DNA of 64,000 nt from Acidobacteriota bacterium (GTDB taxonomy: Bacteria > Acidobacteriota > Vicinamibacteria > Marinacidobacterales > Marinacidobacteraceae). Under the pieces are notes generated by a model. The model ran no database searches, was not told where the DNA came from, and saw only the letters and a program-made list of their open reading frames with translations. Location: assembly GCA_022828085.1 (NCBI GenBank), contig JAJEIY010000002.1, positions 1 through 64,000 on the forward strand, read 5' to 3'. The position numbers and the translations under genes are program-made. Shown here piece after piece: positions 1-64,000 of this stretch (its first letter is position 1; every line of letters begins with the position of its first letter).

Positions 1-1672
1 TGTGGTACTCCGTGCCCCAGCCGGCGTGGGTGGCGTACACCGTGGTGCTCGGGTAGGTGTTCCACGGAGCGGCGTAGAGGCCGAAGCCGATCTCGTGCGA
101 GCCTGCGGCGTTGTCCACGTAGCGGGTCATGTCGGCCCGCAACAGGATCAGTTGCGCCGGCCGATCGGTGCCGTTCGGGGTCCCGGCGGCGGCGATCCGG
201 CCGCCACGCGCGATCGTCCCACTGTCGTTCACCGAGTACCCACCGTGGATCTCCACGTAGAGCGGCAGGCTGTCCAACTGGTTCTGGATGTCCAGCGGAA
301 CCTGCGATGCCTTGTCGTTGTAGGAGGCGGTGAACTGACCCGTGGTGGAATCACCGAACACCGAAGTCAGCTTGCCGCCGATCAGATTGCCGCCGGTCTG
401 CACCGTAAGGCGTCCCGCGAGGTCGTACTCGCGGTTGGAGGTGTTCTCGACGGTGTCGCCCTGGTAGTAGAGGTTCAACTCATGGCCCGGGTTGAGCTGC
501 GCGCTGATCTTCACGTAGGGCTGGTGGCTCTTCGTGGTGTTGTTGAACTCGGAGTAGGTCGGCGCCGTGCCGGTGGTCCCGAGGGACAGGCCGGAAAGGG
601 CGTTCAGCCGCTGGATGTCGGTGGCGCCCCGGCTGATCCGGGCGGCGAGGTCGGCGTAGCGGTAGGAGGCGAAGAACCACGCCCGGTCCTGCATGATCGG
701 GCCGCCGAGAGAAAAGTCCGCCTGGTTCACCAGGTGCGCAGTCGGAGTGCCGGCTGCTGCCGGGCGTCCCTCCGGCGGGTTGTATGCCCCAAGCGACTGG
801 AACATGGACTTCTCCGAGGCAAACGGATCAAAGCCGCTCGGCAACTCGTTGTCGCCAAAGAAGCCGCCGAGGCCTTCGTCGTCCCCGGTTCCCCAGTCGA
901 AGTCCTGGTAGTCGTACGCTGCCGAAGCGGTGAGGTCGTTACCGCCGCTCCGGGTCACCACGTTGATGATGAGGCCGGTTCCCATCGGGTCCTTGGCCTC
1001 GGCGCCGCCGGTCTTCACCGACATGTCTTCCATCATGTCGGCGTTCATCCCGACGTAGGTGACCTGCGCGTCGGTGTAGCCGGCCGCCGCCATGCCCTCG
1101 AGTTGGATCACGTGGGCGAAGTGCTCGGTGGCGTGGCCGAAATAGACCATCCGGCCGGAACCGTCGTCGAAGGGACGCGCGTTCACGCCGGGGGTCATCT
1201 CGAGGAAGTCGCTCCAGTTGCCGCGGGCCTGGATGGGCAGGTCGCGCTGGAGGTCGCCCTCGATGGTCAGGATGTTGCCGGGACGCGAGATCTCGAGCAT
1301 CGGCGTCTCGGCGGTCACCGTGACCGTCTCCTGAACGCTGCTGATCGACATCACCGGGTCCACCCCGATGTTCGTGCTGGCCCGCACCAGGATGCCTTCC
1401 TGACGATAGGTCGCAAAGCCCGACAGCGACGCCTCGATGACGAATTCGCCGGCCGGCAGGTTGAGCAGCCGGTAGCCGCCCTGGCCGTCGGTGACGGCGG
1501 TCGCGGGGCTGATGAGCGCCGGGCTCGTGGCGGTGATCGTGACTCCAGGAAGCACGGCGCCCGAGTCATCGGTGACCGTGCCGCGGATGCTGGAGTCTCC
1601 GCCCTGTCCGAACGCGAGGGCCGGAAGGACGAGGGACGCCGCAAGGAGCAGCGCGAAAGTGGACTTCCGCAT
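1..1672 (-). CDS. TonB-dependent outer-membrane receptor with N-terminal carboxypeptidase-regulatory domain (3' end outside window)
   Basis: Outer-membrane receptor for uptake of an unknown large substrate energised by TonB. The visible 557 residues start with a signal peptide (MRKSTFALLLAASLVLPALA, cleavage near residue 23), then a carboxypeptidase-regulatory-like beta-sandwich (about 26-105, with the typical GTVTDDSGAVLPGVTITAT pattern), a plug region (about 115-230, with NVVTRSGGN) and the first barrel strands rich in aromatic residues. The reading frame is open to the window edge, so the C-terminal barrel is missing only because the window ends. Such Oar-like receptors are abundant in Acidobacteriota. 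The start at 1672 is followed directly by the signal peptide. Upstream lies a long AT-richer leader with a possible sigma-54 promoter. The substrate cannot be read from sequence. Confidence 0.9.
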   Translation of the reverse strand, partial: MRKSTFALLLAASLVLPALAFGQGGDSSIRGTVTDDSGAVLPGVTITATSPALISPATAVTDGQGGYRLLNLPAGEFVIEASLSGFATYRQEGILVRASTNIGVDPVMSISSVQETVTVTAETPMLEISRPGNILTIEGDLQRDLPIQARGNWSDFLEMTPGVNARPFDDGSGRMVYFGHATEHFAHVIQLEGMAAAGYTDAQVTYVGMNADMMEDMSVKTGGAEAKDPMGTGLIINVVTRSGGNDLTASAAYDYQDFDWGTGDDEGLGGFFGDNELPSGFDPFASEKSMFQSLGAYNPPEGRPAAAGTPTAHLVNQADFSLGGPIMQDRAWFFASYRYADLAARISRGATDIQRLNALSGLSLGTTGTAPTYSEFNNTTKSHQPYVKISAQLNPGHELNLYYQGDTVENTSNREYDLAGRLTVQTGGNLIGGKLTSVFGDSTTGQFTASYNDKASQVPLDIQNQLDSLPLYVEIHGGYSVNDSGTIARGGRIAAAGTPNGTDRPAQLILLRADMTRYVDNAAGSHEIGFGLYAAPWNTYPSTTVYATHAGWGTEYH

Positions 1673-2135
1673 GGTTCCTCCTCTATTGAGGTGTCTGAGA
1701 TTTCAGGGATGCGGCCCGACGGCGCCGGTTCCGCGGTAGAAAGTACAAGCGCGACAAACAGGCAACGATTATGCCATGCTTCCGACGCGTTAGGAAGATG
1801 CGATGCTAATACCTTGTGTTTCAATGAGTTACTTGGTTTTGTGGAGAGTGTTCCCGCCGCGTCAAGTTCAAAGTTACGAACATGATGCCGCTGATTCTTG
1901 AACGATCTCGAGATGTCGACGGTTGCCGGTCGGTCCCGAATCGGCCGCGCTCCGGCGGCCGCCGATGCAAACGGCGCGGAGCCGTCGACGGAGACCGGCC
2001 GCGCCCGGATGCGCAACGCATCAGCGACGCGGTTGCCGGACCCGCGCCGCGAGTGCCGCGAATCGCGAACGATCACGGGATGCGCGGACCTCCCGCGTTC
2101 GTCCGGCCCGACAGCCGGAGGGTGGAAAACCGCGA
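1673..2135. other. 463-bp intergenic region between GWxTD gene and TonB receptor
   Basis: Both flanking genes run on the minus strand, so this is a 3' region followed by a long leader. The part near 1740-1890 is AT-rich and holds the candidate sigma-54 site. The rest (1900-2135) is GC-rich without a convincing gene; the frames open through it lack any recognisable protein and look like compositional accidents. Confidence 0.5.
1761..1776 (-). promoter_or_regulatory. candidate sigma-54 (RpoN) promoter upstream of the TonB receptor
   Basis: On the minus strand the sequence reads TGGCATAATCGTTGC. It keeps the GG and GC dinucleotides at the exact -24/-12 spacing of the RpoN consensus (TGGCAC-N5-TTGC). 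It lies about 90 bp before the receptor start codon at 1672, leaving a leader of roughly 80 nt. The surrounding stretch 1740-1890 is clearly AT-richer than the rest of the window, as expected for a regulatory region. No activator gene is adjacent. The match is by eye and could be chance. Confidence 0.4.
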
Positions 2136-4223
2136 TCAGCGGCGCCCGGGTGACACGCCGGCGCGCACCGTGGCAAGCAGTTCCTGCACTTCCGGTTGCT
2201 CCGGGTCCAGGCGCAGCGACTGTTCCAGGTACGGAATGGCGCGCGCGCCGTCGCCGCCCGCCGCGAGGGACCAGGACAGCGCGTTCAGGAGCGCCGGATC
2301 CGGGGCCTGGAGGGGCAGGGAACGCTCGTAGAGTTCGACTGCCCGCGGGTGGTTCCCCGACTCGCGGTGGGCGTCGCCCAGGACCCGCAGCACCATGGCG
2401 TCCTCGGGTGACTGGGCGAGCGCAGGCTCCAGCAGGCGAACGGCGCTTCGGGGTTCCCCGTCGTCGAGCGCGAACCGACCGAGGGCGAGGCGCACCCGGC
2501 CGAGATTCGGGTTCTCGGCGAGCGCCGACTCGAAGTTCGTCCGGGCGCGCTGGAGGTTCCCGGCCCGCAGCCACTGCTCCCCGAGCGCCGCGGATACGGC
2601 TCCGGGCGACTCATCGGGAGAGTCGCTGAGCCCCCACGGGACCGCGACCCGGGCGCGCGCGTTCAGGTCGAAGATGATCGAGCGGGGTTCCCCTCCCGCA
2701 TCCACCGAGAGCACGTAGCGGCCGGACTCCCACGCCGTGGTCCCCGGCTGCCAGAGAGCGAGCCCGTCGCTGACCGGCACTTCCTCCTCGAGGACAGGCG
2801 CCCGGGGCGGTCCCGAGTCCCCGGCGGCGCTCCAGGGGGTCACGCGGAAGACGAGCCGCTCGTGTTGCGGGGCCGACGCGATGGCCCGGATCGGGTTCCC
2901 GACCGCCACGACGGCGCGCCCGTTGGGAACGAGCTGGGAAACGCCCGCGAGCCACGCACGCACACCCGCTTCCGGAACGGATTGGGGTGGGGCGTGAACG
3001 AGCCACGGCCGGGAAAACGACCGGCCGCCACGGGGAACGTGAAGATCTTCCTCGAAGACCGTGTATTCGTTGCGGGCGTCGTTCTTGAGGATCAGCCGGA
3101 AACGGAAGTCTCCCGGAATCAGGGGAAACGTGCCGCGGTAGGTGAACGGCCGGGCGCCGACGTCCTGAAGCTGGCTCTCGGTCAGCCGGAGGAAGGGCGA
3201 GACGACGAAGTCGTGAACGACGTCGCCGTCGGGAGTCGTGACCTCACCCGTTACCTCGAACCGGGTGAAATAGTCGGTTCCCCGTTCCTCGCGGGCGAGT
3301 GTGAAGTGCTGCGGTTCGATCTCGATGGCATAGTGAACAAAGAAGGAACCGGGTTCGGCCGCGGGGAGCACCCGCGCGAGTCCGGCGCTGGGCACGAAGT
3401 TGAAGAGATACTCGCTCTCGACCAGCCCGCGTCCGGCCTCGGCGCCGCTGACCCAGTTCGTGTCCAGCATCCGGTACGGCGCCCGGTTGATGTCCGACAT
3501 GAGCGTCTGGGTCTGAAGGATTTCCATCTCCGGCTGGAGCAGGCTGGCGGTGACCCCTCGGTCCGCCCGCATGGTGATGCTGGCGTGGGCGAGTTGGGGC
3601 GAGATCTCCTGGAGCATGACGTAGGCCTCCTGACGGGAGTCGCCTACCGGGAAGGACTGCGCCGGCAGCAGTTCTTCCGGCTGGTGGATCACGTGGTTGA
3701 ACTGGATGAAGGGCCCCGCGTTGTATTCGCGGAAGAACAGCACGTAGATGGGGGGCAGCAACTGTTCTTCCCGCGCCAGGTAGAACCAGAGTTCGGTCTG
3801 GTAGAGCCCCGGGACCGACGCGAAGGTTTCCCGTTCTTCGGGTTCTCCGAGCTGGATGTAGATCCGTCCCCGATCCGTCAACCAGCCGGGCATCGCCGTT
3901 TCGCCGCCGAGGCGGGTATTCGCGTACTCGATGCGCCGGTAGTGCTCCGTCCGGAACTCGTTCTCCGGGGTGAGCGGTTCCGGGTCGCGGCGCGACCAGA
4001 AGGCGGCGATGAAGGCGTCGCGTTCGGCCTCCGACTGGAGTCTCTCGAAGGCGTCTTTTTCCCGGTCGCTGATGATGTAGAGGACCTCGTCCTCGAGCCA
4101 CTTCTCGTGCTCGTCGGAGAGGGGAAAAAGGTCCTGGGCGGCGGCGAAGCCGGGAACGGCCAGGACCAGGGTCGCCAGCAGAGCGGCGCGTGGACGGGGC
4201 GGCGCGACCGGCACAACGCTCAT
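2136..4223 (-). CDS. GWxTD domain protein with C-terminal TPR repeats, exported
   Basis: Function unknown; a 695-residue exported protein. It has a signal peptide (residues 1-29, ending AAAQ) and a GWxTD domain (about 35-185) with the naming motif GWLTDRG at 113-119 followed by IYIQLGEPEE. The middle is beta-rich (about 190-540). The end carries TPR-like helix pairs (about 560-690), including repeated A-x-N-x-x-x-A and LG-x-A-x-x-x-x-G patterns. GWxTD proteins are found in Acidobacteriota, Gemmatimonadota and relatives, often with a TPR tail. It follows the MoCF gene by 68 bp on the same strand and precedes the TonB receptor by 463 bp. The start at 4223 gives the signal peptide; no strong Shine-Dalgarno sequence is visible. 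Confidence 0.85.
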   Translation of the reverse strand: MSVVPVAPPRPRAALLATLVLAVPGFAAAQDLFPLSDEHEKWLEDEVLYIISDREKDAFERLQSEAERDAFIAAFWSRRDPEPLTPENEFRTEHYRRIEYANTRLGGETAMPGWLTDRGRIYIQLGEPEERETFASVPGLYQTELWFYLAREEQLLPPIYVLFFREYNAGPFIQFNHVIHQPEELLPAQSFPVGDSRQEAYVMLQEISPQLAHASITMRADRGVTASLLQPEMEILQTQTLMSDINRAPYRMLDTNWVSGAEAGRGLVESEYLFNFVPSAGLARVLPAAEPGSFFVHYAIEIEPQHFTLAREERGTDYFTRFEVTGEVTTPDGDVVHDFVVSPFLRLTESQLQDVGARPFTYRGTFPLIPGDFRFRLILKNDARNEYTVFEEDLHVPRGGRSFSRPWLVHAPPQSVPEAGVRAWLAGVSQLVPNGRAVVAVGNPIRAIASAPQHERLVFRVTPWSAAGDSGPPRAPVLEEEVPVSDGLALWQPGTTAWESGRYVLSVDAGGEPRSIIFDLNARARVAVPWGLSDSPDESPGAVSAALGEQWLRAGNLQRARTNFESALAENPNLGRVRLALGRFALDDGEPRSAVRLLEPALAQSPEDAMVLRVLGDAHRESGNHPRAVELYERSLPLQAPDPALLNALSWSLAAGGDGARAIPYLEQSLRLDPEQPEVQELLATVRAGVSPGRR

Positions 4224-4291
4224 GGAGTCCCGTTCATTCTGACCCGAAACGGGGGAGGGCGCACCAGGGAGGGAACCGCGGACCGGGGTTC

Positions 4292-4990
4292 CTACGACTC
4301 GGCGAGACTCTTCCGGAGGGCTGCGGACGCTTTCGCGACGGCCTCCCCGTCATCGCCGTCGAGCGTGATGCGGGTTCCCGCCGGCACGGGATAGGAACCG
4401 ATCTGGACCGCGGGGTAGGCCCCCACGACCCGGTCGAGGAGCGGGATCAGCTCCTCCTCCGGGCGGGGAACCAGTTCTTCATCGGCGAAGTACCGGGGCC
4501 CCTCCGGAAGGCACTCGGCCAGGATCTCCAGCTTGCGCTCGAAGACCGGCGGGAGCCCGGGGAGGATCCAGACGTTGCGCATTACGACAACGGGCCAGGT
4601 TTCCTTTCGTCCTTCGCGAAGCTCGGCGCCTTCCGGGACGCGGGCGAGGTCGCGGTGGCTGGCCGCAAGACCGCGTTCCTCGAGCGACCGAAGAAAGCGG
4701 GGGTGGTGCATCACGCCGGTCCCGAACGCGCGGGCGATCCCTTCCATGGTGACATCGTCGTGCGTTGCGCCCACTCCGCCGGAGGTGAACACGAAGTCGT
4801 GAGAGGCTGAGAGCTGCGCCGCCTCCGCGGCGATCACCTCCGGTTCGTCGGGGATGGTGACGACTCTCTGGAGCGCGATGCCCTTCTTTCGGAGCAGCCG
4901 GGCCAGCAGGCCGGTGTTCGTGTCGGCGACCTTGCCGGAGAGGATCTCGTTGCCGATGACGAGGAAGGCCGCGGTGGGGCGCTGCGGCAT
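4292..4990 (-). CDS. MoCF/CinA-type molybdopterin-binding domain protein
   Basis: A 232-residue protein with the MoaB/Mog fold used by molybdopterin-handling enzymes and by the N-terminal part of CinA. Visible signatures are GNEILSGK-x3-DTN (residues 13-25) and SGGVGATHDDVT (70-81), the pterin-phosphate binding loop. It is too short for full CinA (about 400 residues), so the C-terminal deamidase domain is absent. A role in molybdenum cofactor metabolism would fit the two molybdenum hydroxylase operons in the window, but stand-alone members are often of unknown function. It sits 36 bp downstream of a methyltransferase gene on the same strand and probably shares its transcript. Confidence 0.8.
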   Translation of the reverse strand: MPQRPTAAFLVIGNEILSGKVADTNTGLLARLLRKKGIALQRVVTIPDEPEVIAAEAAQLSASHDFVFTSGGVGATHDDVTMEGIARAFGTGVMHHPRFLRSLEERGLAASHRDLARVPEGAELREGRKETWPVVVMRNVWILPGLPPVFERKLEILAECLPEGPRYFADEELVPRPEEELIPLLDRVVGAYPAVQIGSYPVPAGTRITLDGDDGEAVAKASAALRKSLAES

Positions 4991-5026
4991 GGCACGTCTC
5001 GGTTGGAGTAGGGAAGTGCCCCGCCG

Positions 5027-5842
5027 TCAGGGCTCGCTGACCAGGTAGGCGATCCAGGTCTCGTCGGCGGTGCCTTCGGTGACCTCTTCGAACTCGCCGT
5101 TCCCGTCGCCGTTCTCGTCGGCCCCTTCCCACAGCACCACCGTCCGCGAGAACCCGGCCTCCGCGAGCAGTTCGCGCAGTTCGGGAAGCGACCAGAATCG
5201 CCACTGGTAGCGAAAGGCGTTTCTCAGCTTGCTGCCGTCCGGGAACTCGTAGTGGATCGCGCAGCGCATGCGTCCGCTGACCGGGTCGAAGGCAACCTGG
5301 TCCCAGATGAAGTCGAACCCGTCCTCCTCGCGCGCGTACTCCTTCTCCTCGTGGCAGTCGGAGCCCCCGTAGGCGTCGATGAAGAAGAGCCCGTCAGGGT
5401 TGAGGGCCCGCCGGACGCGCTCGAAGTACTCCCGCAGCAGGTCCCGCGTCTCGAAGATCCAGTAACTGAAGTTCATCGCCGCGATCAGGTCCACCCTGGG
5501 CTCGCCGATCTCCAGGACGTCGCTTTCGACCAGTTCGATCCGCTCCTGTTCCGTCCGGCTCAGGCTGGCGATGTTGTGCTCGCGCCCCCACGCCAGGGGG
5601 TCCGGGTCGAGGTCCACCCCGATCGCCCGGCTGCCCGGATGGCGGGCGACGAACTCGCAGGATAGGGCCGCCGTGCCGCAGAAGTCCTCACGCAGGGAGC
5701 GCGCCCGCCGGGCCCGGCGGCGGTGAAACTCGTCGTCCAGGAAAGCGGCGTCGGCCGGAGCGTCCTGCACGGAGTTCTGGTAGAGCTGATAGCGGTCCGC
5801 CCGGTCGGCCATGGACGGACGCCGCCTTCGGCCCCGACTCAT
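5027..5842 (-). CDS. class I SAM-dependent methyltransferase
   Basis: A 271-residue cytoplasmic methyltransferase. Motif I is REDFCGTAALSCEF (about residues 51-64), and the acidic ribose-binding motif is GVDLDPDPL (75-83). A later AAMNFSYWIF and a FFIDAYGG strand complete the Rossmann core. The substrate is not evident. I chose the ATG at 5842 because a strong Shine-Dalgarno sequence, GGAGGT, lies 8 nt upstream; a longer frame starting further upstream would overlap the stop of apaG. A second ATG at 5812 (MADRADRYQLYQ) is the alternative. The gene follows apaG by 23 bp, so the two are probably co-transcribed. Confidence 0.85.
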   Translation of the reverse strand: MSRGRRRRPSMADRADRYQLYQNSVQDAPADAAFLDDEFHRRRARRARSLREDFCGTAALSCEFVARHPGSRAIGVDLDPDPLAWGREHNIASLSRTEQERIELVESDVLEIGEPRVDLIAAMNFSYWIFETRDLLREYFERVRRALNPDGLFFIDAYGGSDCHEEKEYAREEDGFDFIWDQVAFDPVSGRMRCAIHYEFPDGSKLRNAFRYQWRFWSLPELRELLAEAGFSRTVVLWEGADENGDGNGEFEEVTEGTADETWIAYLVSEP

Positions 5843-5865
5843 GCCGCCGGACCTCCGTGAGTTCC

Positions 5866-6291
5866 TCAGTGCAGCGTGACCGGTTCGCTCAGCGTGAACT
5901 GCGCGATCTCGACCTTGAAGCGCTGCCCGCCCGGAATCTCCATCAGGTAGGACCCGCGCATCGAACCGAAAGGGGCCCGCAGCGGACACCAGGAGGAGTA
6001 GTGAAAGGACTCGCCCGGAACCAGATAGGGACGGGCGCCGACCACTCCGGGTCCGCGGACCTCTTCGACCCGGCCTTCGCCGTGTTCGATGACCCAGTGG
6101 CGGCTCAACAGCTGCACCAGTTCCTCGGACTCATTGGTGATTGCGATGTCGTACTGGAACAGCCAGGCCGGGTCCGGCTCGGGGCGCCGGTCCGCGAAAC
6201 GCGCCTCCACGTCCACCCGAATCCCCCGGGTCGTCGCGGAAGAAGTGAAGACTTCCTGGCGCACGGTTTTGATCGTAGCACGCACCAACAT
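5866..6291 (-). CDS. apaG: ApaG domain protein
   Basis: ApaG-family protein of 141 residues with the fibronectin-III-like fold. Characteristic features are YDIAITNESEELVQLLSRHW (residues 47-66), the glycine signature GPGVVG (80-85), PYLVPGESFHYSS (88-100) and the conserved C-terminal MRGSYLME region. In enterobacteria apaG is linked to cobalt/magnesium phenotypes; the biochemical role is still uncertain. It is the first gene of a minus-strand run (apaG, methyltransferase, MoCF protein, GWxTD protein). The start at 6291 lies only 39 bp from the divergent phosphodiesterase gene, so the promoters of both must lie in that gap or inside the opposite gene. Confidence 0.93.
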   Translation of the reverse strand: MLVRATIKTVRQEVFTSSATTRGIRVDVEARFADRRPEPDPAWLFQYDIAITNESEELVQLLSRHWVIEHGEGRVEEVRGPGVVGARPYLVPGESFHYSSWCPLRAPFGSMRGSYLMEIPGGQRFKVEIAQFTLSEPVTLH

Positions 6292-6330
6292 GCCGCTAGG
6301 GTTCGCCGGGTGAGGACTCTTTCGGGCTGG

Positions 6331-8307
6331 ATGCGGCTGTCCGCGGCATTGGTCGCCGCGCTCTGCATGGTCCCCTCCGCCGTTGCCGCGCCGGCTCCGA
6401 AACCCCGTCTGCTGGTGCTGGCGGTGGACGGGGGCGGCTACGAACTGGTGCAGGAGTTCCTCCGGGACGGTGTTCTTCCCAACTTCGCCCGGCTCCGCGC
6501 CGAAGGGGCCTTTTCGGACGGGATGGTGACGGCGTTTCCGTCCAAGACCGCCCCGTCGTTCGCCATGATCTGGACGGGACTTCCGGGGCGGGAAACCGGG
6601 ATCACGGGCAACTCGGTCCTCGCGCTGCCGGCCGATGCCCACACCCTGCTGGACACGCGGGACGGGTTCTCGGCGGCCCTCCTCCGGGCCGATCCGCTGT
6701 GGACGCGGGTGGCCCGCGCCGGCCGGCGGGCGGTCGCGCTCCACACGACCCACACCTGGCCGCTCGATGCGGCGCTGGACCGGCTCGGCCCCGAGCGCCG
6801 GGGCGAGCTCTTCATCCTCACCGGCTATGGGGACGTGCGGCTGCCACCGGCGACCCTTGATGAAATGCGGAATCCTCTGCTCGCCGAGCCTCCCGCGTTT
6901 TTCGCCGGAGCGAGCGCATCCCGGCGGGTTGGTGGAAGTCCCGGGTTCTTCCGTTTCGACGTCGGGGGCGCGGGCTTCCTCGGGGTCTTCCTCGACGATC
7001 CCCTGAATCCGGAGAGCGGCTGGGACACCTTCGGGGTGCTGGAGGACCCCGGTGAGAGCGAACCGGAACCGGAGGCGCCCGTCTGGCTGGCGCGCGTCGG
7101 GATCGGGGCCGGCGCGGGGTTTTCCGGGCCCGTCAGCGCCGAAGTGGAGGGCCGCCGGGTGGAGTTCCAGGTGCGCGCGTTTGCGGCGGCGGCCCCCGCT
7201 GCCGGGTCGCCCGCACGCTATCTCGTCTTCCGCGGCGGCGCGAGCGAAATGGGGGCCCATCCGGAGGCGTTCTGGAACGAGCGGCTGGGCGCGCCCGAAT
7301 GGCCGCGCACCGTCGGCGCTCCGGAGTACGCGTCGGGCCGCCTCGGTCCGACCCGGGCCGAAGGCGGAGAAGGGTTCGCCGAGTCGCGGCTGCTCGAGAT
7401 CGCCGGTGCGGTGGCGGACTCCGCGCTCGCCCATCTCGACGCCGCCGCCTCGCTCCCGGAGTGGGACCTCATCGCCCTCTATCTGCCGATGGCCGACGAG
7501 CTGGGTCACCTCCTCTACGGGCGGCTCGACGAGCGGCTCCCCACGCACTACCCCCCGCTGGCCGAAGCGCTCCGGCCGACGCTGGCCGGAGCGTTCGCCG
7601 AGGTGGACCGGGTTCTGGGGCGGCTGTTCCAGTTGGCCGAAGCATCGGGGGCCCATCTCATGGTGGTGAGCGACCACGGCATGTCCGGAACCGATCGGCT
7701 CCTGCACCTCAACGTGGCGCTCGAGCGGGCCGGGCTCCTCGCTTTCGACGCCGACGGGACGGTGGACCTCTCCCGCACGCAGGCGATGCTCCTGACGACG
7801 GCGGACGGCAGCGTGGGGATCAACCGCGCGTCGCGTCCCGAGGGGATCGTGCCCCCGGATCAGGAAGCGGTGGTGCTCGCGGCGGTCCGCTCCGCCCTGC
7901 TCGGGATTCGCGCGGACGATGAGCCCGTCGTCACCGGATTCCTCGAGCCGGTCACCCGAGGCCGCGTGCAGCCCGGCGGCGCGACGACGGGGGACCTCTT
8001 CCCACTGCTGCGGCCGGGATTCCTGACCTCGGCCCGACCGGCGGAGGACATCGTGATGCCGGCGCGCTCGTCGGGAAACCACGGCTTCGCGCCGACCCGC
8101 CGCGACATGCTCGCGGTGCTGGCCGGCTGGGGGCCGCGGATCCCCGCGGGGTCGGAATGGCCGCGGGCCAGCGCTCTCGATGTGGTCCCGACCGCCCTGG
8201 ATCTGCTCGAATTGCCGGCCGATCCGACGCTGCCGGGACGCTCGCTGCTCGGCGGGGCTCCCCTCGTGCGCCCGACGGGAGGAACCCCTCCCGGCCGGCA
8301 GCGTTAA
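6331..8307 (+). CDS. exported alkaline-phosphatase-superfamily phosphodiesterase (NPP-like)
   Basis: An exported phosphohydrolase of 658 residues. After a signal peptide (residues 1-20) comes LLVLAVDGGGYE with the first metal-binding aspartate (D33). The loop FPSKTAPS (69-76) resembles the PTKTFPN loop of nucleotide pyrophosphatases, with T73 as the likely nucleophile. Later VVSDHGMSG and SGNHGFAP supply further metal-binding Asp/His residues. This is the type I phosphodiesterase/nucleotide pyrophosphatase family; the substrate is unknown. The ATG at 6331 is the best start; a GTG at 6310 would only lengthen the N-region of the signal peptide. The adaptor gene follows after 22 bp, so the two may be co-transcribed. 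Confidence 0.85.
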   Translation: MRLSAALVAALCMVPSAVAAPAPKPRLLVLAVDGGGYELVQEFLRDGVLPNFARLRAEGAFSDGMVTAFPSKTAPSFAMIWTGLPGRETGITGNSVLALPADAHTLLDTRDGFSAALLRADPLWTRVARAGRRAVALHTTHTWPLDAALDRLGPERRGELFILTGYGDVRLPPATLDEMRNPLLAEPPAFFAGASASRRVGGSPGFFRFDVGGAGFLGVFLDDPLNPESGWDTFGVLEDPGESEPEPEAPVWLARVGIGAGAGFSGPVSAEVEGRRVEFQVRAFAAAAPAAGSPARYLVFRGGASEMGAHPEAFWNERLGAPEWPRTVGAPEYASGRLGPTRAEGGEGFAESRLLEIAGAVADSALAHLDAAASLPEWDLIALYLPMADELGHLLYGRLDERLPTHYPPLAEALRPTLAGAFAEVDRVLGRLFQLAEASGAHLMVVSDHGMSGTDRLLHLNVALERAGLLAFDADGTVDLSRTQAMLLTTADGSVGINRASRPEGIVPPDQEAVVLAAVRSALLGIRADDEPVVTGFLEPVTRGRVQPGGATTGDLFPLLRPGFLTSARPAEDIVMPARSSGNHGFAPTRRDMLAVLAGWGPRIPAGSEWPRASALDVVPTALDLLELPADPTLPGRSLLGGAPLVRPTGGTPPGRQR

Positions 8308-8329
8308 TTGACGGGAAGAGGACACCGGG

Positions 8330-9583
8330 ATGGACGTAGCCCGCGAAGGAGTCGCCGAAGGCCGCCGGCGCCGGCGCCTCGTTCTGTTCGCGCTCGGTGG
8401 CGGCGGGCTGGCGGCGCTCGTCCTCTTTGCCCTCCGGCTCGCGCCCGCCGCGCCGGGCGTGGACCGCGGCACGGTGTTCGTGGACACCGTTCGGCGGGGG
8501 GAGATGCTGTTGAGCGTACGGGGACCCGGCACGCTGGTGCCGGTGGAGGTGCGGCGGGTGGCGGCCGGGAGTTCCGGGAGGGTCGCCAGGGTGCACGCGC
8601 TCCCGGGAGTCCGGGTCGAGCCCGACACGGCGATCCTCACGCTCGAGAACCCCAGCCTCGTCCAGGAGCTGACGGCGGCGGAACTCGAGCTCGCGGCTGC
8701 CGAAGCCGACCTGGACGACCGCCGCGTCCAGTTGCGCCGCCAGGTGCTGAACCAGCGGTCGGTGCTCGCTTCGGTCGAGGCCGAAGCCCGCCAGGCGGCC
8801 CTCGACGCGGAGGCGGACGCCCAGATCTACGCCGAGGGGATCATCGGCAGGATCACCCTCGAAGACAGTCAGGGCGCCGCCAGCGAACTGGAGGCGCGAG
8901 CCCGGCACGAAGCGGAACGGCTTCAACTCGCCGAAGCGGTGGCGGACGCGGAACTCGCCGCTGAAGAGGCGCGGGTGGCGCGGCTGCGGGCCGTTTTCGA
9001 CCTGAAGCGCGAACTCGTTGCCCGGCTCGAGGTGCGCGCGGGCATCGCGGGCGTCCTCCAGGAGGTGTCCGCCGAGGCAGGCCAGCAGGTGGCGGAGGGC
9101 GACAACCTGGCCCGGGTCGCCGAGCCCGCTCGCCTGAAGGCGGAACTGCGGATCGCCGAGGTCCAGGCGAAGGACATCGAGGTGGGGCAGCCGGCCCGCG
9201 TGGACACCCGGAACGGAATCGTGTCCGGACGCGTCGTCCGCGTGGAGCCGGCGGTCCGTGACGGCGCCGTGACGGTGGACGTCGCCTTCACCGAGGATCT
9301 CCCCCGCGGCGCCCGCAGCGAACTGTCCGTGGACGGCCTCGTGGAGATCGAGCGTCTCGACGACGTGCTGCACGTCGGCCGGCCCGCCTTCGGACAGGAA
9401 GGCGACGAGGTGGAGCTCTTCCGGCTGACCGGGGCAGGCGACGACGCGGTCCGGGTGCGGGTGCTGCTCGGCAAGGCCTCGGTCAACACCGTGGAGATCC
9501 GCGAGGGCCTGGGCGAGGGCGACACCGTGATCCTCTCCGACCCGTCCGCCTGGGAGGGGCACGACCGGATCCGGCTGCGCTGA
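8330..9583 (+). CDS. periplasmic adaptor (membrane fusion) subunit of an efflux system
   Basis: HlyD/AcrA-type adaptor of 417 residues that would bridge an inner-membrane exporter and the outer membrane. A basic N-terminus is followed by one membrane anchor (about 17-37), a barrel-sandwich half around residues 65-105, a long coiled-coil hairpin rich in Ala, Glu and Arg (about 108-225), and the returning lipoyl half (AGIAGVLQEVSAEAGQQVAEG). Two beta domains follow. It precedes an ABC ATPase by 71 bp, the usual partner in MacAB-like systems, but no permease gene follows. Confidence 0.85.
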   Translation: MDVAREGVAEGRRRRRLVLFALGGGGLAALVLFALRLAPAAPGVDRGTVFVDTVRRGEMLLSVRGPGTLVPVEVRRVAAGSSGRVARVHALPGVRVEPDTAILTLENPSLVQELTAAELELAAAEADLDDRRVQLRRQVLNQRSVLASVEAEARQAALDAEADAQIYAEGIIGRITLEDSQGAASELEARARHEAERLQLAEAVADAELAAEEARVARLRAVFDLKRELVARLEVRAGIAGVLQEVSAEAGQQVAEGDNLARVAEPARLKAELRIAEVQAKDIEVGQPARVDTRNGIVSGRVVRVEPAVRDGAVTVDVAFTEDLPRGARSELSVDGLVEIERLDDVLHVGRPAFGQEGDEVELFRLTGAGDDAVRVRVLLGKASVNTVEIREGLGEGDTVILSDPSAWEGHDRIRLR

Positions 9584-9654
9584 TGGCGGTGTCCGAAACA
9601 GCGATTGGGAACCCTTCGGCGTAGGGAACGTTTAGCAGCGACAAAGGAGAGCCC

Positions 9655-10338
9655 GTGTCCGACCCCGTCATCCAGTTGAGCGGCATCAGCAAGATCTTCT
9701 ATACCGACGAGGTCGAGACGCACGCGCTCTCCGAAGTGAGTCTCCGTTTCGACGCCGGCGACTACGTGGCGATCGCCGGTCCTTCCGGGTGCGGCAAGTC
9801 GACGCTGCTCTCGATCCTCGGGCTTCTGGATACCCCGAACGCGGGCCAGTACCTGCTGGGCGGCCGTTCGGTGGCGAATCTGGGCCTGACCGAACGCGCC
9901 CGGATCCGGAACCGGGAGGTCGGGTTCGTCTTCCAGGCGTTCAACCTGATCGGAGACCTGACGGTTTACGAGAACGTGGAACTGCCGCTCGTGTACCGGG
10001 GAACCCCCGGCGCCGAGCGGAAACGGCGGACGCTCGAGGCTCTCGAGCGCGTCGGGATGTCCCACCGCCGGAAGCACTTCCCTTCGCAGCTCTCGGGAGG
10101 CCAGCAGCAACGGGTGGCGGTGGCCCGGGCGGTCGTCGGGGAACCCTCGATCCTGCTCGCCGACGAACCGACGGGCAACCTCGATTCGAAGAACGGCACC
10201 GAGGTGATGGACCTGCTGGACTCGCTCCACCAGGGAGGGGCGACCATCTGCATGGTCACCCACGATCCGCGCTATGCCGGCCGAGCCGACCGGACCGTCC
10301 ATCTTTTCGACGGCCGCATCGTCCCGGACCCGGCTTAG
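9655..10338 (+). CDS. ABC transporter ATP-binding protein, MacB/LolD type
   Basis: Cytoplasmic ATPase of 227 residues that would power a MacB/FtsX-type permease. Walker A is GPSGCGKST (42-50), the Q-loop region is VGFVFQAFNLI, the signature is LSGGQQQRVAVARA, and Walker B is ILLADEPTGNLD. The GTG start at 9655 is supported by AAAGGAGA ending 5 nt upstream. It lies after the adaptor gene, yet the next gene is an unrelated ligase-like enzyme. The membrane permease must therefore be encoded elsewhere or has been lost. Confidence 0.92.
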   Translation: MSDPVIQLSGISKIFYTDEVETHALSEVSLRFDAGDYVAIAGPSGCGKSTLLSILGLLDTPNAGQYLLGGRSVANLGLTERARIRNREVGFVFQAFNLIGDLTVYENVELPLVYRGTPGAERKRRTLEALERVGMSHRRKHFPSQLSGGQQQRVAVARAVVGEPSILLADEPTGNLDSKNGTEVMDLLDSLHQGGATICMVTHDPRYAGRADRTVHLFDGRIVPDPA

Positions 10339-10403
10339 GCCACCCGAGCCCGGCCGGGGGCTTCCCGACGTCCACCCGCGCGGGCCGTAGAATTCCGGAC
10401 CTT

Positions 10404-12296
10404 ATGGGTCGGCTCGACGCACGGGCGGTTTCCGGCGAGGAGCTCCGCCGCTTCGAGAAAAGGTTGTTCACCGATCTCCGCAAGCTCAGCGCGATGATCG
10501 GGGAGGGCAGGATCGAGGAGGGCGTCTATCGGGTCGGGGTGGAACAGGAGATGTTCCTGATCGGGGAGGGGAACCGTCCCGCGCCGATGGCGATGGAGGT
10601 CCTGAAGGAGCTGAACGACCCCTCGTTCACCACCGAGATCGCCCGCTTCAACCTCGAGGCGAACCTCGAACCGATGATGATGTCCGGCGACCTCCTGTCG
10701 CGGACGGAGAAGCGTCTCGAGGAAGTCATGTCCGCCGCCGCGGAAGCGGCGCGCCGCGTGGGGGTGGACGTCTGCCTGACCGGGATTCTCCCCACCCTGC
10801 GGCTCTCGGACATGACGCTCGACAACATGACGCCGCTGGCGCGCTACCACGTTCTCAACGAGGCGCTGAGCCGCCTCCGGGGAAACGAGCCGTACCACCT
10901 CCACATGGCGGGGGCCGACGAGATCCACTCGACCCACGACAACGTGATGCCCGAGGGCTGCAACGCCAGCTTCCAGATTCACCTGCAGGTGGGCGCCTCC
11001 GAGTTCACCCGGCTCTACAACCTGGCGCAGCTCGTGACCGCCCCCATCCTCGCGTGTTCCCCCAACTCACCCCTGCTCTTCGGACGCCGGCTCTGGCGGG
11101 AGACCCGGATCGGCCTCTTCCAGCAGAGTCTCGATACCCGCGGCGCCCGCGCCACCGAGCGCCAGCGCGACGCGCGCGGCGCCTTCGGCCGCGACTGGGT
11201 GAGCGGGGGCGTCCTCGAGATCCTGCGGGAGAACATCACCCACCACTCGGTGCTGCTCGACGCCGGCGGTGACGACGAGGTTGACGAGGATCCGCCCCGG
11301 TTGTCGGCCCTCCAACTCCATAACGGCACGGTCTGGCGCTGGAACCGCCCCTGCTACGGCATTACCGACGGCAAGCCGCACCTGCGCATCGAGAGCCGCT
11401 ATCTGCCGTCCGGACCCACCATTCCGGACGAGGTGGCGAACATGGCGTTGTGGCTCGGCCTCATGAGCGCGCTCTCCGGCGACGGTGTCGAGCCGCACGA
11501 GGCCATGCCCTTCGCGGACGTCTCCGAGAACTTCCTCGCCGCCAGCCGGCTGGGGCTGAAAGCGGAGTTGACGTGGCTCCACGGGAAGCACTGGCCGGTG
11601 CGGGATCTCCTGATCGAGGAACTGCTCCCCAGGGCGCGCGAGGGCCTCGAACGGAAGCAGGTGGACGCCCGGGACATCGACCACTACATCGGCATCGTCG
11701 AGGAAAGGGTGCGGACCGGTCGTTCGGGAGCGCGCTGGATGCTCGAAGGCTATGAGTCGCTCCGCCCGCACGCCTCCCTTTCGGAGCGGTTGAGCGCGAT
11801 CACCGGCGCGGCCCGCCGCCAGCAGGGGGCCGGCGTTCCGGTGGCGCGCTGGGAGCCTCCGACGCTCAGCGATTCGGGCGGCTGGAAGCACCACTACCTG
11901 CGGGTCGAGCAGTTCATGACCCGGGACATCCTCACCGTCCACCCCGACGAATCCGTCCGCCGGGCCGCCATCCTCATGGACTGGGGCCGGATCCGGCACG
12001 TCCCCGTCGAGGAGGACGAGAAGCTGGTGGGGATCGTCTCCTATCGGACCATCATCAAGCTGGTCGCGGAGAGCGGTCTCGACGAGGACGAGTTCCTGCC
12101 GGTGCGCGAGGTGATGAAGACGGATCCGATCAGCATTCCGCCCTCGACGCCGTCGATGGCGGCGATCCGCCTGATGAACGAAAAGGGCGTGGGATCGCTT
12201 CCGGTCGTGGAGGACGGCCGGCTGGTGGGCATCGTCACCGAGCACGACTTCACGATGATCGCGCGCGGCCTCCTCGAAGAGAAACTCGCGGGTTAG
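10404..12296 (+). CDS. glutamate-cysteine ligase family 2-like enzyme fused to two CBS domains
   Basis: A 630-residue protein. The N-terminal part (about 20-480) resembles the GCS2/YbdK branch of carboxylate-amine ligases: VGVEQEMFLI near residue 48 carries the conserved Glu pair of the ATP/metal site, and NASFQIHLQV, HNGTVWRWNRPCYG and HLRIESRYLPSGPT follow. The C-terminal 127 residues are a CBS pair (about 504-556 and 568-625) with MTRDILTVHPDES and VMKTDPISIPPSTP, each ending in LVGIV. CBS pairs usually bind adenosyl ligands and regulate activity, so this looks like a nucleotide-sensing ligase. Whether it makes gamma-glutamylcysteine is unproven. The ATG at 10404 is 65 bp after the ABC ATPase gene. 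Confidence 0.85.
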   Translation: MGRLDARAVSGEELRRFEKRLFTDLRKLSAMIGEGRIEEGVYRVGVEQEMFLIGEGNRPAPMAMEVLKELNDPSFTTEIARFNLEANLEPMMMSGDLLSRTEKRLEEVMSAAAEAARRVGVDVCLTGILPTLRLSDMTLDNMTPLARYHVLNEALSRLRGNEPYHLHMAGADEIHSTHDNVMPEGCNASFQIHLQVGASEFTRLYNLAQLVTAPILACSPNSPLLFGRRLWRETRIGLFQQSLDTRGARATERQRDARGAFGRDWVSGGVLEILRENITHHSVLLDAGGDDEVDEDPPRLSALQLHNGTVWRWNRPCYGITDGKPHLRIESRYLPSGPTIPDEVANMALWLGLMSALSGDGVEPHEAMPFADVSENFLAASRLGLKAELTWLHGKHWPVRDLLIEELLPRAREGLERKQVDARDIDHYIGIVEERVRTGRSGARWMLEGYESLRPHASLSERLSAITGAARRQQGAGVPVARWEPPTLSDSGGWKHHYLRVEQFMTRDILTVHPDESVRRAAILMDWGRIRHVPVEEDEKLVGIVSYRTIIKLVAESGLDEDEFLPVREVMKTDPISIPPSTPSMAAIRLMNEKGVGSLPVVEDGRLVGIVTEHDFTMIARGLLEEKLAG

Positions 12297-12306
12297 CGGC
12301 GGAAAC

Positions 12307-12360
12307 GGCTTGGAACGCCGGTCTCCGACCGGCACGCGCGGTGCTCCGCGCCGCGCACGT
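12307..12360. repeat. single left arm of the MITE-like repeat family (copy E)
   Basis: Begins GGCTTGGAACGCCGGTCTCC and continues into GACCGGCACGCG, identical to the 32-bp terminal repeat of the full element at 29006. The second hairpin follows (GCGGTGC, loop TCC, near-complement). It sits between the converging ends of the ligase-CBS gene (stop at 12296) and the BNR protein (stop at 12396). It could fold as RNA from either strand and act like a bidirectional terminator. Confidence 0.85.
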
Positions 12361-12395
12361 CGCAACCCGACGCTGCCTCACGGCAACGCGGATCG

Positions 12396-15300
12396 TTACC
12401 GCGACCCCCTTTCTCCCGTCGGCGCCACCGGCGGCAGGCCCGCTCCGGAGAGCTGATCGTTGAAGGCGTCGAGTTCGTCACCGGTGAGCTGACCGAGCAT
12501 CTCCCGCGTCTCGGCGAGTTCTTCTTCGTAGAGTGCGAGCACTTCCAGGTGCTGATCCGTCGGCCGGTGGTCGCTTCCGCCGATGTAGCCGTGCAGGCTG
12601 CTCAGCTTGGCGTGGAGCCGCCGCGGCCAGCGGAGGGTGTCCTGGCCGGCATTGCCGCCGGTCAGCCGTAGTTCGAAGAAGCGCGCCTCGAGTTCCATGA
12701 GGGCGCTGTCGTATTCGCCCGCGGCGACGTCCACGGTCGCGGCGAGCGCGCCGGCCAGGGCGCGCCGGTCCGCCGTCTGCTTCCGGAGCCATTCGATCTC
12801 CTCGATCATGACGCCGACTTCACGGACCATCTCCTGGATCCTCAGCAGCGTCTCCACCTGCCCGGGGATCTCGGCCCCCGCATGGGGCGCTTCGGGGTCC
12901 GCGTGGACGGTCAGCGGTTGCTCCAGCGCCTCCTCGCCGAGGTTCAGCCGCACCGTGTAGTCCCCCGGCGCGAGCAGGGTGGCGACCGGCCGCGATTCGG
13001 TCAGCAAGCGGAAGCCGCGCGCCGGCAGGACCTGGTGCGGGCTGTCGAGCGGCGGCGTGCGGAGGCGCGGCCTCCGGGTCGGTTCGTTCCGGAGGTCCCA
13101 CACCACCCGGTGGAGTCCGGCGTCGCCGTCACCTGCGAGAGTGCGAACGACGTCTCCGCTTTGGTTCACGATCTCGATGGATACGCCGTCCGGCTCGTCC
13201 TCGGCCAGCCGGTAGTGGACCGTCGCCCCGTACGGCGGGTTCTCGCCGGCGCCGGGGTCCTCGGGCTGACTCATGGGGGTGGGGCGCATCCGGAAACGCC
13301 AGGCCTCCCGGGGCGCGAACAGATGGGCCGGGACCGCCGCCGCGGCCGTCAACTCCCGGAGGGGCGTGATGTCGTCGAGGATCCAGAACCCGCGCCCGTA
13401 AGTGGCCGCCACCAGGTCCGAGAACCGTTCCTGGATCGTCAGCCAGTGGACCGGGGCGTGGGGCAGGTTCGACTGCAGCGACTCGAACGTCTCGCCGTCG
13501 TCGAAGGACACGTAGACCGCGTTTTCGGTCCCGAGGAACAGGAGCCCTGGACGCACCGGGTCCTCGCGGATGGTGTGGGCGTAGCTGTGGGTGTGCTGCG
13601 GAATGTCCTCCCCGAGCCGCCGCCAGCTCGCGCCGAAGTCCTCGGTCTTGAAGGCGTAGGTGTTCGTGTCGCCGATCTGGTGGAGGTCCACCGTCACGTA
13701 GGCGGCGCCGGCGGCGCGGCGCGAGGGCTCGATGTTGGAGTACGTGCCGAGCGGCGGGAGCCCGGGGAGGTTCCCGGAAACGTCGTCCCAGGATTCCCCG
13801 GCGTCTCGGGAGACGTGGATCTTCCCGTCGTTGCTGCCCGCCCAGAGCACCCCGGCCGTATGGGGCGACTCCGCCAGTGAGAACAGCACCGCCGCGTAGG
13901 TGGGGCTAACGTCGTCGTAGGTGAGCCCGCCGGTCTTGAGCTGGAGGTCCGGGTCGTCGGTCGTCAGGTCGGGGCTGATGGTCTCCCAGCTCTGCCCGCC
14001 GTCGGTGGTGACGTGGACGCGCTGGCTGCCCGCGTACACCCGGTCGGAGTCGTGCGGGGAAATGTGGATGGGGAACGTCCACTGGAAACGGTCCCGCAAC
14101 TCGCCGGCGGCCCAGCCCTCGGGGTTGTCGGGCCAGACGCTCACGTTGCGCGCCTGCCCGGTGCGGTCCTCGTAGCGTTCCAGGATGCCCTCGTAGCAGC
14201 CGGACCAGATGACCCCCGGATCGTTCGGGTCCGGGATCGCGAAGCCGGATTCGCATCCCCCCACCGGCGCCCAGGCGCCGATCGGGATCCCGCCGCCGGT
14301 GAGGCTGTTCGACGGACCGCGCGAGGAGGGTCCGTCCTGGCGGTTCCCCATGACGCGATAAGGAATCCCGTTGTCCGTGTAGACGTGGTACATCTGCGCG
14401 ATCGGCAGGCGCGGGCGCTGCCAGGTCTCCCCCCGGTTTGTGGAGATGCTCACGCCGCCGTCGTGGCCCACGATCATCCGGTCCGGCTGGTCGGGCGCGA
14501 TCCACATGTCGTGGTGATCACCGCCCGAGTTGTTCAGGAAGGTGGTGAGCCCGCCGTCAAGCGTGGTCGTGTGGCGGGTGGCGAGAAAGTGCGCTTCGTC
14601 GGCGTCGTCGGGGGCGGCCACCACCCGGGTGTAGTAGTGGGGCCGCTGCATCAGCGTGTGGTCCCGGCTTGCCAGCTCCCAGGTGCCCCCGCCGTCGTCC
14701 GACCGCCAGAGCACGCCGTCCTGTTCATCCAGCGGAGCGAAGGCCTCGTTGGAACTGGTCTCGATGAGCGCGTAGATGCGGCGCGGGTCGGCCGCGGTCA
14801 ATGACAGCGCGACCTTGCCCCAGGGACGTGCGGGCAGCCCGTTCCCCTCGAGCCGCTCCCAGGTATCCCCGCCGTCCCGGCTGCGGAAGATGCCGCTGCC
14901 GGGGCCGCCGCTCTCGCGGCCCCAGGTCCACATCCGCATCTGCCACATCCCGGCGAACAGCAGGGCCGGGTTCGCCGGGCTGATGACGATCTCCGAGGCG
15001 CCCGTGTTCTCGTCCACGAAGAGCACCCGTTCCCAGGTCCCGCCGCCGTCCGTCGTCCGGAAGATCCCGCGTTCTTCCTGCGGGGCGTAGAGGTGGCCGA
15101 GCGCCGCCACCCAGGCGGTCTCGGGGTCCGTCGGGTGGGTGACGATCCGGGAGATGCGGCCGCTCGGCTCGAGTCCGGTGTGGGTCCAGGTCGCGCCGGC
15201 GTCGGTGGACCGGTACACCCCGTTTCCGAGCGAGACGTTGCTGCGAATGTGCGCCTCTCCGGTGCCGGCCCACACCACGTTCGGGTCCGCGGTGGAGACC

Positions 15301-15563
15301 GCAATGGCGCCGACCGAGAGGACCGGCTGGTCGTCGAAGACCGGCGTCCAGTGAACCCCGCCGTCGGTGGTCTTGAAGACGCCGCCGGAAGCCGCGCCGA
15401 AGTAGTAGGTGTTGGGGTCTCCCGGGATGCCGTACACGGCGGACACCCGGTTCCCGACGGGACCGATGTGACGCCAGCGCAGAGCGTCGAAGCGGCCCGC
15501 GGCGGCGGACGAAGCGGTGCCGCCAAAAAGCAGGACAAGGGTGAGTAGGGCGGAGGTGCGCAT
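12396..15563 (-). CDS. exported VPS10/sortilin-like BNR-repeat protein
   Basis: A large exported beta-propeller protein (1055 residues). After a signal peptide (MRTSALLTLVLLFGG..., residues 1-24) there are many BNR/Asp-box repeats (TTDGG-x-x-W, SRDGGDTWE, TDAGATW, TTDGGQSWE) between about residues 40 and 680. This is the pattern of sortilin/VPS10-type propellers and so-called exported glycosyl hydrolases of Acidobacteriota. A beta-sandwich and a helical C-terminal region (about 860-1050) follow. No catalytic residues can be assigned; binding to peptides or glycans is plausible. The start at 15563 is chosen for the signal peptide; an in-frame ATG at 15587 would add eight residues. It converges on the ligase-CBS gene with repeat arm E between them. 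Confidence 0.85.
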   Translation of the reverse strand: MRTSALLTLVLLFGGTASSAAAGRFDALRWRHIGPVGNRVSAVYGIPGDPNTYYFGAASGGVFKTTDGGVHWTPVFDDQPVLSVGAIAVSTADPNVVWAGTGEAHIRSNVSLGNGVYRSTDAGATWTHTGLEPSGRISRIVTHPTDPETAWVAALGHLYAPQEERGIFRTTDGGGTWERVLFVDENTGASEIVISPANPALLFAGMWQMRMWTWGRESGGPGSGIFRSRDGGDTWERLEGNGLPARPWGKVALSLTAADPRRIYALIETSSNEAFAPLDEQDGVLWRSDDGGGTWELASRDHTLMQRPHYYTRVVAAPDDADEAHFLATRHTTTLDGGLTTFLNNSGGDHHDMWIAPDQPDRMIVGHDGGVSISTNRGETWQRPRLPIAQMYHVYTDNGIPYRVMGNRQDGPSSRGPSNSLTGGGIPIGAWAPVGGCESGFAIPDPNDPGVIWSGCYEGILERYEDRTGQARNVSVWPDNPEGWAAGELRDRFQWTFPIHISPHDSDRVYAGSQRVHVTTDGGQSWETISPDLTTDDPDLQLKTGGLTYDDVSPTYAAVLFSLAESPHTAGVLWAGSNDGKIHVSRDAGESWDDVSGNLPGLPPLGTYSNIEPSRRAAGAAYVTVDLHQIGDTNTYAFKTEDFGASWRRLGEDIPQHTHSYAHTIREDPVRPGLLFLGTENAVYVSFDDGETFESLQSNLPHAPVHWLTIQERFSDLVAATYGRGFWILDDITPLRELTAAAAVPAHLFAPREAWRFRMRPTPMSQPEDPGAGENPPYGATVHYRLAEDEPDGVSIEIVNQSGDVVRTLAGDGDAGLHRVVWDLRNEPTRRPRLRTPPLDSPHQVLPARGFRLLTESRPVATLLAPGDYTVRLNLGEEALEQPLTVHADPEAPHAGAEIPGQVETLLRIQEMVREVGVMIEEIEWLRKQTADRRALAGALAATVDVAAGEYDSALMELEARFFELRLTGGNAGQDTLRWPRRLHAKLSSLHGYIGGSDHRPTDQHLEVLALYEEELAETREMLGQLTGDELDAFNDQLSGAGLPPVAPTGERGSR

Positions 15564-15610
15564 GGTCAGCCGCAGAGTTTCCCGCATCCGAGCTGCCGGC
15601 CTTATCGGGA

Positions 15611-16867
15611 CTATCCGAACAGGCGATGGACGGGCACGGCCCAAACACCGCCTCCGAGGTCCGTGATGTCCTCCCCCCGGTGGACCACGAGGCCTCCCAC
15701 CCACTGATCGTCGAGCGCCGCCCCGAGCGCCCGGAGCGCGGAGGCGTCGCGATGGACGATTCTGCCGCGGTTCTTCACCTCGATCCCGATCAGTCCGCGG
15801 GGGGTGGTCACCAGCAGGTCGATCTCCCTGCCGTTCCGGGTGCGGTAGAAGGAGAGCGGCGTGTCGCGCGCCAGCGTGTCCACCCATTTCCGCGCCTCCG
15901 AAACCACCAGCGACTCGAACAGCGGCCCGGTCAGCTCCCCGGAATAGCCGGTTTCCTGGCGAAGCAGCCCCAGGTCCATCCAGTGGATCTTCGGGGTCTT
16001 GATCGTGGCGCTGGTGAGATTCGCGCTGTACGGCGGAAGCAGGATGACCTGGTAGGAGAGGCGCAGGTACTCCAGATACCGCCGTACCGTCGCCGTGCCG
16101 AGTCCGGCGTCGCGCGCGAGCTCGGCGTAGTGCAGCAGTCCCGAGGTCCGCAGCATGGCGAGACGCTGGAGCTTGCGGAAGGGAAGGAGATCGGAGATCC
16201 GTCCGAGATCGGCCAGATCACGCTCGAGGAAAGTCTGCTGGTAGGAACGTAGCCACTCACGCCGGTCCTCGTCATCGAGCGACAGGAGTTCCGGCATTCC
16301 GCCCCAGGCGGCAAGGTGGTCGAAGGCCTCGGCCCGCGCGGCCGCCTCCGCTCCGAGCAGCCGCGGCGGCTCGGCGAGCAGCATCTCGGCGAAGTCCTCC
16401 GGAGCGGTGATGAGGCGGTCGAACAGGGGCCGCGGAGGCGGCGTTCCCGCCGGTGCGCCGATCTCGGAGAGCGTGAGGGGCCACAGCTCGTACACGAAGG
16501 CCCGCCCCGCCAGCGACTCGCGCACCTGGCGGAGCAGCAGCACCCGGGACGAACCGAGCAGCACCGAGAAGCGCACGGCGTTCTCGTCGTAGGCGTACTT
16601 CACCTTGTCGAAGACCCCCGGCTCTTTCTGGGCCTCGTCGATGAGCGCCGGCCCGACCGTCCTGCCCCAGGCGGAGGTGTGCAGGCTCCGGACGCTCTCC
16701 CGCTCCTCGATGGCGTCGAGGTTGACGTAGCGGAGATCCGGGTACAGCTCGCGCGCGAGGGTTGTCTTCCCCGTCTGGCGCGCCCCGGTGATGACGACCA
16801 GTCGCCGCCGGTCGCTGGGCGGCGTCCGGGTGCCCAGCCACCGAAAACGCCGTAAATTCGTCTGCAT
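15611..16867 (-). CDS. AAA-family ATPase with C-terminal DUF4143 domain
   Basis: A 418-residue protein of the AAA_14/DUF4143 family. Walker A is GARQTGKTT (28-36), and Walker B lies in PALIDEAQKEP. The C-terminal DUF4143 part carries a PD-(D/E)xK-like nuclease pattern: EIDLLVTTPRGLIGIEVKNRG, with D, E and K in the expected order. The family is widespread in accessory gene pools and suspected to act in toxin-like or defence roles, but function is not established. The ATG at 16867 lies in an AT-richer gap, 121 bp from a decayed relative at 16989 on the other strand. Confidence 0.85.
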   Translation of the reverse strand: MQTNLRRFRWLGTRTPPSDRRRLVVITGARQTGKTTLARELYPDLRYVNLDAIEERESVRSLHTSAWGRTVGPALIDEAQKEPGVFDKVKYAYDENAVRFSVLLGSSRVLLLRQVRESLAGRAFVYELWPLTLSEIGAPAGTPPPRPLFDRLITAPEDFAEMLLAEPPRLLGAEAAARAEAFDHLAAWGGMPELLSLDDEDRREWLRSYQQTFLERDLADLGRISDLLPFRKLQRLAMLRTSGLLHYAELARDAGLGTATVRRYLEYLRLSYQVILLPPYSANLTSATIKTPKIHWMDLGLLRQETGYSGELTGPLFESLVVSEARKWVDTLARDTPLSFYRTRNGREIDLLVTTPRGLIGIEVKNRGRIVHRDASALRALGAALDDQWVGGLVVHRGEDITDLGGGVWAVPVHRLFG

Positions 16868-16988
16868 AGAAAACGATTTTACGGGTAATTGGAACGACTC
16901 ACAACGGAGCCGGAATACACCCATCCAAATACGTCCGTGTACCGGGGACCAATTGATGTGTTCTTGTCCTCAGAACAAGGACGGAACC

Positions 16989-17279
16989 ATGACGTCAGGC
17001 CTTGACGTCCGCTACGTGCGGACTCCGAAGCGCCGTGAAGTGGATTCCCTCGCCCGGAAGGCCGACGGGTCGGCCGGACTCATCCATGTCGCCGCCGACG
17101 TTTCCGACCCGGTGACCGAGGAGCGCGAACTCCGCGCTCTTGAAGAAGCGGGTGAGATGTTCCCCGAAGCCGGGAAACGGCTCCTGACGCTCACCGCCGA
17201 CGGGCTGCCGCCGAACGCACCGCCGGATGTCGTCGCCCGGCCGGCTTATGAGTGGATGCTCACCCCTCCGGAGCGGTGA
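16989..17279 (+). pseudogene. C-terminal remnant of a second DUF4143-type ATPase
   Basis: Only about 96 residues remain. They read like the end of the AAA/DUF4143 family: VRYVRTPKRREVDSLARK (the position where intact members have REVDFL), LIHVAADVSDPVTEERELRAL, LLTLTADG and RPAYEWMLTPPE. No ATPase domain is present upstream; that space is occupied by the start region of the neighbouring DUF4143 gene on the opposite strand. The family is recalled from memory, not searched. It is probably a relic, although the piece is an open frame with its own ATG. Confidence 0.65.
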
Positions 17280-17412
17280 TCAGACGGTCATCTGGCACCT
17301 GACACCGCAACTCGCTTGTGAGGTCGAACCTGTCTTGGCCGCCAGAGCGGGAGGAGCGAAGGTGCGCTCGACTGTGGATCGCCTTTGGAGAGCGTGTTTC
17401 GCGGCGCTGCGC

Positions 17413-17446
17413 GCCGCGGTGCCGGCCGGAGGCCGGCGTTCCAAGC
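17413..17446. repeat. single right arm of the MITE-like repeat family (copy F)
   Basis: Reads GCCGGCCGGAGGCCGGC followed by GTTCCAAGCC, the right-hand terminal arm with compensating base changes in the hairpin stem (GGCC/GGCC instead of GGTC/GACC). It lies in the 202-bp gap between the converging ends of the ATPase remnant (17279) and the dioxygenase gene (17482). The rest of that gap holds nothing else recognisable. Confidence 0.7.
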
Positions 17447-17481
17447 CGTTTCGTCATCATCGCGATCGTTGGGCGGTAACG

Positions 17482-18393
17482 CTACCGGGTGCCGTCGTAG
17501 GTGTCCGGGCCGGTGAAGGTGACGCGGTACATCAGCCGGGCCTCGAGTTCGTCGAAGGGCGACCCCGCGTGCATGGCCGAGCGGTTGTCCCAGACGGCGA
17601 CGTCACCGGGGCGCCACTGCCAGCAGACGGCGAAGTCGGGGCGGGTGGCGTGCGCCAGGAGTTCGGCGAGCAGGGACCTCGTTTCCGCTTCTTCGAGGCC
17701 CGTGACGGACTCGATGTGGCAATCGGGAATCAGCAGCGCCGGGCGGCCGGTTTCCGGGTGGTTCACCACCAGGGGCCGGATCACGGGGGGGTGCGTCCGC
17801 CGCACTTCCAGCGGCATTTCCCGCCGGTGGGGATTGTCCTGGCGGAGCCGGTCGTCCAGGAAGGTGTAGGAGTGGACGGCGAACCGGCCCTCGATGCGGC
17901 GGCGCAGCCGGGAGGGCAGGGCGTCGTACGCGTCCGCCATCCCCGCGTACCAGGTGCCGCCGCCGGTCTCGGGATGGGTCCGGCAGTGGAAGATCGAACC
18001 CGCCGGCTGGGGATAACGGAAGCTGTCGTCGGTGTGCCAGAGGACCTCGCCCCGTTCCGCGCGCACGAAGAGCGCCCGGTACTTGCCGTCCCGGTAGAGA
18101 TTGCCCAGCCGCAGGATCTCCGGATACCCGGGAAGCAGGAAGTCGGGGTCGTACTTCTCGTTCTCTTCGAGCGGCCCGAACGCCCGGCAGAAACGGAGGA
18201 AGTCCTTCGGGCAGAGCGCTTCGCCCGTGCGCAAGACCAGTAGCCCTCCCGAATCGAGCCACAGTTGGCGCAGCGCGGCGAGTTGGTTGTCAGCGGCCTC
18301 CGCGAGTGACAATCCCTCGACGACCCGGCCGAATCCGGACGGGGTGATCGCCTCGGAGCGGACGAAGCGGCTCGGCGCCGCCGTCGGACTCAG
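17482..18393 (-). CDS. TauD/TfdA-family Fe(II)/2-oxoglutarate dioxygenase
   Basis: A cytoplasmic oxygenase of about 303 residues. The iron-binding triad is visible as H120-x-D122 in LWHTDDSF and H275 in SAMHAGSP; R290 in LMYRVTF is the likely 2-oxoglutarate anchor. The substrate is unknown. No ATG, GTG or TTG lies upstream in frame within a sensible distance. The conserved N-terminal strand (AITPSGFGRVVEGLSL) requires a start before residue 15. A CTG at 18393 sits 6 nt after a GGAGG Shine-Dalgarno sequence, immediately after the stop of the M28 peptidase gene, so I take it as a rare CTG start with translational coupling. Confidence 0.8.
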   Translation of the reverse strand: MSPTAAPSRFVRSEAITPSGFGRVVEGLSLAEAADNQLAALRQLWLDSGGLLVLRTGEALCPKDFLRFCRAFGPLEENEKYDPDFLLPGYPEILRLGNLYRDGKYRALFVRAERGEVLWHTDDSFRYPQPAGSIFHCRTHPETGGGTWYAGMADAYDALPSRLRRRIEGRFAVHSYTFLDDRLRQDNPHRREMPLEVRRTHPPVIRPLVVNHPETGRPALLIPDCHIESVTGLEEAETRSLLAELLAHATRPDFAVCWQWRPGDVAVWDNRSAMHAGSPFDELEARLMYRVTFTGPDTYDGTR

Positions 18394-18395
18394 GC

Positions 18396-19835
18396 TCAGC
18401 CTCCGTGCGGCAGGCGGTCCGGCATGTCGGCCAGGACGAACCCGAGGACGGCGAGCATGCCCACGGCGCGGCGGAAGTGGTCCGGGTCCACCTTGTCGAG
18501 GGTGTCCGATTCCGTGTGGTGCCAGTCGAAGTAGTGCTCGCCCACCGTGCGGAACCCGATCCCCGGCACCCCGTCGGCCATGAGCGGCCGGATGTCGGCG
18601 CCGCCGCCTCCCCGCGTCATGGCGTCGGCGTCGATGGCCGAGAACAGGCTCCCGATGGGACGCAGGATGGCGAGGGCTTCCTCGTAGGCGGCGTCGGCGT
18701 CCGGCCCGTCGCCCACCCAGGGCAGTCCGATGCCGAATCCGACCGGGAGCTCGTTTCCGCCGTCCATCTCGATCGCCGCCACGTGGTTTCGGATCCCGTC
18801 GCCGACGAACTCGCGGTAGGCCTCCCCGCCGCGCAGCCCGTTCTCCTCGTTCGTCCAGAGCACGACCCGCAGGGTGCGGCGCGGCCGGAGACCGAGCCGC
18901 CGGAGGATGGTGAGACCGTGCCAGGCGGCGATGCAGGCGGCGCCGTCGTCGTGGACCCCGTGACCCACGTCCCACGAGTCGTAGTGGCCGCCCATGACCA
19001 CCACCTCATCGGGCAGTTCGCTTCCCGTGATCTCGGCCATGACGTTGTGCGAGAGGGCGTCGGGAAGGGTCTCGGCCTCGAGTTCGAGGCGGATCTCGAT
19101 GGCCTCGCCGAGGTCGTCCAGCCGGCGCAGCCGCTCCGCGTCCTCGACGGTGAGCGCGGCCGTGGGGATCTTCGGGACTCCCTCCTCGTAGCGCATGTTG
19201 CCGGTGTGCGGCGTGGTGAGGCTTCGCCCGGTCGCCGAGCGGGTGAGGCTCGCGACTGCCCCCTGCCGCGCGGCGCGGCTCGCCCCCATCCGCCGGTAGG
19301 CGCCGGTCCCGCCGTATCCCATCCAGGGAACGGCCCACACGACGATCCGGCCCTCGACCGCCTCGCGGGGCATCGCGGCCAACTCCTCGAAGGAGCGGGC
19401 GACCACCACCGGAGCGGTGATCCCTTCCGGCGGGGTCGCCACGCTCCCGCCCAGCGCCAGGATCGGCAGGTCGTCCTCCAGGGGCGCGAGGAGCGTGGCC
19501 CGGGCCCGGCCCCGCACCCAGTGGGGAACCATCACCTCCTGGAGATGGACGCGGTCCAGTTCTTCCTCCCGCATGGTGTCCGCCGCCCACTGGATGGCGC
19601 GTTCGAGACCCGCGGACCCGCTGAGCCGGTGGCCGATGCGGAGGGCCAGGTGCTCGAGCTTTGCCCAGCCGTCCACGTCGGTGAGCGCCGCTCCCAGGAT
19701 CCGGCCGTCGGTTTCCCGGTAACGGTCCGCGAGTTCGTGCCGGTCGTCCGGATGCGTGGGCGGATCCGGCGGTTGGGCGAGGGCGGCGGGCGCAAGGGCA
19801 AGCGCCGCGGTCAGCAGGAAGGAGAGGCGCCGCAT
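18396..19835 (-). CDS. exported M28-family zinc aminopeptidase/carboxypeptidase
   Basis: A 479-residue exported peptidase with signal peptide MRRLSFLLTAALALAPAALA. A PA-like inserted domain is followed by the M28 catalytic domain with two-zinc ligands: GGHYDSWD (His and Asp), HDDGA (bridging Asp), NEENG (catalytic Glu followed by ligand Glu), MDGG and the final HHTESDTLDKV (His). It would release amino acids from peptides in the periplasm or outside. It follows the HEPN gene by 23 bp and its stop touches the dioxygenase start, so the run small protein-HEPN-peptidase-dioxygenase may be one transcript. Confidence 0.9.
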   Translation of the reverse strand: MRRLSFLLTAALALAPAALAQPPDPPTHPDDRHELADRYRETDGRILGAALTDVDGWAKLEHLALRIGHRLSGSAGLERAIQWAADTMREEELDRVHLQEVMVPHWVRGRARATLLAPLEDDLPILALGGSVATPPEGITAPVVVARSFEELAAMPREAVEGRIVVWAVPWMGYGGTGAYRRMGASRAARQGAVASLTRSATGRSLTTPHTGNMRYEEGVPKIPTAALTVEDAERLRRLDDLGEAIEIRLELEAETLPDALSHNVMAEITGSELPDEVVVMGGHYDSWDVGHGVHDDGAACIAAWHGLTILRRLGLRPRRTLRVVLWTNEENGLRGGEAYREFVGDGIRNHVAAIEMDGGNELPVGFGIGLPWVGDGPDADAAYEEALAILRPIGSLFSAIDADAMTRGGGGADIRPLMADGVPGIGFRTVGEHYFDWHHTESDTLDKVDPDHFRRAVGMLAVLGFVLADMPDRLPHGG

Positions 19836-19858
19836 GGGCGCCGAATGATAGGAGACCC

Positions 19859-20377
19859 TTAGCGCGCCGCGCGCCGAGACGTCAGGATTTGCGAGCGGCC
19901 AGTCAATACCCACGCCGCGAACGCCGCTTGGTCGGCCTCGGATGCCTCTTCGAGCAGACGGATGTTCTCGGCGGTCGAGTGGATGCTCTTCCGGACGTCG
20001 GCGCGGTCGAAAGAGGCTGCCGGATCGTAGTCGGCACGGTGCCTCTCGTCCTGGCGCGCGGCGAAGTGACCGGCAAAGTGCCGAATGACGTCCGGGTGGA
20101 GCGCCATTGCCTTGCTGTTGCGGCACTGCGCCTTGGCATGCCGATGTTGAAGGGAGCGATAGACATGCCGCCAGACTTCGGTGCGCTCGGGTGCGCTTCC
20201 GTTACGAATCAGCCGATCCGCGGCAAGCCGAGCCAGGCAGTGGAACATCGCGTAGTACGCGGTGCTCACGGCGCGACGCAGGTGGGCGCCGCTTCGGCTC
20301 CGCTCCGCCACCTCGAGCAGGTCGAACGCCAGGGCGATCAAATCGGCGCTGTCGAACGCGTCAGGAGGCGTGGCCAT
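19859..20377 (-). CDS. HEPN-domain protein
   Basis: A 172-residue helical protein with the HEPN/UPF0332 signature RRAVSTAYYAMFHCLARLAA (about residues 34-53), followed by an insert rich in Arg and His and a helix with R-K-S-I-H. Many HEPN proteins are RNases paired with an antitoxin, whereas others are structural partners of nucleotidyltransferases. Here the partner encoded upstream (20361-20654) overlaps by 17 bp and is not a nucleotidyltransferase (no GSRARG motif). The toxin role is inference. Start ATG at 20377. Confidence 0.75.
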   Translation of the reverse strand: MATPPDAFDSADLIALAFDLLEVAERSRSGAHLRRAVSTAYYAMFHCLARLAADRLIRNGSAPERTEVWRHVYRSLQHRHAKAQCRNSKAMALHPDVIRHFAGHFAARQDERHRADYDPAASFDRADVRKSIHSTAENIRLLEEASEADQAAFAAWVLTGRSQILTSRRAAR

Positions 20378-20654
20378 AGCGCTCTCCGTCCACCTTGCGG
20401 AACCTCTGGATGGGGAACGTGGTGACTCCGATCTCGATCAGCCGGTCCCAAATCGTGGTGATGATCCCGTAGCCGGTGGGGGAGTCCATTTCCGCGTCGC
20501 TGCCGCGGTAGAAGGCGTCCACGCGCAGTACGTCGTCGCCGTCGTGATCGACGTCGGGCCAGACGCGGATCGACGTGAAGTCCGTGTTCGGGAACGTGGA
20601 GCGCAGGAGGTCCTCGAGGACGCTCTGGGCTTCCGCCAGCTTGTCTTCCGTCAT
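20361..20654 (-). CDS. small protein paired with HEPN gene (possible antitoxin)
   Basis: A 97-residue acidic protein not assigned to a known family. It starts with a helix (KLAEAQSVLEDLLRSTF), then strands with RVWPDVDHDGDDVLRVDAF, and ends with IQRFRKVDGERYG. The DVDHDGDD cluster is striking. Its 3' end overlaps the HEPN start by 17 bp, the tight coupling typical of two-gene toxin-antitoxin or partner modules. I infer an antitoxin or adaptor role only from that arrangement. Start ATG at 20654. The 176 bp upstream to pruA show nothing recognisable. Confidence 0.65.
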   Translation of the reverse strand: MTEDKLAEAQSVLEDLLRSTFPNTDFTSIRVWPDVDHDGDDVLRVDAFYRGSDAEMDSPTGYGIITTIWDRLIEIGVTTFPIQRFRKVDGERYGHAS

Positions 20655-20830
20655 CCGCTTCTTGCCCGCTTCAGGCGCATCCCGAGATGCTACTCCGCCG
20701 GTCGTTGAGGCCGAACCGTCTCCAGGTCGCTTCCGTCGCGGAGGGCCGCGGCGACCGGGTGATCCTGCAAGCGGACCCCGCGGGCGCCGAAGCCGGTTCC
20801 CCGGCGGTGCGGAGTCCCGGGGAGACCTGC

Positions 20831-22465
20831 CTACGCGCTCAGGAACGGGTAGCGGTAGTCCTTCGCCGGCGCGAAGTTCTCCTTGACCGTGCGGATGTTG
20901 GTCCAGCGCAGCAGGTGGGAACCGAGCCCCGTCTTGTCGTTCGTTCCCGACGCCCGGCCGCCGCCAAAGGGCTGCTGGCCGATCACCGCCCCGGTGGGTT
21001 TGTCGTTGATGTAGAAGTTGCCGGCGGCGTGACGGAGCGCGCCGTACGCCTGTTCCGTGGCCAGGCGGTCGTTCGCGAAGACCGCGCCGGTCAGACCGTA
21101 CGGCGACGTCTTGCGGCAGAGGTCGAGAGTCTCGGCGTACTGGGAATCCGGGTAGAAGTAGACGGCCAGGACAGGCCCGAAGATCTCTTCGGTCATCAGC
21201 CGATTCTCGGGGTTGTCCGTGACCACCAGGGTGGGTTCCACGAACCAGCCGACGGACCGGTCGGCGTTCCCGCCCATCAGGACGTCGCACGACGGATCCT
21301 CCCGCGCGATGTCGAGGTAACCCGAAATCTTGTTGAAGGAACGCTCGTCGATCACCGCGCCCATGAAGTTGGCGAAGTCCGTCGGGTCGCCCATCGTCAC
21401 GGTCTTCGCCTCGGCGAGGAACTGCTCGAGGAAGTCGTCCTTCATGCTGGCCGGGAGGTAGGCGCGGGACGCGGCGGAGCACTTCTGTCCCTGGAACTCG
21501 TAGGCGCCCCGAATCAGGTTGGCGACCAGCGCCTCCGCATCGGCGGACTCGTGCGCCACCACGAAGTTCTTGCCGCCGGTCTCGCCGACGACCCGGGGAT
21601 AGGAGCGGTAGTTCGCGATGTTCTCCCCGACCGTCTTCCAGATGTGCTGGAAGGTGGCGGTGGAGCCCGTGAAATGGACTCCGGCGAGGGTTTCCTGGGC
21701 GAGCGCCGGGGCCCCGATGGTGGGCCCGTGCCCGGGGAGCATGTTGACCACGCCGTCGGGCAGGCCGGCTTCCCGGTAGAGCTCCATCAGGTAGTAGGCC
21801 GACAGCATCTGCGTCTCCGCCGGCTTCCAGACGATCGTGTTCCCCATGATCGCCGGCGCCATCGCCAGGTTCCCGCCGAGGGCGGTGAAGTTGAACGGAC
21901 TCACCGCGAAGATGAACCCCTCGAGGGCGCGGTACTCGAGGTAGTTCCAGACCCCGGGGTCGGGATCGCCCACCGGCTGCTGCCGGACGAGCTGGTCGAG
22001 GAAGTAGGCGTTGAACCGCAGCATGTCGGCGAACTCGCAGGCCGCCTCGATCTCCGCCTGGTGGCTGGTCTTCGACTGGCCCAGCATGGTGGCGGCATTC
22101 ATCCGGTAGCGCCAGGGACCGACCAGCAGGTCGGCCATGCGCAGGTAGAGGCTGGCGCGCGCCCGGTGATCGAGTTCCGACCAGGTCCGCCACGCCTCGG
22201 CGGCGGCGGCTACGGCTTCTTCGACGAGGTCCGGGGTGGCTTCGTGATAGCGGGCAAGGACATGGGAGTGGTTGTGCGGCGACCGGACCTCGGCGATCTT
22301 GCCGGTGCGGATTTCCCTGCCGCCGATGATGACGGGTATTTCGACGATCTGATTCGACTGGCGGCTGATCTCGGCCTCGAGCGCCGCGCGGTCGGCGCTT
22401 CCCGCCTCGTAGCCGCGTACGGGCTCGTTGTGCGGTCGGGGGACGGCCTGAATTCCCTGGCTCAT
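20831..22465 (-). CDS. pruA: 1-pyrroline-5-carboxylate dehydrogenase (L-glutamate gamma-semialdehyde dehydrogenase)
   Basis: Oxidises glutamate semialdehyde to glutamate in proline and arginine breakdown, with NAD+. The 544 residues match the free-standing P5C dehydrogenase family. Catalytic glutamate E295 lies in VVGETGGKN, and nucleophile C329 in QGQKCSAAS. The AVSPFNFTALGGNL segment (187-200) and the C-terminal GGGRASGTNDKTG are typical of this subfamily. A clear AAGGAGA Shine-Dalgarno sequence lies 8 nt before the ATG at 22465. No proline dehydrogenase gene is adjacent. The start lies only 18 bp from the divergent dehydratase gene. Confidence 0.95.
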   Translation of the reverse strand: MSQGIQAVPRPHNEPVRGYEAGSADRAALEAEISRQSNQIVEIPVIIGGREIRTGKIAEVRSPHNHSHVLARYHEATPDLVEEAVAAAAEAWRTWSELDHRARASLYLRMADLLVGPWRYRMNAATMLGQSKTSHQAEIEAACEFADMLRFNAYFLDQLVRQQPVGDPDPGVWNYLEYRALEGFIFAVSPFNFTALGGNLAMAPAIMGNTIVWKPAETQMLSAYYLMELYREAGLPDGVVNMLPGHGPTIGAPALAQETLAGVHFTGSTATFQHIWKTVGENIANYRSYPRVVGETGGKNFVVAHESADAEALVANLIRGAYEFQGQKCSAASRAYLPASMKDDFLEQFLAEAKTVTMGDPTDFANFMGAVIDERSFNKISGYLDIAREDPSCDVLMGGNADRSVGWFVEPTLVVTDNPENRLMTEEIFGPVLAVYFYPDSQYAETLDLCRKTSPYGLTGAVFANDRLATEQAYGALRHAAGNFYINDKPTGAVIGQQPFGGGRASGTNDKTGLGSHLLRWTNIRTVKENFAPAKDYRYPFLSA

Positions 22466-22483
22466 TAGACTCTTTCTCCTTAC

Positions 22484-23581
22484 GTGACTACGTCGGATTC
22501 CGGTGCTCCGGAGGGCGGGAATGCTACCCGAGACACGCCGTCCGCGGGCGGTGTTTCAGCGGGCGGCGCGCTGCTCCATGAATTGCCGGATCGGGTGCGT
22601 GCGGCAACCTCCCGAATCCGGCCGTTCCTGCACCCGACGCCCTTCGAGACTGCCCGCGGCCTGAGCCGCGAACGGGGGGCCGCCGCGCCCGGTGGAGTGG
22701 TTCGCTGGAAGCTCGAGTGTTTCGGCGTTACCGGGTCCTTCAAGATCCGGGGAGCCCTGAACAAGCTGTTGGTGCTGCGGGACACGGCAGGCGCCCGGGT
22801 GCTCGGAGAGGGGGTCGTCACGGCCTCCACCGGGAACCACGGCCGCGCAACCGCGCACGCGCTCGCGCTGCTGGGCGGGCGAGGCGTCGTGTTCCTGCCG
22901 CGGACGGTGGCCGATTCGAAGCGGCGGGTCCTCGACGAGCAGTACGGCGACGTGGTCGAACTGCGGCTGGTGGGTGACGACGCGGTGGAGTCCGAATACG
23001 CGGCCAGGGAGGAGGCGGAAAGGAGCGGGCGACCGTTCATTTCGCCGTACAACGATCCGGACATCATCGCGGGGCAGGGGACCGTCGGTTTCGAGATGGA
23101 CGCCGCGCTCGGCGACGAGCCTCTCGATGCCGTGTTCGTGCCGGTGGGAGGCGGCGGCCTGATCGCGGGCATCGCCGGTTGGCTGAAACACGCCCGCCCC
23201 GGCATCCACGTGGTGGGGTGCCAGCCGCGGGCCTCGGCCGTCATGGCGGCTTCGGTCCGCGCCGGCCGCCTGCTCGAATCAGGGCGCGACGTGCCGTTCG
23301 AGCCGACCCTCGCCGACGCGGTCGCGGGCGGAGTCGAGGAGGGCGCCGTCACCTTTGCGCTGTGCTCCGAGCTCGTGGATCGGTGGATCCTGCTCGACGA
23401 GGACGAAATCGTCGTCGCCATGCGCCGGGTGCTCGGAGAGCGCTTTGCGATGGTCGAGGGCTCCGCCGCGCTGCCGGTGGCGGCGCTCCCGCACCTGGAT
23501 CCGGGGATTGCTTCGGTCGGCCTGGTGCTCAGCGGCGCCGGGATCAGCCGTGCGGGGCTCCGGGTCCTGGCCGCGGACTAG
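22484..23581 (+). CDS. PLP-dependent threonine/serine dehydratase-like enzyme
   Basis: A fold-type II PLP enzyme of 365 residues, likely deaminating threonine or serine to the 2-oxo acid. The Schiff-base lysine is K87 in GSFKIRGA, TASTGNHGRA holds the substrate carboxylate loop, and VPVGGGGLIAG is the phosphate-binding glycine loop. No C-terminal ACT domain follows, so it is the short, catabolic or racemase-like class. The GTG at 22484 is the most upstream start, but the first 25 residues are low-complexity and a later start is possible. It diverges from pruA, consistent with an amino-acid catabolism neighbourhood. Confidence 0.88.
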   Translation: MTTSDSGAPEGGNATRDTPSAGGVSAGGALLHELPDRVRAATSRIRPFLHPTPFETARGLSRERGAAAPGGVVRWKLECFGVTGSFKIRGALNKLLVLRDTAGARVLGEGVVTASTGNHGRATAHALALLGGRGVVFLPRTVADSKRRVLDEQYGDVVELRLVGDDAVESEYAAREEAERSGRPFISPYNDPDIIAGQGTVGFEMDAALGDEPLDAVFVPVGGGGLIAGIAGWLKHARPGIHVVGCQPRASAVMAASVRAGRLLESGRDVPFEPTLADAVAGGVEEGAVTFALCSELVDRWILLDEDEIVVAMRRVLGERFAMVEGSAALPVAALPHLDPGIASVGLVLSGAGISRAGLRVLAAD

Positions 23582-23591
23582 GAAGCGCCGC

Positions 23592-24122
23592 TCAACTCGG
23601 CGACCCGTCGGGTGGCGCCTCGGCGGCTGCCTTCGAAGGCGGCGGCGCGTGCGGGGTGTTCGTCGTGATCAGCAGCACGGACAACAGCACCCCCGCGATT
23701 CCGACCCAGAGCATCGGCCCGCCCCGCAGCCGCCCTCCCGAAAGGAGGAGCGTCGAGATCGCGGTGATCGTGACCGCGCCGCCGAACACCACCGGCATGA
23801 CCGCGTGGGGGATGCGGGCGCCGCCGGTGAACATCGCCATGGTCAGTCCGAAGGCGCCGAGCGCTCCCAGAAGACCCGCCGCGAACCCCCAGGCGAGGCT
23901 GCTGCCCGCGATGGGAGCGAAGGAGAAGTTGTCTCCCCGGAGCCACATTCCGACCGCTCCGCCGGCAATGGCAACCACCAGGTAGGCGATCCCGATCCCC
24001 AGGTATGGCTTGAAGGGGCTCGCGGTCGCGTCCGCAAGCCGGGCCTGCCCCAGCGTCGGTCCGTAGAGACCCCAGGCGAGGGCGGTGATCAGGGCGAACA
24101 GGAAGGGAAGAGCGGTACGCAT
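23592..24122 (-). CDS. half-size EamA/DMT-like membrane protein
   Basis: An integral membrane protein of 176 residues with about five hydrophobic segments (near 5-22, 45-63, 74-98, 106-128, 134-150) and a Pro/Ala-rich soluble tail. The pattern ALITALAWGLYGPTLGQA recalls the drug/metabolite transporter superfamily, but only half the usual ten-helix length is present, so it may dimerise. The substrate is unknown. A GGAGG sequence lies 7 nt before the ATG at 24122, which decides the start against longer in-frame choices. It converges on the dehydratase gene with 10 bp between stops. Confidence 0.7.
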   Translation of the reverse strand: MRTALPFLFALITALAWGLYGPTLGQARLADATASPFKPYLGIGIAYLVVAIAGGAVGMWLRGDNFSFAPIAGSSLAWGFAAGLLGALGAFGLTMAMFTGGARIPHAVMPVVFGGAVTITAISTLLLSGGRLRGGPMLWVGIAGVLLSVLLITTNTPHAPPPSKAAAEAPPDGSPS

Positions 24123-24189
24123 CGGGGCCTCCAGGCGGTTCCGATCATACGGAGGAGGCCGAGCGCCGTGGCACACTCCGCGCGCACCC

Positions 24190-24210
24190 GGCGCGAGCCG
24201 GCGCCTTTTT
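24190..24210 (+). terminator. hairpin plus T-run just before the indoleamine dioxygenase start
   Basis: Stem GGCGC (24190-24194), six-base loop, stem GCGCC (24201-24205) and TTTTT (24206-24210). This has the form of an intrinsic terminator reading in the direction of the dioxygenase gene, ending 3 bp before its ATG at 24214. No plus-strand gene precedes it, so it would act as an attenuator of the dioxygenase transcript, or it is chance. No Shine-Dalgarno sequence is visible between hairpin and start. Confidence 0.3.
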
Positions 24211-24213
24211 CCC

Positions 24214-25434
24214 ATGACCGCGGTCGAACCGCTCCGCCAGTTGGCCGCCGCCGGCGGAGTTCCCGGACCCCGCGGCTTCCTGCCTCCCTACGAGCCGCTC
24301 CGGCGCCTGCCTCCGGGTTTCGAGGCGTGGGAGGAGATGGCGAAGGACGTCTCCGCCCGCTACCTGGTCGGCCGGGTCCGCCGTGATCTCGCCGCGTTGC
24401 CGGAACTCGACCCCGCGCCGCTGGCCGATGGTCCCGAGGTCGAGCGAGCCATGCTGCTGCTCACCTTCTTCGCCGGCGCCTACGTGCACCAGGCGGAGCC
24501 GCCCGCGGCCAGCCTGCCGCCCCCGCTCGCCCGGCCGCTTGTCGCGCTCTCGCGGCGGCTGGGGCGTCCCCCGATCCTCTCCCACGCGAGCCTGGCCATG
24601 CACAACTGGCGGCGGCTGGATCCCTCGGGCCCCATCGAGGTCGAAAACCTCGTCAATCTGGTCGGCATCCACGGCAGCACGGACGAGACCTGGTTCCTCA
24701 CCATCGCGGTGGCCATCGAGGCCTGCGGCGGTGAAGAGCCGGCCCGGATCGTCCGCATGGAGATGGCCGCCGAGGACGGGGACGCCGAGACCGTCGCTGC
24801 CGAACTCGGACGGTTGAGCGAGACCATCGGCCGCATCACGGTTCTGACCGAGCGCACCCGCGAGGGCTGCGACCCGCACGTGTTCTACCGCCGCGTGCGC
24901 CCGCCGTTCTCCGGCTGGTTCGAGCCCGGAGTGCGCTACGAGGGGACCGACCTGGCCGAACCGCTCGTCCTCGCGGGGGGCAGCGCCGCGCAGAGCCCGC
25001 TCGTCCAGTCCTTCGACGCGGCGCTGTCCGTCGAGCAGCCGGGGGAGGCCAGGGGGCCGCATCTTGACATGCGGCGCTACATGAATCCTCGGCACCGGCG
25101 GTTCATCGAAGCGGTGGAGCAGAGTGGTGCGATTCGCCGGCTGGCCGCCGCCGGACGCCGCAGGGCGGTGCGAGCTGCCTATGACGATGCCCTCACGGCC
25201 TTTGCCGAACTCCGGCGTGTCCACATGGCCATCGTGAACGACTACATCGTGCGCCAGGCCGATCCGGGGACAGCGGCGCGCGGCACCGGGGGAACGGACT
25301 TCCGCCGTTTCCTGGGCGGGGCGATCGCCGGAACCGAGCGGGCGCGGCTCGAGAACCGAGGCGGAGCGCCTACGGGCCCGCCGGCGACCGGTCCTCGCGG
25401 GGCACCAGCCGCACCGCCCAGAGGCCGCTGTTGA
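24214..25434 (+). CDS. indoleamine 2,3-dioxygenase-like heme protein
   Basis: Probably opens the indole ring of tryptophan to N-formylkynurenine using heme and O2. The 406 residues show the family pattern RGFLPPYEPLRRLPPGF near the N-terminus, HNWRRLDPSGPIEVENL in the centre, FSGWFEPGVRYEG, the proximal heme histidine H337 in LRRVHMAIVNDYI, and the GTGGTDFRRFL loop (357-367) typical of IDO rather than TDO. The last 25 residues are Gly/Pro/Ala-rich and are encoded where the gene overlaps the end of the converging LVIVD gene by 65 bp. No kynureninase or kynurenine formamidase gene is nearby. Confidence 0.85.
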   Translation: MTAVEPLRQLAAAGGVPGPRGFLPPYEPLRRLPPGFEAWEEMAKDVSARYLVGRVRRDLAALPELDPAPLADGPEVERAMLLLTFFAGAYVHQAEPPAASLPPPLARPLVALSRRLGRPPILSHASLAMHNWRRLDPSGPIEVENLVNLVGIHGSTDETWFLTIAVAIEACGGEEPARIVRMEMAAEDGDAETVAAELGRLSETIGRITVLTERTREGCDPHVFYRRVRPPFSGWFEPGVRYEGTDLAEPLVLAGGSAAQSPLVQSFDAALSVEQPGEARGPHLDMRRYMNPRHRRFIEAVEQSGAIRRLAAAGRRRAVRAAYDDALTAFAELRRVHMAIVNDYIVRQADPGTAARGTGGTDFRRFLGGAIAGTERARLENRGGAPTGPPATGPRGAPAAPPRGRC

Positions 25435-27541
25435 AGTCCGAGAAGAAGATCGTCCCCTTGTGGGGCTGCGGGCCCCAGACGAAGGGGGCGTTCGGGATGA
25501 ATCCGTCGGGGTCGTCCGAGTAGAACTTGGCGATCTCCCGGCCCTGCCGGTAGAGGTCGCCCACGAGTTCCCCGGAGACGTCCACCACCCGGAGGCCGCC
25601 GTTGAAGTAGGCGACGTACATGAGGTCCTTGTCGTAGTCGATCCAGAGGTTGTGCGGGCCTGCCTCCGGCACCCGGTAACGGGCGATCTCGACCGGGTTC
25701 TCGGGATCGTCGAACTCGTTGAAATGGATGAAGCCCATCGCCCGGGACGGCATCCGCTCCTGCCAGGAAATGATCGGCCCGGGAATCCGCGGGTTGATCG
25801 GGTGCGACTCGTCGCCGGTCACCACGTAGAAGCGGTCGGCGGACTGGCTGCGGAAGGGCCAGATGGCGTGGTTCCAGCCGGTGAGCTGGTAGAGGCGGCC
25901 CATCTCCACGGGGTTCTGGGGTGAGCCGCCCATGCCGCCGCCGCCCACGTCCACGACCACCATCCCGTCGGTGTTCCCGGCCTGGAACGCGATCCCGTCG
26001 TGGATCCAGACGTCGTGCACGCTGCGTCCCGGGCGGGGGTCCTCGAACCGGGACACCCGGAACGGGTTCCGCGGATCCTCGGCGTTCACCACGTCCCAGC
26101 GCCGGCCGTTGTTGATCGCGTAGATGTGTCCCTCGTGGAAGAACACGTTGTGGACCCCACCGGTCAGTTCGTCGTCGAAGCGCGAGAGGATCTCCGGGTT
26201 CCGGGGGTCGGAAACATCGAGGATCACGAACCCGTTGCGGCGGTTCGAGGCGCCCTCGCGGGTGATGACCGCGATCCTGCCGTCTTCGGACACCTTCACG
26301 TCGTTCACGGTGCGGGCGTCCACCTGCACTTCGGAGATCCGCTGCATGTTCGCGGGGTCGGTGACGTCGAAGAAGAGCGCGTGCCCGTCGGCATTCCAGG
26401 TCCCGAGCGCCGCATAGTCGCGCCCGTCGGTCCCCTCCCAGATCCAGAGATCAGAGGTCGCGCGGTCGCGCACCGGTGCATGGCCCACGAACTCCATGGC
26501 CATGCCGACGTCGCGCGGCACGACCTGGACCGCCTGTTCCGTATGGGCGGAGCCCGAGGAAGCGGAAACCACGTAGAGCCCGGGCTGTTCGGCAACGAAC
26601 CGGCCGTCCGCGAGGAGCTGGGCCGGGGCGCCGGCCCCCACGGTGTCGAAGCGGCTGGGGTCGGGATGGGACTCGAGGGAGTAGCGCACGGGGGCGTCTT
26701 CGACCGCGGCGCCGCCTGCGTCCATGACGGAAGCGGAGAAGCGGACCACGTCCCCGGTGCGGACGCCGCCGGCCAGCGGTGATTCGCCGAGGGTTGCATC
26801 CAGGCTGAGGGAATGCGCGGGATTGGCCGCCACTTCGACCCGGGCCTCCGCGGTCAGTTCGCCGAGCCGTGCGGTCAGGGTGGCGGTCCCGGGGCCGACC
26901 GCCCGGAAGACCCCGGCGGCCTCCCAGTGGTAGGTCGGGGGCCGCGGCCGGTCGTAGAACGGATGGGCGTGGTAGGTGCCTTCGAAGAGGGGACCGAAAG
27001 CGGCGACCGCGCCGACGCCAGCCGGTTCGACGGTGATCTCGGGGCGTACGTCGCGCGGTTCGGAACCCTCGTCTTCGGCGAGCAGCCGGACGGGAACGCT
27101 GGCGCCCGCCAGGACCCGGTCGGGCAGATCGACGAAGCGCAGCGTTGCCAGTTCGGACGGCAGGATCTCCACCGGAATCTCCACCCGAATGCCGGGATCA
27201 TCCGGCCGGGTGAATCCCGGTGTCGTGCCGGCCGCCGGCGAGAGCGCGACCAGAGTGTGATTGCCGGCCCGGTGCGCGGTCACCACCCCGGTGTGGGAGA
27301 CGCTGACGTCCGCGGGGTCGAGCGAGAAGAAGAGCACCCGTGCCCCCGTGTCCACTTCTCCGCCCGCCCCCGTCACCGTGGCTGCCACGCTGCCCGTCTG
27401 CCCCACGCGCAGCTGGAGTGCCTCCGGGGCGACCGAGAGTTGCCGCTCCTGGCCTGAGGCGCCCGCCAGCAGGGCCAGGCCGAGCACCGCGGCTGCCGCC
27501 GCACCGAAACAAAACCGTGAAGAAATCCGCCCGAAGATCAT
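25370..27541 (-). CDS. exported Ig-like/LVIVD beta-propeller protein
   Basis: A 723-residue exported protein. After a signal peptide (residues 1-30) come bacterial Ig-like segments (about 35-340, e.g. VGQTGSVAATVTGAGGEVD) and then LVIVD-type repeats (about 345-720): FFDVTDPANMQRISE, FVILDVSDPRNPEILSR, DVVNAEDPRNPFRVSR, VVDVSGE. These repeats form a propeller of unknown ligand. The family is common in exported proteomes of Acidobacteriota and Bacteroidota. The start at 27541 gives the signal peptide. The 139-bp gap to the divergent sigma factor gene must hold both promoters. Confidence 0.85.
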   Translation of the reverse strand: MIFGRISSRFCFGAAAAAVLGLALLAGASGQERQLSVAPEALQLRVGQTGSVAATVTGAGGEVDTGARVLFFSLDPADVSVSHTGVVTAHRAGNHTLVALSPAAGTTPGFTRPDDPGIRVEIPVEILPSELATLRFVDLPDRVLAGASVPVRLLAEDEGSEPRDVRPEITVEPAGVGAVAAFGPLFEGTYHAHPFYDRPRPPTYHWEAAGVFRAVGPGTATLTARLGELTAEARVEVAANPAHSLSLDATLGESPLAGGVRTGDVVRFSASVMDAGGAAVEDAPVRYSLESHPDPSRFDTVGAGAPAQLLADGRFVAEQPGLYVVSASSGSAHTEQAVQVVPRDVGMAMEFVGHAPVRDRATSDLWIWEGTDGRDYAALGTWNADGHALFFDVTDPANMQRISEVQVDARTVNDVKVSEDGRIAVITREGASNRRNGFVILDVSDPRNPEILSRFDDELTGGVHNVFFHEGHIYAINNGRRWDVVNAEDPRNPFRVSRFEDPRPGRSVHDVWIHDGIAFQAGNTDGMVVVDVGGGGMGGSPQNPVEMGRLYQLTGWNHAIWPFRSQSADRFYVVTGDESHPINPRIPGPIISWQERMPSRAMGFIHFNEFDDPENPVEIARYRVPEAGPHNLWIDYDKDLMYVAYFNGGLRVVDVSGELVGDLYRQGREIAKFYSDDPDGFIPNAPFVWGPQPHKGTIFFSDFNSGLWAVRLVPREDRSPAGP

Positions 27542-27680
27542 CGTCCAAGGGTATTCAAGACCCGGTGGACGGGCCAACCGGTTCCCGGAACCGCGGGTCG
27601 GTCACGCAACCGTCATCCGGGTGTCTTTCCACGAAAATGAAGAATTCGGGTCTCCGCCGGGTAGTTCCCCGGTAGAAGAC

Positions 27681-28262
27681 GTGAGAGACAACGCCTCCAC
27701 CGCCGCCGACGTCCAGGGAAACCGGCCGGGCGCGCCCGATCCGGAGGAGCAGGAATGGATCCGCCGTTGCCGGAACGGCAGCCGGCGCGCCTACGAGCCG
27801 CTCGTGCGGCGCTACGCCCGGTGGGCGCAGGCGTACGCGTACCGGAGGGTCGGCGACCGGGAAGAGGCTCGTGACCTCGCGCAGGAGGCGTTCGCCCGGG
27901 CGTTTCACGCCATGCCGCGCTTTCGGCTCGGGCGCCCCTTCCTGCCCTGGTTCCTGACCATTCTGGACAACGTCTGCCGCAGCTACCTGCGCCGGCGCCG
28001 TCCGGAGATCGCGCTCGAGGGCGTTCGGGAGCCGTCGGTCGACGGCGGAATGCGGTCCGTGCACCAGCGGTTGATGCTCGAACGCGCACTTCGCGAATTG
28101 CCCGAGGAACAGCGCCGGGTGGTGGTGATGCGCGACATGGAGGGCTATGTCCACCGGGAGGTCGCGGAGCGGCTCGGCGTCCCCGAGGGGACGGTGGCAT
28201 CCAGGCTGCACATCGCCCGCCGCCGGCTGCGGCGGTTCCTCGCGGGTGGTGGCCGACGGTGA
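27681..28262 (+). CDS. ECF-type RNA polymerase sigma factor
   Basis: A 193-residue sigma-70-like factor lacking regions 1 and 3. Region 2 is YEPLVRRYARWAQAYAYRRV, EEARDLAQEAFARAF and FLPWFLTILDNVCRSYLRRRR; region 4 is LRELPEEQRRVVVMRDMEGY followed by the helix-turn-helix VAERLGVPEGTVASRLHIARRRL. The GTG at 27681 is the likely start. A possible ECF-type promoter (GGAACC at 27587, CGTC at 27611, spacer 18) lies upstream and would fit autoregulation, but the spacer is long. No zinc-finger anti-sigma gene follows; a two-helix membrane protein and a YbjQ protein do. Confidence 0.9.
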   Translation: MRDNASTAADVQGNRPGAPDPEEQEWIRRCRNGSRRAYEPLVRRYARWAQAYAYRRVGDREEARDLAQEAFARAFHAMPRFRLGRPFLPWFLTILDNVCRSYLRRRRPEIALEGVREPSVDGGMRSVHQRLMLERALRELPEEQRRVVVMRDMEGYVHREVAERLGVPEGTVASRLHIARRRLRRFLAGGGRR

Positions 28263-28299
28263 CCCACCGAAGAAACAAGCACTGAAAGGAGGAAACCCG

Positions 28300-28671
28300 A
28301 TGACCGATCACGATGGAAACCAGGCTCCGGGAGCCTCGGGACGGATTCCCGAAGACGCGCCGGGCGGACCGGAGCTCGAGCCGCAGCCCACCGACTGGGA
28401 CGACGCGGCGATGGATCGTTTCTGGCTCGGGGTCTACTCGCGTCTGGAGCGCGGCCTCGCCTGGACGCTGGTTTCCGCCTCGGCAGCGGTGCTCCTCGGT
28501 TACTGGGCGTACGTGTTCGCGACCGAATTCATGGCTGATGCATCGGTCCCGGCGATTGTTCGCTTCGGCACCGCCGGGCTGCTGCTCGGCATCCTGCTTC
28601 TCTTGCTGGGCGCGATCCGCGAGCGGATCCGCGCCCGTTCCACCGATCCTTTCCGGAGAGTCCGACGATGA
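28300..28671 (+). CDS. small two-helix membrane protein in ECF sigma operon (candidate anti-sigma or signal protein)
   Basis: A 123-residue protein with an acidic, Pro/Gly-rich N-terminal tail (residues 1-50), a conserved-looking DWDDAAMDRFWLGVYSRLERG segment, two membrane spans (about 54-75 and 86-108) and a basic C-terminal tail (RERIRARSTDPFRRVRR). A strong AAAGGAGGA lies 6 nt before the ATG at 28300. It follows the sigma gene by 37 bp and its stop overlaps the YbjQ start (ATGA). The membrane location and position make it a candidate for controlling the sigma factor, but there is no zinc-finger motif and no direct evidence. Confidence 0.75.
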   Translation: MTDHDGNQAPGASGRIPEDAPGGPELEPQPTDWDDAAMDRFWLGVYSRLERGLAWTLVSASAAVLLGYWAYVFATEFMADASVPAIVRFGTAGLLLGILLLLLGAIRERIRARSTDPFRRVRR

Positions 28672-28985
28672 TTGTGAGCACCACCAACGAAGTTCCCGGC
28701 GCGGAGACCGCCGAAGTCCTGGGCATCGCCCGCGGCAACACGATCCGCGCCCGCCACCTCGGCCGCGACATCCTGGCCGGCCTCAAGGGAGTGGTCGGCG
28801 GTGAGGTCGAGTCCTACACGAAGCTCATGGGCGAAAGCCGCGAGCAGGCCATCGCCCGCATGATCGAGCACGCGGAGGCCCTCGGCGCCGACGCCATCGT
28901 CGGCATGCGGATCGCGACCTCGGTGCTGATGACCACCGCGGCGGAGATCCTCGCCTACGGCACCGCGGTGAAGCTCCGCCGTTAG
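28668..28985 (+). CDS. YbjQ/UPF0145 family protein
   Basis: A 105-residue protein of the YbjQ (DUF74) family, which forms pentameric beta-barrels and is sometimes called heavy-metal-binding. Typical features are MIVSTTNEVPGAETAEVLGI, GNTIRARHLGRDI, ARMIEHAEALGADAIVGMRI and the final YGTAVKL. The ATG overlaps the stop of the preceding gene by 4 nt, so it is translationally coupled. Its biological role is unknown; the operon suggests an envelope or stress function. Confidence 0.92.
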   Translation: MIVSTTNEVPGAETAEVLGIARGNTIRARHLGRDILAGLKGVVGGEVESYTKLMGESREQAIARMIEHAEALGADAIVGMRIATSVLMTTAAEILAYGTAVKLRR

Positions 28986-29005
28986 GGCGGGGACGGGAGA
29001 GCGCC

Positions 29006-29209
29006 GGCTTGGAACGCCGGTCTCCGACCGGCACGCGGCCCGAAGGGCCGCAGGCGACGTGTCGCTGTTTGCCCCCACGGGACGCCGGGACAAGCACGTC
29101 CCCTCTGTCCCGGTCGGCTCCGAAGGAGAGGACCATCCCGCAGGTCGGCGTCACGACGTGCGCGGTGCGGAGCATCGCGCGTGCCGGTCGGAGACCGGCG
29201 TTCCAAGCC
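29006..29209. repeat. full-length MITE-like element, copy A (204 bp, perfect 32-bp terminal inverted repeats)
   Basis: Left end 29006-29037 starts GGCTTGGAACGCCGGTCTCC; right end 29178-29209 is its exact 32-base reverse complement. Each end folds into GCCGGTC / GACCGGC with a three-base loop. Inside are GCGGCCC-type and GCGGTGC-type arms, also with three-base loops. The interior matches, in opposite orientation, copies at 39268 and 45907 (e.g. GGGATGGTCCTC, GTCCCGGCGTCCCGTG). No transposase is encoded and no clear target-site duplication is visible. It fills most of the 347-bp gap between ybjQ and the MaoC gene. Confidence 0.9.
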
Positions 29210-29332
29210 GTTTCTGCCATTCATGCTCGGCGGGGTGGGCCGGCGGAGCCGGCGATCACGATGCGGGTCGGTCAACCCCTGCCGAAGACGCCGCAGCGGC
29301 CGCGCGCACGGACGGGATAGGGTAGGGACGTC

Positions 29333-29836
29333 ATGTCGGAGGCCTCCGCCCCAGAACGCGACAGCGGCCGCTTCTACGAGGACTTCCACGTCGGCCAGCG
29401 CATCGTCCACCCGCTGGGCCGCACGGTCCTGGCCGCCGACAACTCCTGGTTCTCGCTCCTCACCCAGAACCAGAACCCCATCCACATCGACCGCCATCAC
29501 TCGGAGCGCACTCCGTTCGGCAAGCCGCTCGTGAATTCCTGCCTGACGCTGGCGCTCGCGACCGGTCAATCGGTGAACGATCTGACCCGGAACGTGCTCG
29601 CGAATCTCGGCTGGGACGAGGTCCGGCTGCCGGCGCCTCTCTTCGAGGGCGACACGCTCTACTCGGAGAGCGAGGTCCTCGCCGCCCGGGAATCCCGGTC
29701 CCGTCCGGAGGCCGGGATCGTGACCGTCCGCACCCGGGGCAGGAATCAGGACGGCACGGTGGTGATCGAGTTCCGCCGCACCTTCCTGATCTGGAAGCGC
29801 GCCCACGCGCCCGCCCACGCGGCTGAAGCGGGGTAG
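29333..29836 (+). CDS. MaoC-like hydratase/dehydratase
   Basis: A hot-dog-fold enzyme of 167 residues, probably an (R)-specific enoyl-CoA hydratase or a relative of mesaconyl-CoA hydratase. The active-site region is DNSWFSLLTQNQNPIHID (about 42-59), with the conserved Asp/Asn and His spacing, followed by GKPLVNSCLTLALATG and LFEGDTLYSESEVL. The physiological acyl-CoA is unknown, as no other CoA genes are nearby. The ATG at 29333 follows the repeat region. It converges on a frameshifted epimerase gene with a 19-bp gap. Confidence 0.88.
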   Translation: MSEASAPERDSGRFYEDFHVGQRIVHPLGRTVLAADNSWFSLLTQNQNPIHIDRHHSERTPFGKPLVNSCLTLALATGQSVNDLTRNVLANLGWDEVRLPAPLFEGDTLYSESEVLAARESRSRPEAGIVTVRTRGRNQDGTVVIEFRRTFLIWKRAHAPAHAAEAG

Positions 29837-29855
29837 CGGCGACCGGCGGCGGAGC

Positions 29856-30792
29856 CTACCGGCCGCGCACCAGCAAGGACGCCTTCGCCGCCTCCCGTGA
29901 GGTGTAGCGGGGCCGGAACCCGGTCTCCCGAGTGAGCTTCGCGATGCTCGCGACCCAGGACCACCGGACCATCGCGAGTCCGCTGGCGGGGCCGTAGCTC
30001 TGCAGCCGCAGCGCCCAGCTCACCTGGGTCAGGACCCGCAACAGCGGTTCCGGAAGCGCCACCGGACGCGAGCCCGCCACCCGCACCATCTCGCTGAACG
30101 CGACAGCGCCCTCTCCGGCCACGTTGAAGACGCCCGGAACCGGGTCGCAGCAGGCACCGTTCCAGCGCGTCCTGCAGGTCGTCCTCGTGGATGAACTGCA
30201 TCCGCGGGTCGGCGCCGCGAACGCGCACCCCCATCAGCCGGCGGAGCGCCTGGGTGGCGAAGTTGTCGGAGTGCGGCCCGACCACGGGACAGCAGCGCAA
30301 TACGGTCAAAGAGGTGTCCGGGTTGTCCGCGGCAAAAGCCGCCAGCATTCGTTCCGTGGCGGCCTTGTGTTCCGCGTAGTGGACGCCGCGGGCGGGCCGG
30401 ACCGGCGACTCCTCCGTGTAGGGCTGCGGGTCGCCGGCGTGGGGGCCGTACACGGTGGTGCTGCTGAGGTAGAGAAGGTGGCGCACCCCGGCGCCCTGAC
30501 ACCCCGAGAGCACCTGCGCCATCCCGCCCACGTTCGCCTGCCGCGCGGACTCGTCGCCATGACCGGTCCGGAGGACGAAGGCCAGGTGCGCGACGGCGCC
30601 GATGCCGTGCTTGCGCAGGATGTCCGCCATGGGTGTCCGGATGTCCTGCTGGAAGGCCACCAGCTTGGGATGGTCGACAGGAATGGGACGGGCATCGAAG
30701 GCGACGACGAGGTCGACGTCTTCCGCCGCCGCGAGCCGCTCCACGAGTTTCGAGCCGATGGAGCCGGCGGCGCCGGTAACCGCGACGCGCAG
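29856..30792 (-). pseudogene. NAD-dependent epimerase/dehydratase (extended SDR) with a one-base frameshift and no standard start codon
   Basis: The N-terminal part reads RVAVTGAAGSIGSKLVERL (NAD-binding GxxGxxG), LLYLSSTTVYGP, and the YxxxK-like YAEHKAATERML. The frame then breaks near 30139-30144, where one extra base in CCCGGTT moves reading out of frame. The shifted frame continues naturally as VPGVFNVAGEGAVAFSEM and runs to a stop at 29856. Both halves look fully conserved, so a sequencing or assembly indel, or a very recent mutation, is likely. No ATG, GTG or TTG lies before the conserved N-terminus; a CTG at 30792 is the only candidate. It sits 31 bp behind the symporter gene. Confidence 0.7.
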
Positions 30793-30823
30793 GCCTCTGG
30801 GTGCTTCCCGGTTGGCCGTTCCG

Positions 30824-32503
30824 TTACCGCTCCCCGCGCAGCATCGCCACCATCTTCGCGCTGTCCGGCGGCGGCGGACCCGTCCGGCGGCTCACGAACC
30901 AGGTGACGCCGAAGTTGATCAGCATCCCCAGGGTGCCGATGCCTTCCGGGCTGATTCCGAACCACCACGCCTCCGGGCCGCTCCACTCGAAGACCTTGAA
31001 CCACCCGATGTAGACGGCGGTGAACCCGGTCCCGGCGATCATGCCGGCGACCGCGCCGCGGGCCGTGACCCAGGTGGTGAAGACCCCGAGGACCAGCGCC
31101 GGGAAGAAGCTGGCGGCGGCCAGGCCGAAGGCGAAGGCGACCACGGCCGCCACGTAGTCGGGCGGGTAGATCCCGACGATGATCGCCACCACGCAGGCGC
31201 CGGCGGCTGACAGCCGTGCCGCCACCAGTTCCTGCCGCTCGCTCATCCCGGGCCGCAGGAAGCTCTTCAGCAGGTCGTGGGAGACCGATGCCGAAATGAC
31301 GAGCAGGAGCCCCGCCGCGGTCGAGAGCGCCGCCGCCAGGCCGCCCGCCGCGACCAGCCCGACGACCCACGCCGGCAGTTCCGCGATCTCGGGGTTGGCG
31401 AGCACCATGATGTCCCGGTCGATGGCCAGCTCCGCACCGGGCCCCTCGCTGTACTGCATGAGGCCGTCCCCGTTCCGGTCGGTGAAGCGGATGAGCCCCG
31501 TCGCCGCCCAGTTCCGGAACCAGTCGGGGGCCTCGGCGAACGGCGTGTTGTGCAGCGTCTGGATCATGTTGACCCGGGCGAAGGCCGCCACCGCCGGAGC
31601 CGTCGTGTAGAGGATCGCGATGAAGAAGAGCGCCCACATGACGCTCCAGCGGGCGAGGCGCGCGGTCTTCACCGTGTAGAAGCGGATCAGCACGTGCGGC
31701 AGTCCCGCCGTCCCGGTCATGAGCGCCATCGTGATCGCGAAGACGTCGGGCAGCGTCTTTTTCCCGGCGAGGAAGGCCCCCGTGTACTCGGGCAACCCGA
31801 GGTCGGTGTGGATCTGGTCGATCGCCCGCAGGAGCGCCACCCCCGCGCGTTCCCCCTCGATGAGCGGCGAGCCGAAGCCGATCTGGGGGATCGGGGTTCC
31901 GGTCATCATCCAGGAGATGGCCCCGGCGGGAATCAGGAAGGCGACGATCAGCACGCAGTACTGCGCCACCTGGGTGTAGGTGATCCCCCGCATCCCCCCG
32001 AGCGTCGCGTAGAGGAGCACGATGATTCCGCCGATGGCCACGCCGTACTCCACCGGGATCGTCAGGAAGCGCGAGAACACCACGCCCACGCCGCGCATCT
32101 GTCCAGCCACGTAGGTGAACGAGATGAAGACGGCGCAGGCCACCGCGGTGAGCCGGGCCGTCTGTGAGGCGAAGCGGTCGCCGACGAACTCCGGGATGGT
32201 GTAGCGCCCGTAGCGGCGGAGGTACGGCGCCACCAGCAACGCGAGCAGGACGTAGCCGCCGGTCCACCCCATGAGGTAGATCGCCCCGTCGTAGCCCATG
32301 AAGGAAATGAGCCCCGCCATCGAGATGAAGGACGCGGCGCTCATCCAGTCGGCTCCGGTCGCCATGCCGTTCGCGAGGGCGGAAACCCCGCGTCCCGCCA
32401 CGTAGAAGCCCGACGTCGTCTGGACGCGGCTTGCGACGGCGATGGCGCTGTAGAGGGCGAAGCTGCCGACGACGAAGACCAGGGTCCAGCCGGCGATGCT
32501 CAC
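30824..32503 (-). CDS. sodium:solute symporter, large subunit (VC_2705-like)
   Basis: An inner-membrane carrier of 559 residues with about 13 membrane spans, of the SSS family close to acetate/organic-acid permeases. Typical pieces are FYVAGRGVSALANGMATGADWMSAASFI, LVAPYLRRYGRYTIPEFVGDRF and the LPAWVVGLVAAGGLAAALSTAAGLLLVIS stretch that helps bind sodium. A periplasmic loop holds DRNGDGLMQYSE, a perfect EF-hand-like calcium loop, apparently a feature of this subfamily. The GTG at 32503 overlaps the stop of the small-subunit gene by 4 nt, so the two are translationally coupled. Confidence 0.92.
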   Translation of the reverse strand: MSIAGWTLVFVVGSFALYSAIAVASRVQTTSGFYVAGRGVSALANGMATGADWMSAASFISMAGLISFMGYDGAIYLMGWTGGYVLLALLVAPYLRRYGRYTIPEFVGDRFASQTARLTAVACAVFISFTYVAGQMRGVGVVFSRFLTIPVEYGVAIGGIIVLLYATLGGMRGITYTQVAQYCVLIVAFLIPAGAISWMMTGTPIPQIGFGSPLIEGERAGVALLRAIDQIHTDLGLPEYTGAFLAGKKTLPDVFAITMALMTGTAGLPHVLIRFYTVKTARLARWSVMWALFFIAILYTTAPAVAAFARVNMIQTLHNTPFAEAPDWFRNWAATGLIRFTDRNGDGLMQYSEGPGAELAIDRDIMVLANPEIAELPAWVVGLVAAGGLAAALSTAAGLLLVISASVSHDLLKSFLRPGMSERQELVAARLSAAGACVVAIIVGIYPPDYVAAVVAFAFGLAAASFFPALVLGVFTTWVTARGAVAGMIAGTGFTAVYIGWFKVFEWSGPEAWWFGISPEGIGTLGMLINFGVTWFVSRRTGPPPPDSAKMVAMLRGER

Positions 32504-32778
32504 GAAGGATCCTCGGTGTCTTCGGGCTGGTCGGCGTCCCGCTCGATCCGGTCCATGGCGATCGCGTTCACGACCAGCAGGACCAGGAAGATCAGGATCG
32601 CGCCCTGCTGGGAGAACCAGAAGCCGAGGGGGAACCCGCGGACCCAGATCCGGTTGAGCGGCTCCGCGAGCAGGACGCCCAGGCCGAGCGAAGCGGTGAA
32701 CCAGACCGCCAGGAGAACCGCGATCAGCCGCAGGCTGCGTTTCCAGGCATCCCGCCGGGGCGGGGAGGTTCGAGGCAC
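32500..32778 (-). CDS. symporter small subunit, DUF4212
   Basis: A 92-residue membrane protein with two spans (about 17-40 and 54-76) and the family hallmarks W-x-x-x-LGLGVLLAEPLNRI, GFPLGFWFSQQGAI and LVLLVVNAIAMDRIE. DUF4212 proteins are encoded directly before VC_2705-type sodium:solute symporters and act with them. I chose the GTG at 32778, which gives the usual length. Longer in-frame starts would read into the 32-bp tandem array upstream and yield a low-complexity tail. Confidence 0.88.
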   Translation of the reverse strand: MPRTSPPRRDAWKRSLRLIAVLLAVWFTASLGLGVLLAEPLNRIWVRGFPLGFWFSQQGAILIFLVLLVVNAIAMDRIERDADQPEDTEDPS

Positions 32779-32838
32779 GGTTAGCGTGGATTGAATCAGA
32801 ACCGGCGTCGCGTCGGCATTCGGACGAGTTGCGGCAGG

Positions 32839-33062
32839 CTCCCCGCACTCAGGAGGTCGGCGGGTACAAGCTCCCCGCATTCACGAGGTCAGCGGGCGCA
32901 AGCTCCCCGCATTGATGGGGCCGGTGGGCGCGAACTCCCCGCATTCATGGGGCTGGCGGGCGCAAGCTCCCCGCATTGATGAGGCCGGCGCGCGCAAGCT
33001 CCCCGCATTGATCGGGTTGGTGGGCGGCAGCTCCCCGCATTCGTGAGGCCGGCGGGCACACG
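32839..33062. repeat. tandem array of seven 32-bp units
   Basis: Seven direct repeats with an exact 32-bp period start at 32839, 32871, 32903, 32935, 32967, 32999 and 33031. Each begins CTCCCCGCA (usually CTCCCCGCATT) and ends in a GC-rich segment like GGGCGCAAG; unit-to-unit variation is confined mostly to the middle. A degenerate half-unit flanks each side. Within units GGGG of one copy can pair with CCCC of the next. 32 bp is not a multiple of three, so the array is non-coding. It lies between the divergent symporter operon (start 32778) and coxM (start 33229). Thirty-two bp is close to three helical turns, placing equivalent bases on the same face. Confidence 0.92.
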
Positions 33063-33067
33063 CGCAT

Positions 33068-33141
33068 TGGCGGAACGCCGCGTCCCCGGCGCCGGTTTCG
33101 CGCTCCCGCGCGATGCCGATCAGAGATCGGCGTTCCAAGCC
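33068..33141. repeat. short, degenerate copy of the MITE-like family (copy G)
   Basis: A left-like end with GGCGGAACGCCG is followed about 40 bp later by a right arm GCCGATCAGAGATCGGC-GTTCCAAGCC. The right stem has compensating changes (GATC paired with GATC) that keep the hairpin. It directly follows the 32-bp tandem array, upstream of coxM. Internal sequence of the full element is missing. Confidence 0.65.
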
Positions 33142-33228
33142 GTACGCGCCACCCGGGTTCTCGGCGTCTCCGACTGGACTCTTGCCGGGCCGCTGGTATG
33201 CTCGAACGTCCGGAAAGGAGGGGACTCC

Positions 33229-34098
33229 GTGATTCCACCGTCTTTCGACTATCACGCTCCCGACACCCTGGAAGAGGCGAGCCGGCTGCTGCTGGCGAAC
33301 CCTGAGGCCAAACTGCTGGCCGGGGGTCACAGCCTCATCCCCATGATGCGGTTCCGGCTGGCGGAGCCGGCCGCGCTGGTGGATCTGAGGAGAATCCCCG
33401 GGCTCTCCGGAATCCGCGAAGAGGGTGGCTCCCTGTGCATCGGGGCGATGACCTGCGAGTCGGCACTGGAGAAGTCGGACCTCGTCCAGAGCCGCTACCC
33501 GCTCCTCGCCGACACCACCCGCGTCATCGCGGATCCGGTGGTCCGGAACCTGGCGACCGTGGGCGGGAACGTCGCCCACGCGGATCCCGGGAACGACCAT
33601 CCGGCGACCATGTTGGCCTACCGGGCGTCGTTCGTTGCCTCGGGTCCCTCCGGCCGGCGGACGATCGCCGCGTCCGATTTCTTCACGGGGCCGTTTTCGA
33701 CCTGCCTCGAAGAGGGGGAAATCCTGACCGAGATCCGCATCCCCGAGGCCGGACCCGGTTCCGGAGGCGCCTACCAGAAGTTCGAGCGGAAAGTCGGCGA
33801 CTACGCGGTGGCCGCGGTGGCGGTCCAGTTGCAGCTCGACGGCGGGCGGGTCGCCGGCGCCGGAGTGGCGCTCACGAACGTGGGCCTCACCGCGATCCAG
33901 GCTGGCGCTGCCGAGGCGGCGCTCGTCGGTTCGGACGGCGGTGACGCAGCGCTTGACGCTGCCGCCGAAGCCGCCGCCGCGGCGGCCGATCCGGCGGACG
34001 ACCACCGGGGGTCCGCCGACTACAAGCGCGCGGTGGTCCGTGTGCTCACCCATCGGGCGGCGTCCAGCGCGCTCGCCCGGGCGAGGGAGGCGTCATGA
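33229..34098 (+). CDS. coxM: form I CO dehydrogenase, FAD subunit (CoxM)
   Basis: Medium, FAD-binding subunit (289 residues) of an aerobic molybdenum CO dehydrogenase; it passes electrons from the iron-sulfur subunit to the quinone pool. FAD-binding motifs are AGGHSLIP (about 31-38) and [17 protein letters not shown] (about 105-121). The GTG at 33229 has a strong AAAGGAGGGG 5-6 nt upstream. Its stop overlaps the coxS start by 4 nt. The order M-S-L is that of form I CO dehydrogenase operons. A possible -10 (TATGCT, 33197) lies 27 bp before the start; no good -35 is visible. Confidence 0.9.
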
Positions 34099-34577
34099 GT
34101 TCCCACCAGATCAGCGTCACCATCAACGGTGAAGAGCACACCCGGGAGGTGGAGGCGCGGCTGCTGCTCGTGCACTTCATCCGCGAGGAACTCGGCCTCA
34201 CCGGTACCCACATCGGGTGCGACACGACCTCCTGCGGCGCCTGCACGGTGCTCCTGAACGGCGTGCCCGCCAAGAGCTGCACGGTGTTCGCCGTCGCCGC
34301 CGACGGCGCCGAGGTCACGACCGTGGAGGGACTCGGAAACGGCGGTCTCCATCCGGTCCAGCAGGGATTCACGGAGAAACACGGACTCCAGTGCGGTTTC
34401 TGTACTCCCGGGATGATGCTGACCTCGAAGGCGCTCCTCGAAGAGAACCCGGATCCCAGCGAGGCGGAGATCCGCTGGGGTATCTCCGGCAACCTGTGCC
34501 GGTGCACCGGCTACGTCAACATCGTGAGAGCGGTGCAGCGGGCCAGCGAACTGATGAAGGAGAACAGCGATGGCTGA
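34095..34577 (+). CDS. coxS: form I CO dehydrogenase, [2Fe-2S] subunit (CoxS)
   Basis: Small iron-sulfur subunit of 160 residues carrying two [2Fe-2S] clusters. The plant-ferredoxin-type cluster is bound by C42, C47, C50 and C62 ([12 protein letters not shown]). The second is bound by C100, C103, C135 and C137 (CGFCTPGM and CRCTGY). The ATG overlaps the coxM stop by 4 nt, and its own stop overlaps the coxL start by 8 nt, so the three subunits are translationally coupled. Confidence 0.95.
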
Positions 34578-36915
34578 GTGCAGAGGTCTCGGACACTCCG
34601 TCCAGAGAAAGGAAGACGCCCGCTTCATCAGGGGACAGGGCCGCTACATCGACGACGTCAAGCTCCCGGGCATGCTCTACCTGGATATCGCCCGGAGCCC
34701 CTACGCCCACGCGAAGATCACCAGGATCCACGAGGAAACCGCGATGGCGGTGGACGGGGTGGCCGCGGTGATCACCGGGAAGACCCTCGAGGGTTTCAAG
34801 CTGGCCTGGATGCCCACCCTGATGAGCGACCAGCAGATGGTGCTGCCGGTGGACACCGTCAAGTACCAGGCCCAGGAGGTGGCGGCGATCGTCGCGACCT
34901 CGCGCTACGCGGCCGCCGACGGCGCCGCCGCCCTCGAGGTGGACTACGACCCGCTTCCCGTGGTGGTGGATCCGCACGAGGCCCTGAAACCCGGGGCCAC
35001 CAAGGTCCGCGACGACAAGGACAGCAACCACATCTTCCACTGGGAGCACGGGGACGCCGACGGTACGGAGGCGGCGCTCGCCGGCTGCGACACCGTCGTC
35101 GAGCAGAAGATGCATCTCCCGCGCATCCACGTGGCCTCGATCGAGACCTGCGGCTGCGTGGCGAGCTGGAACCCGGTGGAGGGGCACCTGACCCTCTACC
35201 TGACCACCCAGGCCCCGCACGCCATCCGCACGGTGGTGGCGCTGGTGACCGCCCATCTCGGCCTCGCCGAGCACAAGATCCGGGTCATCTCGCCGGACAT
35301 CGGCGGGGGCTTCGGGGGCAAGGTGCCGGTCTATCCCGGCTACGTGCTCGCGACCGCCGCTTCGGTGGTGACCGGCAAGCCGGTGAAGTGGATCGAGGAC
35401 CGCTCGGAGAACCTCCAGGCGGATTCCTTCGCCCGGGATTACCACATCACGGCGAAGCTGGGTTCGAAGAAGGGGAAGGTGACCGCGCTCAAGCTGGACA
35501 CCGTCGCCGACCACGGCTATTCGGACGCGGCGGCGAACCCGTCCAAGTTTCCGGCCGGTCTCTATCACATCGCCACCGGGTCCTACGACCTCGCAAACGC
35601 CCACGTGTCGGTGGACGGCGTGTACACGAACAAGCCGCCGGGAGGGATTGCCTACCGTTGCTCGTTCCGCGTCACCGAGGCGGTGCACGCCATCGAGCGG
35701 ATGGTGGACCTGCTGGCCCGGGAGAACGGGGAAGACCCGGCGGACTTCCGCCTCCGGAACTTCATCAAGCCCGAGCAGTTCCCGTATCAGTCGGCGCTCG
35801 GCTGGGAGTACGACAGCGGGAACTACGGGGCGGCGCTCGAGAAGGCCATGGACATGATCGGCTACCAGGATCTCCGGGCCGAGCAGGCCGAAAAACGCGC
35901 CCGCGGCGAGCTGATGGGCATCGGCATCTCCTCCTTCACCGAGATCGTGGGCGCCGGGCCGTCGAAGACCTTCGACATCCTGGGCATCAAGATGTTCGAC
36001 TCGGCCGAGATCCGGATCCACCCCACCGGGAAGGCGATCGCCCGCTTCGGCACCAAGTCTCAGGGGCAGGGGCACGAGACCACCTACGCGCAGATCATCG
36101 CGGAGGAACTCGGGATCCCGCCGGAGGACATCCAGGTCGAGGAAGGGGATACGGACACGGCGCCCTACGGGCTCGGCACCTACGCCAGCCGTTCGACCCC
36201 GACCGCGGGCGCCGCGGCGTCCATCGCGTCGCGGAAGATCCGCGAGAAGGGGAGGAAGATCGCCGCTCATCTCCTCGAGGCGGACGAGGCCGACCTCGTC
36301 TGGGAGCAGGGGAAGTTCTACGTGAAGGGCTCCCCGGACCGGGCGAAGACCATCCAGGACATCGCGTTCGCGGCCTACACGAACCACCCGCAGGGCCTGG
36401 AGGCGGGCCTCGAGGCGATCTCCTACTACGACCCGCCCAACCTGACCTTCCCGTTCGGGTCCTACATCTGCTGCGTGGACATCGACCGCGGCACCGGCCA
36501 GGTCAAGATCCGGCGCTTCGTGGCGGTGGACGACTGCGGGGTGCGGATCAACCCGATGATCGTGGACGGCCAGATCCACGGCGGGCTCACCATGGGGATC
36601 GCGCCGGCGCTCCTCGAGGAGATCTCCTACGACGCGGACGGAAACATCACCGGAGGCAACTTCATGGAGTACCTCGTTCCCACCGCGATGGAGACACCGC
36701 ACTGGGAATTGGGCGAAACGGTTACCCCGTCGCCGCACCACCCCATCGGCGCCAAGGGGGTGGGCGAGTCCGCTACCGTGGGCGCGCCGCCGGCCGTCGT
36801 GAACGCGGTGGTGGACGCCCTCTGGCACCTCGGGGTGCGCCACATGGAGATCCCCATGACCCCGGCGCGCGTCTGGGACGTGCTGAACGAACACGGCGCG
36901 GCGGCGACCCGGTAG
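34570..36915 (+). CDS. coxL: form I CO dehydrogenase, molybdenum-copper catalytic subunit (CoxL)
   Basis: Catalytic subunit of 781 residues. The active-site loop AYRCSFR (361-367) carries Cys364, the ligand of copper in the Cu-S-Mo centre, and is the accepted hallmark (AYxCSFR) of true, form I CO dehydrogenase. Mo-pterin contacts are visible in GGGFGGK (245-251), [11 protein letters not shown] and [10 protein letters not shown], with E733 as the likely catalytic base. CO is oxidised to CO2 and electrons enter respiration. Length matches the family (about 800). It follows coxM and coxS with overlapping ends; the accessory gene follows by 16 bp. Confidence 0.95.
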
Positions 36916-36931
36916 GAAGACGCATGCCGCG

Positions 36932-37894
36932 GTGACCGGACCGACCGACGTCTTCGCCGCGGCCGCCCGTCTCTATCGGGACGGCGTGCCCTTCGTCCTG
37001 GCGACGGTGGTGCGCGCGGAACGCCCCACCTCGGCGCGGCCGGGCGCTAAGGCGATCGTCACCGGCGACGGGGAGTTCCGGGGCTTCGTCGGCGGGACCT
37101 GCGTCAAGCCGGCGGTCCGGCGCGAGTCGCTGCGGGCGCTCGCGGACGGAGCGCCCCGGCTGCTCCGCATCTCCCCGGACAGCCCTCCCGAGGGCGTCCG
37201 CGCGGAAGAGGGAGTACTGGAGGAACACATGGCCTGCGTAAGTGGCGGCGCTCTCGACATCCATCTGGAGCCCTATCTGCCGTCGCGCCGGCTGCTGCTG
37301 GCGGGGAGTTCCCCCATCGTGCAGTCGCTGGCGGCGCTCGGCGAGGCGCTCGGAATGGAGGTCCGGACCGCCGAGACGGCCGGGAATCTGGATGTCGCCG
37401 CGGAGGACGCCTTCGTGGTGGTCGCGGGCCACGGGGAAGGGGAGTGGGAAACCCTGAAGGCCGCGTTGACCGGCGGCCGCGCCCGCTACGCGGGCCTGGT
37501 CGCGAGTCCGCGCCGAGCGGCCGCGGTGCGCGAGCGGCTGGTCGGGATGGGTGTTTCCGAAGCCGACGTCGGACGGCTCCGGTCTCCCGCCGGGCTCGAC
37601 ATCGGGGCCGAGACCCCCGGTGAAATCGCGCTCAGCATCCTGGCGCAGATCGTGGAGGAGCGGCAGGCGCCGGAGCGACCCGCAGCGACTCCGGCAGAGG
37701 CGACGCCGGCCCCGATGGTCGGGATCGCGCTCGAGACCTCCAGCGACGAGCTGGCGGTCGACCCGATCTGCGGGATGACCGTCTCCCGGGACTCTCCCCA
37801 CCGCGTGGAATCGGGCGGCGAGACCTGGTGGTTCTGCTGCGCCGGCTGCGCGGAGACGTTCGCTGCCGCCGGGAAAACCGGCGATACCGCCTGA
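36932..37894 (+). CDS. XdhC/CoxF-like maturation protein fused to a C-terminal YHS metal-binding domain
   Basis: A 320-residue fusion. The N-terminal XdhC_CoxI domain (about 5-75) has GFVGGTCVKPAV in place of the usual SGGCVE. An XdhC-type Rossmann domain follows (about 110-240, with YAGLVASPRRAAAVRERL and AETPGEIALSILAQI). After an Ala/Pro linker comes a YHS domain with DPICGM (C280) and FCCAGC (C302, C303, C306), a cysteine cluster known from copper-handling proteins. XdhC proteins deliver sulfurated Mo cofactor; placed right after coxL, the extra domain could bring copper for the Cu-S-Mo centre. That link is inference. GTG start at 36932. Confidence 0.85.
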   Translation: MTGPTDVFAAAARLYRDGVPFVLATVVRAERPTSARPGAKAIVTGDGEFRGFVGGTCVKPAVRRESLRALADGAPRLLRISPDSPPEGVRAEEGVLEEHMACVSGGALDIHLEPYLPSRRLLLAGSSPIVQSLAALGEALGMEVRTAETAGNLDVAAEDAFVVVAGHGEGEWETLKAALTGGRARYAGLVASPRRAAAVRERLVGMGVSEADVGRLRSPAGLDIGAETPGEIALSILAQIVEERQAPERPAATPAEATPAPMVGIALETSSDELAVDPICGMTVSRDSPHRVESGGETWWFCCAGCAETFAAAGKTGDTA

Positions 37895-37941
37895 ATCGCG
37901 CCCCGACCGGGCGCCACCGCCCCGCAGGAGGGCCGAGAACG

Positions 37942-39117
37942 ATGAAGTCTCGCCGCACGTTCTGCGCCGTCGTGATGATCTGCTCGATCGCTGCCGGCGC
38001 TCCCGCCCAGACACCAACCCGGGCCCGGGACCTGGGGGTGCCCTTCGAGGGCGATCCGGGTCCGCTGAACGCCATCACCGACGTTTCCGGACTGGAGGTG
38101 GGACACACCACGATCCTGCGGGAGGAGGGACCGGTCCGCACCGGGGTCACCGCGGTGCTGCCGCGCGGACGGATGAGCCAGGTCGGGGTGTTCGCCAACT
38201 GGTTCGCCCTGAACGGGAACGGAGAGATGACCGGCACGACCTGGGTCAGCGACCGGGGGATCCTGAAGGGGCCGGTGCTCATCACGAACACCTACAGCGT
38301 CGGCGCGGTCCACGAGGCGGCGATCGCCTGGGCCGAGGCGAATCTCGGTTTTCGCGCCTGGACGCTGCCGATGGTCGCCGAGACGTGGGACGGATTCCTG
38401 AACGACATCACCGGCTTCCACGTCCGCCGCCAGCATGTGTTCGCCGCGCTGGATTCCGCCCGCGCAGGACCGGTCGAGGAGGGCTCGGTGGGAGGCGGTA
38501 CCGGAATGCGCACCTTCGAGTTCAAGTCGGGCATCGGCACCGCCTCGCGCCGCGTCGGGACCGGCGGGGCGGACTACACGGTGGGCGTCCTGGTGCAGTC
38601 CAACTTCGGCCGGCGCCCGCAGCTCAAGATCGCCGGGGTGCCCGTGGGGCGGGAAATCCCCGACCTGCTTCCGGAGAACCCGCCGCTTTCGGAAGCCGGT
38701 CCCCCCGCCCCGAGGGGAGGACGCGACGGGTCCATCATCATCGTCGCAGCCACCGATGCGCCGCTGCTGCCGCACCAGTTGAAGCGCCTTGCCCGCCGGG
38801 CGTCCCTGGGACTCGGGCGCCTGGGGAGCATCTCGATGAACGGCTCAGGAGACATTTTCGTGGCGTTCTCGACCGCCAACGGGGAGGCGGTCGCCAACGA
38901 GAGCGGCGAGGCTCCCTTGCGGATGTTGGCGAACTCCGACCTGAACCCGCTCTTCGAAGGGGTCGTGCAGGCCACCGAGGAGGCCATCGTGAACTCCATG
39001 GTCGCGGCTCGCGACATGACCGGCGTGAACGGCCGCCGGATCTACGCGATCCCGCACGAACGCCTCCGGGAAATCCTCGGCCGCTACGACCGGCTGGAGG
39101 CGGCGACCCCGGATTGA
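37942..39117 (+). CDS. exported P1-family (DmpA/BapA-type) aminopeptidase
   Basis: A self-processing N-terminal-nucleophile peptidase of 391 residues with a signal peptide (residues 1-23, ending APAQ). Family patterns are NAITDVSGLEVGHTTI, RTGVTAVLPRG, GNGEMTGTTWV, EGSVGGGTGM and SMNGSGDIFVAFS, where S302 is the expected nucleophile exposed by autocleavage. DmpA relatives release D- or beta-amino acids from peptides. GGAGGG lies about 10 nt before the ATG at 37942. It follows the XdhC-YHS gene by 47 bp. Confidence 0.9.
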   Translation: MKSRRTFCAVVMICSIAAGAPAQTPTRARDLGVPFEGDPGPLNAITDVSGLEVGHTTILREEGPVRTGVTAVLPRGRMSQVGVFANWFALNGNGEMTGTTWVSDRGILKGPVLITNTYSVGAVHEAAIAWAEANLGFRAWTLPMVAETWDGFLNDITGFHVRRQHVFAALDSARAGPVEEGSVGGGTGMRTFEFKSGIGTASRRVGTGGADYTVGVLVQSNFGRRPQLKIAGVPVGREIPDLLPENPPLSEAGPPAPRGGRDGSIIIVAATDAPLLPHQLKRLARRASLGLGRLGSISMNGSGDIFVAFSTANGEAVANESGEAPLRMLANSDLNPLFEGVVQATEEAIVNSMVAARDMTGVNGRRIYAIPHERLREILGRYDRLEAATPD

Positions 39118-39185
39118 GCGCCGGTCCGGGTGTCTCCCGGGGCTCGCACCTCGGCGTGGAGCTCAAACGCGAAGGTGGCACATAC

Positions 39186-39267
39186 GGCTTGGAACGCCGG
39201 TCTCCGACCGGCACGCGGGCCGCAGGCCCGCAAAGCGCGTAGGGCTCCATGTCCCGACGACACACCC
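39186..39267. repeat. left-end fragment of the MITE-like family
   Basis: Starts with the 32-bp terminal repeat (GGCTTGGAACGCCGGTCTCC onward) and a GCGGGCC-CGCAGG-type inner arm as in copy A, then becomes unrecognisable after about 80 bp. It abuts the near-full copy at 39268, so the two may be a nested or tandem insertion. The whole gap 39118-39702 (585 bp, between the P1 peptidase and the lipoprotein gene) is largely made of these repeats. Confidence 0.75.
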
Positions 39268-39465
39268 GGCTTGGAAGGCCGGTCTCTGACCGGCACGCGC
39301 GGTGCTCCGCACCGCGCACGGCACCGCGCCGACGTGCGGGATGATCCTCCCTCGGTGCAGCGCAACACCTGACGTACCCGGATCCGCGTCGCCTAGGGCG
39401 GATAGCGGCACGTCGTCCGCGGGCCTCCGGCCCGCTGTGCCGGTCAGAGACCGGCGTTCCAAGCC
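39268..39465. repeat. near-full MITE-like element, copy B (198 bp)
   Basis: Ends are GGCTTGGAAGGCCGGTCTCT at the left and the matching GCCGGTCAGAGACCGGCGTT-CCAAGCC at the right. Next to the left end is GCGGTGC-TCC-GCACCGC, and near the right end GCGGGCC-TCC-GGCCCGC, each with a three-base loop. Interior words shared with copies A and C include GTGCGGGATGATCCTC. Base changes inside the stems are mostly compensated. No coding capacity. Confidence 0.88.
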
Positions 39466-39565
39466 GGCGGCGCCATCAGGACGCCTGGCCGACCCGCCGG
39501 GCTGCATTTTCGCGGCAACCAGGGCGCCGCGCACGTCGCAACGGTACCCAAACCTCAGGTGTGTA

Positions 39566-39597
39566 CGGCCGGGAACGCCGGCCTTCAGGCCGGCACC
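39566..39597. repeat. degenerate arm of the MITE-like family (copy H)
   Basis: Reads GGCCGGGAACGCCGGCCTTC then AGGCCGGCAC: the terminal arm with a GCCGGCCT / AGGCCGGC stem. It lies about 100 bp downstream of copy B in the same gap before the lipoprotein gene. Assigned by the GGAACGCCGG word and the hairpin only. Confidence 0.55.
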
Positions 39598-39702
39598 CCC
39601 GCCGGAGGCGGGCGAAACGCGCGACGGTCCCTGCGGTCACGTCGCGCACACCGACTCCACCAAGGCTCTGAGGTTGAGAAATACGGGCTAACCTGCTGTC
39701 AG

Positions 39703-40890
39703 ATGACGTGCAAGCGTGATTCGAGGCGGTGGATCGCGTGGAGGGGCGCGCTCGTCATCGCGATGGTGTCCGCGCTTGGCCCCGCTGGCTGCGGCGACGC
39801 GACGACGCCTACCGGGCCTCCCCCGGGACCGGTCCCCACGGCGCTCGAAATCCGCGGCTTGCCGGAAGAACCGCTCGAGATCGGCACGGTAGTGCAACTC
39901 ACCGGCTGGGCCACCTTCAGCGACGGCGCCACCGGGCAGGTGGACCCGCTCTGGAGTTCGAGCGCGCCCGAGGTGGCGAGCGTCGACGGGCGCGGCTTCG
40001 TGTTCGCGCACGCGGCCGGCGAGACGCGGATCACCGCCACGCTGGGACCTGCCAGCGCCGAGGCCGGTGTGGCGGTCGCGCCCGTCAATCCGGATCTCTA
40101 CGACCTCAGCGGACAGGTCGTCAACCACAACGGCCGCCCCGTAGCCGATGTGCTGATCGCCGCGCTCGACGGTAGCGGCGACCGCGGGACGGTCACTTCG
40201 GGAAACGGTTGGTACTTGCTCCAGAACCTGGAAGGCCCTACCGCCGTCGCAGCCCGCAAGGACGGCTACCCGGAAGTAATCGAGCATGCGACCCAAGAAT
40301 CCGGCGAACTTCATTTCACCCTCGTCGGCGGGGCGCCCCGGGATTCGTTCGGCGGGGGGCAGTGGATCGTCGGTGACGAGATTCCGCCGGGCCGTTACTT
40401 CACGGATCCCGAGTCCTACTGCCGCTGGAACCGGCGTTCGGGATTCTCCATCGGCTACCCGGCCGGCCGGGCCGCACTCGTGCCGTTCGAATCGCCCCCG
40501 GACCTCGACTTCATCGCGGGACGGGAACTGCGGTTCGATTCCGGACAGGAGATCGTGGACATCCACCCGGGCGACGCGGCGTTCCGGTCCACTGCCGAGT
40601 GTGGCGAGTGGCGGGCCGAGCCTCCCCACACCGCCACGCAGGAGGAAATCCGTCCGGGCACCTGGCTTGTGGGCGCCCAGATCGCGCCGGGCACCTATCG
40701 CGCCGACGCCGACTACCTGTGCCTCTGGCTGCGGCTCGCCGCCTTCGGGGGCGGTCAGGAGGACGTCGTGGAGGACGGCCTCGTCGAGACGCGGGCGGGC
40801 GCGGAACTCACGGTGACGATCGAGGCGTCCGACGCCGGCTTCTACAGCGACGCCGAGTGCGGTCCCTGGACCCGCGTCGAAGACCCGTAG
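39703..40890 (+). CDS. lipoprotein with Ig-like, carboxypeptidase-regulatory and duplicated C-terminal domains
   Basis: A secreted lipoprotein of 395 residues. The lipobox is ALGPAGC with C30 as the lipidation site. A Big_2-like domain (about 44-125) and a carboxypeptidase-regulatory-like domain (about 132-205, LSGQVVNHNGRPVADVLI) follow. The C-terminal half contains two copies of a motif of about 90 residues: IVGDEIPPGRYFTDPESYCRW and LVGAQIAPGTYRADADYLCLW, each ending in a Cys-x-x-W or Glu-Cys-Gly strand (TAECGEW, DAECGPW). The duplicated unit resembles surface domains in actinobacterial and acidobacterial secreted proteins; its function is unknown. Start ATG at 39703. Confidence 0.75.
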   Translation: MTCKRDSRRWIAWRGALVIAMVSALGPAGCGDATTPTGPPPGPVPTALEIRGLPEEPLEIGTVVQLTGWATFSDGATGQVDPLWSSSAPEVASVDGRGFVFAHAAGETRITATLGPASAEAGVAVAPVNPDLYDLSGQVVNHNGRPVADVLIAALDGSGDRGTVTSGNGWYLLQNLEGPTAVAARKDGYPEVIEHATQESGELHFTLVGGAPRDSFGGGQWIVGDEIPPGRYFTDPESYCRWNRRSGFSIGYPAGRAALVPFESPPDLDFIAGRELRFDSGQEIVDIHPGDAAFRSTAECGEWRAEPPHTATQEEIRPGTWLVGAQIAPGTYRADADYLCLWLRLAAFGGGQEDVVEDGLVETRAGAELTVTIEASDAGFYSDAECGPWTRVEDP

Positions 40891-40902
40891 AGGAAGTCGC
40901 GG

Positions 40903-43266
40903 TCAGAAACTCACGTCCAGTTCGACCCCGATCGTGCGCGGCTCGCCGGCGCGTCCCAGCGCGCTGAAGATCGGCGCGGTCGGCTGCCAGGCCTGCAGGA
41001 GATAGGCCTTGTCGAGCAGGTTCCGCCCGAACGCGAAGACCCCGAAGCTGCCCCGCTGGTAGCCGAAGCGGGCGTTCACCAGCGTGCGCTCTCCCACGCG
41101 GAAGCGGGCATCGTTCCCGCTGTTCGAGAACGCGTTCGCCTGCGCGGCGACCTCGGCATTCCCCGACCAGTTGTCGTCCAGCCGGACGGACAGGCCGGTC
41201 AGCCAGGACCAGGCCGGAGCGTACGGGAACTCGTTGCCCGTGAAGTCCCTCTCGCCGTCGCGGAAGTCGTCGAACCGGGTCTCGAGCAGGCCCAGCGAAC
41301 CGTAGAACTGAACACGCGGGTCGAACCAGTAGCCGGCCTGCGCTTCGAGGCCGCGCACGGTGGACTCCCCGGCGTTCACCGTGACGCTGTCCACCGGCAG
41401 GCCGAGATCGGTCATCACCCGCACCTGCTGGTTGGTCCAGTCCGTGTAGAAGGCATTGCCGTTGAAGTACCAGCGCCGGTCGGGGGCCGCCGCGCGCAGC
41501 GCGAACTCGACGTTGCTCGTGTACTCCGGCTCGAAGTCGCTGACCCGCTGGCTGAGGACGGCGATCGACTGTCCGCCGGCCCGGTAACCCCGCTGCCAGC
41601 CGACGGAGGTGGACAGCGAATCGCTCCAGTCCCGCGTCAGGGTCGCCTTCGGCAGGAAGGCCCGGTAGGACGCATCCAGTTCCTGCGGGGGACCCTCCGG
41701 CGGCAGCTGCGGCAGGGGCGGGTCGGACACCACCCCCTGGCGGTTCACGGTCTGGCGGCGCTCGTCGTCGTAGCGCGCGCCGAGGGTCAGGGTCCAGACG
41801 TCGGCCAGACCGAGGTCGAACTCGCCGAAGACGGCCGCGTTCCGGGTCGTTTCCTCGGTGTTGAAGAACGAGGTCAGCGTGAAGCCCGGAGGCAGGCCGG
41901 CCAGTTCACCCGGCCCGGCGGCGTCCGCCTGCAGCGTGTCGGTCAGGTCGGCGAAGTAGAGCCCCAGCACGCCGCTCCGCCGGCCCGGGCCCTGATAGCG
42001 GAGCAGGAACTCCTGGGTCATCCACTCGTCGTCGGTCGTGTAGTCGAGGACGCCGGCTGCCAGAGGGGTCTGGTCCAGGTCCTCTTCCCGGCGGTAGTCG
42101 TGCTGGTAGACGCTCGACGTCGACTCGAGTGACAGCCGGTGGCTCAGGTCGTAGGCGAGCGCCAGCGTCAGGTTGTGGTGCTCCGAACCGTCCTCGGCGG
42201 GGTGGTCCGAGATGTTGACCCGCTCTTCGGGGAAACGGTCCACGTTGATCGCGCCGTCGCCGCCCCGGCTCTCGGTCGCCTGGTAGGTGAGCAGTCCCCG
42301 GAACCGGGTGGTCGGATCGAACCGCAGCTTCATCCGCACCGCGAGGTAGTCGCGGTAGTCGTAGGAGTCCTCCCCGCGGGTCGGGTTTTCAACGAAGCCG
42401 TCGGTGTTCCGGTTGTCCACGGCGAGCCGGAAGGCGGCCTTGCCGGCCACGATGGGGACGTTCAGGACCGCCGAGCCCTGGGTGGCGCCGTAGTTGCCGA
42501 ACCGGCCGCGCACCCGGAAGCCGGTCCGGTATTCGGGATCGGCGCTCTTCATGACGATGGCGCCCGCGAGCGCGTTCCGCCCCTGCTGGGTGGACTGGGG
42601 GCCGCGGAAGATCTCGACGCGGTCCATGTCCCAGGTGCTGAACGGCCCGAAGAAGGTGCCCTGGTAGCCCTGCACGGTGGCGCCGTCGAGCTTGACGCTC
42701 AGCAGGAGGCCGCCTTCCGGCCCGAAGCCCTGCTGGCTGATGCCCCGGATCGAGAAGCCGCGGACGTCGGAGGACGAGTTCACGTTCGGGGTCATGGCGA
42801 CCAGCCGGTAGAGATCGGTGTCGGTCCCGGCGTCGAGCTGCGCGCCGCTCACGAGCGCGACGCTCGTCGGTTCGTCCTGGAGGCTCCGTTCCTGCTGCTG
42901 ACCGGTGACGGTCACGCGCTCCGCGAACGACATGTCGAGAGGGATGCTGATGCGGACCTCGCCGGCGGCCCCCACGGTGATCTCGACGGTCCGGTCGGCG
43001 AAGCCGCGTCCGAGCACGGTCAGCCGGTGGAGCCCCTCGGGGAGGGTGTCGAAGCGGAAACTGCCGGCGGCGTCGCTGGTGGTTTCGCGGATCTCGCCGC
43101 TCGCGAGGGTGAGGATCACGTCGGCGCCCGGGACGAGCAGTCCCTGCGGATCGGTGACTTCGCCGACGATCTCGGCGGAGGACGCCGCGATGCCGGACGC
43201 GGGGGACGGTGTGGCCAATGCGCCATGCGCAAGCGCGAGCAGGCCCAGGGAGGCGAATCGGAGCAT
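40903..43266 (-). CDS. TonB-dependent receptor with carboxypeptidase-regulatory domain
   Basis: Full-length outer-membrane receptor of 787 residues. Order: signal peptide (1-19), carboxypeptidase-regulatory-like domain (about 30-110), plug (about 125-235, with the DRVEIFRGPQSTQQGRNALAGAI motif before the barrel) and a 22-strand type barrel ending in ...GVELDVSF with the C-terminal Phe needed for BAM recognition. The TonB box probably lies near ERVTVTGQ (about 115-122). The substrate is unknown; the overall pattern is like receptors annotated for ferric siderophores or plant compounds. It converges on the lipoprotein gene (12-bp gap) and diverges from the antitoxin gene. Confidence 0.92.
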   Translation of the reverse strand: MLRFASLGLLALAHGALATPSPASGIAASSAEIVGEVTDPQGLLVPGADVILTLASGEIRETTSDAAGSFRFDTLPEGLHRLTVLGRGFADRTVEITVGAAGEVRISIPLDMSFAERVTVTGQQQERSLQDEPTSVALVSGAQLDAGTDTDLYRLVAMTPNVNSSSDVRGFSIRGISQQGFGPEGGLLLSVKLDGATVQGYQGTFFGPFSTWDMDRVEIFRGPQSTQQGRNALAGAIVMKSADPEYRTGFRVRGRFGNYGATQGSAVLNVPIVAGKAAFRLAVDNRNTDGFVENPTRGEDSYDYRDYLAVRMKLRFDPTTRFRGLLTYQATESRGGDGAINVDRFPEERVNISDHPAEDGSEHHNLTLALAYDLSHRLSLESTSSVYQHDYRREEDLDQTPLAAGVLDYTTDDEWMTQEFLLRYQGPGRRSGVLGLYFADLTDTLQADAAGPGELAGLPPGFTLTSFFNTEETTRNAAVFGEFDLGLADVWTLTLGARYDDERRQTVNRQGVVSDPPLPQLPPEGPPQELDASYRAFLPKATLTRDWSDSLSTSVGWQRGYRAGGQSIAVLSQRVSDFEPEYTSNVEFALRAAAPDRRWYFNGNAFYTDWTNQQVRVMTDLGLPVDSVTVNAGESTVRGLEAQAGYWFDPRVQFYGSLGLLETRFDDFRDGERDFTGNEFPYAPAWSWLTGLSVRLDDNWSGNAEVAAQANAFSNSGNDARFRVGERTLVNARFGYQRGSFGVFAFGRNLLDKAYLLQAWQPTAPIFSALGRAGEPRTIGVELDVSF

Positions 43267-43335
43267 GGCGGAAACCTTAGCCGTGAACACTACGCACGGA
43301 GCGGCCCGGAGGATCCGTTGCCGATAGCAGGAACG

Positions 43336-43378
43336 TGTGTCATTCAGGCTTGACACAGTCCAGTTGACACACGACACT
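43336..43378 (+). promoter_or_regulatory. operator and promoter of the VapBC-like pair
   Basis: TGTGTCA (43336-43342) and TGACACA (43351-43357) form a perfect 7-bp inverted repeat with an 8-bp spacer. A third half-site TGACACA follows at 43365. The same stretch offers a -35 (TTGACA, 43350-43355), a 17-bp spacer and a weak -10 (GACACT, 43373-43378). The predicted transcript would begin at or next to the ATG at 43385, giving a leaderless mRNA. Overlap of half-sites with the promoter fits autorepression by the antitoxin. Confidence 0.55.
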
Positions 43379-43384
43379 CTCCGT

Positions 43385-43693
43385 ATGTCCCGCAGTCACA
43401 AGGTCCAGGTCACCCTGAACGAAGTCGAATACGCCGCCGTCCGTCGGCGGGCCGAGGCAGAAGGCCTGAAGCACGCCGGCGTCGTTCGGGAGGCGATCCA
43501 GGAGTACTGCGTCAAGCCGGACAAGCGCCGACGACAGCGCGAGGCGCTTGCAGCGCTGGACGCCCTACCGCCTTCGCCTGTCCCCTCTTCGTGGCGGGAA
43601 TGGAAGCAGGAGTACAGCCGGCTGAAGACCGCCTACCGCGAGGCGGAATGGCCGCGGCCCAAAGCGCCGACGGACGCCGGCCGGGATGATTGA
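43385..43693 (+). CDS. ribbon-helix-helix antitoxin (VapB-like)
   Basis: A 102-residue protein. The N-terminal part, KVQVTLNEVEYAAVRRRAEAEGLKHAGVVREAIQEY, has the strand-helix-helix pattern of CopG/Arc-type DNA-binding antitoxins. The basic, Trp-containing C-terminal tail would wrap the toxin. I chose the ATG at 43385 because the RHH strand begins six residues later; a longer frame from 43337 would run through the operator. Its stop overlaps the toxin start by 8 nt. Confidence 0.8.
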   Translation: MSRSHKVQVTLNEVEYAAVRRRAEAEGLKHAGVVREAIQEYCVKPDKRRRQREALAALDALPPSPVPSSWREWKQEYSRLKTAYREAEWPRPKAPTDAGRDD

Positions 43694-44153
43694 GCCTGCG
43701 ACCCGCTCGGGCCGGGTCCCGCCGGAGTCTCTCGGCGCGATTTTTGTTGACGCAAACGTGTTCATGTACGCGGTCGGTACGGACGTCCGCTGGCGGAAGA
43801 CCAGCTACGTCGCACTGGAAGGTCTTCAGGAAAGTGATGTGCGGATCGTGACCAATGCGGAAGTCCTCCAAGAAATCCTGCACCGGTACTTCTCGCAGCG
43901 TCGCCCCGCGGACGCTAGAGTCGTCCACCTAGCCGCTCGGGAAGTCTGCGACGAGATCATCCCCGTAACGGAACATCACACGACCCGCGCGCTGAACCTC
44001 CTTCTCGAGTATCGGCAGCTTTCGGCCCGGGACGCCGTTCATGTCGCCACGATGGAGGACCGGGGCATACGCTCCGTCCTGTCCGCCGACCAGGGTTTCG
44101 ACGCCGTGCCCAGCGTGGATCGCGTCGATCCCCGGGATTTCGTCCGCGCGTAG
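43686..44153 (+). CDS. PIN-domain ribonuclease toxin (VapC-like)
   Basis: A 155-residue PIN-domain protein. The four acidic metal-binding residues are visible: D22 (FVDANVFMYAV), E63 (VLQEILHR), D116 (SARDAVHVATM) and D135 (LSADQGFD). Such toxins cleave tRNA or rRNA until bound by their antitoxin. The first 16 residues are not part of the fold. Overlap with the antitoxin gene indicates coupling. Confidence 0.88.
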   Translation: MIEPATRSGRVPPESLGAIFVDANVFMYAVGTDVRWRKTSYVALEGLQESDVRIVTNAEVLQEILHRYFSQRRPADARVVHLAAREVCDEIIPVTEHHTTRALNLLLEYRQLSARDAVHVATMEDRGIRSVLSADQGFDAVPSVDRVDPRDFVRA

Positions 44154-44208
44154 CCGGGTTCGGGGGCGAAGCGGCCCGAAGCCGGAAGGCTCCCGTAGAA
44201 TCCGGGCG

Positions 44209-44649
44209 ATGGACATCGAAGGCACCGAGATCATCAGCGCCCCCCGGGAAAAGGTCTGGGAATTCGTCACCGATGCGGAGTCGGTGGCCTCCTGCACGCC
44301 CGGGGTGAAGTCGGTCCGCATCCTGGAGCCGGGCAAGCGCTTCGAGGTGGTCGGCGGCGTCAAGCTCGGCACGGTGGGGCTCAACGCCAAGAACGTCATC
44401 GAGTTCACGGACCTCGTCGAACTCGAAGAGGCCCGGCTGAAGATCCGCGGAAGGGGACCGGGCACCACCATCGACGCCGTCGCCGAGCTCCGGCTGCGGG
44501 ACGAGGAGCCCGGCACCGCGCTCGACTGGAAGGGCACGGTACAGGTGCGGGGAACGCTGGCGGCGCTCGCCTCCCGGCTGCTGAAGCCGGTCACCGAAAA
44601 GGTGCTGCGCGAGATGTTCGCCGAGATGAGATCCAGGATCGAGGCCTGA
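44209..44649 (+). CDS. CoxG-like SRPBCC protein
   Basis: A 146-residue START/SRPBCC-fold protein of the CoxG (CO dehydrogenase subunit G) family: MDIEGTEIISAPREKVWEFV, SVASCTPGVKSV, ARLKIRGRGPGTTIDAVAEL, and LASRLLKPVTEKVLREMF. CoxG helps recruit CO dehydrogenase to the membrane. It lacks the C-terminal membrane anchor of longer members. Unusually it is not inside either cox operon: it lies 7.3 kb after the form I coxL and 6.6 kb before the form II coxS. The serine hydrolase gene follows after 23 bp. Confidence 0.85.
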   Translation: MDIEGTEIISAPREKVWEFVTDAESVASCTPGVKSVRILEPGKRFEVVGGVKLGTVGLNAKNVIEFTDLVELEEARLKIRGRGPGTTIDAVAELRLRDEEPGTALDWKGTVQVRGTLAALASRLLKPVTEKVLREMFAEMRSRIEA

Positions 44650-44672
44650 GGGGCCTGTCAGGAGAACAAGCG

Positions 44673-45863
44673 ATGAGAAGAGGAAACCGGTTTGCCCGCG
44701 TGACGGGCGTGATGGTGCTGTGTCTGTTTGCGGCCTCTCTGGTTGGGGCGCAGTCTCCCTACTTCCCCGAGCGCCACGACTGGCAGACGAAGACGCCCGA
44801 AGAAGCGGGATTCGATGCGGCGCTCCTCGACGAGGCGGTGGAGTTCGCGGTCGCTTCCGAGTCGAACGCGCCCAACGACCTGGCGCTGAACCATGAGTTG
44901 ACCTTCGCGCAGGAGCCCTTCGGGTTTCGGATCGGGCCGACCACGGTGCGCGGGGCGCTCAGCGGCATCGTTGTCAAGGACGGCTACATCGTCCGGGAGT
45001 GGGGGCCGTCGAAGAAGGTGGACATGACCTTCAGCGTCTCGAAGACCTTCCTCTCCACCGCCGTCGGGCTCCTCTACGACAAGGGCCTGATCGCCTCCGT
45101 GGACGACCGGGTGGGCCCGTACATGCCGGACGACGAGCTCTTCGGTTCGGAACACAACGATTCCATCACCTGGGACCACCTGCTGCGCCAGACGAGCGAC
45201 TGGCAGGGGACGCTCTTCGGGAAACCCGACTGGGCCGACCGGCCGGTGGGCGACCACCCCTTCGAGTATCCCGACCGCCCCATGCACAAGCCGGGGACCC
45301 ACTACAAGTACAACGATGTCCGGGTGAACTTGCTCGCGCTCGCCGCGCTGCACGTGGTGCGCGATCCGCTGCCGCTGGTGCTCCGCAAGGGGATCATGGA
45401 TCCCATCGGGGCCTCCAACCGCTGGCGCTGGCACGGCTACGAGAACTCCTGGGTGATGATCGACGGCCGGAACGTCCAGTCGGTGAGCGGCGGCGGCCAC
45501 TGGGGCGGCGGAATGCACATCAGCGGCCGCGACCTCGCCCGCTTCGGCTACCTCTTCCTGCGGATGGGGAACTGGAAGGGGAAGCAGCTCATCTCCGAGG
45601 ACTGGATCGGGATGGCCCGGACGCCGGGCGAGGTGAACCCGAGCTACGGCTACATGAACTGGTTCCTGAACGGTCCGGTCGAGCGTGACGGCGAGATGGT
45701 CAAGTCCATGCCGGACGCTCCCGACACGGCGGTCACCTTCCGCGGCGCGGGCAGCAACATCGTTTACGTGGACTGGGAGAACGACCTCGTGGTGGTAGTC
45801 CGTTGGATCCAGGGCGGCGCGTTCGCGCCGTTCATCGGGAAGGTCCTCGCGGCGTTGCGCTGA
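44673..45863 (+). CDS. exported serine hydrolase of the beta-lactamase/class C family
   Basis: A 396-residue exported hydrolase with signal peptide (residues 1-26, ending GAQS). The catalytic SxxK is S121-V-S-K124 in TFSVSKTF. The second motif is YKYND (211-215) in PGTHYKYNDVRVN, and GGGHWGGGMHISGRDLARFGYL forms the later active-site region. Such proteins act as esterases or peptidases and only rarely as true beta-lactamases. AGGAGA lies 9 nt before the ATG at 44673. Confidence 0.9.
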   Translation: MRRGNRFARVTGVMVLCLFAASLVGAQSPYFPERHDWQTKTPEEAGFDAALLDEAVEFAVASESNAPNDLALNHELTFAQEPFGFRIGPTTVRGALSGIVVKDGYIVREWGPSKKVDMTFSVSKTFLSTAVGLLYDKGLIASVDDRVGPYMPDDELFGSEHNDSITWDHLLRQTSDWQGTLFGKPDWADRPVGDHPFEYPDRPMHKPGTHYKYNDVRVNLLALAALHVVRDPLPLVLRKGIMDPIGASNRWRWHGYENSWVMIDGRNVQSVSGGGHWGGGMHISGRDLARFGYLFLRMGNWKGKQLISEDWIGMARTPGEVNPSYGYMNWFLNGPVERDGEMVKSMPDAPDTAVTFRGAGSNIVYVDWENDLVVVVRWIQGGAFAPFIGKVLAALR

Positions 45864-45906
45864 TCGAGTTCCACCCACGGTTCGCCGACGGGCGTGATGG
45901 CGCACC

Positions 45907-46148
45907 GGATTGGAACGCCGGTCTCCGACCGGCACGCGCTGCGCGATAGCGCGGCGCACGGCGTGCCGCCGCTCACCCGAGATGGCGCGTACGGCTTGGA
46001 GCGCCGACCATCCGGGATGGTTCCCTCCCTTGGAGGCCATCGGAACAGATTGGACCTGCTTGTTCCGGCGTCCCGTGAGGGCGGACCGCAATACGCCGCC
46101 CGCGGGCCTTCGGCCCGCGGTGCCGGTCAGAGACCGGCGTTCCAGGCC
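45907..46148. repeat. MITE-like element, copy C (242 bp, composite)
   Basis: Left end GGATTGGAACGCCGGTCTCC (45907) and right arm GCCGGTCAGAGACCGGCGTT-CCAGGCC ending at 46148. A second left-like end, GGCTTGGAGCGCCGACC, starts at 45992. From there the interior follows copy A closely (CCGGGATGGTTCCC, TGCTTGTTCCGGCGTCCCGT, then the GCGGGCC-TTC-GGCCCGC hairpin). It may be a full element with an inserted or partly deleted second copy. It occupies most of the 353-bp gap between the converging serine hydrolase and metallohydrolase genes. Confidence 0.82.
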
Positions 46149-46216
46149 GTTACGCCGCGCAGGCTTACAGCGACATGCGGGGCAGGAGAACCCGGCGCAC
46201 CGGGTTCGGGAAGGTC

Positions 46217-48781
46217 CTACCTGCCGACTCCGCTGCCGCGCAGCTCGTCCACCTGCGCCTGGTAGAGCCGCCGCCCCTCCTCGAAGGTCGCGAGCACTTC
46301 CGCCTTCTGCGCGGGATCGTCCCAGCGGTCCATGGCCCTGAGTTCCTCCAGCACCTGGTCGATCCAGCGGACGAAGAACGCCGCGTCGTCCAGCGAGCGG
46401 ATCGGCTCGCCGTCCGCGATGACGAAGACCGGATTCGTGTGTGCGAAGAGGTAGCTGTCCATCGCGCCGTGCTGCGCCGGCCCCAGCGCCCGCGCCGCGA
46501 TCCATCCGCTCCCCTCGACCGGGATGTCCAGTTCGGCGTCGACCGACTTGAGGTCGCCCGTGGCCTCTACCCGGTGCACGATCCGGCCGTTCGCCACGAT
46601 CTCGAGGCCGTGCATCGTGAAGAGCGACCGCGCCGTCGCGCGCACCGTGACCGTGTCGCCGCGGGACACCGCCAGTTCCTCGCCCATGCGTTTCCCGGAT
46701 ACGTCCAGCGTCAGGATCGGCCCGCTGGTCACGAACGCGCGGCCCGCCGCCATCGCGTCCGCCCAGGCGTCGTAGTGGACATGGTCCTCGCCGGTGTGGA
46801 CGTAGGTGCGGGTCGTCCCGATCGCGGGATGCCGCCAGATGTCGGTCATGGCATCGGTTCCGGCGGTCGCCGGGATGCGCGAACCCGTGTTGAGGAGGCG
46901 GTACCAGACCTCCGCCGTCCCGAGTTCGTCGCTCCAGATGCACGCCACGTCCACGAAGTCGGCGAGGCCGAGAATCGCGTCCACGGGCAGCTCCCGCGCC
47001 GATCCCGCGCCCGCCGCGTCCGGGTCCCGGTGCCGGAGCCCGTAGGGGTGGACGTATCCGCCGATTCCACCCTGCTCGTGCACCCGGCGCAGCACCGACG
47101 CGTTGTCGGGGTACAGGGCGTGGTGTGCCGTGCCCACCGAGCCGATGTAGAAGGGCGTGATCAGCTCGGTCAGGTTGAGCAGCGAGAGGTGCGCGAAGTA
47201 GCTCGGCCGGTACTCCTCGTTGTAGTAGACGATGGTGCGCGGTCCGGTGTGCGGGTGCGGATGCCCGAGGAAGTGCTCGAGGTCCTCGACCCGGCTGTTG
47301 CCCCAGTAGTTGGCGATCATGCCGTTTGCGACGTTGAGGTCCTCCGCGTGAGCCTTGTTCCGGAGGTCCTCGGGGGTGACGAAGTAGTGGCCGCCGTAGT
47401 TGGGATGGATGTGGTTGTCGCCCGAGTACCAGCCGTCCGCGGCCATGTCGATCCAGCGGTCGAGCTGGACTTCGACGGTGGCGTGCTCCCCGGCGCGGAC
47501 CTCGACGGTGCGCGAGACGGGCTCGTATTCGAAACCCCGCCAGGCCTCGACGGTGGCCTCGCCCACCGGGAGCGTCGCGGAGAAGCTGCCGTCGGTGTGG
47601 AAGTAGTAGTCCTCGGTCACGCTGACGACGCGGGGGTAGCTGGTATGCGGGAAGTACGCGCGCCTGTCGGAGCCGGTCAGGTAGATACGCGACGGCAGGA
47701 GCTCGCCGTCCGAGTCGGTGACGCGAACGCGGAGCTGCCCGGTGGGCTCGGACCAGGCGTAGCCTTCGATCCGCACCGGTTGGGGCGCGCCACCCCCTCG
47801 GGTGACCGTGTAGAGCGCGAACCCCATTCCGCTATCGATGGTGCGGGGCTGGTCCGTGGCGCCGCCGTTCCTCGCATAAACCAGGCGCTCACCGTCCGGT
47901 GACCACGAGGGGAAATACTCGTCCGTGCGGGTGTGCGTGAGGCGCACCGGCTGGATTCCTCGCGGCGACTTCTCGCTGGGGACGGCGTAGAGGTCGTTGT
48001 TGCCCGAGGCGTCGGTGACATAGGCGACGATGCCCCCGTGCGGCGCGACGACCGGCGCCGCCTGGTAGTTGGTCTCGATGCGGATCAGGAGTTCCGCTGT
48101 TTCGGTCGCGCCGCGATAGCGCCAGAGGGAACCCGAGCCCAGTGCCGCTTCGCCCCGCCGGGAGACGAACACGATGTCGCCGGTGTCGCCGATCCAGTCC
48201 CCGGCCATGTCGTTGGCGTCGGGATTGGCGATGACGGCTTCGGCCGAACCGGTTTGCAGGTCGTGGACCCAGAGGTCGAAGGTGCCGTCCCGCTCCGTCG
48301 TGAAGAGGATGCGGGCCCCGTCCGGCGACCAGCGTGGCCGCAGGTCGAGGAAGGGGTGGGTGGTCAGGCGGCGCGACTCGCCCGTGTCGAGGTCGGTGAC
48401 GAAGATGTCGAAATTGCGGTCGATGTCGGCCGCGTAGGCGATCTGGCCGCCGTCGGGCGACCAGCTCGGCTGGGAGTGGTAGCCGGGGCCGCTGGTGACC
48501 TGGCGGGCGATGCCGCCCCCGGCGGGTACGACCCAGATGCGGCCCTGGTAGGCGAAGGCGATGGACTCGCCGCCGGGTGACCAGGCCGGGTAGGTGGGCG
48601 AGGCGGTGACGGGGGGCGGGAAGTAGCTCTCCATGTACATTCGGCCCGCGTTGCTGACGCCCGCGAGGGATGGGTAGCCGCCCGGGAAGGGGTCGGGGTA
48701 TTCGTGCTCCTGGGCGGAGGCAGTGCGCGTGGGGAGCGCGGTCAGCGCTGCCACGGCGACGACGGCGGCGGAGAACTTCAT
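46217..48781 (-). CDS. exported CehA/McbA-type PHP metallohydrolase with TolB-like propeller
   Basis: A two-part exported protein of 854 residues. After a signal peptide (1-23) come PD40/TolB-type repeats (about 60-340), e.g. YPAWSPGGESIAFAYQG, QPSWSPDGGQIAYA and RPRWSPDGARILFTT, likely a propeller. The C-terminal half (about 440-820) is a PHP-superfamily hydrolase. Metal ligands are suggested by DNHIHPNYGGH, the glutamates of VTPEDL, GGYVHPYG and ATAGTDAMTD, as in the CehA/McbA carbaryl hydrolases; the true substrate is unknown. It follows the amidase gene by 14 bp, so both are probably one operon of exported hydrolases. Confidence 0.85.
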   Translation of the reverse strand: MKFSAAVVAVAALTALPTRTASAQEHEYPDPFPGGYPSLAGVSNAGRMYMESYFPPPVTASPTYPAWSPGGESIAFAYQGRIWVVPAGGGIARQVTSGPGYHSQPSWSPDGGQIAYAADIDRNFDIFVTDLDTGESRRLTTHPFLDLRPRWSPDGARILFTTERDGTFDLWVHDLQTGSAEAVIANPDANDMAGDWIGDTGDIVFVSRRGEAALGSGSLWRYRGATETAELLIRIETNYQAAPVVAPHGGIVAYVTDASGNNDLYAVPSEKSPRGIQPVRLTHTRTDEYFPSWSPDGERLVYARNGGATDQPRTIDSGMGFALYTVTRGGGAPQPVRIEGYAWSEPTGQLRVRVTDSDGELLPSRIYLTGSDRRAYFPHTSYPRVVSVTEDYYFHTDGSFSATLPVGEATVEAWRGFEYEPVSRTVEVRAGEHATVEVQLDRWIDMAADGWYSGDNHIHPNYGGHYFVTPEDLRNKAHAEDLNVANGMIANYWGNSRVEDLEHFLGHPHPHTGPRTIVYYNEEYRPSYFAHLSLLNLTELITPFYIGSVGTAHHALYPDNASVLRRVHEQGGIGGYVHPYGLRHRDPDAAGAGSARELPVDAILGLADFVDVACIWSDELGTAEVWYRLLNTGSRIPATAGTDAMTDIWRHPAIGTTRTYVHTGEDHVHYDAWADAMAAGRAFVTSGPILTLDVSGKRMGEELAVSRGDTVTVRATARSLFTMHGLEIVANGRIVHRVEATGDLKSVDAELDIPVEGSGWIAARALGPAQHGAMDSYLFAHTNPVFVIADGEPIRSLDDAAFFVRWIDQVLEELRAMDRWDDPAQKAEVLATFEEGRRLYQAQVDELRGSGVGR

Positions 48782-48795
48782 CGGCGGCGGTCCTC

Positions 48796-49809
48796 TCAGA
48801 AGATCGACTTCGGCATGTGCATGCTCACCAGCATGTTGGGGACGTCCACGGTCTCGGAGATCTTGAGGTCCCCGGCGAGCGAGCAGAGCACGTAGGCCTC
48901 CTCGCGCGTCAGCCCGTGCTCGGCCACCAGCCAGGCGATCATGTGGCGGGTCGCCTTCTTCGCCGCCTCGTCGATGTCGGGGTCGAATCCGGTGACCGCG
49001 TAGTACTCGTCCGTCTCGTATTCGGGCTCCGTGATTCCCCGTGGGTTCGGCATGACCTCCAGCGTGAGGACGAGGCGCATCGGGGCCTCGATAGCGCTCC
49101 CCGAGACCTCCCCGTCCCCCTGCACGGCATGCGTGTCTCCGATCGAGAAGTTGGCGCCCGGGACCTGGACCGGGATGTACACCGTGGCCCCGGGACGCAT
49201 GTGCCGGTTGTCCATGTTCCCGCCGTTCTCGCGGGGTGGGATGGTCACCAGCATCTCGTCGGTGGCCGGGGCCACCCCGAGCACTCCGGGGAAGGGGGAG
49301 AGGGGCAGGGTGATGCGGTCATTGAACCGCGCCTCCGTGGCGCCCGGTTCCAGGTCGAAGCTGCGGAGCCACGGCTCGGTGAACTCGTCGGCGAGGAAGC
49401 CGAAGCCGGGGAAGATGCCGGACCAGCCGGGTCCCTGGACTTCCGCCTCATGGATCGTCACCGCGAGCAGGTCGCCCGGCTCCGCGCCCTCGACCGCGAT
49501 GGGTCCGGTGAGCGCGTGGATCAACCCGAAGTCCACGCTCGCGAGTTCTTCCGCGGTGGTCTCGAGGGTGATCTGTCCGTCCGACGCTTCCTTGGTGAAA
49601 ATCTCGACGACGGCGCCCGAGGGCACGGTGAGGACCGCCGGGATCGTGGCGCTCCAGCGGTTGTGGGTGTTGTCGGCGGGGAGCGTGAACTCGGGCGTGG
49701 GAACCGGGGCGGGTTCGGGTTCCGGGTCGGGGGCCGGAGCGGGTGCCGGGGATCCGCAGGCGACGACGAGAGCGAGCGCGGCGAGAGGAGCGAAGGGGGT
49801 GTGGCGCAT
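48796..49809 (-). CDS. acetamidase/formamidase-family lipoprotein
   Basis: A 337-residue amidase-like protein carrying a lipobox (ALVVAC, C18), so it is exported, unlike cytoplasmic FmdA. A Pro/Glu-rich linker (about 20-40) precedes the family domain: HNRWSATIPAVLTVPSGAVVEIFTKEASDGQI, GPIAVEGAEPGDLLAVTI, PPRENGGNMDNRHMRPGATVYIPV, FSIGDTHAVQGDGEVSGSAIE. The D/H-rich loop (GDTHAVQGDGE) is the presumed metal site. AAGGAGT lies 7 nt before the ATG at 49809. Confidence 0.88.
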   Translation of the reverse strand: MRHTPFAPLAALALVVACGSPAPAPAPDPEPEPAPVPTPEFTLPADNTHNRWSATIPAVLTVPSGAVVEIFTKEASDGQITLETTAEELASVDFGLIHALTGPIAVEGAEPGDLLAVTIHEAEVQGPGWSGIFPGFGFLADEFTEPWLRSFDLEPGATEARFNDRITLPLSPFPGVLGVAPATDEMLVTIPPRENGGNMDNRHMRPGATVYIPVQVPGANFSIGDTHAVQGDGEVSGSAIEAPMRLVLTLEVMPNPRGITEPEYETDEYYAVTGFDPDIDEAAKKATRHMIAWLVAEHGLTREEAYVLCSLAGDLKISETVDVPNMLVSMHMPKSIF

Positions 49810-49908
49810 CGGGGACTCCTTGGGCGGAAACGGGAAGGCGATTATGCGGCTGTTGGGGGAGGCGCCGTGAGGACGGCTGGCGTGACGGCGCGTCCGGCGC
49901 GGACCGCC

Positions 49909-49940
49909 GCGCGTGCCGGTCTGGAGGGCGGCGGTCCAAG
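49909..49940. repeat. degenerate right arm of the MITE-like family
   Basis: Reads GCGCGTGCCGGTCTGGAGGG then CGGCGGTCCAAG, matching the right arm with several substitutions that weaken the stem. Same orientation as the intact arm at 50011, about 70 bp further on. Confidence 0.5.
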
Positions 49941-50010
49941 GGGTGGGGCCATCCCCGCCGTTGAGCTCCACGCCGGGGTGGGACCCACCTTTTCCGGGTG
50001 GGGTCGCGAT

Positions 50011-50062
50011 GTGCGCGGTGCGGAGCACCGCGCGTGCCGGTCGGAGACCGGCGTTCCAAGCC
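50011..50062. repeat. single right arm of the MITE-like family (copy D)
   Basis: Two adjacent hairpins: GCGGTGC-GGA-GCACCGC and GCCGGTC-GGA-GACCGGC, ending GTTCCAAGCC at 50062. The last 32 bases equal the right end of copy A. It lies directly behind the stop of the VWFA gene (minus strand, 50072) and before the amidase gene, where it could end transcription. The 262-bp gap holds otherwise only a degenerate arm. Confidence 0.85.
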
Positions 50063-50071
50063 GGCGCGCCC

Positions 50072-51124
50072 TTACCGGGAGGTGCTGGTTTCGGTTTCCG
50101 GCGCGGCGTAGTAGCCCTTGCGGGTGCGCGCGATCAGGTCGTCACGGTCCTTGATCCGGACCTCGATGCTGCGCCAGCCGCCTTCCTTGCGGTCGCGGGA
50201 GGGGAGGTAGGCAAGCTGGTACTGCCGGTGCAGTTCGTGCTGGATCTGCCGGAAATGGCGGGACAGGTCCTCGATCTTCTCGGGGTAGTAGGACCGTCCG
50301 CCGCTCTGGTCCGCCACGTCATCCAGAAACTCCCGGTTCAGCTTCCCTCCGCCCTCGGGGCTCCACCCGGTGTAGCCCACCGTGTAGATGGCGCCCTCGG
50401 AGAGCCGGGCCCCCTCGAGGGCCTGCTCCCGGGTGCTGACGCTCCCCTTGGCGTCGGGTCCGGAGTCCTCGCCGTCCGAAACCAGGATCAGCGCCTTTCG
50501 CTCCTCGACCCGCGAGAGTTCCTGGAGGCTCGTCAGGATCGCGTCGTAGAGCGCCGTCTTCCCGAAGGGACGCATCGCGCGGATCATCGGGACCTGGTCC
50601 CAGATCTCCGTGGTGTAGGGAGGCCCGAAGCGGACGCCCTCGCTGAAGGTGGCGACCCGGCCCTGGTCCTCGGACGCCATGTTGCGGAGGAAGATGTAGG
50701 CCGCGGTCTGGATCGCCGACAGGCTCGAACGCACGGAGGCGGACGAGTCGAGGAGCAGGAGGCTGGTCACCGGAGTCAGGTCGGCGGTGAAGTAGCGGAT
50801 CTCCTGGGGGACGCCGTCCTCCAGGATTTCGAAATCCTCGGGGCCGAGGCCCGTGATAAAGCGCCCCCGCTCGTCGGCGACCACCACGTCGAGGGTCACG
50901 CTCGGGACCCGGACCATGAAACTGAAGCGGTCCCCGAGGGTCGCTTCCCGCTGGGTGGTTTCCGGCTTCTGCTCGACCGCCGTCTCCGCCGCCGGCGGCT
51001 GGGCCGGGGGCTGTCCGGGCGCGAACGAGGCTGCCGCCAGCAGGGTCGTCAGCGCGGTTGGAATCAGGACGGTGCGCAAGGTGGGCCGGGAACGGCCGTA
51101 GTCTAGGTTGCCGGAGCGCTTCAT
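50072..51124 (-). CDS. exported VWFA-domain protein of the Acidobacteria-type family
   Basis: A 350-residue exported protein of the kind named 'VWFA-related, Acidobacterial'. After a signal segment (about 15-38) comes a short beta domain ([39 protein letters not shown]), then a von Willebrand A domain with MIDAS residues DSSAS ([10 protein letters not shown]), a Thr in [10 protein letters not shown] and VSDGEDSG. The role is unknown; the domain usually mediates metal-dependent protein contacts. It is one of the best lineage markers in the window. The start at 51124 is 102 bp from the divergent molybdenum hydroxylase operon. Confidence 0.9.
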
Positions 51125-51226
51125 GCCGGATCCGCGCCTTCGTCCCTCTGCTCTTGCGGATTTCCGCCTTTCCCGGGTACTCTCGCAAGCCCGAATGATT
51201 CGTTCCCGGCGAGGAGGAACCTCCCC

Positions 51227-51694
51227 ATGAGCCATCGCGTCCGCATCAGCGTCAACGGAAAAGCCGAGGAGGCGGACGTCGAGTCCAGGCTGCTCCTGTG
51301 CCACTTCCTGCGTGACCAACTGGGCCTCACCGGGACCAATGTCGGCTGCGACACCTCGCAGTGCGGATCCTGCACGGTCCTCATGGACGGGAAGGCGGTC
51401 AAGTCCTGCACCATTCTGGCGGTCCAGGCGGACGGCTGCGACGTGACGACCATCGAGGGACTGGCCGACGCCGATGGGCTGCACCCGGTGCAGCAGTCGT
51501 TTTGGGACAACCACGGTCTCCAGTGCGGTTTCTGCACGCCGGGCATGATCATGACCGCGGTGGAGATCCTGGACCGGAGTCCCGATGCCAGCGATGCCGA
51601 GGTGCGGCACGGCCTCGAGGGCAACATCTGCCGCTGTACCGGCTACGAGAACATCGTGAAGTCGGTGGTGGCGGCCGGCGCGCGCGGAAGCTGA
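51227..51694 (+). CDS. form II-type molybdenum hydroxylase, [2Fe-2S] subunit (CoxS-like)
   Basis: A 155-residue iron-sulfur subunit with both [2Fe-2S] sites: C41, C46, C49, C61 ([12 protein letters not shown]) and C100, C103, C135, C137 ([14 protein letters not shown]). GAGGAGG lies 9 nt before the ATG at 51227. It is the first gene of an S-L-M operon, the order usual for form II CO dehydrogenase-like enzymes. It differs clearly from the form I coxS at 34095, so this is a separate enzyme rather than a recent duplicate. Confidence 0.93.
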
Positions 51695-51737
51695 GCCGGG
51701 CTCGCAACATTCATCGAGGATCGCGAGGAGGAGAGCA

Positions 51738-54098
51738 ATGGGCCGTTACGTAGGCACTTCGGTCAAGCGGGTGGAAGACCCCCGCTTCATCCAGGGCAAG
51801 GGACGCTACGTCGCCAACATCCAGCTTCCGGGCATGGTGCACGTGGCGATCAAGCGCAGCCCCGAGGCGCACGCCCGGATCACCGGGATGGACACCTCGG
51901 CGGCAAGCGCCATGGACGGCGTGCTGGCCGTCTTCACCGGCCAGGACTTCAAGGACGGCGGCTGCGGTTCGCTCCCCTGCGGCTGGCTGGTGCCCGACAC
52001 CAAGGTGCCGGACCGGCCGATCGTGGTCACCGACCGGGTCTGCCACGTCGGGGATTCGGTGGCCGTGGTGGTCGCCGAGGATCCCTACGTCGCCGCCGAC
52101 GCGGTCGAGGCGATCGAGGTGGACTACGAGCCGCTTCCGACCGTGATCGACGCCCGGGGCGCCACGGACGAGGGAGCGCCGCTCGTCCACGAGGAGATCG
52201 AGAACAACGTCTCCTACCACTGGGCGCTCGGGGACCAGGAGGCCTGCGACCAGGCATTTGCCGACGCGGATGAAATCGTCGAGCTGGAACTGGTGAACCA
52301 GCGGCTCATCCCCACCGCGATGGAACCCCGCGCCGCGGCGGCGCAGTGGGATGCGGCCTCCGGGGAGATGACGGTCTGGACCACCAGCCAGAACCCGCAT
52401 CCGATCCGGCTGCTGCTCTCGGCGTTCACGCTCGGAATTCCCGAGAGCAAGCTGCGGGTGATCTCGCCCGACGTCGGCGGAGGGTTCGGCAGCAAGATCT
52501 TCCACTACCCCGAGGAAGTCATCGTGCCGTGGGTGGCGCGTCAGGTCGGACGTCCGGCGCGCTGGGTGGCGACCCGGACCGAGAGCCAGATGACGGATTC
52601 GCAGGGCCGCGACCACGTCACGGTCTGCAAGCTCGCCATGACGAGCGACGGCACCTTCACCGGGCTCGACGTCGAGACCTGGGCGAACCAGGGGGCCTAC
52701 CTCTCGACCTTCGCCCCGCTCATCCCGACGGCGCTCTACATCACGCTGCTCTCCGGGAACTACAAGATGCCCGGGGTGTTCGGCAAGGTGCACGGCACGC
52801 TCACCAACACGGTGCCCGTCGATGCCTACCGGGGCGCGGGACGGCCGGAGGCGGCCTACCTCGTGGAGCGCCTGGTGGACCTGGCGGCGGCGCGCCTGGG
52901 CCGGGATCCGCTCGACCTGCGGCGCCAGAACGCGATTCCCAAGGAGGACTTCCCGTACCAGACGCCGGTCGCGTTCCTCTACGACAGCGGCGACTACGAC
53001 CGGCTGATGGCGACGGCCGCCGACAACGCCGACTACGCCGGGATGCGCGACGCGCAGGCCCAGGCGCGCGCCGAGGGCAAGCTGCGCGGCGTCGGGGTGG
53101 TCTGCTGCATCGAGGCCAGCGGCCCGGCGCCCTCGGCGGTGGCCGGGTCGCTCGGCTCGGCGGTCGGCTTCTGGGAGAGCGGTGAGGTGCGCGTCCATCC
53201 CACCGGACAGGTGAGCGTCTTCACCGGATCCCACGCCCACGGCCAGGGCCACGAGACCACCCTCGCCCAGGTGGTCGCCGACGAGCTCGGCGTTCCCCTC
53301 GAGAGCGTGGAGGTGGTCCACGGAGACACCGGCCGCATCAACTTCGGCATGGGCACCTACGGGAGCCGGAGCGCCTGCGTGGGCGGTTCGGCGCTCGTGC
53401 GCAGCGCCGAGAAGGTGCGGGCCAAGGTCCTCCAGATCGGGGCCCACCTGCTCGAGGCCGCCGAAGAGGACGTGGTCTACGACCGGGACACCGGCCGGGT
53501 CCACGTGAAGGGCTCCCCGGACAGCGGCAAGGACTTCGGTGAACTGGCGTTCGCCGCCTACACCGCGCACAACCTGCCCGAGGAGATGGAGCCGGGGCTC
53601 GATTTCACGAGCTTCTACGACCCGGCGAACTTCACCTTCCCGGCGAGTTCGCACATCTGCGAGGTCGACGTGTGCCCCGACACCTGGGAGGTGCGCATCC
53701 TCCGCTACGTGGCGGTGGACGACGTGGGCAAGGTGATCAACCCGATGATCGTGGAGGGCCAGATCCAGGGCGGCATCGTCCAGGGGGTGGGCCAGGCGCT
53801 CACCGAGGTCGGCGCCTATTCCGACGACGGGCAGCTCCTTTCGGGAACCCTGCTCGAGTACGCGGTGCCCCGCGCCGATCTCCTGCCGGGGATCGAGGTG
53901 GACCGCATCGAGACCCCGTCGCCCCACAACCCCCTCGGGGTGAAGGGCGCGGGCGAGATGGGCACGATCGCGGCCACCCCGGCGGTGGCGAACGCGGTGC
54001 TCGACGCCCTCGCGCCGCTGGGGGTCACCCACATTGAGCTTCCGCTCACCCCGGAGAGGATCTGGCGGGCCGTCCAGGCGGCCGGCAACGGCGCCTGA
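51738..54098 (+). CDS. form II-type molybdenum hydroxylase, large catalytic subunit (CoxL-like)
   Basis: Catalytic subunit of 786 residues with Mo-pterin motifs GGGFGSK (247-253), GQGHETTLAQV and KGAGEMGTIA. The active-site loop is AYRGAGR (363-369), the form II signature. Cys of form I is replaced, so there is no copper ligand, and the natural substrate may be an aldehyde, purine or other heterocycle rather than CO. The catalytic Glu lies in KGAGEMG. It sits 43 bp after the small subunit gene and 15 bp before the FAD subunit gene. Confidence 0.93.
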   Translation: MGRYVGTSVKRVEDPRFIQGKGRYVANIQLPGMVHVAIKRSPEAHARITGMDTSAASAMDGVLAVFTGQDFKDGGCGSLPCGWLVPDTKVPDRPIVVTDRVCHVGDSVAVVVAEDPYVAADAVEAIEVDYEPLPTVIDARGATDEGAPLVHEEIENNVSYHWALGDQEACDQAFADADEIVELELVNQRLIPTAMEPRAAAAQWDAASGEMTVWTTSQNPHPIRLLLSAFTLGIPESKLRVISPDVGGGFGSKIFHYPEEVIVPWVARQVGRPARWVATRTESQMTDSQGRDHVTVCKLAMTSDGTFTGLDVETWANQGAYLSTFAPLIPTALYITLLSGNYKMPGVFGKVHGTLTNTVPVDAYRGAGRPEAAYLVERLVDLAAARLGRDPLDLRRQNAIPKEDFPYQTPVAFLYDSGDYDRLMATAADNADYAGMRDAQAQARAEGKLRGVGVVCCIEASGPAPSAVAGSLGSAVGFWESGEVRVHPTGQVSVFTGSHAHGQGHETTLAQVVADELGVPLESVEVVHGDTGRINFGMGTYGSRSACVGGSALVRSAEKVRAKVLQIGAHLLEAAEEDVVYDRDTGRVHVKGSPDSGKDFGELAFAAYTAHNLPEEMEPGLDFTSFYDPANFTFPASSHICEVDVCPDTWEVRILRYVAVDDVGKVINPMIVEGQIQGGIVQGVGQALTEVGAYSDDGQLLSGTLLEYAVPRADLLPGIEVDRIETPSPHNPLGVKGAGEMGTIAATPAVANAVLDALAPLGVTHIELPLTPERIWRAVQAAGNGA

Positions 54099-54113
54099 CA
54101 GGAGGCAACTTCG

Positions 54114-54968
54114 ATGTATCCGAACCAGTTCGACTACCACCGCGCCGCTTCGGTCGCCGAAGCGGTGGAGCTCTTGTCCTCGCTGCCGGACGCCAAGCTG
54201 GTCGCCGGCGGGCACAGCCTGATTCCCGCGATGAAGCTGCGCGCCGCCCAGCCGGCGGCCCTCGTGGACATCGGGCGGATCCCGGGGCTCTCCGACATCT
54301 CCGCGGACGGCGACGGCATCGTCATCGGAGCGCTCGCCACGCACGCCTCGGTGGCCGGTTCGGCCGCGGTCCGGGGCGGGTGCCCGGTGCTGGCCGAAAC
54401 CGCGGCCGCCATCGGGGACATCCAGGTCCGGAACCGGGGAACGCTCGGAGGCAGCCTGGCCCACGCCGATCCGGGCGCCGACTATCCCGCCGCGATGCTG
54501 GCGCTCGGCGCCGAGATCACCGCGGTGGGAGCCGGCGGCGAGCGGACCATCGCCGCGTCGGACTTCTTCGTGGACATCCTGACCACCGCGCTCGCCGACA
54601 ACGAGGTCATCACCTCGGTCCGGGTCCCGGGCGCCGCGGGCAGCGCCTATCTGAAGCATCGTCACCCGGCGTCCAGCTACGCGGTCGTCGGCGTGGCGGC
54701 CTGCGTGGGACTCGACGGCGGAAACGTCGCGAGTTGCGCCATCGGCATCAACGGGGTCGCCGGCAAGGCGGTGTCGGCCGACGCGGCGGCGGCGGCGCTG
54801 TGCGGCGGCCCGGCGAGCGCGGATCGGATCGCGGCCGCGGCGGCGTGCGTCGGAGAAGCCTGCGGCGAGCCGCTCGGTGACCTCTACGCCTCCGGTGAGT
54901 TCCGGGTCCATCTCGCCGGGGTCTACACGAAGCGCGCGCTGGCCCTCGCTGCCGAGCGCGCCGGCTAG
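54114..54968 (+). CDS. form II-type molybdenum hydroxylase, FAD subunit (CoxM-like)
   Basis: FAD-binding subunit of 284 residues: [13 protein letters not shown] (about 33-45), IGDIQVRNRGTLGGSLAHADPGADYPAAM (about 101-129) and VRVPGAAGSAYLKHRHPASSYAVVGVAA. Together with the two genes before it the complex is complete. The MoxR-type ATPase gene follows 14 bp later, so the structural and maturation genes are one transcript. Confidence 0.93.
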   Translation: MYPNQFDYHRAASVAEAVELLSSLPDAKLVAGGHSLIPAMKLRAAQPAALVDIGRIPGLSDISADGDGIVIGALATHASVAGSAAVRGGCPVLAETAAAIGDIQVRNRGTLGGSLAHADPGADYPAAMLALGAEITAVGAGGERTIAASDFFVDILTTALADNEVITSVRVPGAAGSAYLKHRHPASSYAVVGVAACVGLDGGNVASCAIGINGVAGKAVSADAAAAALCGGPASADRIAAAAACVGEACGEPLGDLYASGEFRVHLAGVYTKRALALAAERAG

Positions 54969-54982
54969 GGCAGCCAGTTCGG

Positions 54983-55894
54983 TTGTCAACGACCGGAACG
55001 GCGACCCTCTCCTCGGTTCCCGAACTCGCCGGGGACCTCGCGGGGCAGGGGTATATCGCGGACGGCGGGCTCGCCACCGCGCTCTTCCTGGCCCTCCGCC
55101 TCGAGCGGCCGCTCTTCCTCGAGGGTGAGGCCGGCGTCGGCAAGACGGAACTCGCCAAGGTGACGGCGGCGGTCCTCGGAGCGCCGCTGATCCGGCTCCA
55201 GTGCTACGAAGGGCTGGACATCGCGCAGGCGGCCTACGAGTGGAACTACACGCGGCAGATGCTGGCCATCCGGCTCGCGGAGAGCCGCGGAGCGGCGATG
55301 GAACAGCAGGACCTCTTCGGCCCGGACTTCCTGCTGCGCCGGCCTCTCCTCCACGCGATCGAGACCTCGTCGCCGGAGAACCGTCCGGTCCTGCTCATCG
55401 ACGAGGTGGACCGCAGCGACGAGGAGTTCGAGGCCTATCTGCTCGAGGTCCTCTCGGACTTCCAGATCACGATCCCCGAGATCGGCACGATTCGCGCGGA
55501 CGCTCCGCCGGTCGTGGTGCTCACCTCGAACCGCACGCGTGAGGTCCACGACGCGCTCAAGCGGCGCTGCCTCTACCACTGGATTCCGTATCCCAGCTAC
55601 GAGCGCGAACTCGAGATCGTGCGGGAGCGGGTGCCCCAGGCGGCGGCGCAACTGGCGGCGGAGGCCACCCGGTTCGCCCAGGAGCTGCGCGAACTCGATC
55701 TCTTCAAGCGCCCGGGGGTGTCCGAGACCCTCGACTGGACGATGGCGCTGGCCTCGCTGGGCAAGACCGCCCTCGACGAGGCCGCGGTGGACCGGACGCT
55801 CGGAGCGCTGCTCAAGTACCGGGACGATCTCGAGATGGTCCGCGGGGAACGGGCGGGGGTCATTCTGACGCGGTTGGCCGCCGCCGACGCTTGA
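54983..55894 (+). CDS. coxD: MoxR-type AAA+ ATPase, CoxD-like
   Basis: A 303-residue AAA+ chaperone-like ATPase. Walker A is GEAGVGKTE (48-56) and Walker B is VLLIDEVD (136-143); sensor 1 is VVLTSNRTREVHDALKRRCLYHW. In oligotrophic CO oxidisers CoxD is needed to sulfurate the Mo centre of CO dehydrogenase, together with CoxE. The likely start is the TTG at 54983. Its stop overlaps the coxE start (TTGA). With the neighbouring genes it forms the maturation set. Confidence 0.9.
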   Translation: MSTTGTATLSSVPELAGDLAGQGYIADGGLATALFLALRLERPLFLEGEAGVGKTELAKVTAAVLGAPLIRLQCYEGLDIAQAAYEWNYTRQMLAIRLAESRGAAMEQQDLFGPDFLLRRPLLHAIETSSPENRPVLLIDEVDRSDEEFEAYLLEVLSDFQITIPEIGTIRADAPPVVVLTSNRTREVHDALKRRCLYHWIPYPSYERELEIVRERVPQAAAQLAAEATRFAQELRELDLFKRPGVSETLDWTMALASLGKTALDEAAVDRTLGALLKYRDDLEMVRGERAGVILTRLAAADA

Positions 55895-57150
55895 CCGCTG
55901 CGGCCCCGGGTCCGCACCCGGGGCCCGGGGCGGCGCTCCCGCCGCTGCTCCAGAACCTCACGCTCTTCGGGCGCCTGCTGCGGGGAATCGGCCTCCCGGT
56001 CTCGACCGCCCGGATGCTCGACCTGGCGCAGGCGCTCCCGCTCATCGAGGTGTTCCGGCGCGAGGAGTTCCATGCCGCCGCCCGCGCGCTGCTCATTCAC
56101 CGGCGCGAGGATCTCGAACTCTTCGACGCCGCCTTCGCGCTCTTCTGGGAGACGCCTCCCGAGCGGTGGACGCGGGCCCGGCTCCCCGGAATGATGCTCC
56201 GGAAACAGCGCTCTCCCGTCCGCCAGGCGACCTTCCGGCCGGTCGCCCCCGGCAGGGACACCGGTTCGGACCAGCAGCCGCGCCATCCCTTCGCCCGGCG
56301 CACCTGGAGCGACCGCGAGTCCCTCGAGCACCGCGACTTCTCCGACCTCGACGAGGACGAACTGCGGGAGGTGCGGGCGCTGATCCGGGACGCCGGCTGG
56401 CGGGCGGCCCGCCGCCGGGTGGTGCGTTTCCGCCCCGGCGGCAACCGGAACCTCGATCTCCGGCGGACGCTGCGCCGGGGGCTCCGGTCGGGAGGCGAAT
56501 GGGTGGGCCTCGAGCGCCGGCGGCGCCGGGAGAAGCCGCGGCCCCTCATCGTGCTGGCTGACGTCAGCGGCTCGATGGAGCAAACGGCCCGGGTCCTGTT
56601 GCACTTTCTGTACGGGCTCTCCCACGGATCGGCCGGCCGGGTGGAAGCGTTCGTCTTCGCCACCCGACTCACCCGGATCACCAGGAAGCTCGCCGACCGC
56701 CGGGTGGACCGGGCGCTCCGGGAGGCGTCGGAAGCGGTGCGCGACTGGTCGGGGGGCACCCGGATCGGGGAGGCGCTCCACCGCTTCAACCTGGAATGGG
56801 CGCGGCGGCTTCCCACGTCCTCCGCGGTGGTGCTGCTGGTGAGCGACGGCTGGGACCGCGGCGATCCGGCGCTGGTGGCTTCCGAGATGGAGCGCCTGCG
56901 GGGGCTCGCGTGGCGCGTCGTCTGGCTCAACCCGCTGCTCGCCGACGAGGGCTACGAGCCGCTCACCCGCGGAATGACCGCGGCGCTGCCGCACATCCAC
57001 GACTTCCTGCCCGTGAACAACCTGGCGAGCGTGCGCTCGCTGGCGGACCACCTGGCCCGGCTGGACCCGGTGGGCCGCGCCGCGACTCCCCGGCTCGCCG
57101 GCTGGCAACGATCCATCGCGGCGGCGACGCCGCCGCCCGTCACACGATAA
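55891..57150 (+). CDS. coxE: VWA-domain maturation protein, CoxE-like
   Basis: A 419-residue protein with a helical N-terminal region, a basic Arg-rich middle (about 165-215) and a C-terminal VWA domain with the MIDAS sequence DVSGSM (224-229), a Thr in GGTRIGEAL and LLVSDGWDRGD. CoxE proteins act with the CoxD ATPase as a MoxR-VWA pair in maturation of molybdenum hydroxylases. The TTG at 55891 overlaps the coxD stop by 4 nt. The XdhC gene follows after 15 bp. Confidence 0.9.
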   Translation: MTAAAPGPHPGPGAALPPLLQNLTLFGRLLRGIGLPVSTARMLDLAQALPLIEVFRREEFHAAARALLIHRREDLELFDAAFALFWETPPERWTRARLPGMMLRKQRSPVRQATFRPVAPGRDTGSDQQPRHPFARRTWSDRESLEHRDFSDLDEDELREVRALIRDAGWRAARRRVVRFRPGGNRNLDLRRTLRRGLRSGGEWVGLERRRRREKPRPLIVLADVSGSMEQTARVLLHFLYGLSHGSAGRVEAFVFATRLTRITRKLADRRVDRALREASEAVRDWSGGTRIGEALHRFNLEWARRLPTSSAVVLLVSDGWDRGDPALVASEMERLRGLAWRVVWLNPLLADEGYEPLTRGMTAALPHIHDFLPVNNLASVRSLADHLARLDPVGRAATPRLAGWQRSIAAATPPPVTR

Positions 57151-57165
57151 TCACCGCTTCGCACC

Positions 57166-58170
57166 ATGCGCGACATCGCTCCGGTCCTCGACGCTTGGCT
57201 GAGCGGAGACGGCCCGCTCGCGCTCTCCACCGTGGTCCACACCTGGGGTTCCGGCCCCCGCCGGCCCGGGGCGCGGATGACCATCGACGAAGAGGGCCGG
57301 ATCGCCGGCTCGGTGAGCGGCGGCTGCGTGGAATCGAGCGTGGTCGAGGCGGCGCGCGAGGTCATCGAGAGCGGCGAGCCGCGCCTGCTCCGGTTCGCGG
57401 TGTCCGACGAGTTGGCCTGGGGCGTGGGACTCGCCTGCGGCGGATCGCTCTCGGTGTTCGTCGAACGGGCGGACCGGCAACTGCTCGCCGAGGTTCGCGA
57501 GGGCATGAAACGCCGGAGTCCCGTCGGCCTCGCCGTGGTGACGTCCGGACCGAACCTCGGCGACAGCCTGGTCCAGGTCGCCGGCTCCCCGGGCGCGGGC
57601 GCCGCGGCGCTCGCCGAGGTCGCCGAGGCCGCCCTCGCATCCGGCAAACCCCTCGCCGCCGAGACGGGAATCGGCCCGGTCTTCTGCGACGTCATCCTGC
57701 CGCCCGAATCGCTGGTCATCGTGGGCGGCGTCCACATCGCGCAGACCCTCTGCGGCCTGGCTACCGGGGTCGGCTACCGCCCGGTGATCTGCGATCCGCG
57801 CCCGGTGTTCGCTTCCGCCGAGCGCTTCCCGGGGGTGGAGGTGGTGAACGAGTGGCCCGAGGAGGGATTCGAGCGGATCGGCCTCGACGCGAGCACCGCG
57901 GTTGCGACCCTGACGCACGACCCGAAGCTGGACGACCCGGCGCTCGCGCTGGCTCTCGAGAGTCCGGCCTTCTATGTGGGAGCGCTCGGTAGCCGCAAGA
58001 CCCACCAGCGGCGTCTCGATCGCCTGAAGGAACGCGGCGTTTCCGAAGCCGCGCTCGCGCGGATCGCGGCTCCCATCGGTCTTCCGATCGGCGCGCGCAC
58101 CCCCGACCAGATCGCGCTTGCGGTCATGGCGCAGGTGGTCGCGTCCCGCAACGGCGTCCGGGTGGGATGA
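57166..58170 (+). CDS. XdhC/CoxI-family molybdenum cofactor insertion protein
   Basis: A 334-residue XdhC-type protein. The N-terminal domain (about 8-75) carries GSVSGGCVES with C54, the cysteine thought to handle the sulfurated Mo cofactor. The C-terminal Rossmann domain (about 180-320) has LVIVGGVHIAQTL, YVGALGSRKTHQRRL and GARTPDQIALAVMAQV. It is the conventional, unfused counterpart of the XdhC-YHS protein at 36932. It completes the coxD-coxE-xdhC group; its stop overlaps the ABC ATPase start by 4 nt. Confidence 0.92.
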   Translation: MRDIAPVLDAWLSGDGPLALSTVVHTWGSGPRRPGARMTIDEEGRIAGSVSGGCVESSVVEAAREVIESGEPRLLRFAVSDELAWGVGLACGGSLSVFVERADRQLLAEVREGMKRRSPVGLAVVTSGPNLGDSLVQVAGSPGAGAAALAEVAEAALASGKPLAAETGIGPVFCDVILPPESLVIVGGVHIAQTLCGLATGVGYRPVICDPRPVFASAERFPGVEVVNEWPEEGFERIGLDASTAVATLTHDPKLDDPALALALESPAFYVGALGSRKTHQRRLDRLKERGVSEAALARIAAPIGLPIGARTPDQIALAVMAQVVASRNGVRVG

Positions 58171-58898
58171 GCCCCGTCCTGGAGCTGGACCGGATCGTCA
58201 GGCGCTATCCGCAGGCAGACGGGTCGGAACTGACGGTCCTCGATTCCGTCGGTCTGGGCGTCGAGGCCGGCGAGACCGTTTCGGTCGCCGGCCGGTCGGG
58301 CAGCGGGAAGAGCACGCTGCTCCACATCGCCGCGGGCATCGAGACCCCGAGCGAGGGGACGGTTCGCCTCGGGGGACAGGACCTGGCCGGTCTTTCCGAT
58401 CCGGAGCGCAGCCGGCTGCGCGGCCGCTTCGTCGGTCTGGTCTTTCAGTTCTTCCATCTCGTGCCGTATCTGACCGTCCGGGAAAACGTGCTGCTGCCGG
58501 CGCGCATCGCCGGCGTTCGAAGGGTGCCGGACGGGGAGGGCGTTTCCGGAGAGGTGGGGCTGGCCGCCGATCACCTGCTGGCCGCGGTCGGACTCACGGG
58601 GCGCGCCCGCGAACCGGCGCGGCGGCTTTCCGGCGGCGAGATGCAGCGGACCGCGATCGCCCGGGCGCTGCTCCTGGGGCCGGCGCTCCTGTTGGCGGAC
58701 GAGCCGACCGGCAACCTCGACGCCCGTGGCGCGCGGGTGGTGGCGGACCTGCTCTTCCGGCTGGTGCGGGAGCGCGACGCCGCGCTGGTGCTCGCGACCC
58801 ACGATCTCGAGCTCGCCGCCCGGGCCGCGACCCGCCTCCGGCTGCGCGGCGGCCGTCTCTTTGCGGACGGGGCGGCGAAACCGGCTGTCTCCCCGTGA
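58167..58898 (+). CDS. ABC transporter ATPase, LolD/MacB type
   Basis: ATPase of 243 residues: Walker A GRSGSGKST (42-50), Q-loop VFQFFHLV, signature LSGGEMQRTAIARAL, Walker B LLLADEPTGNLD and switch His in LATHDLELA. The ATG overlaps the XdhC stop, and its own stop overlaps the GTG of the permease gene, so the three are coupled although functionally different. With the permease and lipocalin-like gene it forms an AttEFGH-like exporter set that extracts or moves lipophilic molecules from the inner membrane. Confidence 0.93.
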   Translation: MSPVLELDRIVRRYPQADGSELTVLDSVGLGVEAGETVSVAGRSGSGKSTLLHIAAGIETPSEGTVRLGGQDLAGLSDPERSRLRGRFVGLVFQFFHLVPYLTVRENVLLPARIAGVRRVPDGEGVSGEVGLAADHLLAAVGLTGRAREPARRLSGGEMQRTAIARALLLGPALLLADEPTGNLDARGARVVADLLFRLVRERDAALVLATHDLELAARAATRLRLRGGRLFADGAAKPAVSP

Positions 58899-61477
58899 TC
58901 CGGCTGCTCCTCCGCGCCGCACCGGCGCGCTTGCGGGCGGCCCCCGCGCTCGGGGCGCTTCCGGTGGTGGCCATCGCGCTCGGCGCGGGAGCGGTGCTCT
59001 CGGTACAGCTCCTGAACCGCGCCGCGCTCGAGACCCTCGACGCCAGTCTCGAGATCGTCTCGGGAAGCGCCGAACTCGTCGTCACCGGGTTCCTCGAAGA
59101 ACCGGGGAGCGTTCCGGACGCCGCCTGGCCGGCTGTCCTCGCCACCCCCGGCGTCCGGCGCGCCGCGCCGGTGCTCCGCCTCCCCGGGTTGCGGGTGGGA
59201 ACGCGGGAGAGCGAGGTTCCGGTGCCCGGATGGGGCGTGGACCTCGTGTCGGGGGTTGTCGGCCTTCCCGCGCGCGGCGACGAAGAGACGCGCTTCGCCC
59301 CCGGCATCTTCTTCGCGGGCGGGATCGTCCTGCCGCGGGCGGTCGCGGACCGCCTGGGCGTCGGGGTCGGAGATCCGGTCTGGATCGGGCCGGGAACGTC
59401 CGACGTGAGGCGACGGCGCGCCACTCTGGTGGCCGGGGTGTTGCCCGCGGAAGGCGGCGGCGCCTCCGCCCTCCTCGACCTGGCCTATGCCCAGGCGCTC
59501 CGGGGAAAGGCGGGTTTCGACCGGATCGAGGCGTCCCTGGCGGAGGGAGCGGACGCCGACACGGTCCGCCGCGCGCTGTCCGCCCGGATTCCGGGAGTTC
59601 GGGTCGAGGAGAGCGGCACCCTGCGCGCCGAGGGCGCGGACCTCTTTCAGGCGTTTCGGCTGAACCTCCTGGCGCTCTCCGCGGTGAGCCTGCTGGTGGC
59701 CGCGTTCCTGGTGTACGCGAGCGTCCGCGCCGCGCTCGCCGCCCGCCGCCAGGAGATCGGCCTCTACCGGGCGCTCGGGGCCGCGGTCCCGCGAGTCCGG
59801 GCGCTGCTTTTGGGAGAGGTGTTCCTGATGGCGCTCGCCGGCGCCGCCCTCGGAATCCCGGTGGGCGCGCTGGCGGCTGGCGCGTCGCTGGATCGGGTCA
59901 GTGCGACGGTCACCAACCTCTACCTGCTGGAGCGGATCGAGAGCCTGACGCTCGATCCGCAGTCGGTGTTCGTCGCCGGGCTCGTGGCGGTGGCGGCGGC
60001 CCTCGTGGGCGCGGCGCCGCAGGTGTTTGCGGAGGCGTCCCGGGCGCCGGTCACCCTGCTCGCCCCGGGGCGCGCTTCCTCGTCACCGGCCCGGCGGCGG
60101 TTCTGGCGCCTCTGGCCGCCGGTCACCGGGGTCGCGCTGATCGGGGCGGCCGGCTGGGCCGTCCTGGATCCGGGCAGTTGGCCGGCCCGCTGGGGAAGCG
60201 GCTTCGGGGCGGCGGGAGCGCTCCTCATCGGGGCCGCGCTTCTCCCGGACGCCGTGATTCGGTTGGGAGGACGATTCCGGGCCGGACAGGGCTCGGCGGT
60301 CGGCCGCGGCGTTTTGGCAGCCCTTCGGGAGCCGGCGTCCACCGGACCGCCGGCGGCAGCGCTGGTGGTGGCGGTCGCCATGCTGGTCGGAGTGAGTTCG
60401 CTGATCGGGAGTTTCCGGGCCACCCTGGACGCCTGGCTGGGAGAGACGCTGGCCGCCGACGTCTACGTTTCGCGGGCGGGGGGGTCGGGAGGGGCGCGGC
60501 GGATTGCGACCGAGCGCCGGGCGCTGCCTCCGGAGGTGCTCGCGGCCATCGCCGCGGATCCCGACGTGCGGGACAGGGACCTCCTGCGCGCACTGCGGGT
60601 CCGGCTCGCGGGACGCCCGGTTTCCGTGCTGGGAGTGGATGCCGCCCTGCCGGACGCCGGGGAACGGTTCTCCATTCTCGGAGACCGGAACGCGGCCATC
60701 GCCGGTTTCCGGGATGGCGGCGCGCTGGTGTCCGAGCCGCTGGCGCGGCGACTGGATCTGGAGCCCGGGGAGACGCTCGTTCTTCCGGCCGCCGTGGCGG
60801 AGAGCGCCCCGGGGCGCCGGCTGCGGGTCGCGGGCATCTATCGCGACTACGGGAACGAGCAGGGTGCGCTCTTCGTGGATCGCGGCCTCCTGAACCGCCT
60901 GTACCCCCCGGTCCCGGGAACGGAGGCGCCGGTCCACGGGGCCGCGCTCTACCTGCGTGAAGGAGCCGACCGGGCGGGGACGGTCAACCGTCTCGAGCAG
61001 GCGTTCGGGCCGGCCGCCAACGTCATCGACAACGCCACCCTCCGGTCGCGGGCGCTTCGGGTCTTCGACCAGACGATGGCGGTGACCGGACTCCTGCGGG
61101 TCTTCGCCCTCCTGATCGCGGCGCTGGGGATGGGGCTCTTCCTGTGGACCCTGGTGCGGGAGCGGGCGCCGGAGACGGCGCTCCAGCGGGCGCTCGGAGC
61201 CAGCCGGGGCCAGGTCGCGCGGGGCTTTCTCGGCAGGGCGCTGGTGATCGTGGGCCTCTCCCTGATCCTCGGGGGAGGAGCGGGAGTGCTTCTGACCCTG
61301 ATTCTGGTCCAGGTGGTCAATCCGGGGTGGTTCGGCTGGACCCTCGACCTGCACTGGCCGGGCGGGACGCTGGCGGCGCAGGCGGGCGCGGTGGTCCTCG
61401 CCGGCCTCCTCGCGGCCGTCCTTCCCGCGCGGCTGGCCTCCCGGATGGACGCGACCGCTCTCCGTCAGGAGATCTGA
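58895..61477 (+). CDS. ABC permease with two FtsX/MacB-type domains
   Basis: An 860-residue inner-membrane permease. The first span lies near residues 20-40. A long extracytoplasmic domain is followed by an FtsX core of about four spans (about 255-400; RRQEIGLYRALGAAVPRVRALLLGE is the typical coupling segment). Two spans lie near 410-450, a second start-like span near 490-510, another periplasmic domain and a final FtsX core (about 725-850; APETALQRALGASRGQVARGFLGRAL). This duplicated form is known from AttF/AttG-like or LolCE-like exporters. GTG start at 58895. Confidence 0.9.
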   Translation: MIRLLLRAAPARLRAAPALGALPVVAIALGAGAVLSVQLLNRAALETLDASLEIVSGSAELVVTGFLEEPGSVPDAAWPAVLATPGVRRAAPVLRLPGLRVGTRESEVPVPGWGVDLVSGVVGLPARGDEETRFAPGIFFAGGIVLPRAVADRLGVGVGDPVWIGPGTSDVRRRRATLVAGVLPAEGGGASALLDLAYAQALRGKAGFDRIEASLAEGADADTVRRALSARIPGVRVEESGTLRAEGADLFQAFRLNLLALSAVSLLVAAFLVYASVRAALAARRQEIGLYRALGAAVPRVRALLLGEVFLMALAGAALGIPVGALAAGASLDRVSATVTNLYLLERIESLTLDPQSVFVAGLVAVAAALVGAAPQVFAEASRAPVTLLAPGRASSSPARRRFWRLWPPVTGVALIGAAGWAVLDPGSWPARWGSGFGAAGALLIGAALLPDAVIRLGGRFRAGQGSAVGRGVLAALREPASTGPPAAALVVAVAMLVGVSSLIGSFRATLDAWLGETLAADVYVSRAGGSGGARRIATERRALPPEVLAAIAADPDVRDRDLLRALRVRLAGRPVSVLGVDAALPDAGERFSILGDRNAAIAGFRDGGALVSEPLARRLDLEPGETLVLPAAVAESAPGRRLRVAGIYRDYGNEQGALFVDRGLLNRLYPPVPGTEAPVHGAALYLREGADRAGTVNRLEQAFGPAANVIDNATLRSRALRVFDQTMAVTGLLRVFALLIAALGMGLFLWTLVRERAPETALQRALGASRGQVARGFLGRALVIVGLSLILGGGAGVLLTLILVQVVNPGWFGWTLDLHWPGGTLAAQAGAVVLAGLLAAVLPARLASRMDATALRQEI

Positions 61478-63480
61478 TGGCCCGCATTTCGTGCGCCGCG
61501 CTCGCTTTCGCGCTTCTCGCTCCGGCGCCCCTCGCCGCGCAGGAGTGGCAACAGGCGGCGCCGGACTACCCGTGGGAGTTCCCGAACGATCACTGGGCCC
61601 ACGTCGGCTACCGCACCGAGTGGTGGTACTTCGTCGGCTTTGCCGACGCGGTCGACGATCCCCATCGCTTCGCCTGGCAGTTCACACTGTTCCGGACGGG
61701 GCTGGCGCTCGCCGCGCCCTCCGCCGCGCCGTCCCCGTGGCGCGCCGGGTACGTGGCGATGGGGCACGCGGCGGTCGCCGACCTCACCACCGGTGAGCGG
61801 GTTTTCACCCAGACCGTCCATCGCGAGGCGCCCGGCCTGGCGCGTTTCGGCGTCTTCCCCGACCCAGAGATCGGTTGGATGCGCGGCCCGCCCGGAACGT
61901 CCGAGCCCTGGTTCCTGACCTACCGCGACGGGGCGTTCCGCCTCGGCGCCGCCGACCTCGAACGGGGACTCCGCCTGCAGCTCGCCGCCGCCCCGACCCG
62001 CGAGCCCCTGCTGCACGGGGAGGACGGGCACTCGCCGAAATCGGAGGGCGGGGCAGCCAGCTCCTACTACAGCCACCCGCGGCTGAAAGTGACGGGTTCG
62101 CTCGGGCTTGGGGACGCGTCCGTCCGGATCACCGGCAGCGGGTGGATGGACCGCGAGTTCGGATCGAGCTGGCTCGCCCCCGGTCAGACCGGGTGGGACT
62201 GGTTCGGTCTCAACCTCGCGGACGGCAGCGACCTGATGCTCTATCTCCTGAGGCGTCGCGACGGGTCGCTTTCTTTCTCTGACGGCACCCTGCGGACTCC
62301 GGATTCCGGATCGGGCACGAGGGTGCGCGCTGCGGAAATCGAGGTTCTCGACACCTGGATGCCGCCCGATCTCGAAGCGGATCCGGGGGACGCCCGTCCC
62401 TATCCGGCGGGTTGGCGTCTTCGTGTTCCCGCGGAACGGCTGGACCTGATCGTCCGGCCGCTCCTCCCGAACCAGGAGAATCGCCGTCCCGCCGGCCAGG
62501 CTGGCCCGGACATTCCCTATTGGGAGGGAGCGGTCCGGGTCGAAACCGCCGGTTCCGGAGCCGCCGGAACTCCCCCGGGCCGCGGCTTCGTGGAACTCAC
62601 CGGATACCGGTCGGACGTGGCCTTGGCCGGCCTTGCCCCGGATACAATCGAAAGCTCATCCGATGCCCGGCAAGGGAGGCGCGACATGATGCAAGGCCTG
62701 ATGGACGGCGTGACTTTCATATTCCGCTGGCTCCACATCTTCGTGGGGATCATCTGGATCGGCCACCTCTACTTCTTCAACTTCGTGAACGCTCAGATGA
62801 CCGCGAAGCTCGACGGGGCCACGAAGGCGAAGGTGGTGCCCGAACTGATGCCGCGCGCTCTCTACTGGTTCCGGTGGGGCGCCGCCTGGACGTGGATCAC
62901 GGGTGTCGTGCTGCTGCTGCTCGTCTTCTGGCACGGCGGCCTGATGTTCGATCCGGGCGACGGCTGGGGCGGCGGCGCCATCGCGATGGCGCTCATCACC
63001 TTCCTCGCGGTCTTCCTCTACGACGCCCTCTGGAACAGCGGCCTCAAGTCCAATGTCCGGGCGGCGACCATCGTCTCCTTCCTGCTGCTCGCGGTCGCCG
63101 TGTTCCTGTTCGTGAACGTCGGCGCCTTCACGCCGCGGGCGGTGCTGATCCACACCGGCGCCATGTTCGGGACCATGATGGCGTTCAACGTCTGGTTCCG
63201 CATCTGGCCGGCCCAGCAGCGCATCATCGCCGCCGTCAAGGCGGGCGAGGCGCCGGCCGCCGCCGATCCGGCGCTTGCCGGCCTGCGCTCGAAGCACAAC
63301 ACCTACATGTCGCTGCCGCTCCTCTGGGCGATGGCGAACGAGCACGCCACGCCGTTCTTCGGCGGGAACTTCGGGATCCCGGGGGACTACTACTGGGTTG
63401 CCTGGCTGCTGATCGTGGCGATCGCCTGGCACGTCATCTTCCAGTGCTACCGGATCGCCGGCCGCGTCTCGGGGATGTAG
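61477..63480 (+). CDS. lipocalin-like (AttH/CrtC) protein reading in frame into a PuuD-like membrane domain
   Basis: One open frame of 667 codons holds two unrelated parts. Residues 1-390 are an exported AttH/CrtC-type protein: signal peptide (1-23), FPNDHWAHVGYRTEWWYFVG, SYYSHPRLKVTGSL, GSGWMDREFGSSWL, and the family-typical end FVELTGYR. Residues 404-667 are a membrane protein like the N-terminal domain of urate hydroxylase PuuD: VTFIFRWLHIFVGIIWIGHLYFFNF, then about seven more spans. No stop separates them, but a GGGAGG sequence lies 6 nt before an in-frame ATG at 62686, so the second part may be translated alone (264 residues). Whether this is a real fusion is unclear. The ATG at 61477 overlaps the permease stop by one base. 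Confidence 0.75.
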   Translation: MARISCAALAFALLAPAPLAAQEWQQAAPDYPWEFPNDHWAHVGYRTEWWYFVGFADAVDDPHRFAWQFTLFRTGLALAAPSAAPSPWRAGYVAMGHAAVADLTTGERVFTQTVHREAPGLARFGVFPDPEIGWMRGPPGTSEPWFLTYRDGAFRLGAADLERGLRLQLAAAPTREPLLHGEDGHSPKSEGGAASSYYSHPRLKVTGSLGLGDASVRITGSGWMDREFGSSWLAPGQTGWDWFGLNLADGSDLMLYLLRRRDGSLSFSDGTLRTPDSGSGTRVRAAEIEVLDTWMPPDLEADPGDARPYPAGWRLRVPAERLDLIVRPLLPNQENRRPAGQAGPDIPYWEGAVRVETAGSGAAGTPPGRGFVELTGYRSDVALAGLAPDTIESSSDARQGRRDMMQGLMDGVTFIFRWLHIFVGIIWIGHLYFFNFVNAQMTAKLDGATKAKVVPELMPRALYWFRWGAAWTWITGVVLLLLVFWHGGLMFDPGDGWGGGAIAMALITFLAVFLYDALWNSGLKSNVRAATIVSFLLLAVAVFLFVNVGAFTPRAVLIHTGAMFGTMMAFNVWFRIWPAQQRIIAAVKAGEAPAAADPALAGLRSKHNTYMSLPLLWAMANEHATPFFGGNFGIPGDYYWVAWLLIVAIAWHVIFQCYRIAGRVSGM

Positions 63481-63545
63481 CCGGGACGCGGCCCGGATCG
63501 GCTGCCGCCAGACGATCTCGAACCGGTAGGGGACCGTTCAGGCCG

Positions 63546-64000
63546 TTGCCCGTCGCCGTCACCGGGCTATCGTCCGCTCGCCGGGTTCCGGCCCGGCGCG
63601 CTTCGTGGCCGCTCCTCGCGGTGGCGGTGTTGCTCGCAGCCTGCGACTCCTCGCCTGACGAGGCTGTCTTTCCGAGCCGGGCGATCGAGATCGTTTCGTG
63701 GGCCACTCCGGGCGGGCCGAGCGACCTGCTGGCCCGGGCGCTCGCCGAGGCGGCGCCGGACCATTTCGACGGGCGGCGGGTCAGCGTGATGACCCGGCAG
63801 GGCGGGGCCGGCGCCGCCGGGATGCAGTACCTGAGAAGCCGCGCCGGCGACCCTCACGTGCTCGGGGTGTTCACGGCGAGCGGGACGGTGAACATGGCGA
63901 CCGGCCGCATCCCCTTCGGGCCCGGCGATTTCACTCCCATCCTGAGGATCCAGGTGGATCCCTTCCTCGTGGCGGTGCGGGAAGACAGCCCGTTCCAGAC
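63546..64000 (+). CDS. TctC/Bug-type tripartite tricarboxylate transporter binding lipoprotein (3' end outside window)
   Basis: The first 151 codons of an extracytoplasmic solute receptor. An N-terminal membrane segment ends in the lipobox LLAAC (C33). Then follow FPSRAIEIVSWATPGGPSDLLARALAE, a pattern of the Bug family (fixed PGG and D for the ligand carboxylate), VMTRQGGAGAAGMQYL and DFTPILRIQVDPFLVAV. Such receptors feed TctAB permeases with carboxylates. The TTG at 63546 is a tentative start; no ATG or GTG gives a complete lipoprotein signal. No TctA or TctB genes are within the window. Confidence 0.82.
   Translation, partial: MPVAVTGLSSARRVPARRASWPLLAVAVLLAACDSSPDEAVFPSRAIEIVSWATPGGPSDLLARALAEAAPDHFDGRRVSVMTRQGGAGAAGMQYLRSRAGDPHVLGVFTASGTVNMATGRIPFGPGDFTPILRIQVDPFLVAVREDSPFQ

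Follow-up and report, generated by a model that had tools for sequence, protein, structure and literature searches.

The window, by which we mean the whole analysed stretch of 64,000 nucleotides, lies on contig C1 of a draft genome of 3.57 Mb in 93 contigs (hereafter G000). It carries a tandem array in the intergenic region between two divergent gene sets, with the following features:

30824..32515, minus strand: sodium:solute symporter (SSF) gene, Pfam PF00474
32500..32778, minus strand: DUF4212 small subunit gene, Pfam PF13937, likely GTG start at 32778
32839..33062, plus strand: tandem array of 7 x 32 bp, type I core CTCCCCGCATT and backbone GYCGGYGGG (unit printout, TRF and family profile)
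33063..33090, plus strand: possibly an eighth, degenerate unit (CGCATTGGCGGAACGCCG...), shifted by 5 bp, read by eye
33118..33140, plus strand: REP-like dispersed element GATCAGAGATCGGCGTTCCAAGC between the array and coxM, from a family that is multicopy in the window
33229..34098, plus strand: coxM-like FAD-binding subunit of molybdopterin dehydrogenase, Pfam PF00941 and PF03450
34095..34577, plus strand: coxS-like 2Fe-2S subunit, Pfam PF01799
34570..36915, plus strand: coxL-like molybdopterin subunit, Pfam PF20256 and PF02738

The units of the array follow each other on the forward strand from 32839, 32871, 32903, 32935, 32967, 32999 and 33031, and all seven begin with an exact copy of the head CTCCCCGCA. 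Both a unit printout and TRF thus bear out the first-pass annotation, which had reported seven units of strict 32-bp period with a fixed head; TRF places the array at 32834-33057 (period 32, 7.0 copies, 79% matches, 0% indels, score 259) and also offers a 96-bp reading that scores 311. The next-best TRF row in the window scores 81, which makes this the sole tandem array of such size there and, because every other row scores at most that much, puts it far from chance. The middle of the unit had been described as variable, which is correct but incomplete, since the family profile shows another semi-conserved block, GYCGGYGGG, at positions 18-26. The array is separated by 60 bp from the GTG at 32778, which we take to be where DUF4212 starts, and the coxM GTG (33229) lies 166 bp away on the other side, in agreement with the earlier figures of 60 and about 170 bp. 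A coding repeat was rejected, as 32 is not a multiple of three and the long frames that cross the array would simply run through for lack of stops.

Elsewhere in the window, an XdhC/CoxI protein with a C-terminal YHS domain is encoded at 36932-37894, and a second coxM-like gene (54114-54965), with 45% identity to the first, is kept in six other genomes of the genus. A REP-like element around GGAGACCGGCGTTCCAAGC is present in many copies, for example at 29190, 33122, 39446 and 50043 on the forward strand and at 12308, 29007 and 39187 on the reverse strand, and genes of the PF01797 family (Y1 transposase) number one or two per genus genome.

The first-pass annotation had further suggested that the array tunes the symporter or the CO dehydrogenase operon, and had named its absence upstream of both operons in close relatives with unchanged neighbours, together with a constant copy number, as the observation that would speak against this role. 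We found coxM in seven of the eight genus genomes (93-100% protein identity for the best match), and did not find it in G001, a genome that is 66% complete. The autocorrelation upstream of coxM is 0.88 at lag 32 in G000, and no array was found at this place in G002, G004, G006 or G007 (best autocorrelation 0.49-0.56 at any lag from 15 to 139); the contigs of G003 and G005 reach only about 210 and 133 bp upstream of coxM and were left out of the comparison. On the DUF4212 side, the neighbour can be recognised in G002, G004 and G007, and not in the stretch read for G006, so the array is absent between unchanged neighbours in three relatives and, on the coxM side, in G006 as well, which decides the annotation's own test against its proposal. 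At the window locus the array is private to G000 among the genus genomes that can be judged. In G004, the relative with the closest flanks, a lone CGCATTCGC stands at the matching site and may be a degenerate unit, so that gain in G000 and loss in G004 are indistinguishable. A local operator array that tunes either or both operons through its copy number would fit the position in a divergent intergenic region, as well as the fact that arrays of the same superfamily lie upstream of another gene family (see below). However, the lack of a coxM-upstream array in all four assessable relatives, three of them with the matching neighbour, and the absence of any preference of the superfamily for divergent regions make such a function very unlikely, and we infer no specific effect of the window array on the symporter or cox operon.

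Extending the search for the head to the rest of the genome, as the first-pass annotation had proposed, yielded further arrays on G000 contigs C29 and C49, and arrays with other cores are present on C7, C28 and C49 (near 112-115 kb). Pairs of adjacent type I heads (at most 2 mismatches) occur in six of the eight genus genomes, with 132 occurrences in G004 alone. An exact motif search of named genome contigs returned nine stretches. Seven belong to JAJDUD (Acidobacteria MAG jk18x1bzbins.64) and one to JAPPGX (Acidobacteriota MAG RHO1_bin_67), while the last, with a single match, comes from an Actinomycetales MAG. When only the backbone was searched (two copies 32 bp apart, 3 mismatches), all eight genus genomes gave 13-154 matches, against 0-6 for the reversed pattern. 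In a survey of the class (backbone, 2 mismatches), which is blind to arrays with another backbone, 17 of 193 genomes match: the eight of the genus with 5-106 matches each, and nine of the 185 others with one or two, like the reversed-pattern control. The superfamily is therefore restricted to the genus, one of uncultured Acidobacteriota, being above background in eight of its eight genomes and in none of the 185 others of the class. A phage or plasmid origin was considered and rejected, as no match was found in viral contigs (two patterns), plasmids or phages. We found no description of such an array superfamily in the literature searched, which covered such arrays, sopC, REP/RAYT and TubR-type centromeres.

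We registered 40 arrays from 39 of 40 fetched loci, leaving out the array-less coxM locus L112. They share a layout in which the 32 bp comprise a core of 12-16 bp and the GYCGGYGGG backbone, with several alternative cores and up to 44 units:

Type I: consensus unit CTnCCCGCATTCGnGGGGCCGGTGGGCGTCAG
Type II: consensus unit CCTGGGGCGATATCGGAGTCGGCGGGCTCGAG
Type III: consensus unit CACCCATCGATAACGGGGCCGGCGGGnAGCTG
Type IV: consensus unit CCGACTCGGATATCGACGCCGGTGGGAATCAG
Type V: consensus unit CTGGGATCGATATCGACGCCGGTGGnGTCGAG
Type VI: consensus unit a relative of GGTCGATATC

The typing script put the array of G006:C94 among types IV-VI, though its core reads as type III. When types are compared in pairs, the common register gives a higher identity than any other rotation in 13 of 15 cases, being equal for III-V and lower for IV-VI. 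Within type I (287 units), positions 1-2 and 5-9 of the core hardly vary (1.75-1.97 bits, partly an effect of the head search pattern) and positions 3, 14 and 23 are free (0.40-0.49 bits). Dyad symmetry of the core is significant in type V only (p about 0.01), and as a general feature it was rejected (p 0.2-0.97 in the other types). Genes called by a simple script around the 40 arrays are in tandem in 10 cases, convergent in 7 and divergent in 6, with one side missing in 17; because arrays sit between genes of all three arrangements, they have no general promoter preference. Their flanking genes differ, and a partner gene common to all arrays was discarded. Small proteins with a coiled coil and a membrane segment are encoded near several arrays (L099:6788-7204, L098:7174-7557, L095, L101, L109 and L135), and several of their genes have CGACTTTTCCACATT in common upstream. 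L202:272-356 holds 2.7 copies of another 32-bp repeat, whose unit TTTTCCGCAGACCAGTTGCGGAAAAACACGCC is unrelated.

Two orthologous sites illustrate how these arrays turn over. Locus A lies downstream of a gene of 198 aa, methyltransferase-like by reading of its sequence, and carries type I arrays of 13 units in G000, 9 in G003 and 10 in G007, type III arrays in the opposite orientation in G006 (6 units, at a contig end), G002 (5) and G005 (8), and no array in G004 or G001. Locus B, just behind a gene that reads as penicillin-acylase-like, has five different cores in six genomes: type III in G006 (6 units), type V in G007 (9) and G003 (3), type IV in G001 (40), and arrays of alternating 31/33-bp spacing in G000 (11) and G004 (29 sites, 26 of them in one run); no array was found before the contig end in G002 (133 bp downstream) or G005 (296 bp). 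Copy number thus differs at orthologous arrays (13, 9 and 10 at locus A, 9 versus 3 at locus B), a comparison made between species and away from the window locus. A ParE/RelE-like toxin gene, named by eye, lies directly before an array in G003 and, matched in two pieces, in G001 (L144, L139); tried as a marker of a third locus, it was found there in these two genomes only.

The spacing of units is kept across these changes. Intervals are of 32 bp in 382 of 419 cases and of 31-33 bp in 409, an absolute figure that is biased because detection favoured 31-33 bp. Unaffected by this bias, arrays with longer units keep a short motif at alternating spacings that are also close to whole helical turns: 31/33 at locus B, with GCATGTGTC in G000 and ACATGTCGC in G004, and 20/33 in two G002 arrays with GTCGATA, the linkers differing in both instances. 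An autocorrelation scan of a 464-kb sample of G000, chosen regardless of arrays except that it included the window, found array stretches at three sites for lags 32, 53, 54 and 64, and over lags 20-79 stretches appeared only at 32, 33, 53, 54 and 64, plus one at 45 that looks coding. The earlier proposal that about three helical turns per unit would present each head on the same face of the DNA is therefore supported in part, by the spacing, which persists across the superfamily while cores change; a protein may bind each head.

A candidate for such a protein recurs beside the arrays. From the N-terminus onwards, members of this family show LNLR...ETPPGLDAIRAWxxKPRPWL, then a stretch that looks helical, a linker rich in proline, and finally a C-terminal region that is probably a winged helix-turn-helix domain, a borderline assignment: Pfam Fic-like_C reaches 27.5 bits against a cut-off of 27 in the G003 member and stays under the cut-off in three others tested, and HTH_20 is also under its cut-off. 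The C-terminal domain, modelled from two sequences, has a mean pLDDT of 48.6, and comparison of the family with solved structures, NCBIfam and PHROGs gave nothing convincing. On these features the family likely consists of DNA-binding proteins. A search of nearly all fetched array and sample stretches and of the window gave two C-terminal fragments and seven different genes that are intact. Each of the seven is preceded by a phased array, 119-161 bp from the start in six cases and 443 bp in one:

G003:C37: family gene, array 144 bp upstream, type I
G005:C118: family gene, array 149 bp upstream, type I
G004:C53: family gene, array 443 bp upstream, type I, with IS21-like repeats between
G002:C97: family gene, array 119 bp upstream, type II
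G007:C28: family gene, array 131 bp upstream, type IV
G000:C28: family gene, array 140 bp upstream, GGTCGATA
G000:C49: family gene, array 161 bp upstream, 20/33 spacing

Five of these genes come from loci fetched for their arrays; the other two, both from G000, come from the 464-kb sample, which was chosen without regard to arrays and where the association holds in two of two genes. Between array and gene, GTAAsTkA is present in all seven cases, preceded four bases before by TTAC in six (not in G007). What we place as the likely recognition helix reads MHxxSL in the four members that go with types I and II, and xDxxNL in the three that go with TCGATA/TATCGAC cores, an agreement noticed post hoc in seven cases that are partly related by descent. 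The conserved DNA-binding protein that the first-pass annotation had advised looking for thus has a probable counterpart beside seven arrays, and none at the window array. Most arrays, including this one, have no family gene alongside; in the window we found neither such a gene nor the TTAC/GTAAsTkA element, and its array is therefore an orphan.

These observations suggest, with about an even chance in our judgement, that the window array is an orphan copy from a genus-specific, dispersed family of helically phased arrays whose cores are bound by proteins of this family. Each core would be the binding site of a family protein, with the units brought to one face of the helix by a spacing that amounts to complete turns. 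Next to a family gene, the array would serve as the operator of that gene, and dispersed copies such as that of the window would be binding arrays orphaned by spread or recombination. More tentatively, the phased array, the TTAC-N4-GTAAsTkA element and the gene for a proline-rich winged-helix protein may form a previously undescribed module, in which protein and core diverge together between loci, and from which orphan arrays of equal three-turn spacing spread across the chromosome and give way at their sites to arrays with other cores, possibly the prokaryotic equivalent of a satellite DNA and the protein that binds it.

A neutral or selfish minisatellite would account for part of these data: an ancestral 32-bp repeat, lengthened and shortened by slippage or unequal recombination, would have spread between intergenic sites and drifted with no protein reader, its period kept by descent only. 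The arrays do show what characterises minisatellites, head-to-tail repeats with copy-number differences between related species, and block structure also differs between orthologous arrays. Divergence is greater in edge units than in inner ones (4.98 versus 3.86 differences, p 0.018), neighbouring units are slightly more alike than others within arrays, arrays lie beside any flanking gene in any orientation, and the window locus lacks an array in relatives. Against this, near-invariant core positions and free positions coexist in the type I unit (allowing for the search pattern), the motif is kept in 31/33 and 20/33 arrays though linkers differ, indels are few relative to substitutions (33 per 1219 in arrays versus 21 per 167 in aligned flanking intergenic DNA, a small calibration with overlapping pairs), and an array stands upstream of each of the seven intact family genes. 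We regard neutrality as possible, albeit doubtful.

It is less probable, indeed unlikely, that IS21-family elements make, carry or target the arrays, which would then be landing pads or relics of transposase-binding repeats. A complete IstA-type element does lie within the core of one unit of a type I array (G002:C54, L093:744-3018, with rve and Mu-transpos_C domains and IstB by eye), with the 5-bp GAATG, part of the core, repeated at both its ends; as it sits within the array and has different ends of its own, arrays as IS21 terminal repeats were rejected. Searched with one mismatch, the end-like AACTGGGCCAC has 16 occurrences in the 28.9 kb around arrays versus 12 in 240.7 kb of other sequence from these loci, a comparison in which intergenic and coding DNA are pooled; the 464-kb G000 sample has 10. 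This may reflect targeting or a shared preference for intergenic DNA; however, most arrays, including all those listed for G000, are without such an end, IS ends repeat at 24-25 bp and not at 32, and insertion points vary. REP/BIME-like palindromes or a structured repeat RNA are the most improbable reading of all: REP-like elements are common nearby and the genus has its PF01797 genes, yet the units run head to tail instead of alternating, no Rfam match was found, and a stable palindromic hairpin was rejected for the window array, the only one folded, which is less stable than all 200 shuffles on both strands (z +2.53 and +3.23).

If the preferred reading of protein-bound phased arrays is right, the genus offers a naturally occurring set of paired DNA-binding proteins and tandem sites in which specificity changes fast, a system in which to test protein-site co-change and the reason for the kept spacing, and a rare case of bacterial satellite-like DNA with locus turnover. 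Even if neutral, the arrays account for many contig breaks in the draft genomes of the genus.

With respect to known systems, a CRISPR array was dismissed, as the units are similar over their whole 32 bp and leave no unrelated spacers. Type III toxin-antitoxin systems have RNA repeats directly upstream of a toxin gene, and were rejected here since the neighbours of the window array are DUF4212/SSF and coxM. The terminal repeats of IS21 elements are transposase sites; like them, the arrays are repeated sites, and such ends were found beside several arrays, but the IS ends have 24-25 bp spacing and another sequence, and arrays also exist without an IS. REP/BIME and RAYT systems likewise combine dispersed intergenic repeats with PF01797 genes, and alternating REPs within BIMEs are described in PMC2817692, whereas the arrays of the genus have direct units and, by the fold test on the window array, no hairpin. 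Intergenic tandem repeats have been linked to structural variants in Planctomycetota, according to PMC9426551; VNTR minisatellites of this kind are similarly intergenic, head to tail and variable in copy number, and differ from the present arrays, in which one unit length and layout recurs at many loci of a genus with cores exchanged. Finally, sopC of plasmid F is described in PMC6238139 as a tandem array of twelve 43-bp repeats, within which ParB of F binds ten 16-bp inverted repeats. Unlike sopC/parS and iterons, the genus arrays lie on chromosomal contigs, include many dispersed orphans, have cores that vary by locus and species, and show no general dyad; as in those systems, they are direct repeats of fixed length with a motif, placed in seven cases, though not at the window array, near the gene of a probable DNA-binding protein that would bind them.
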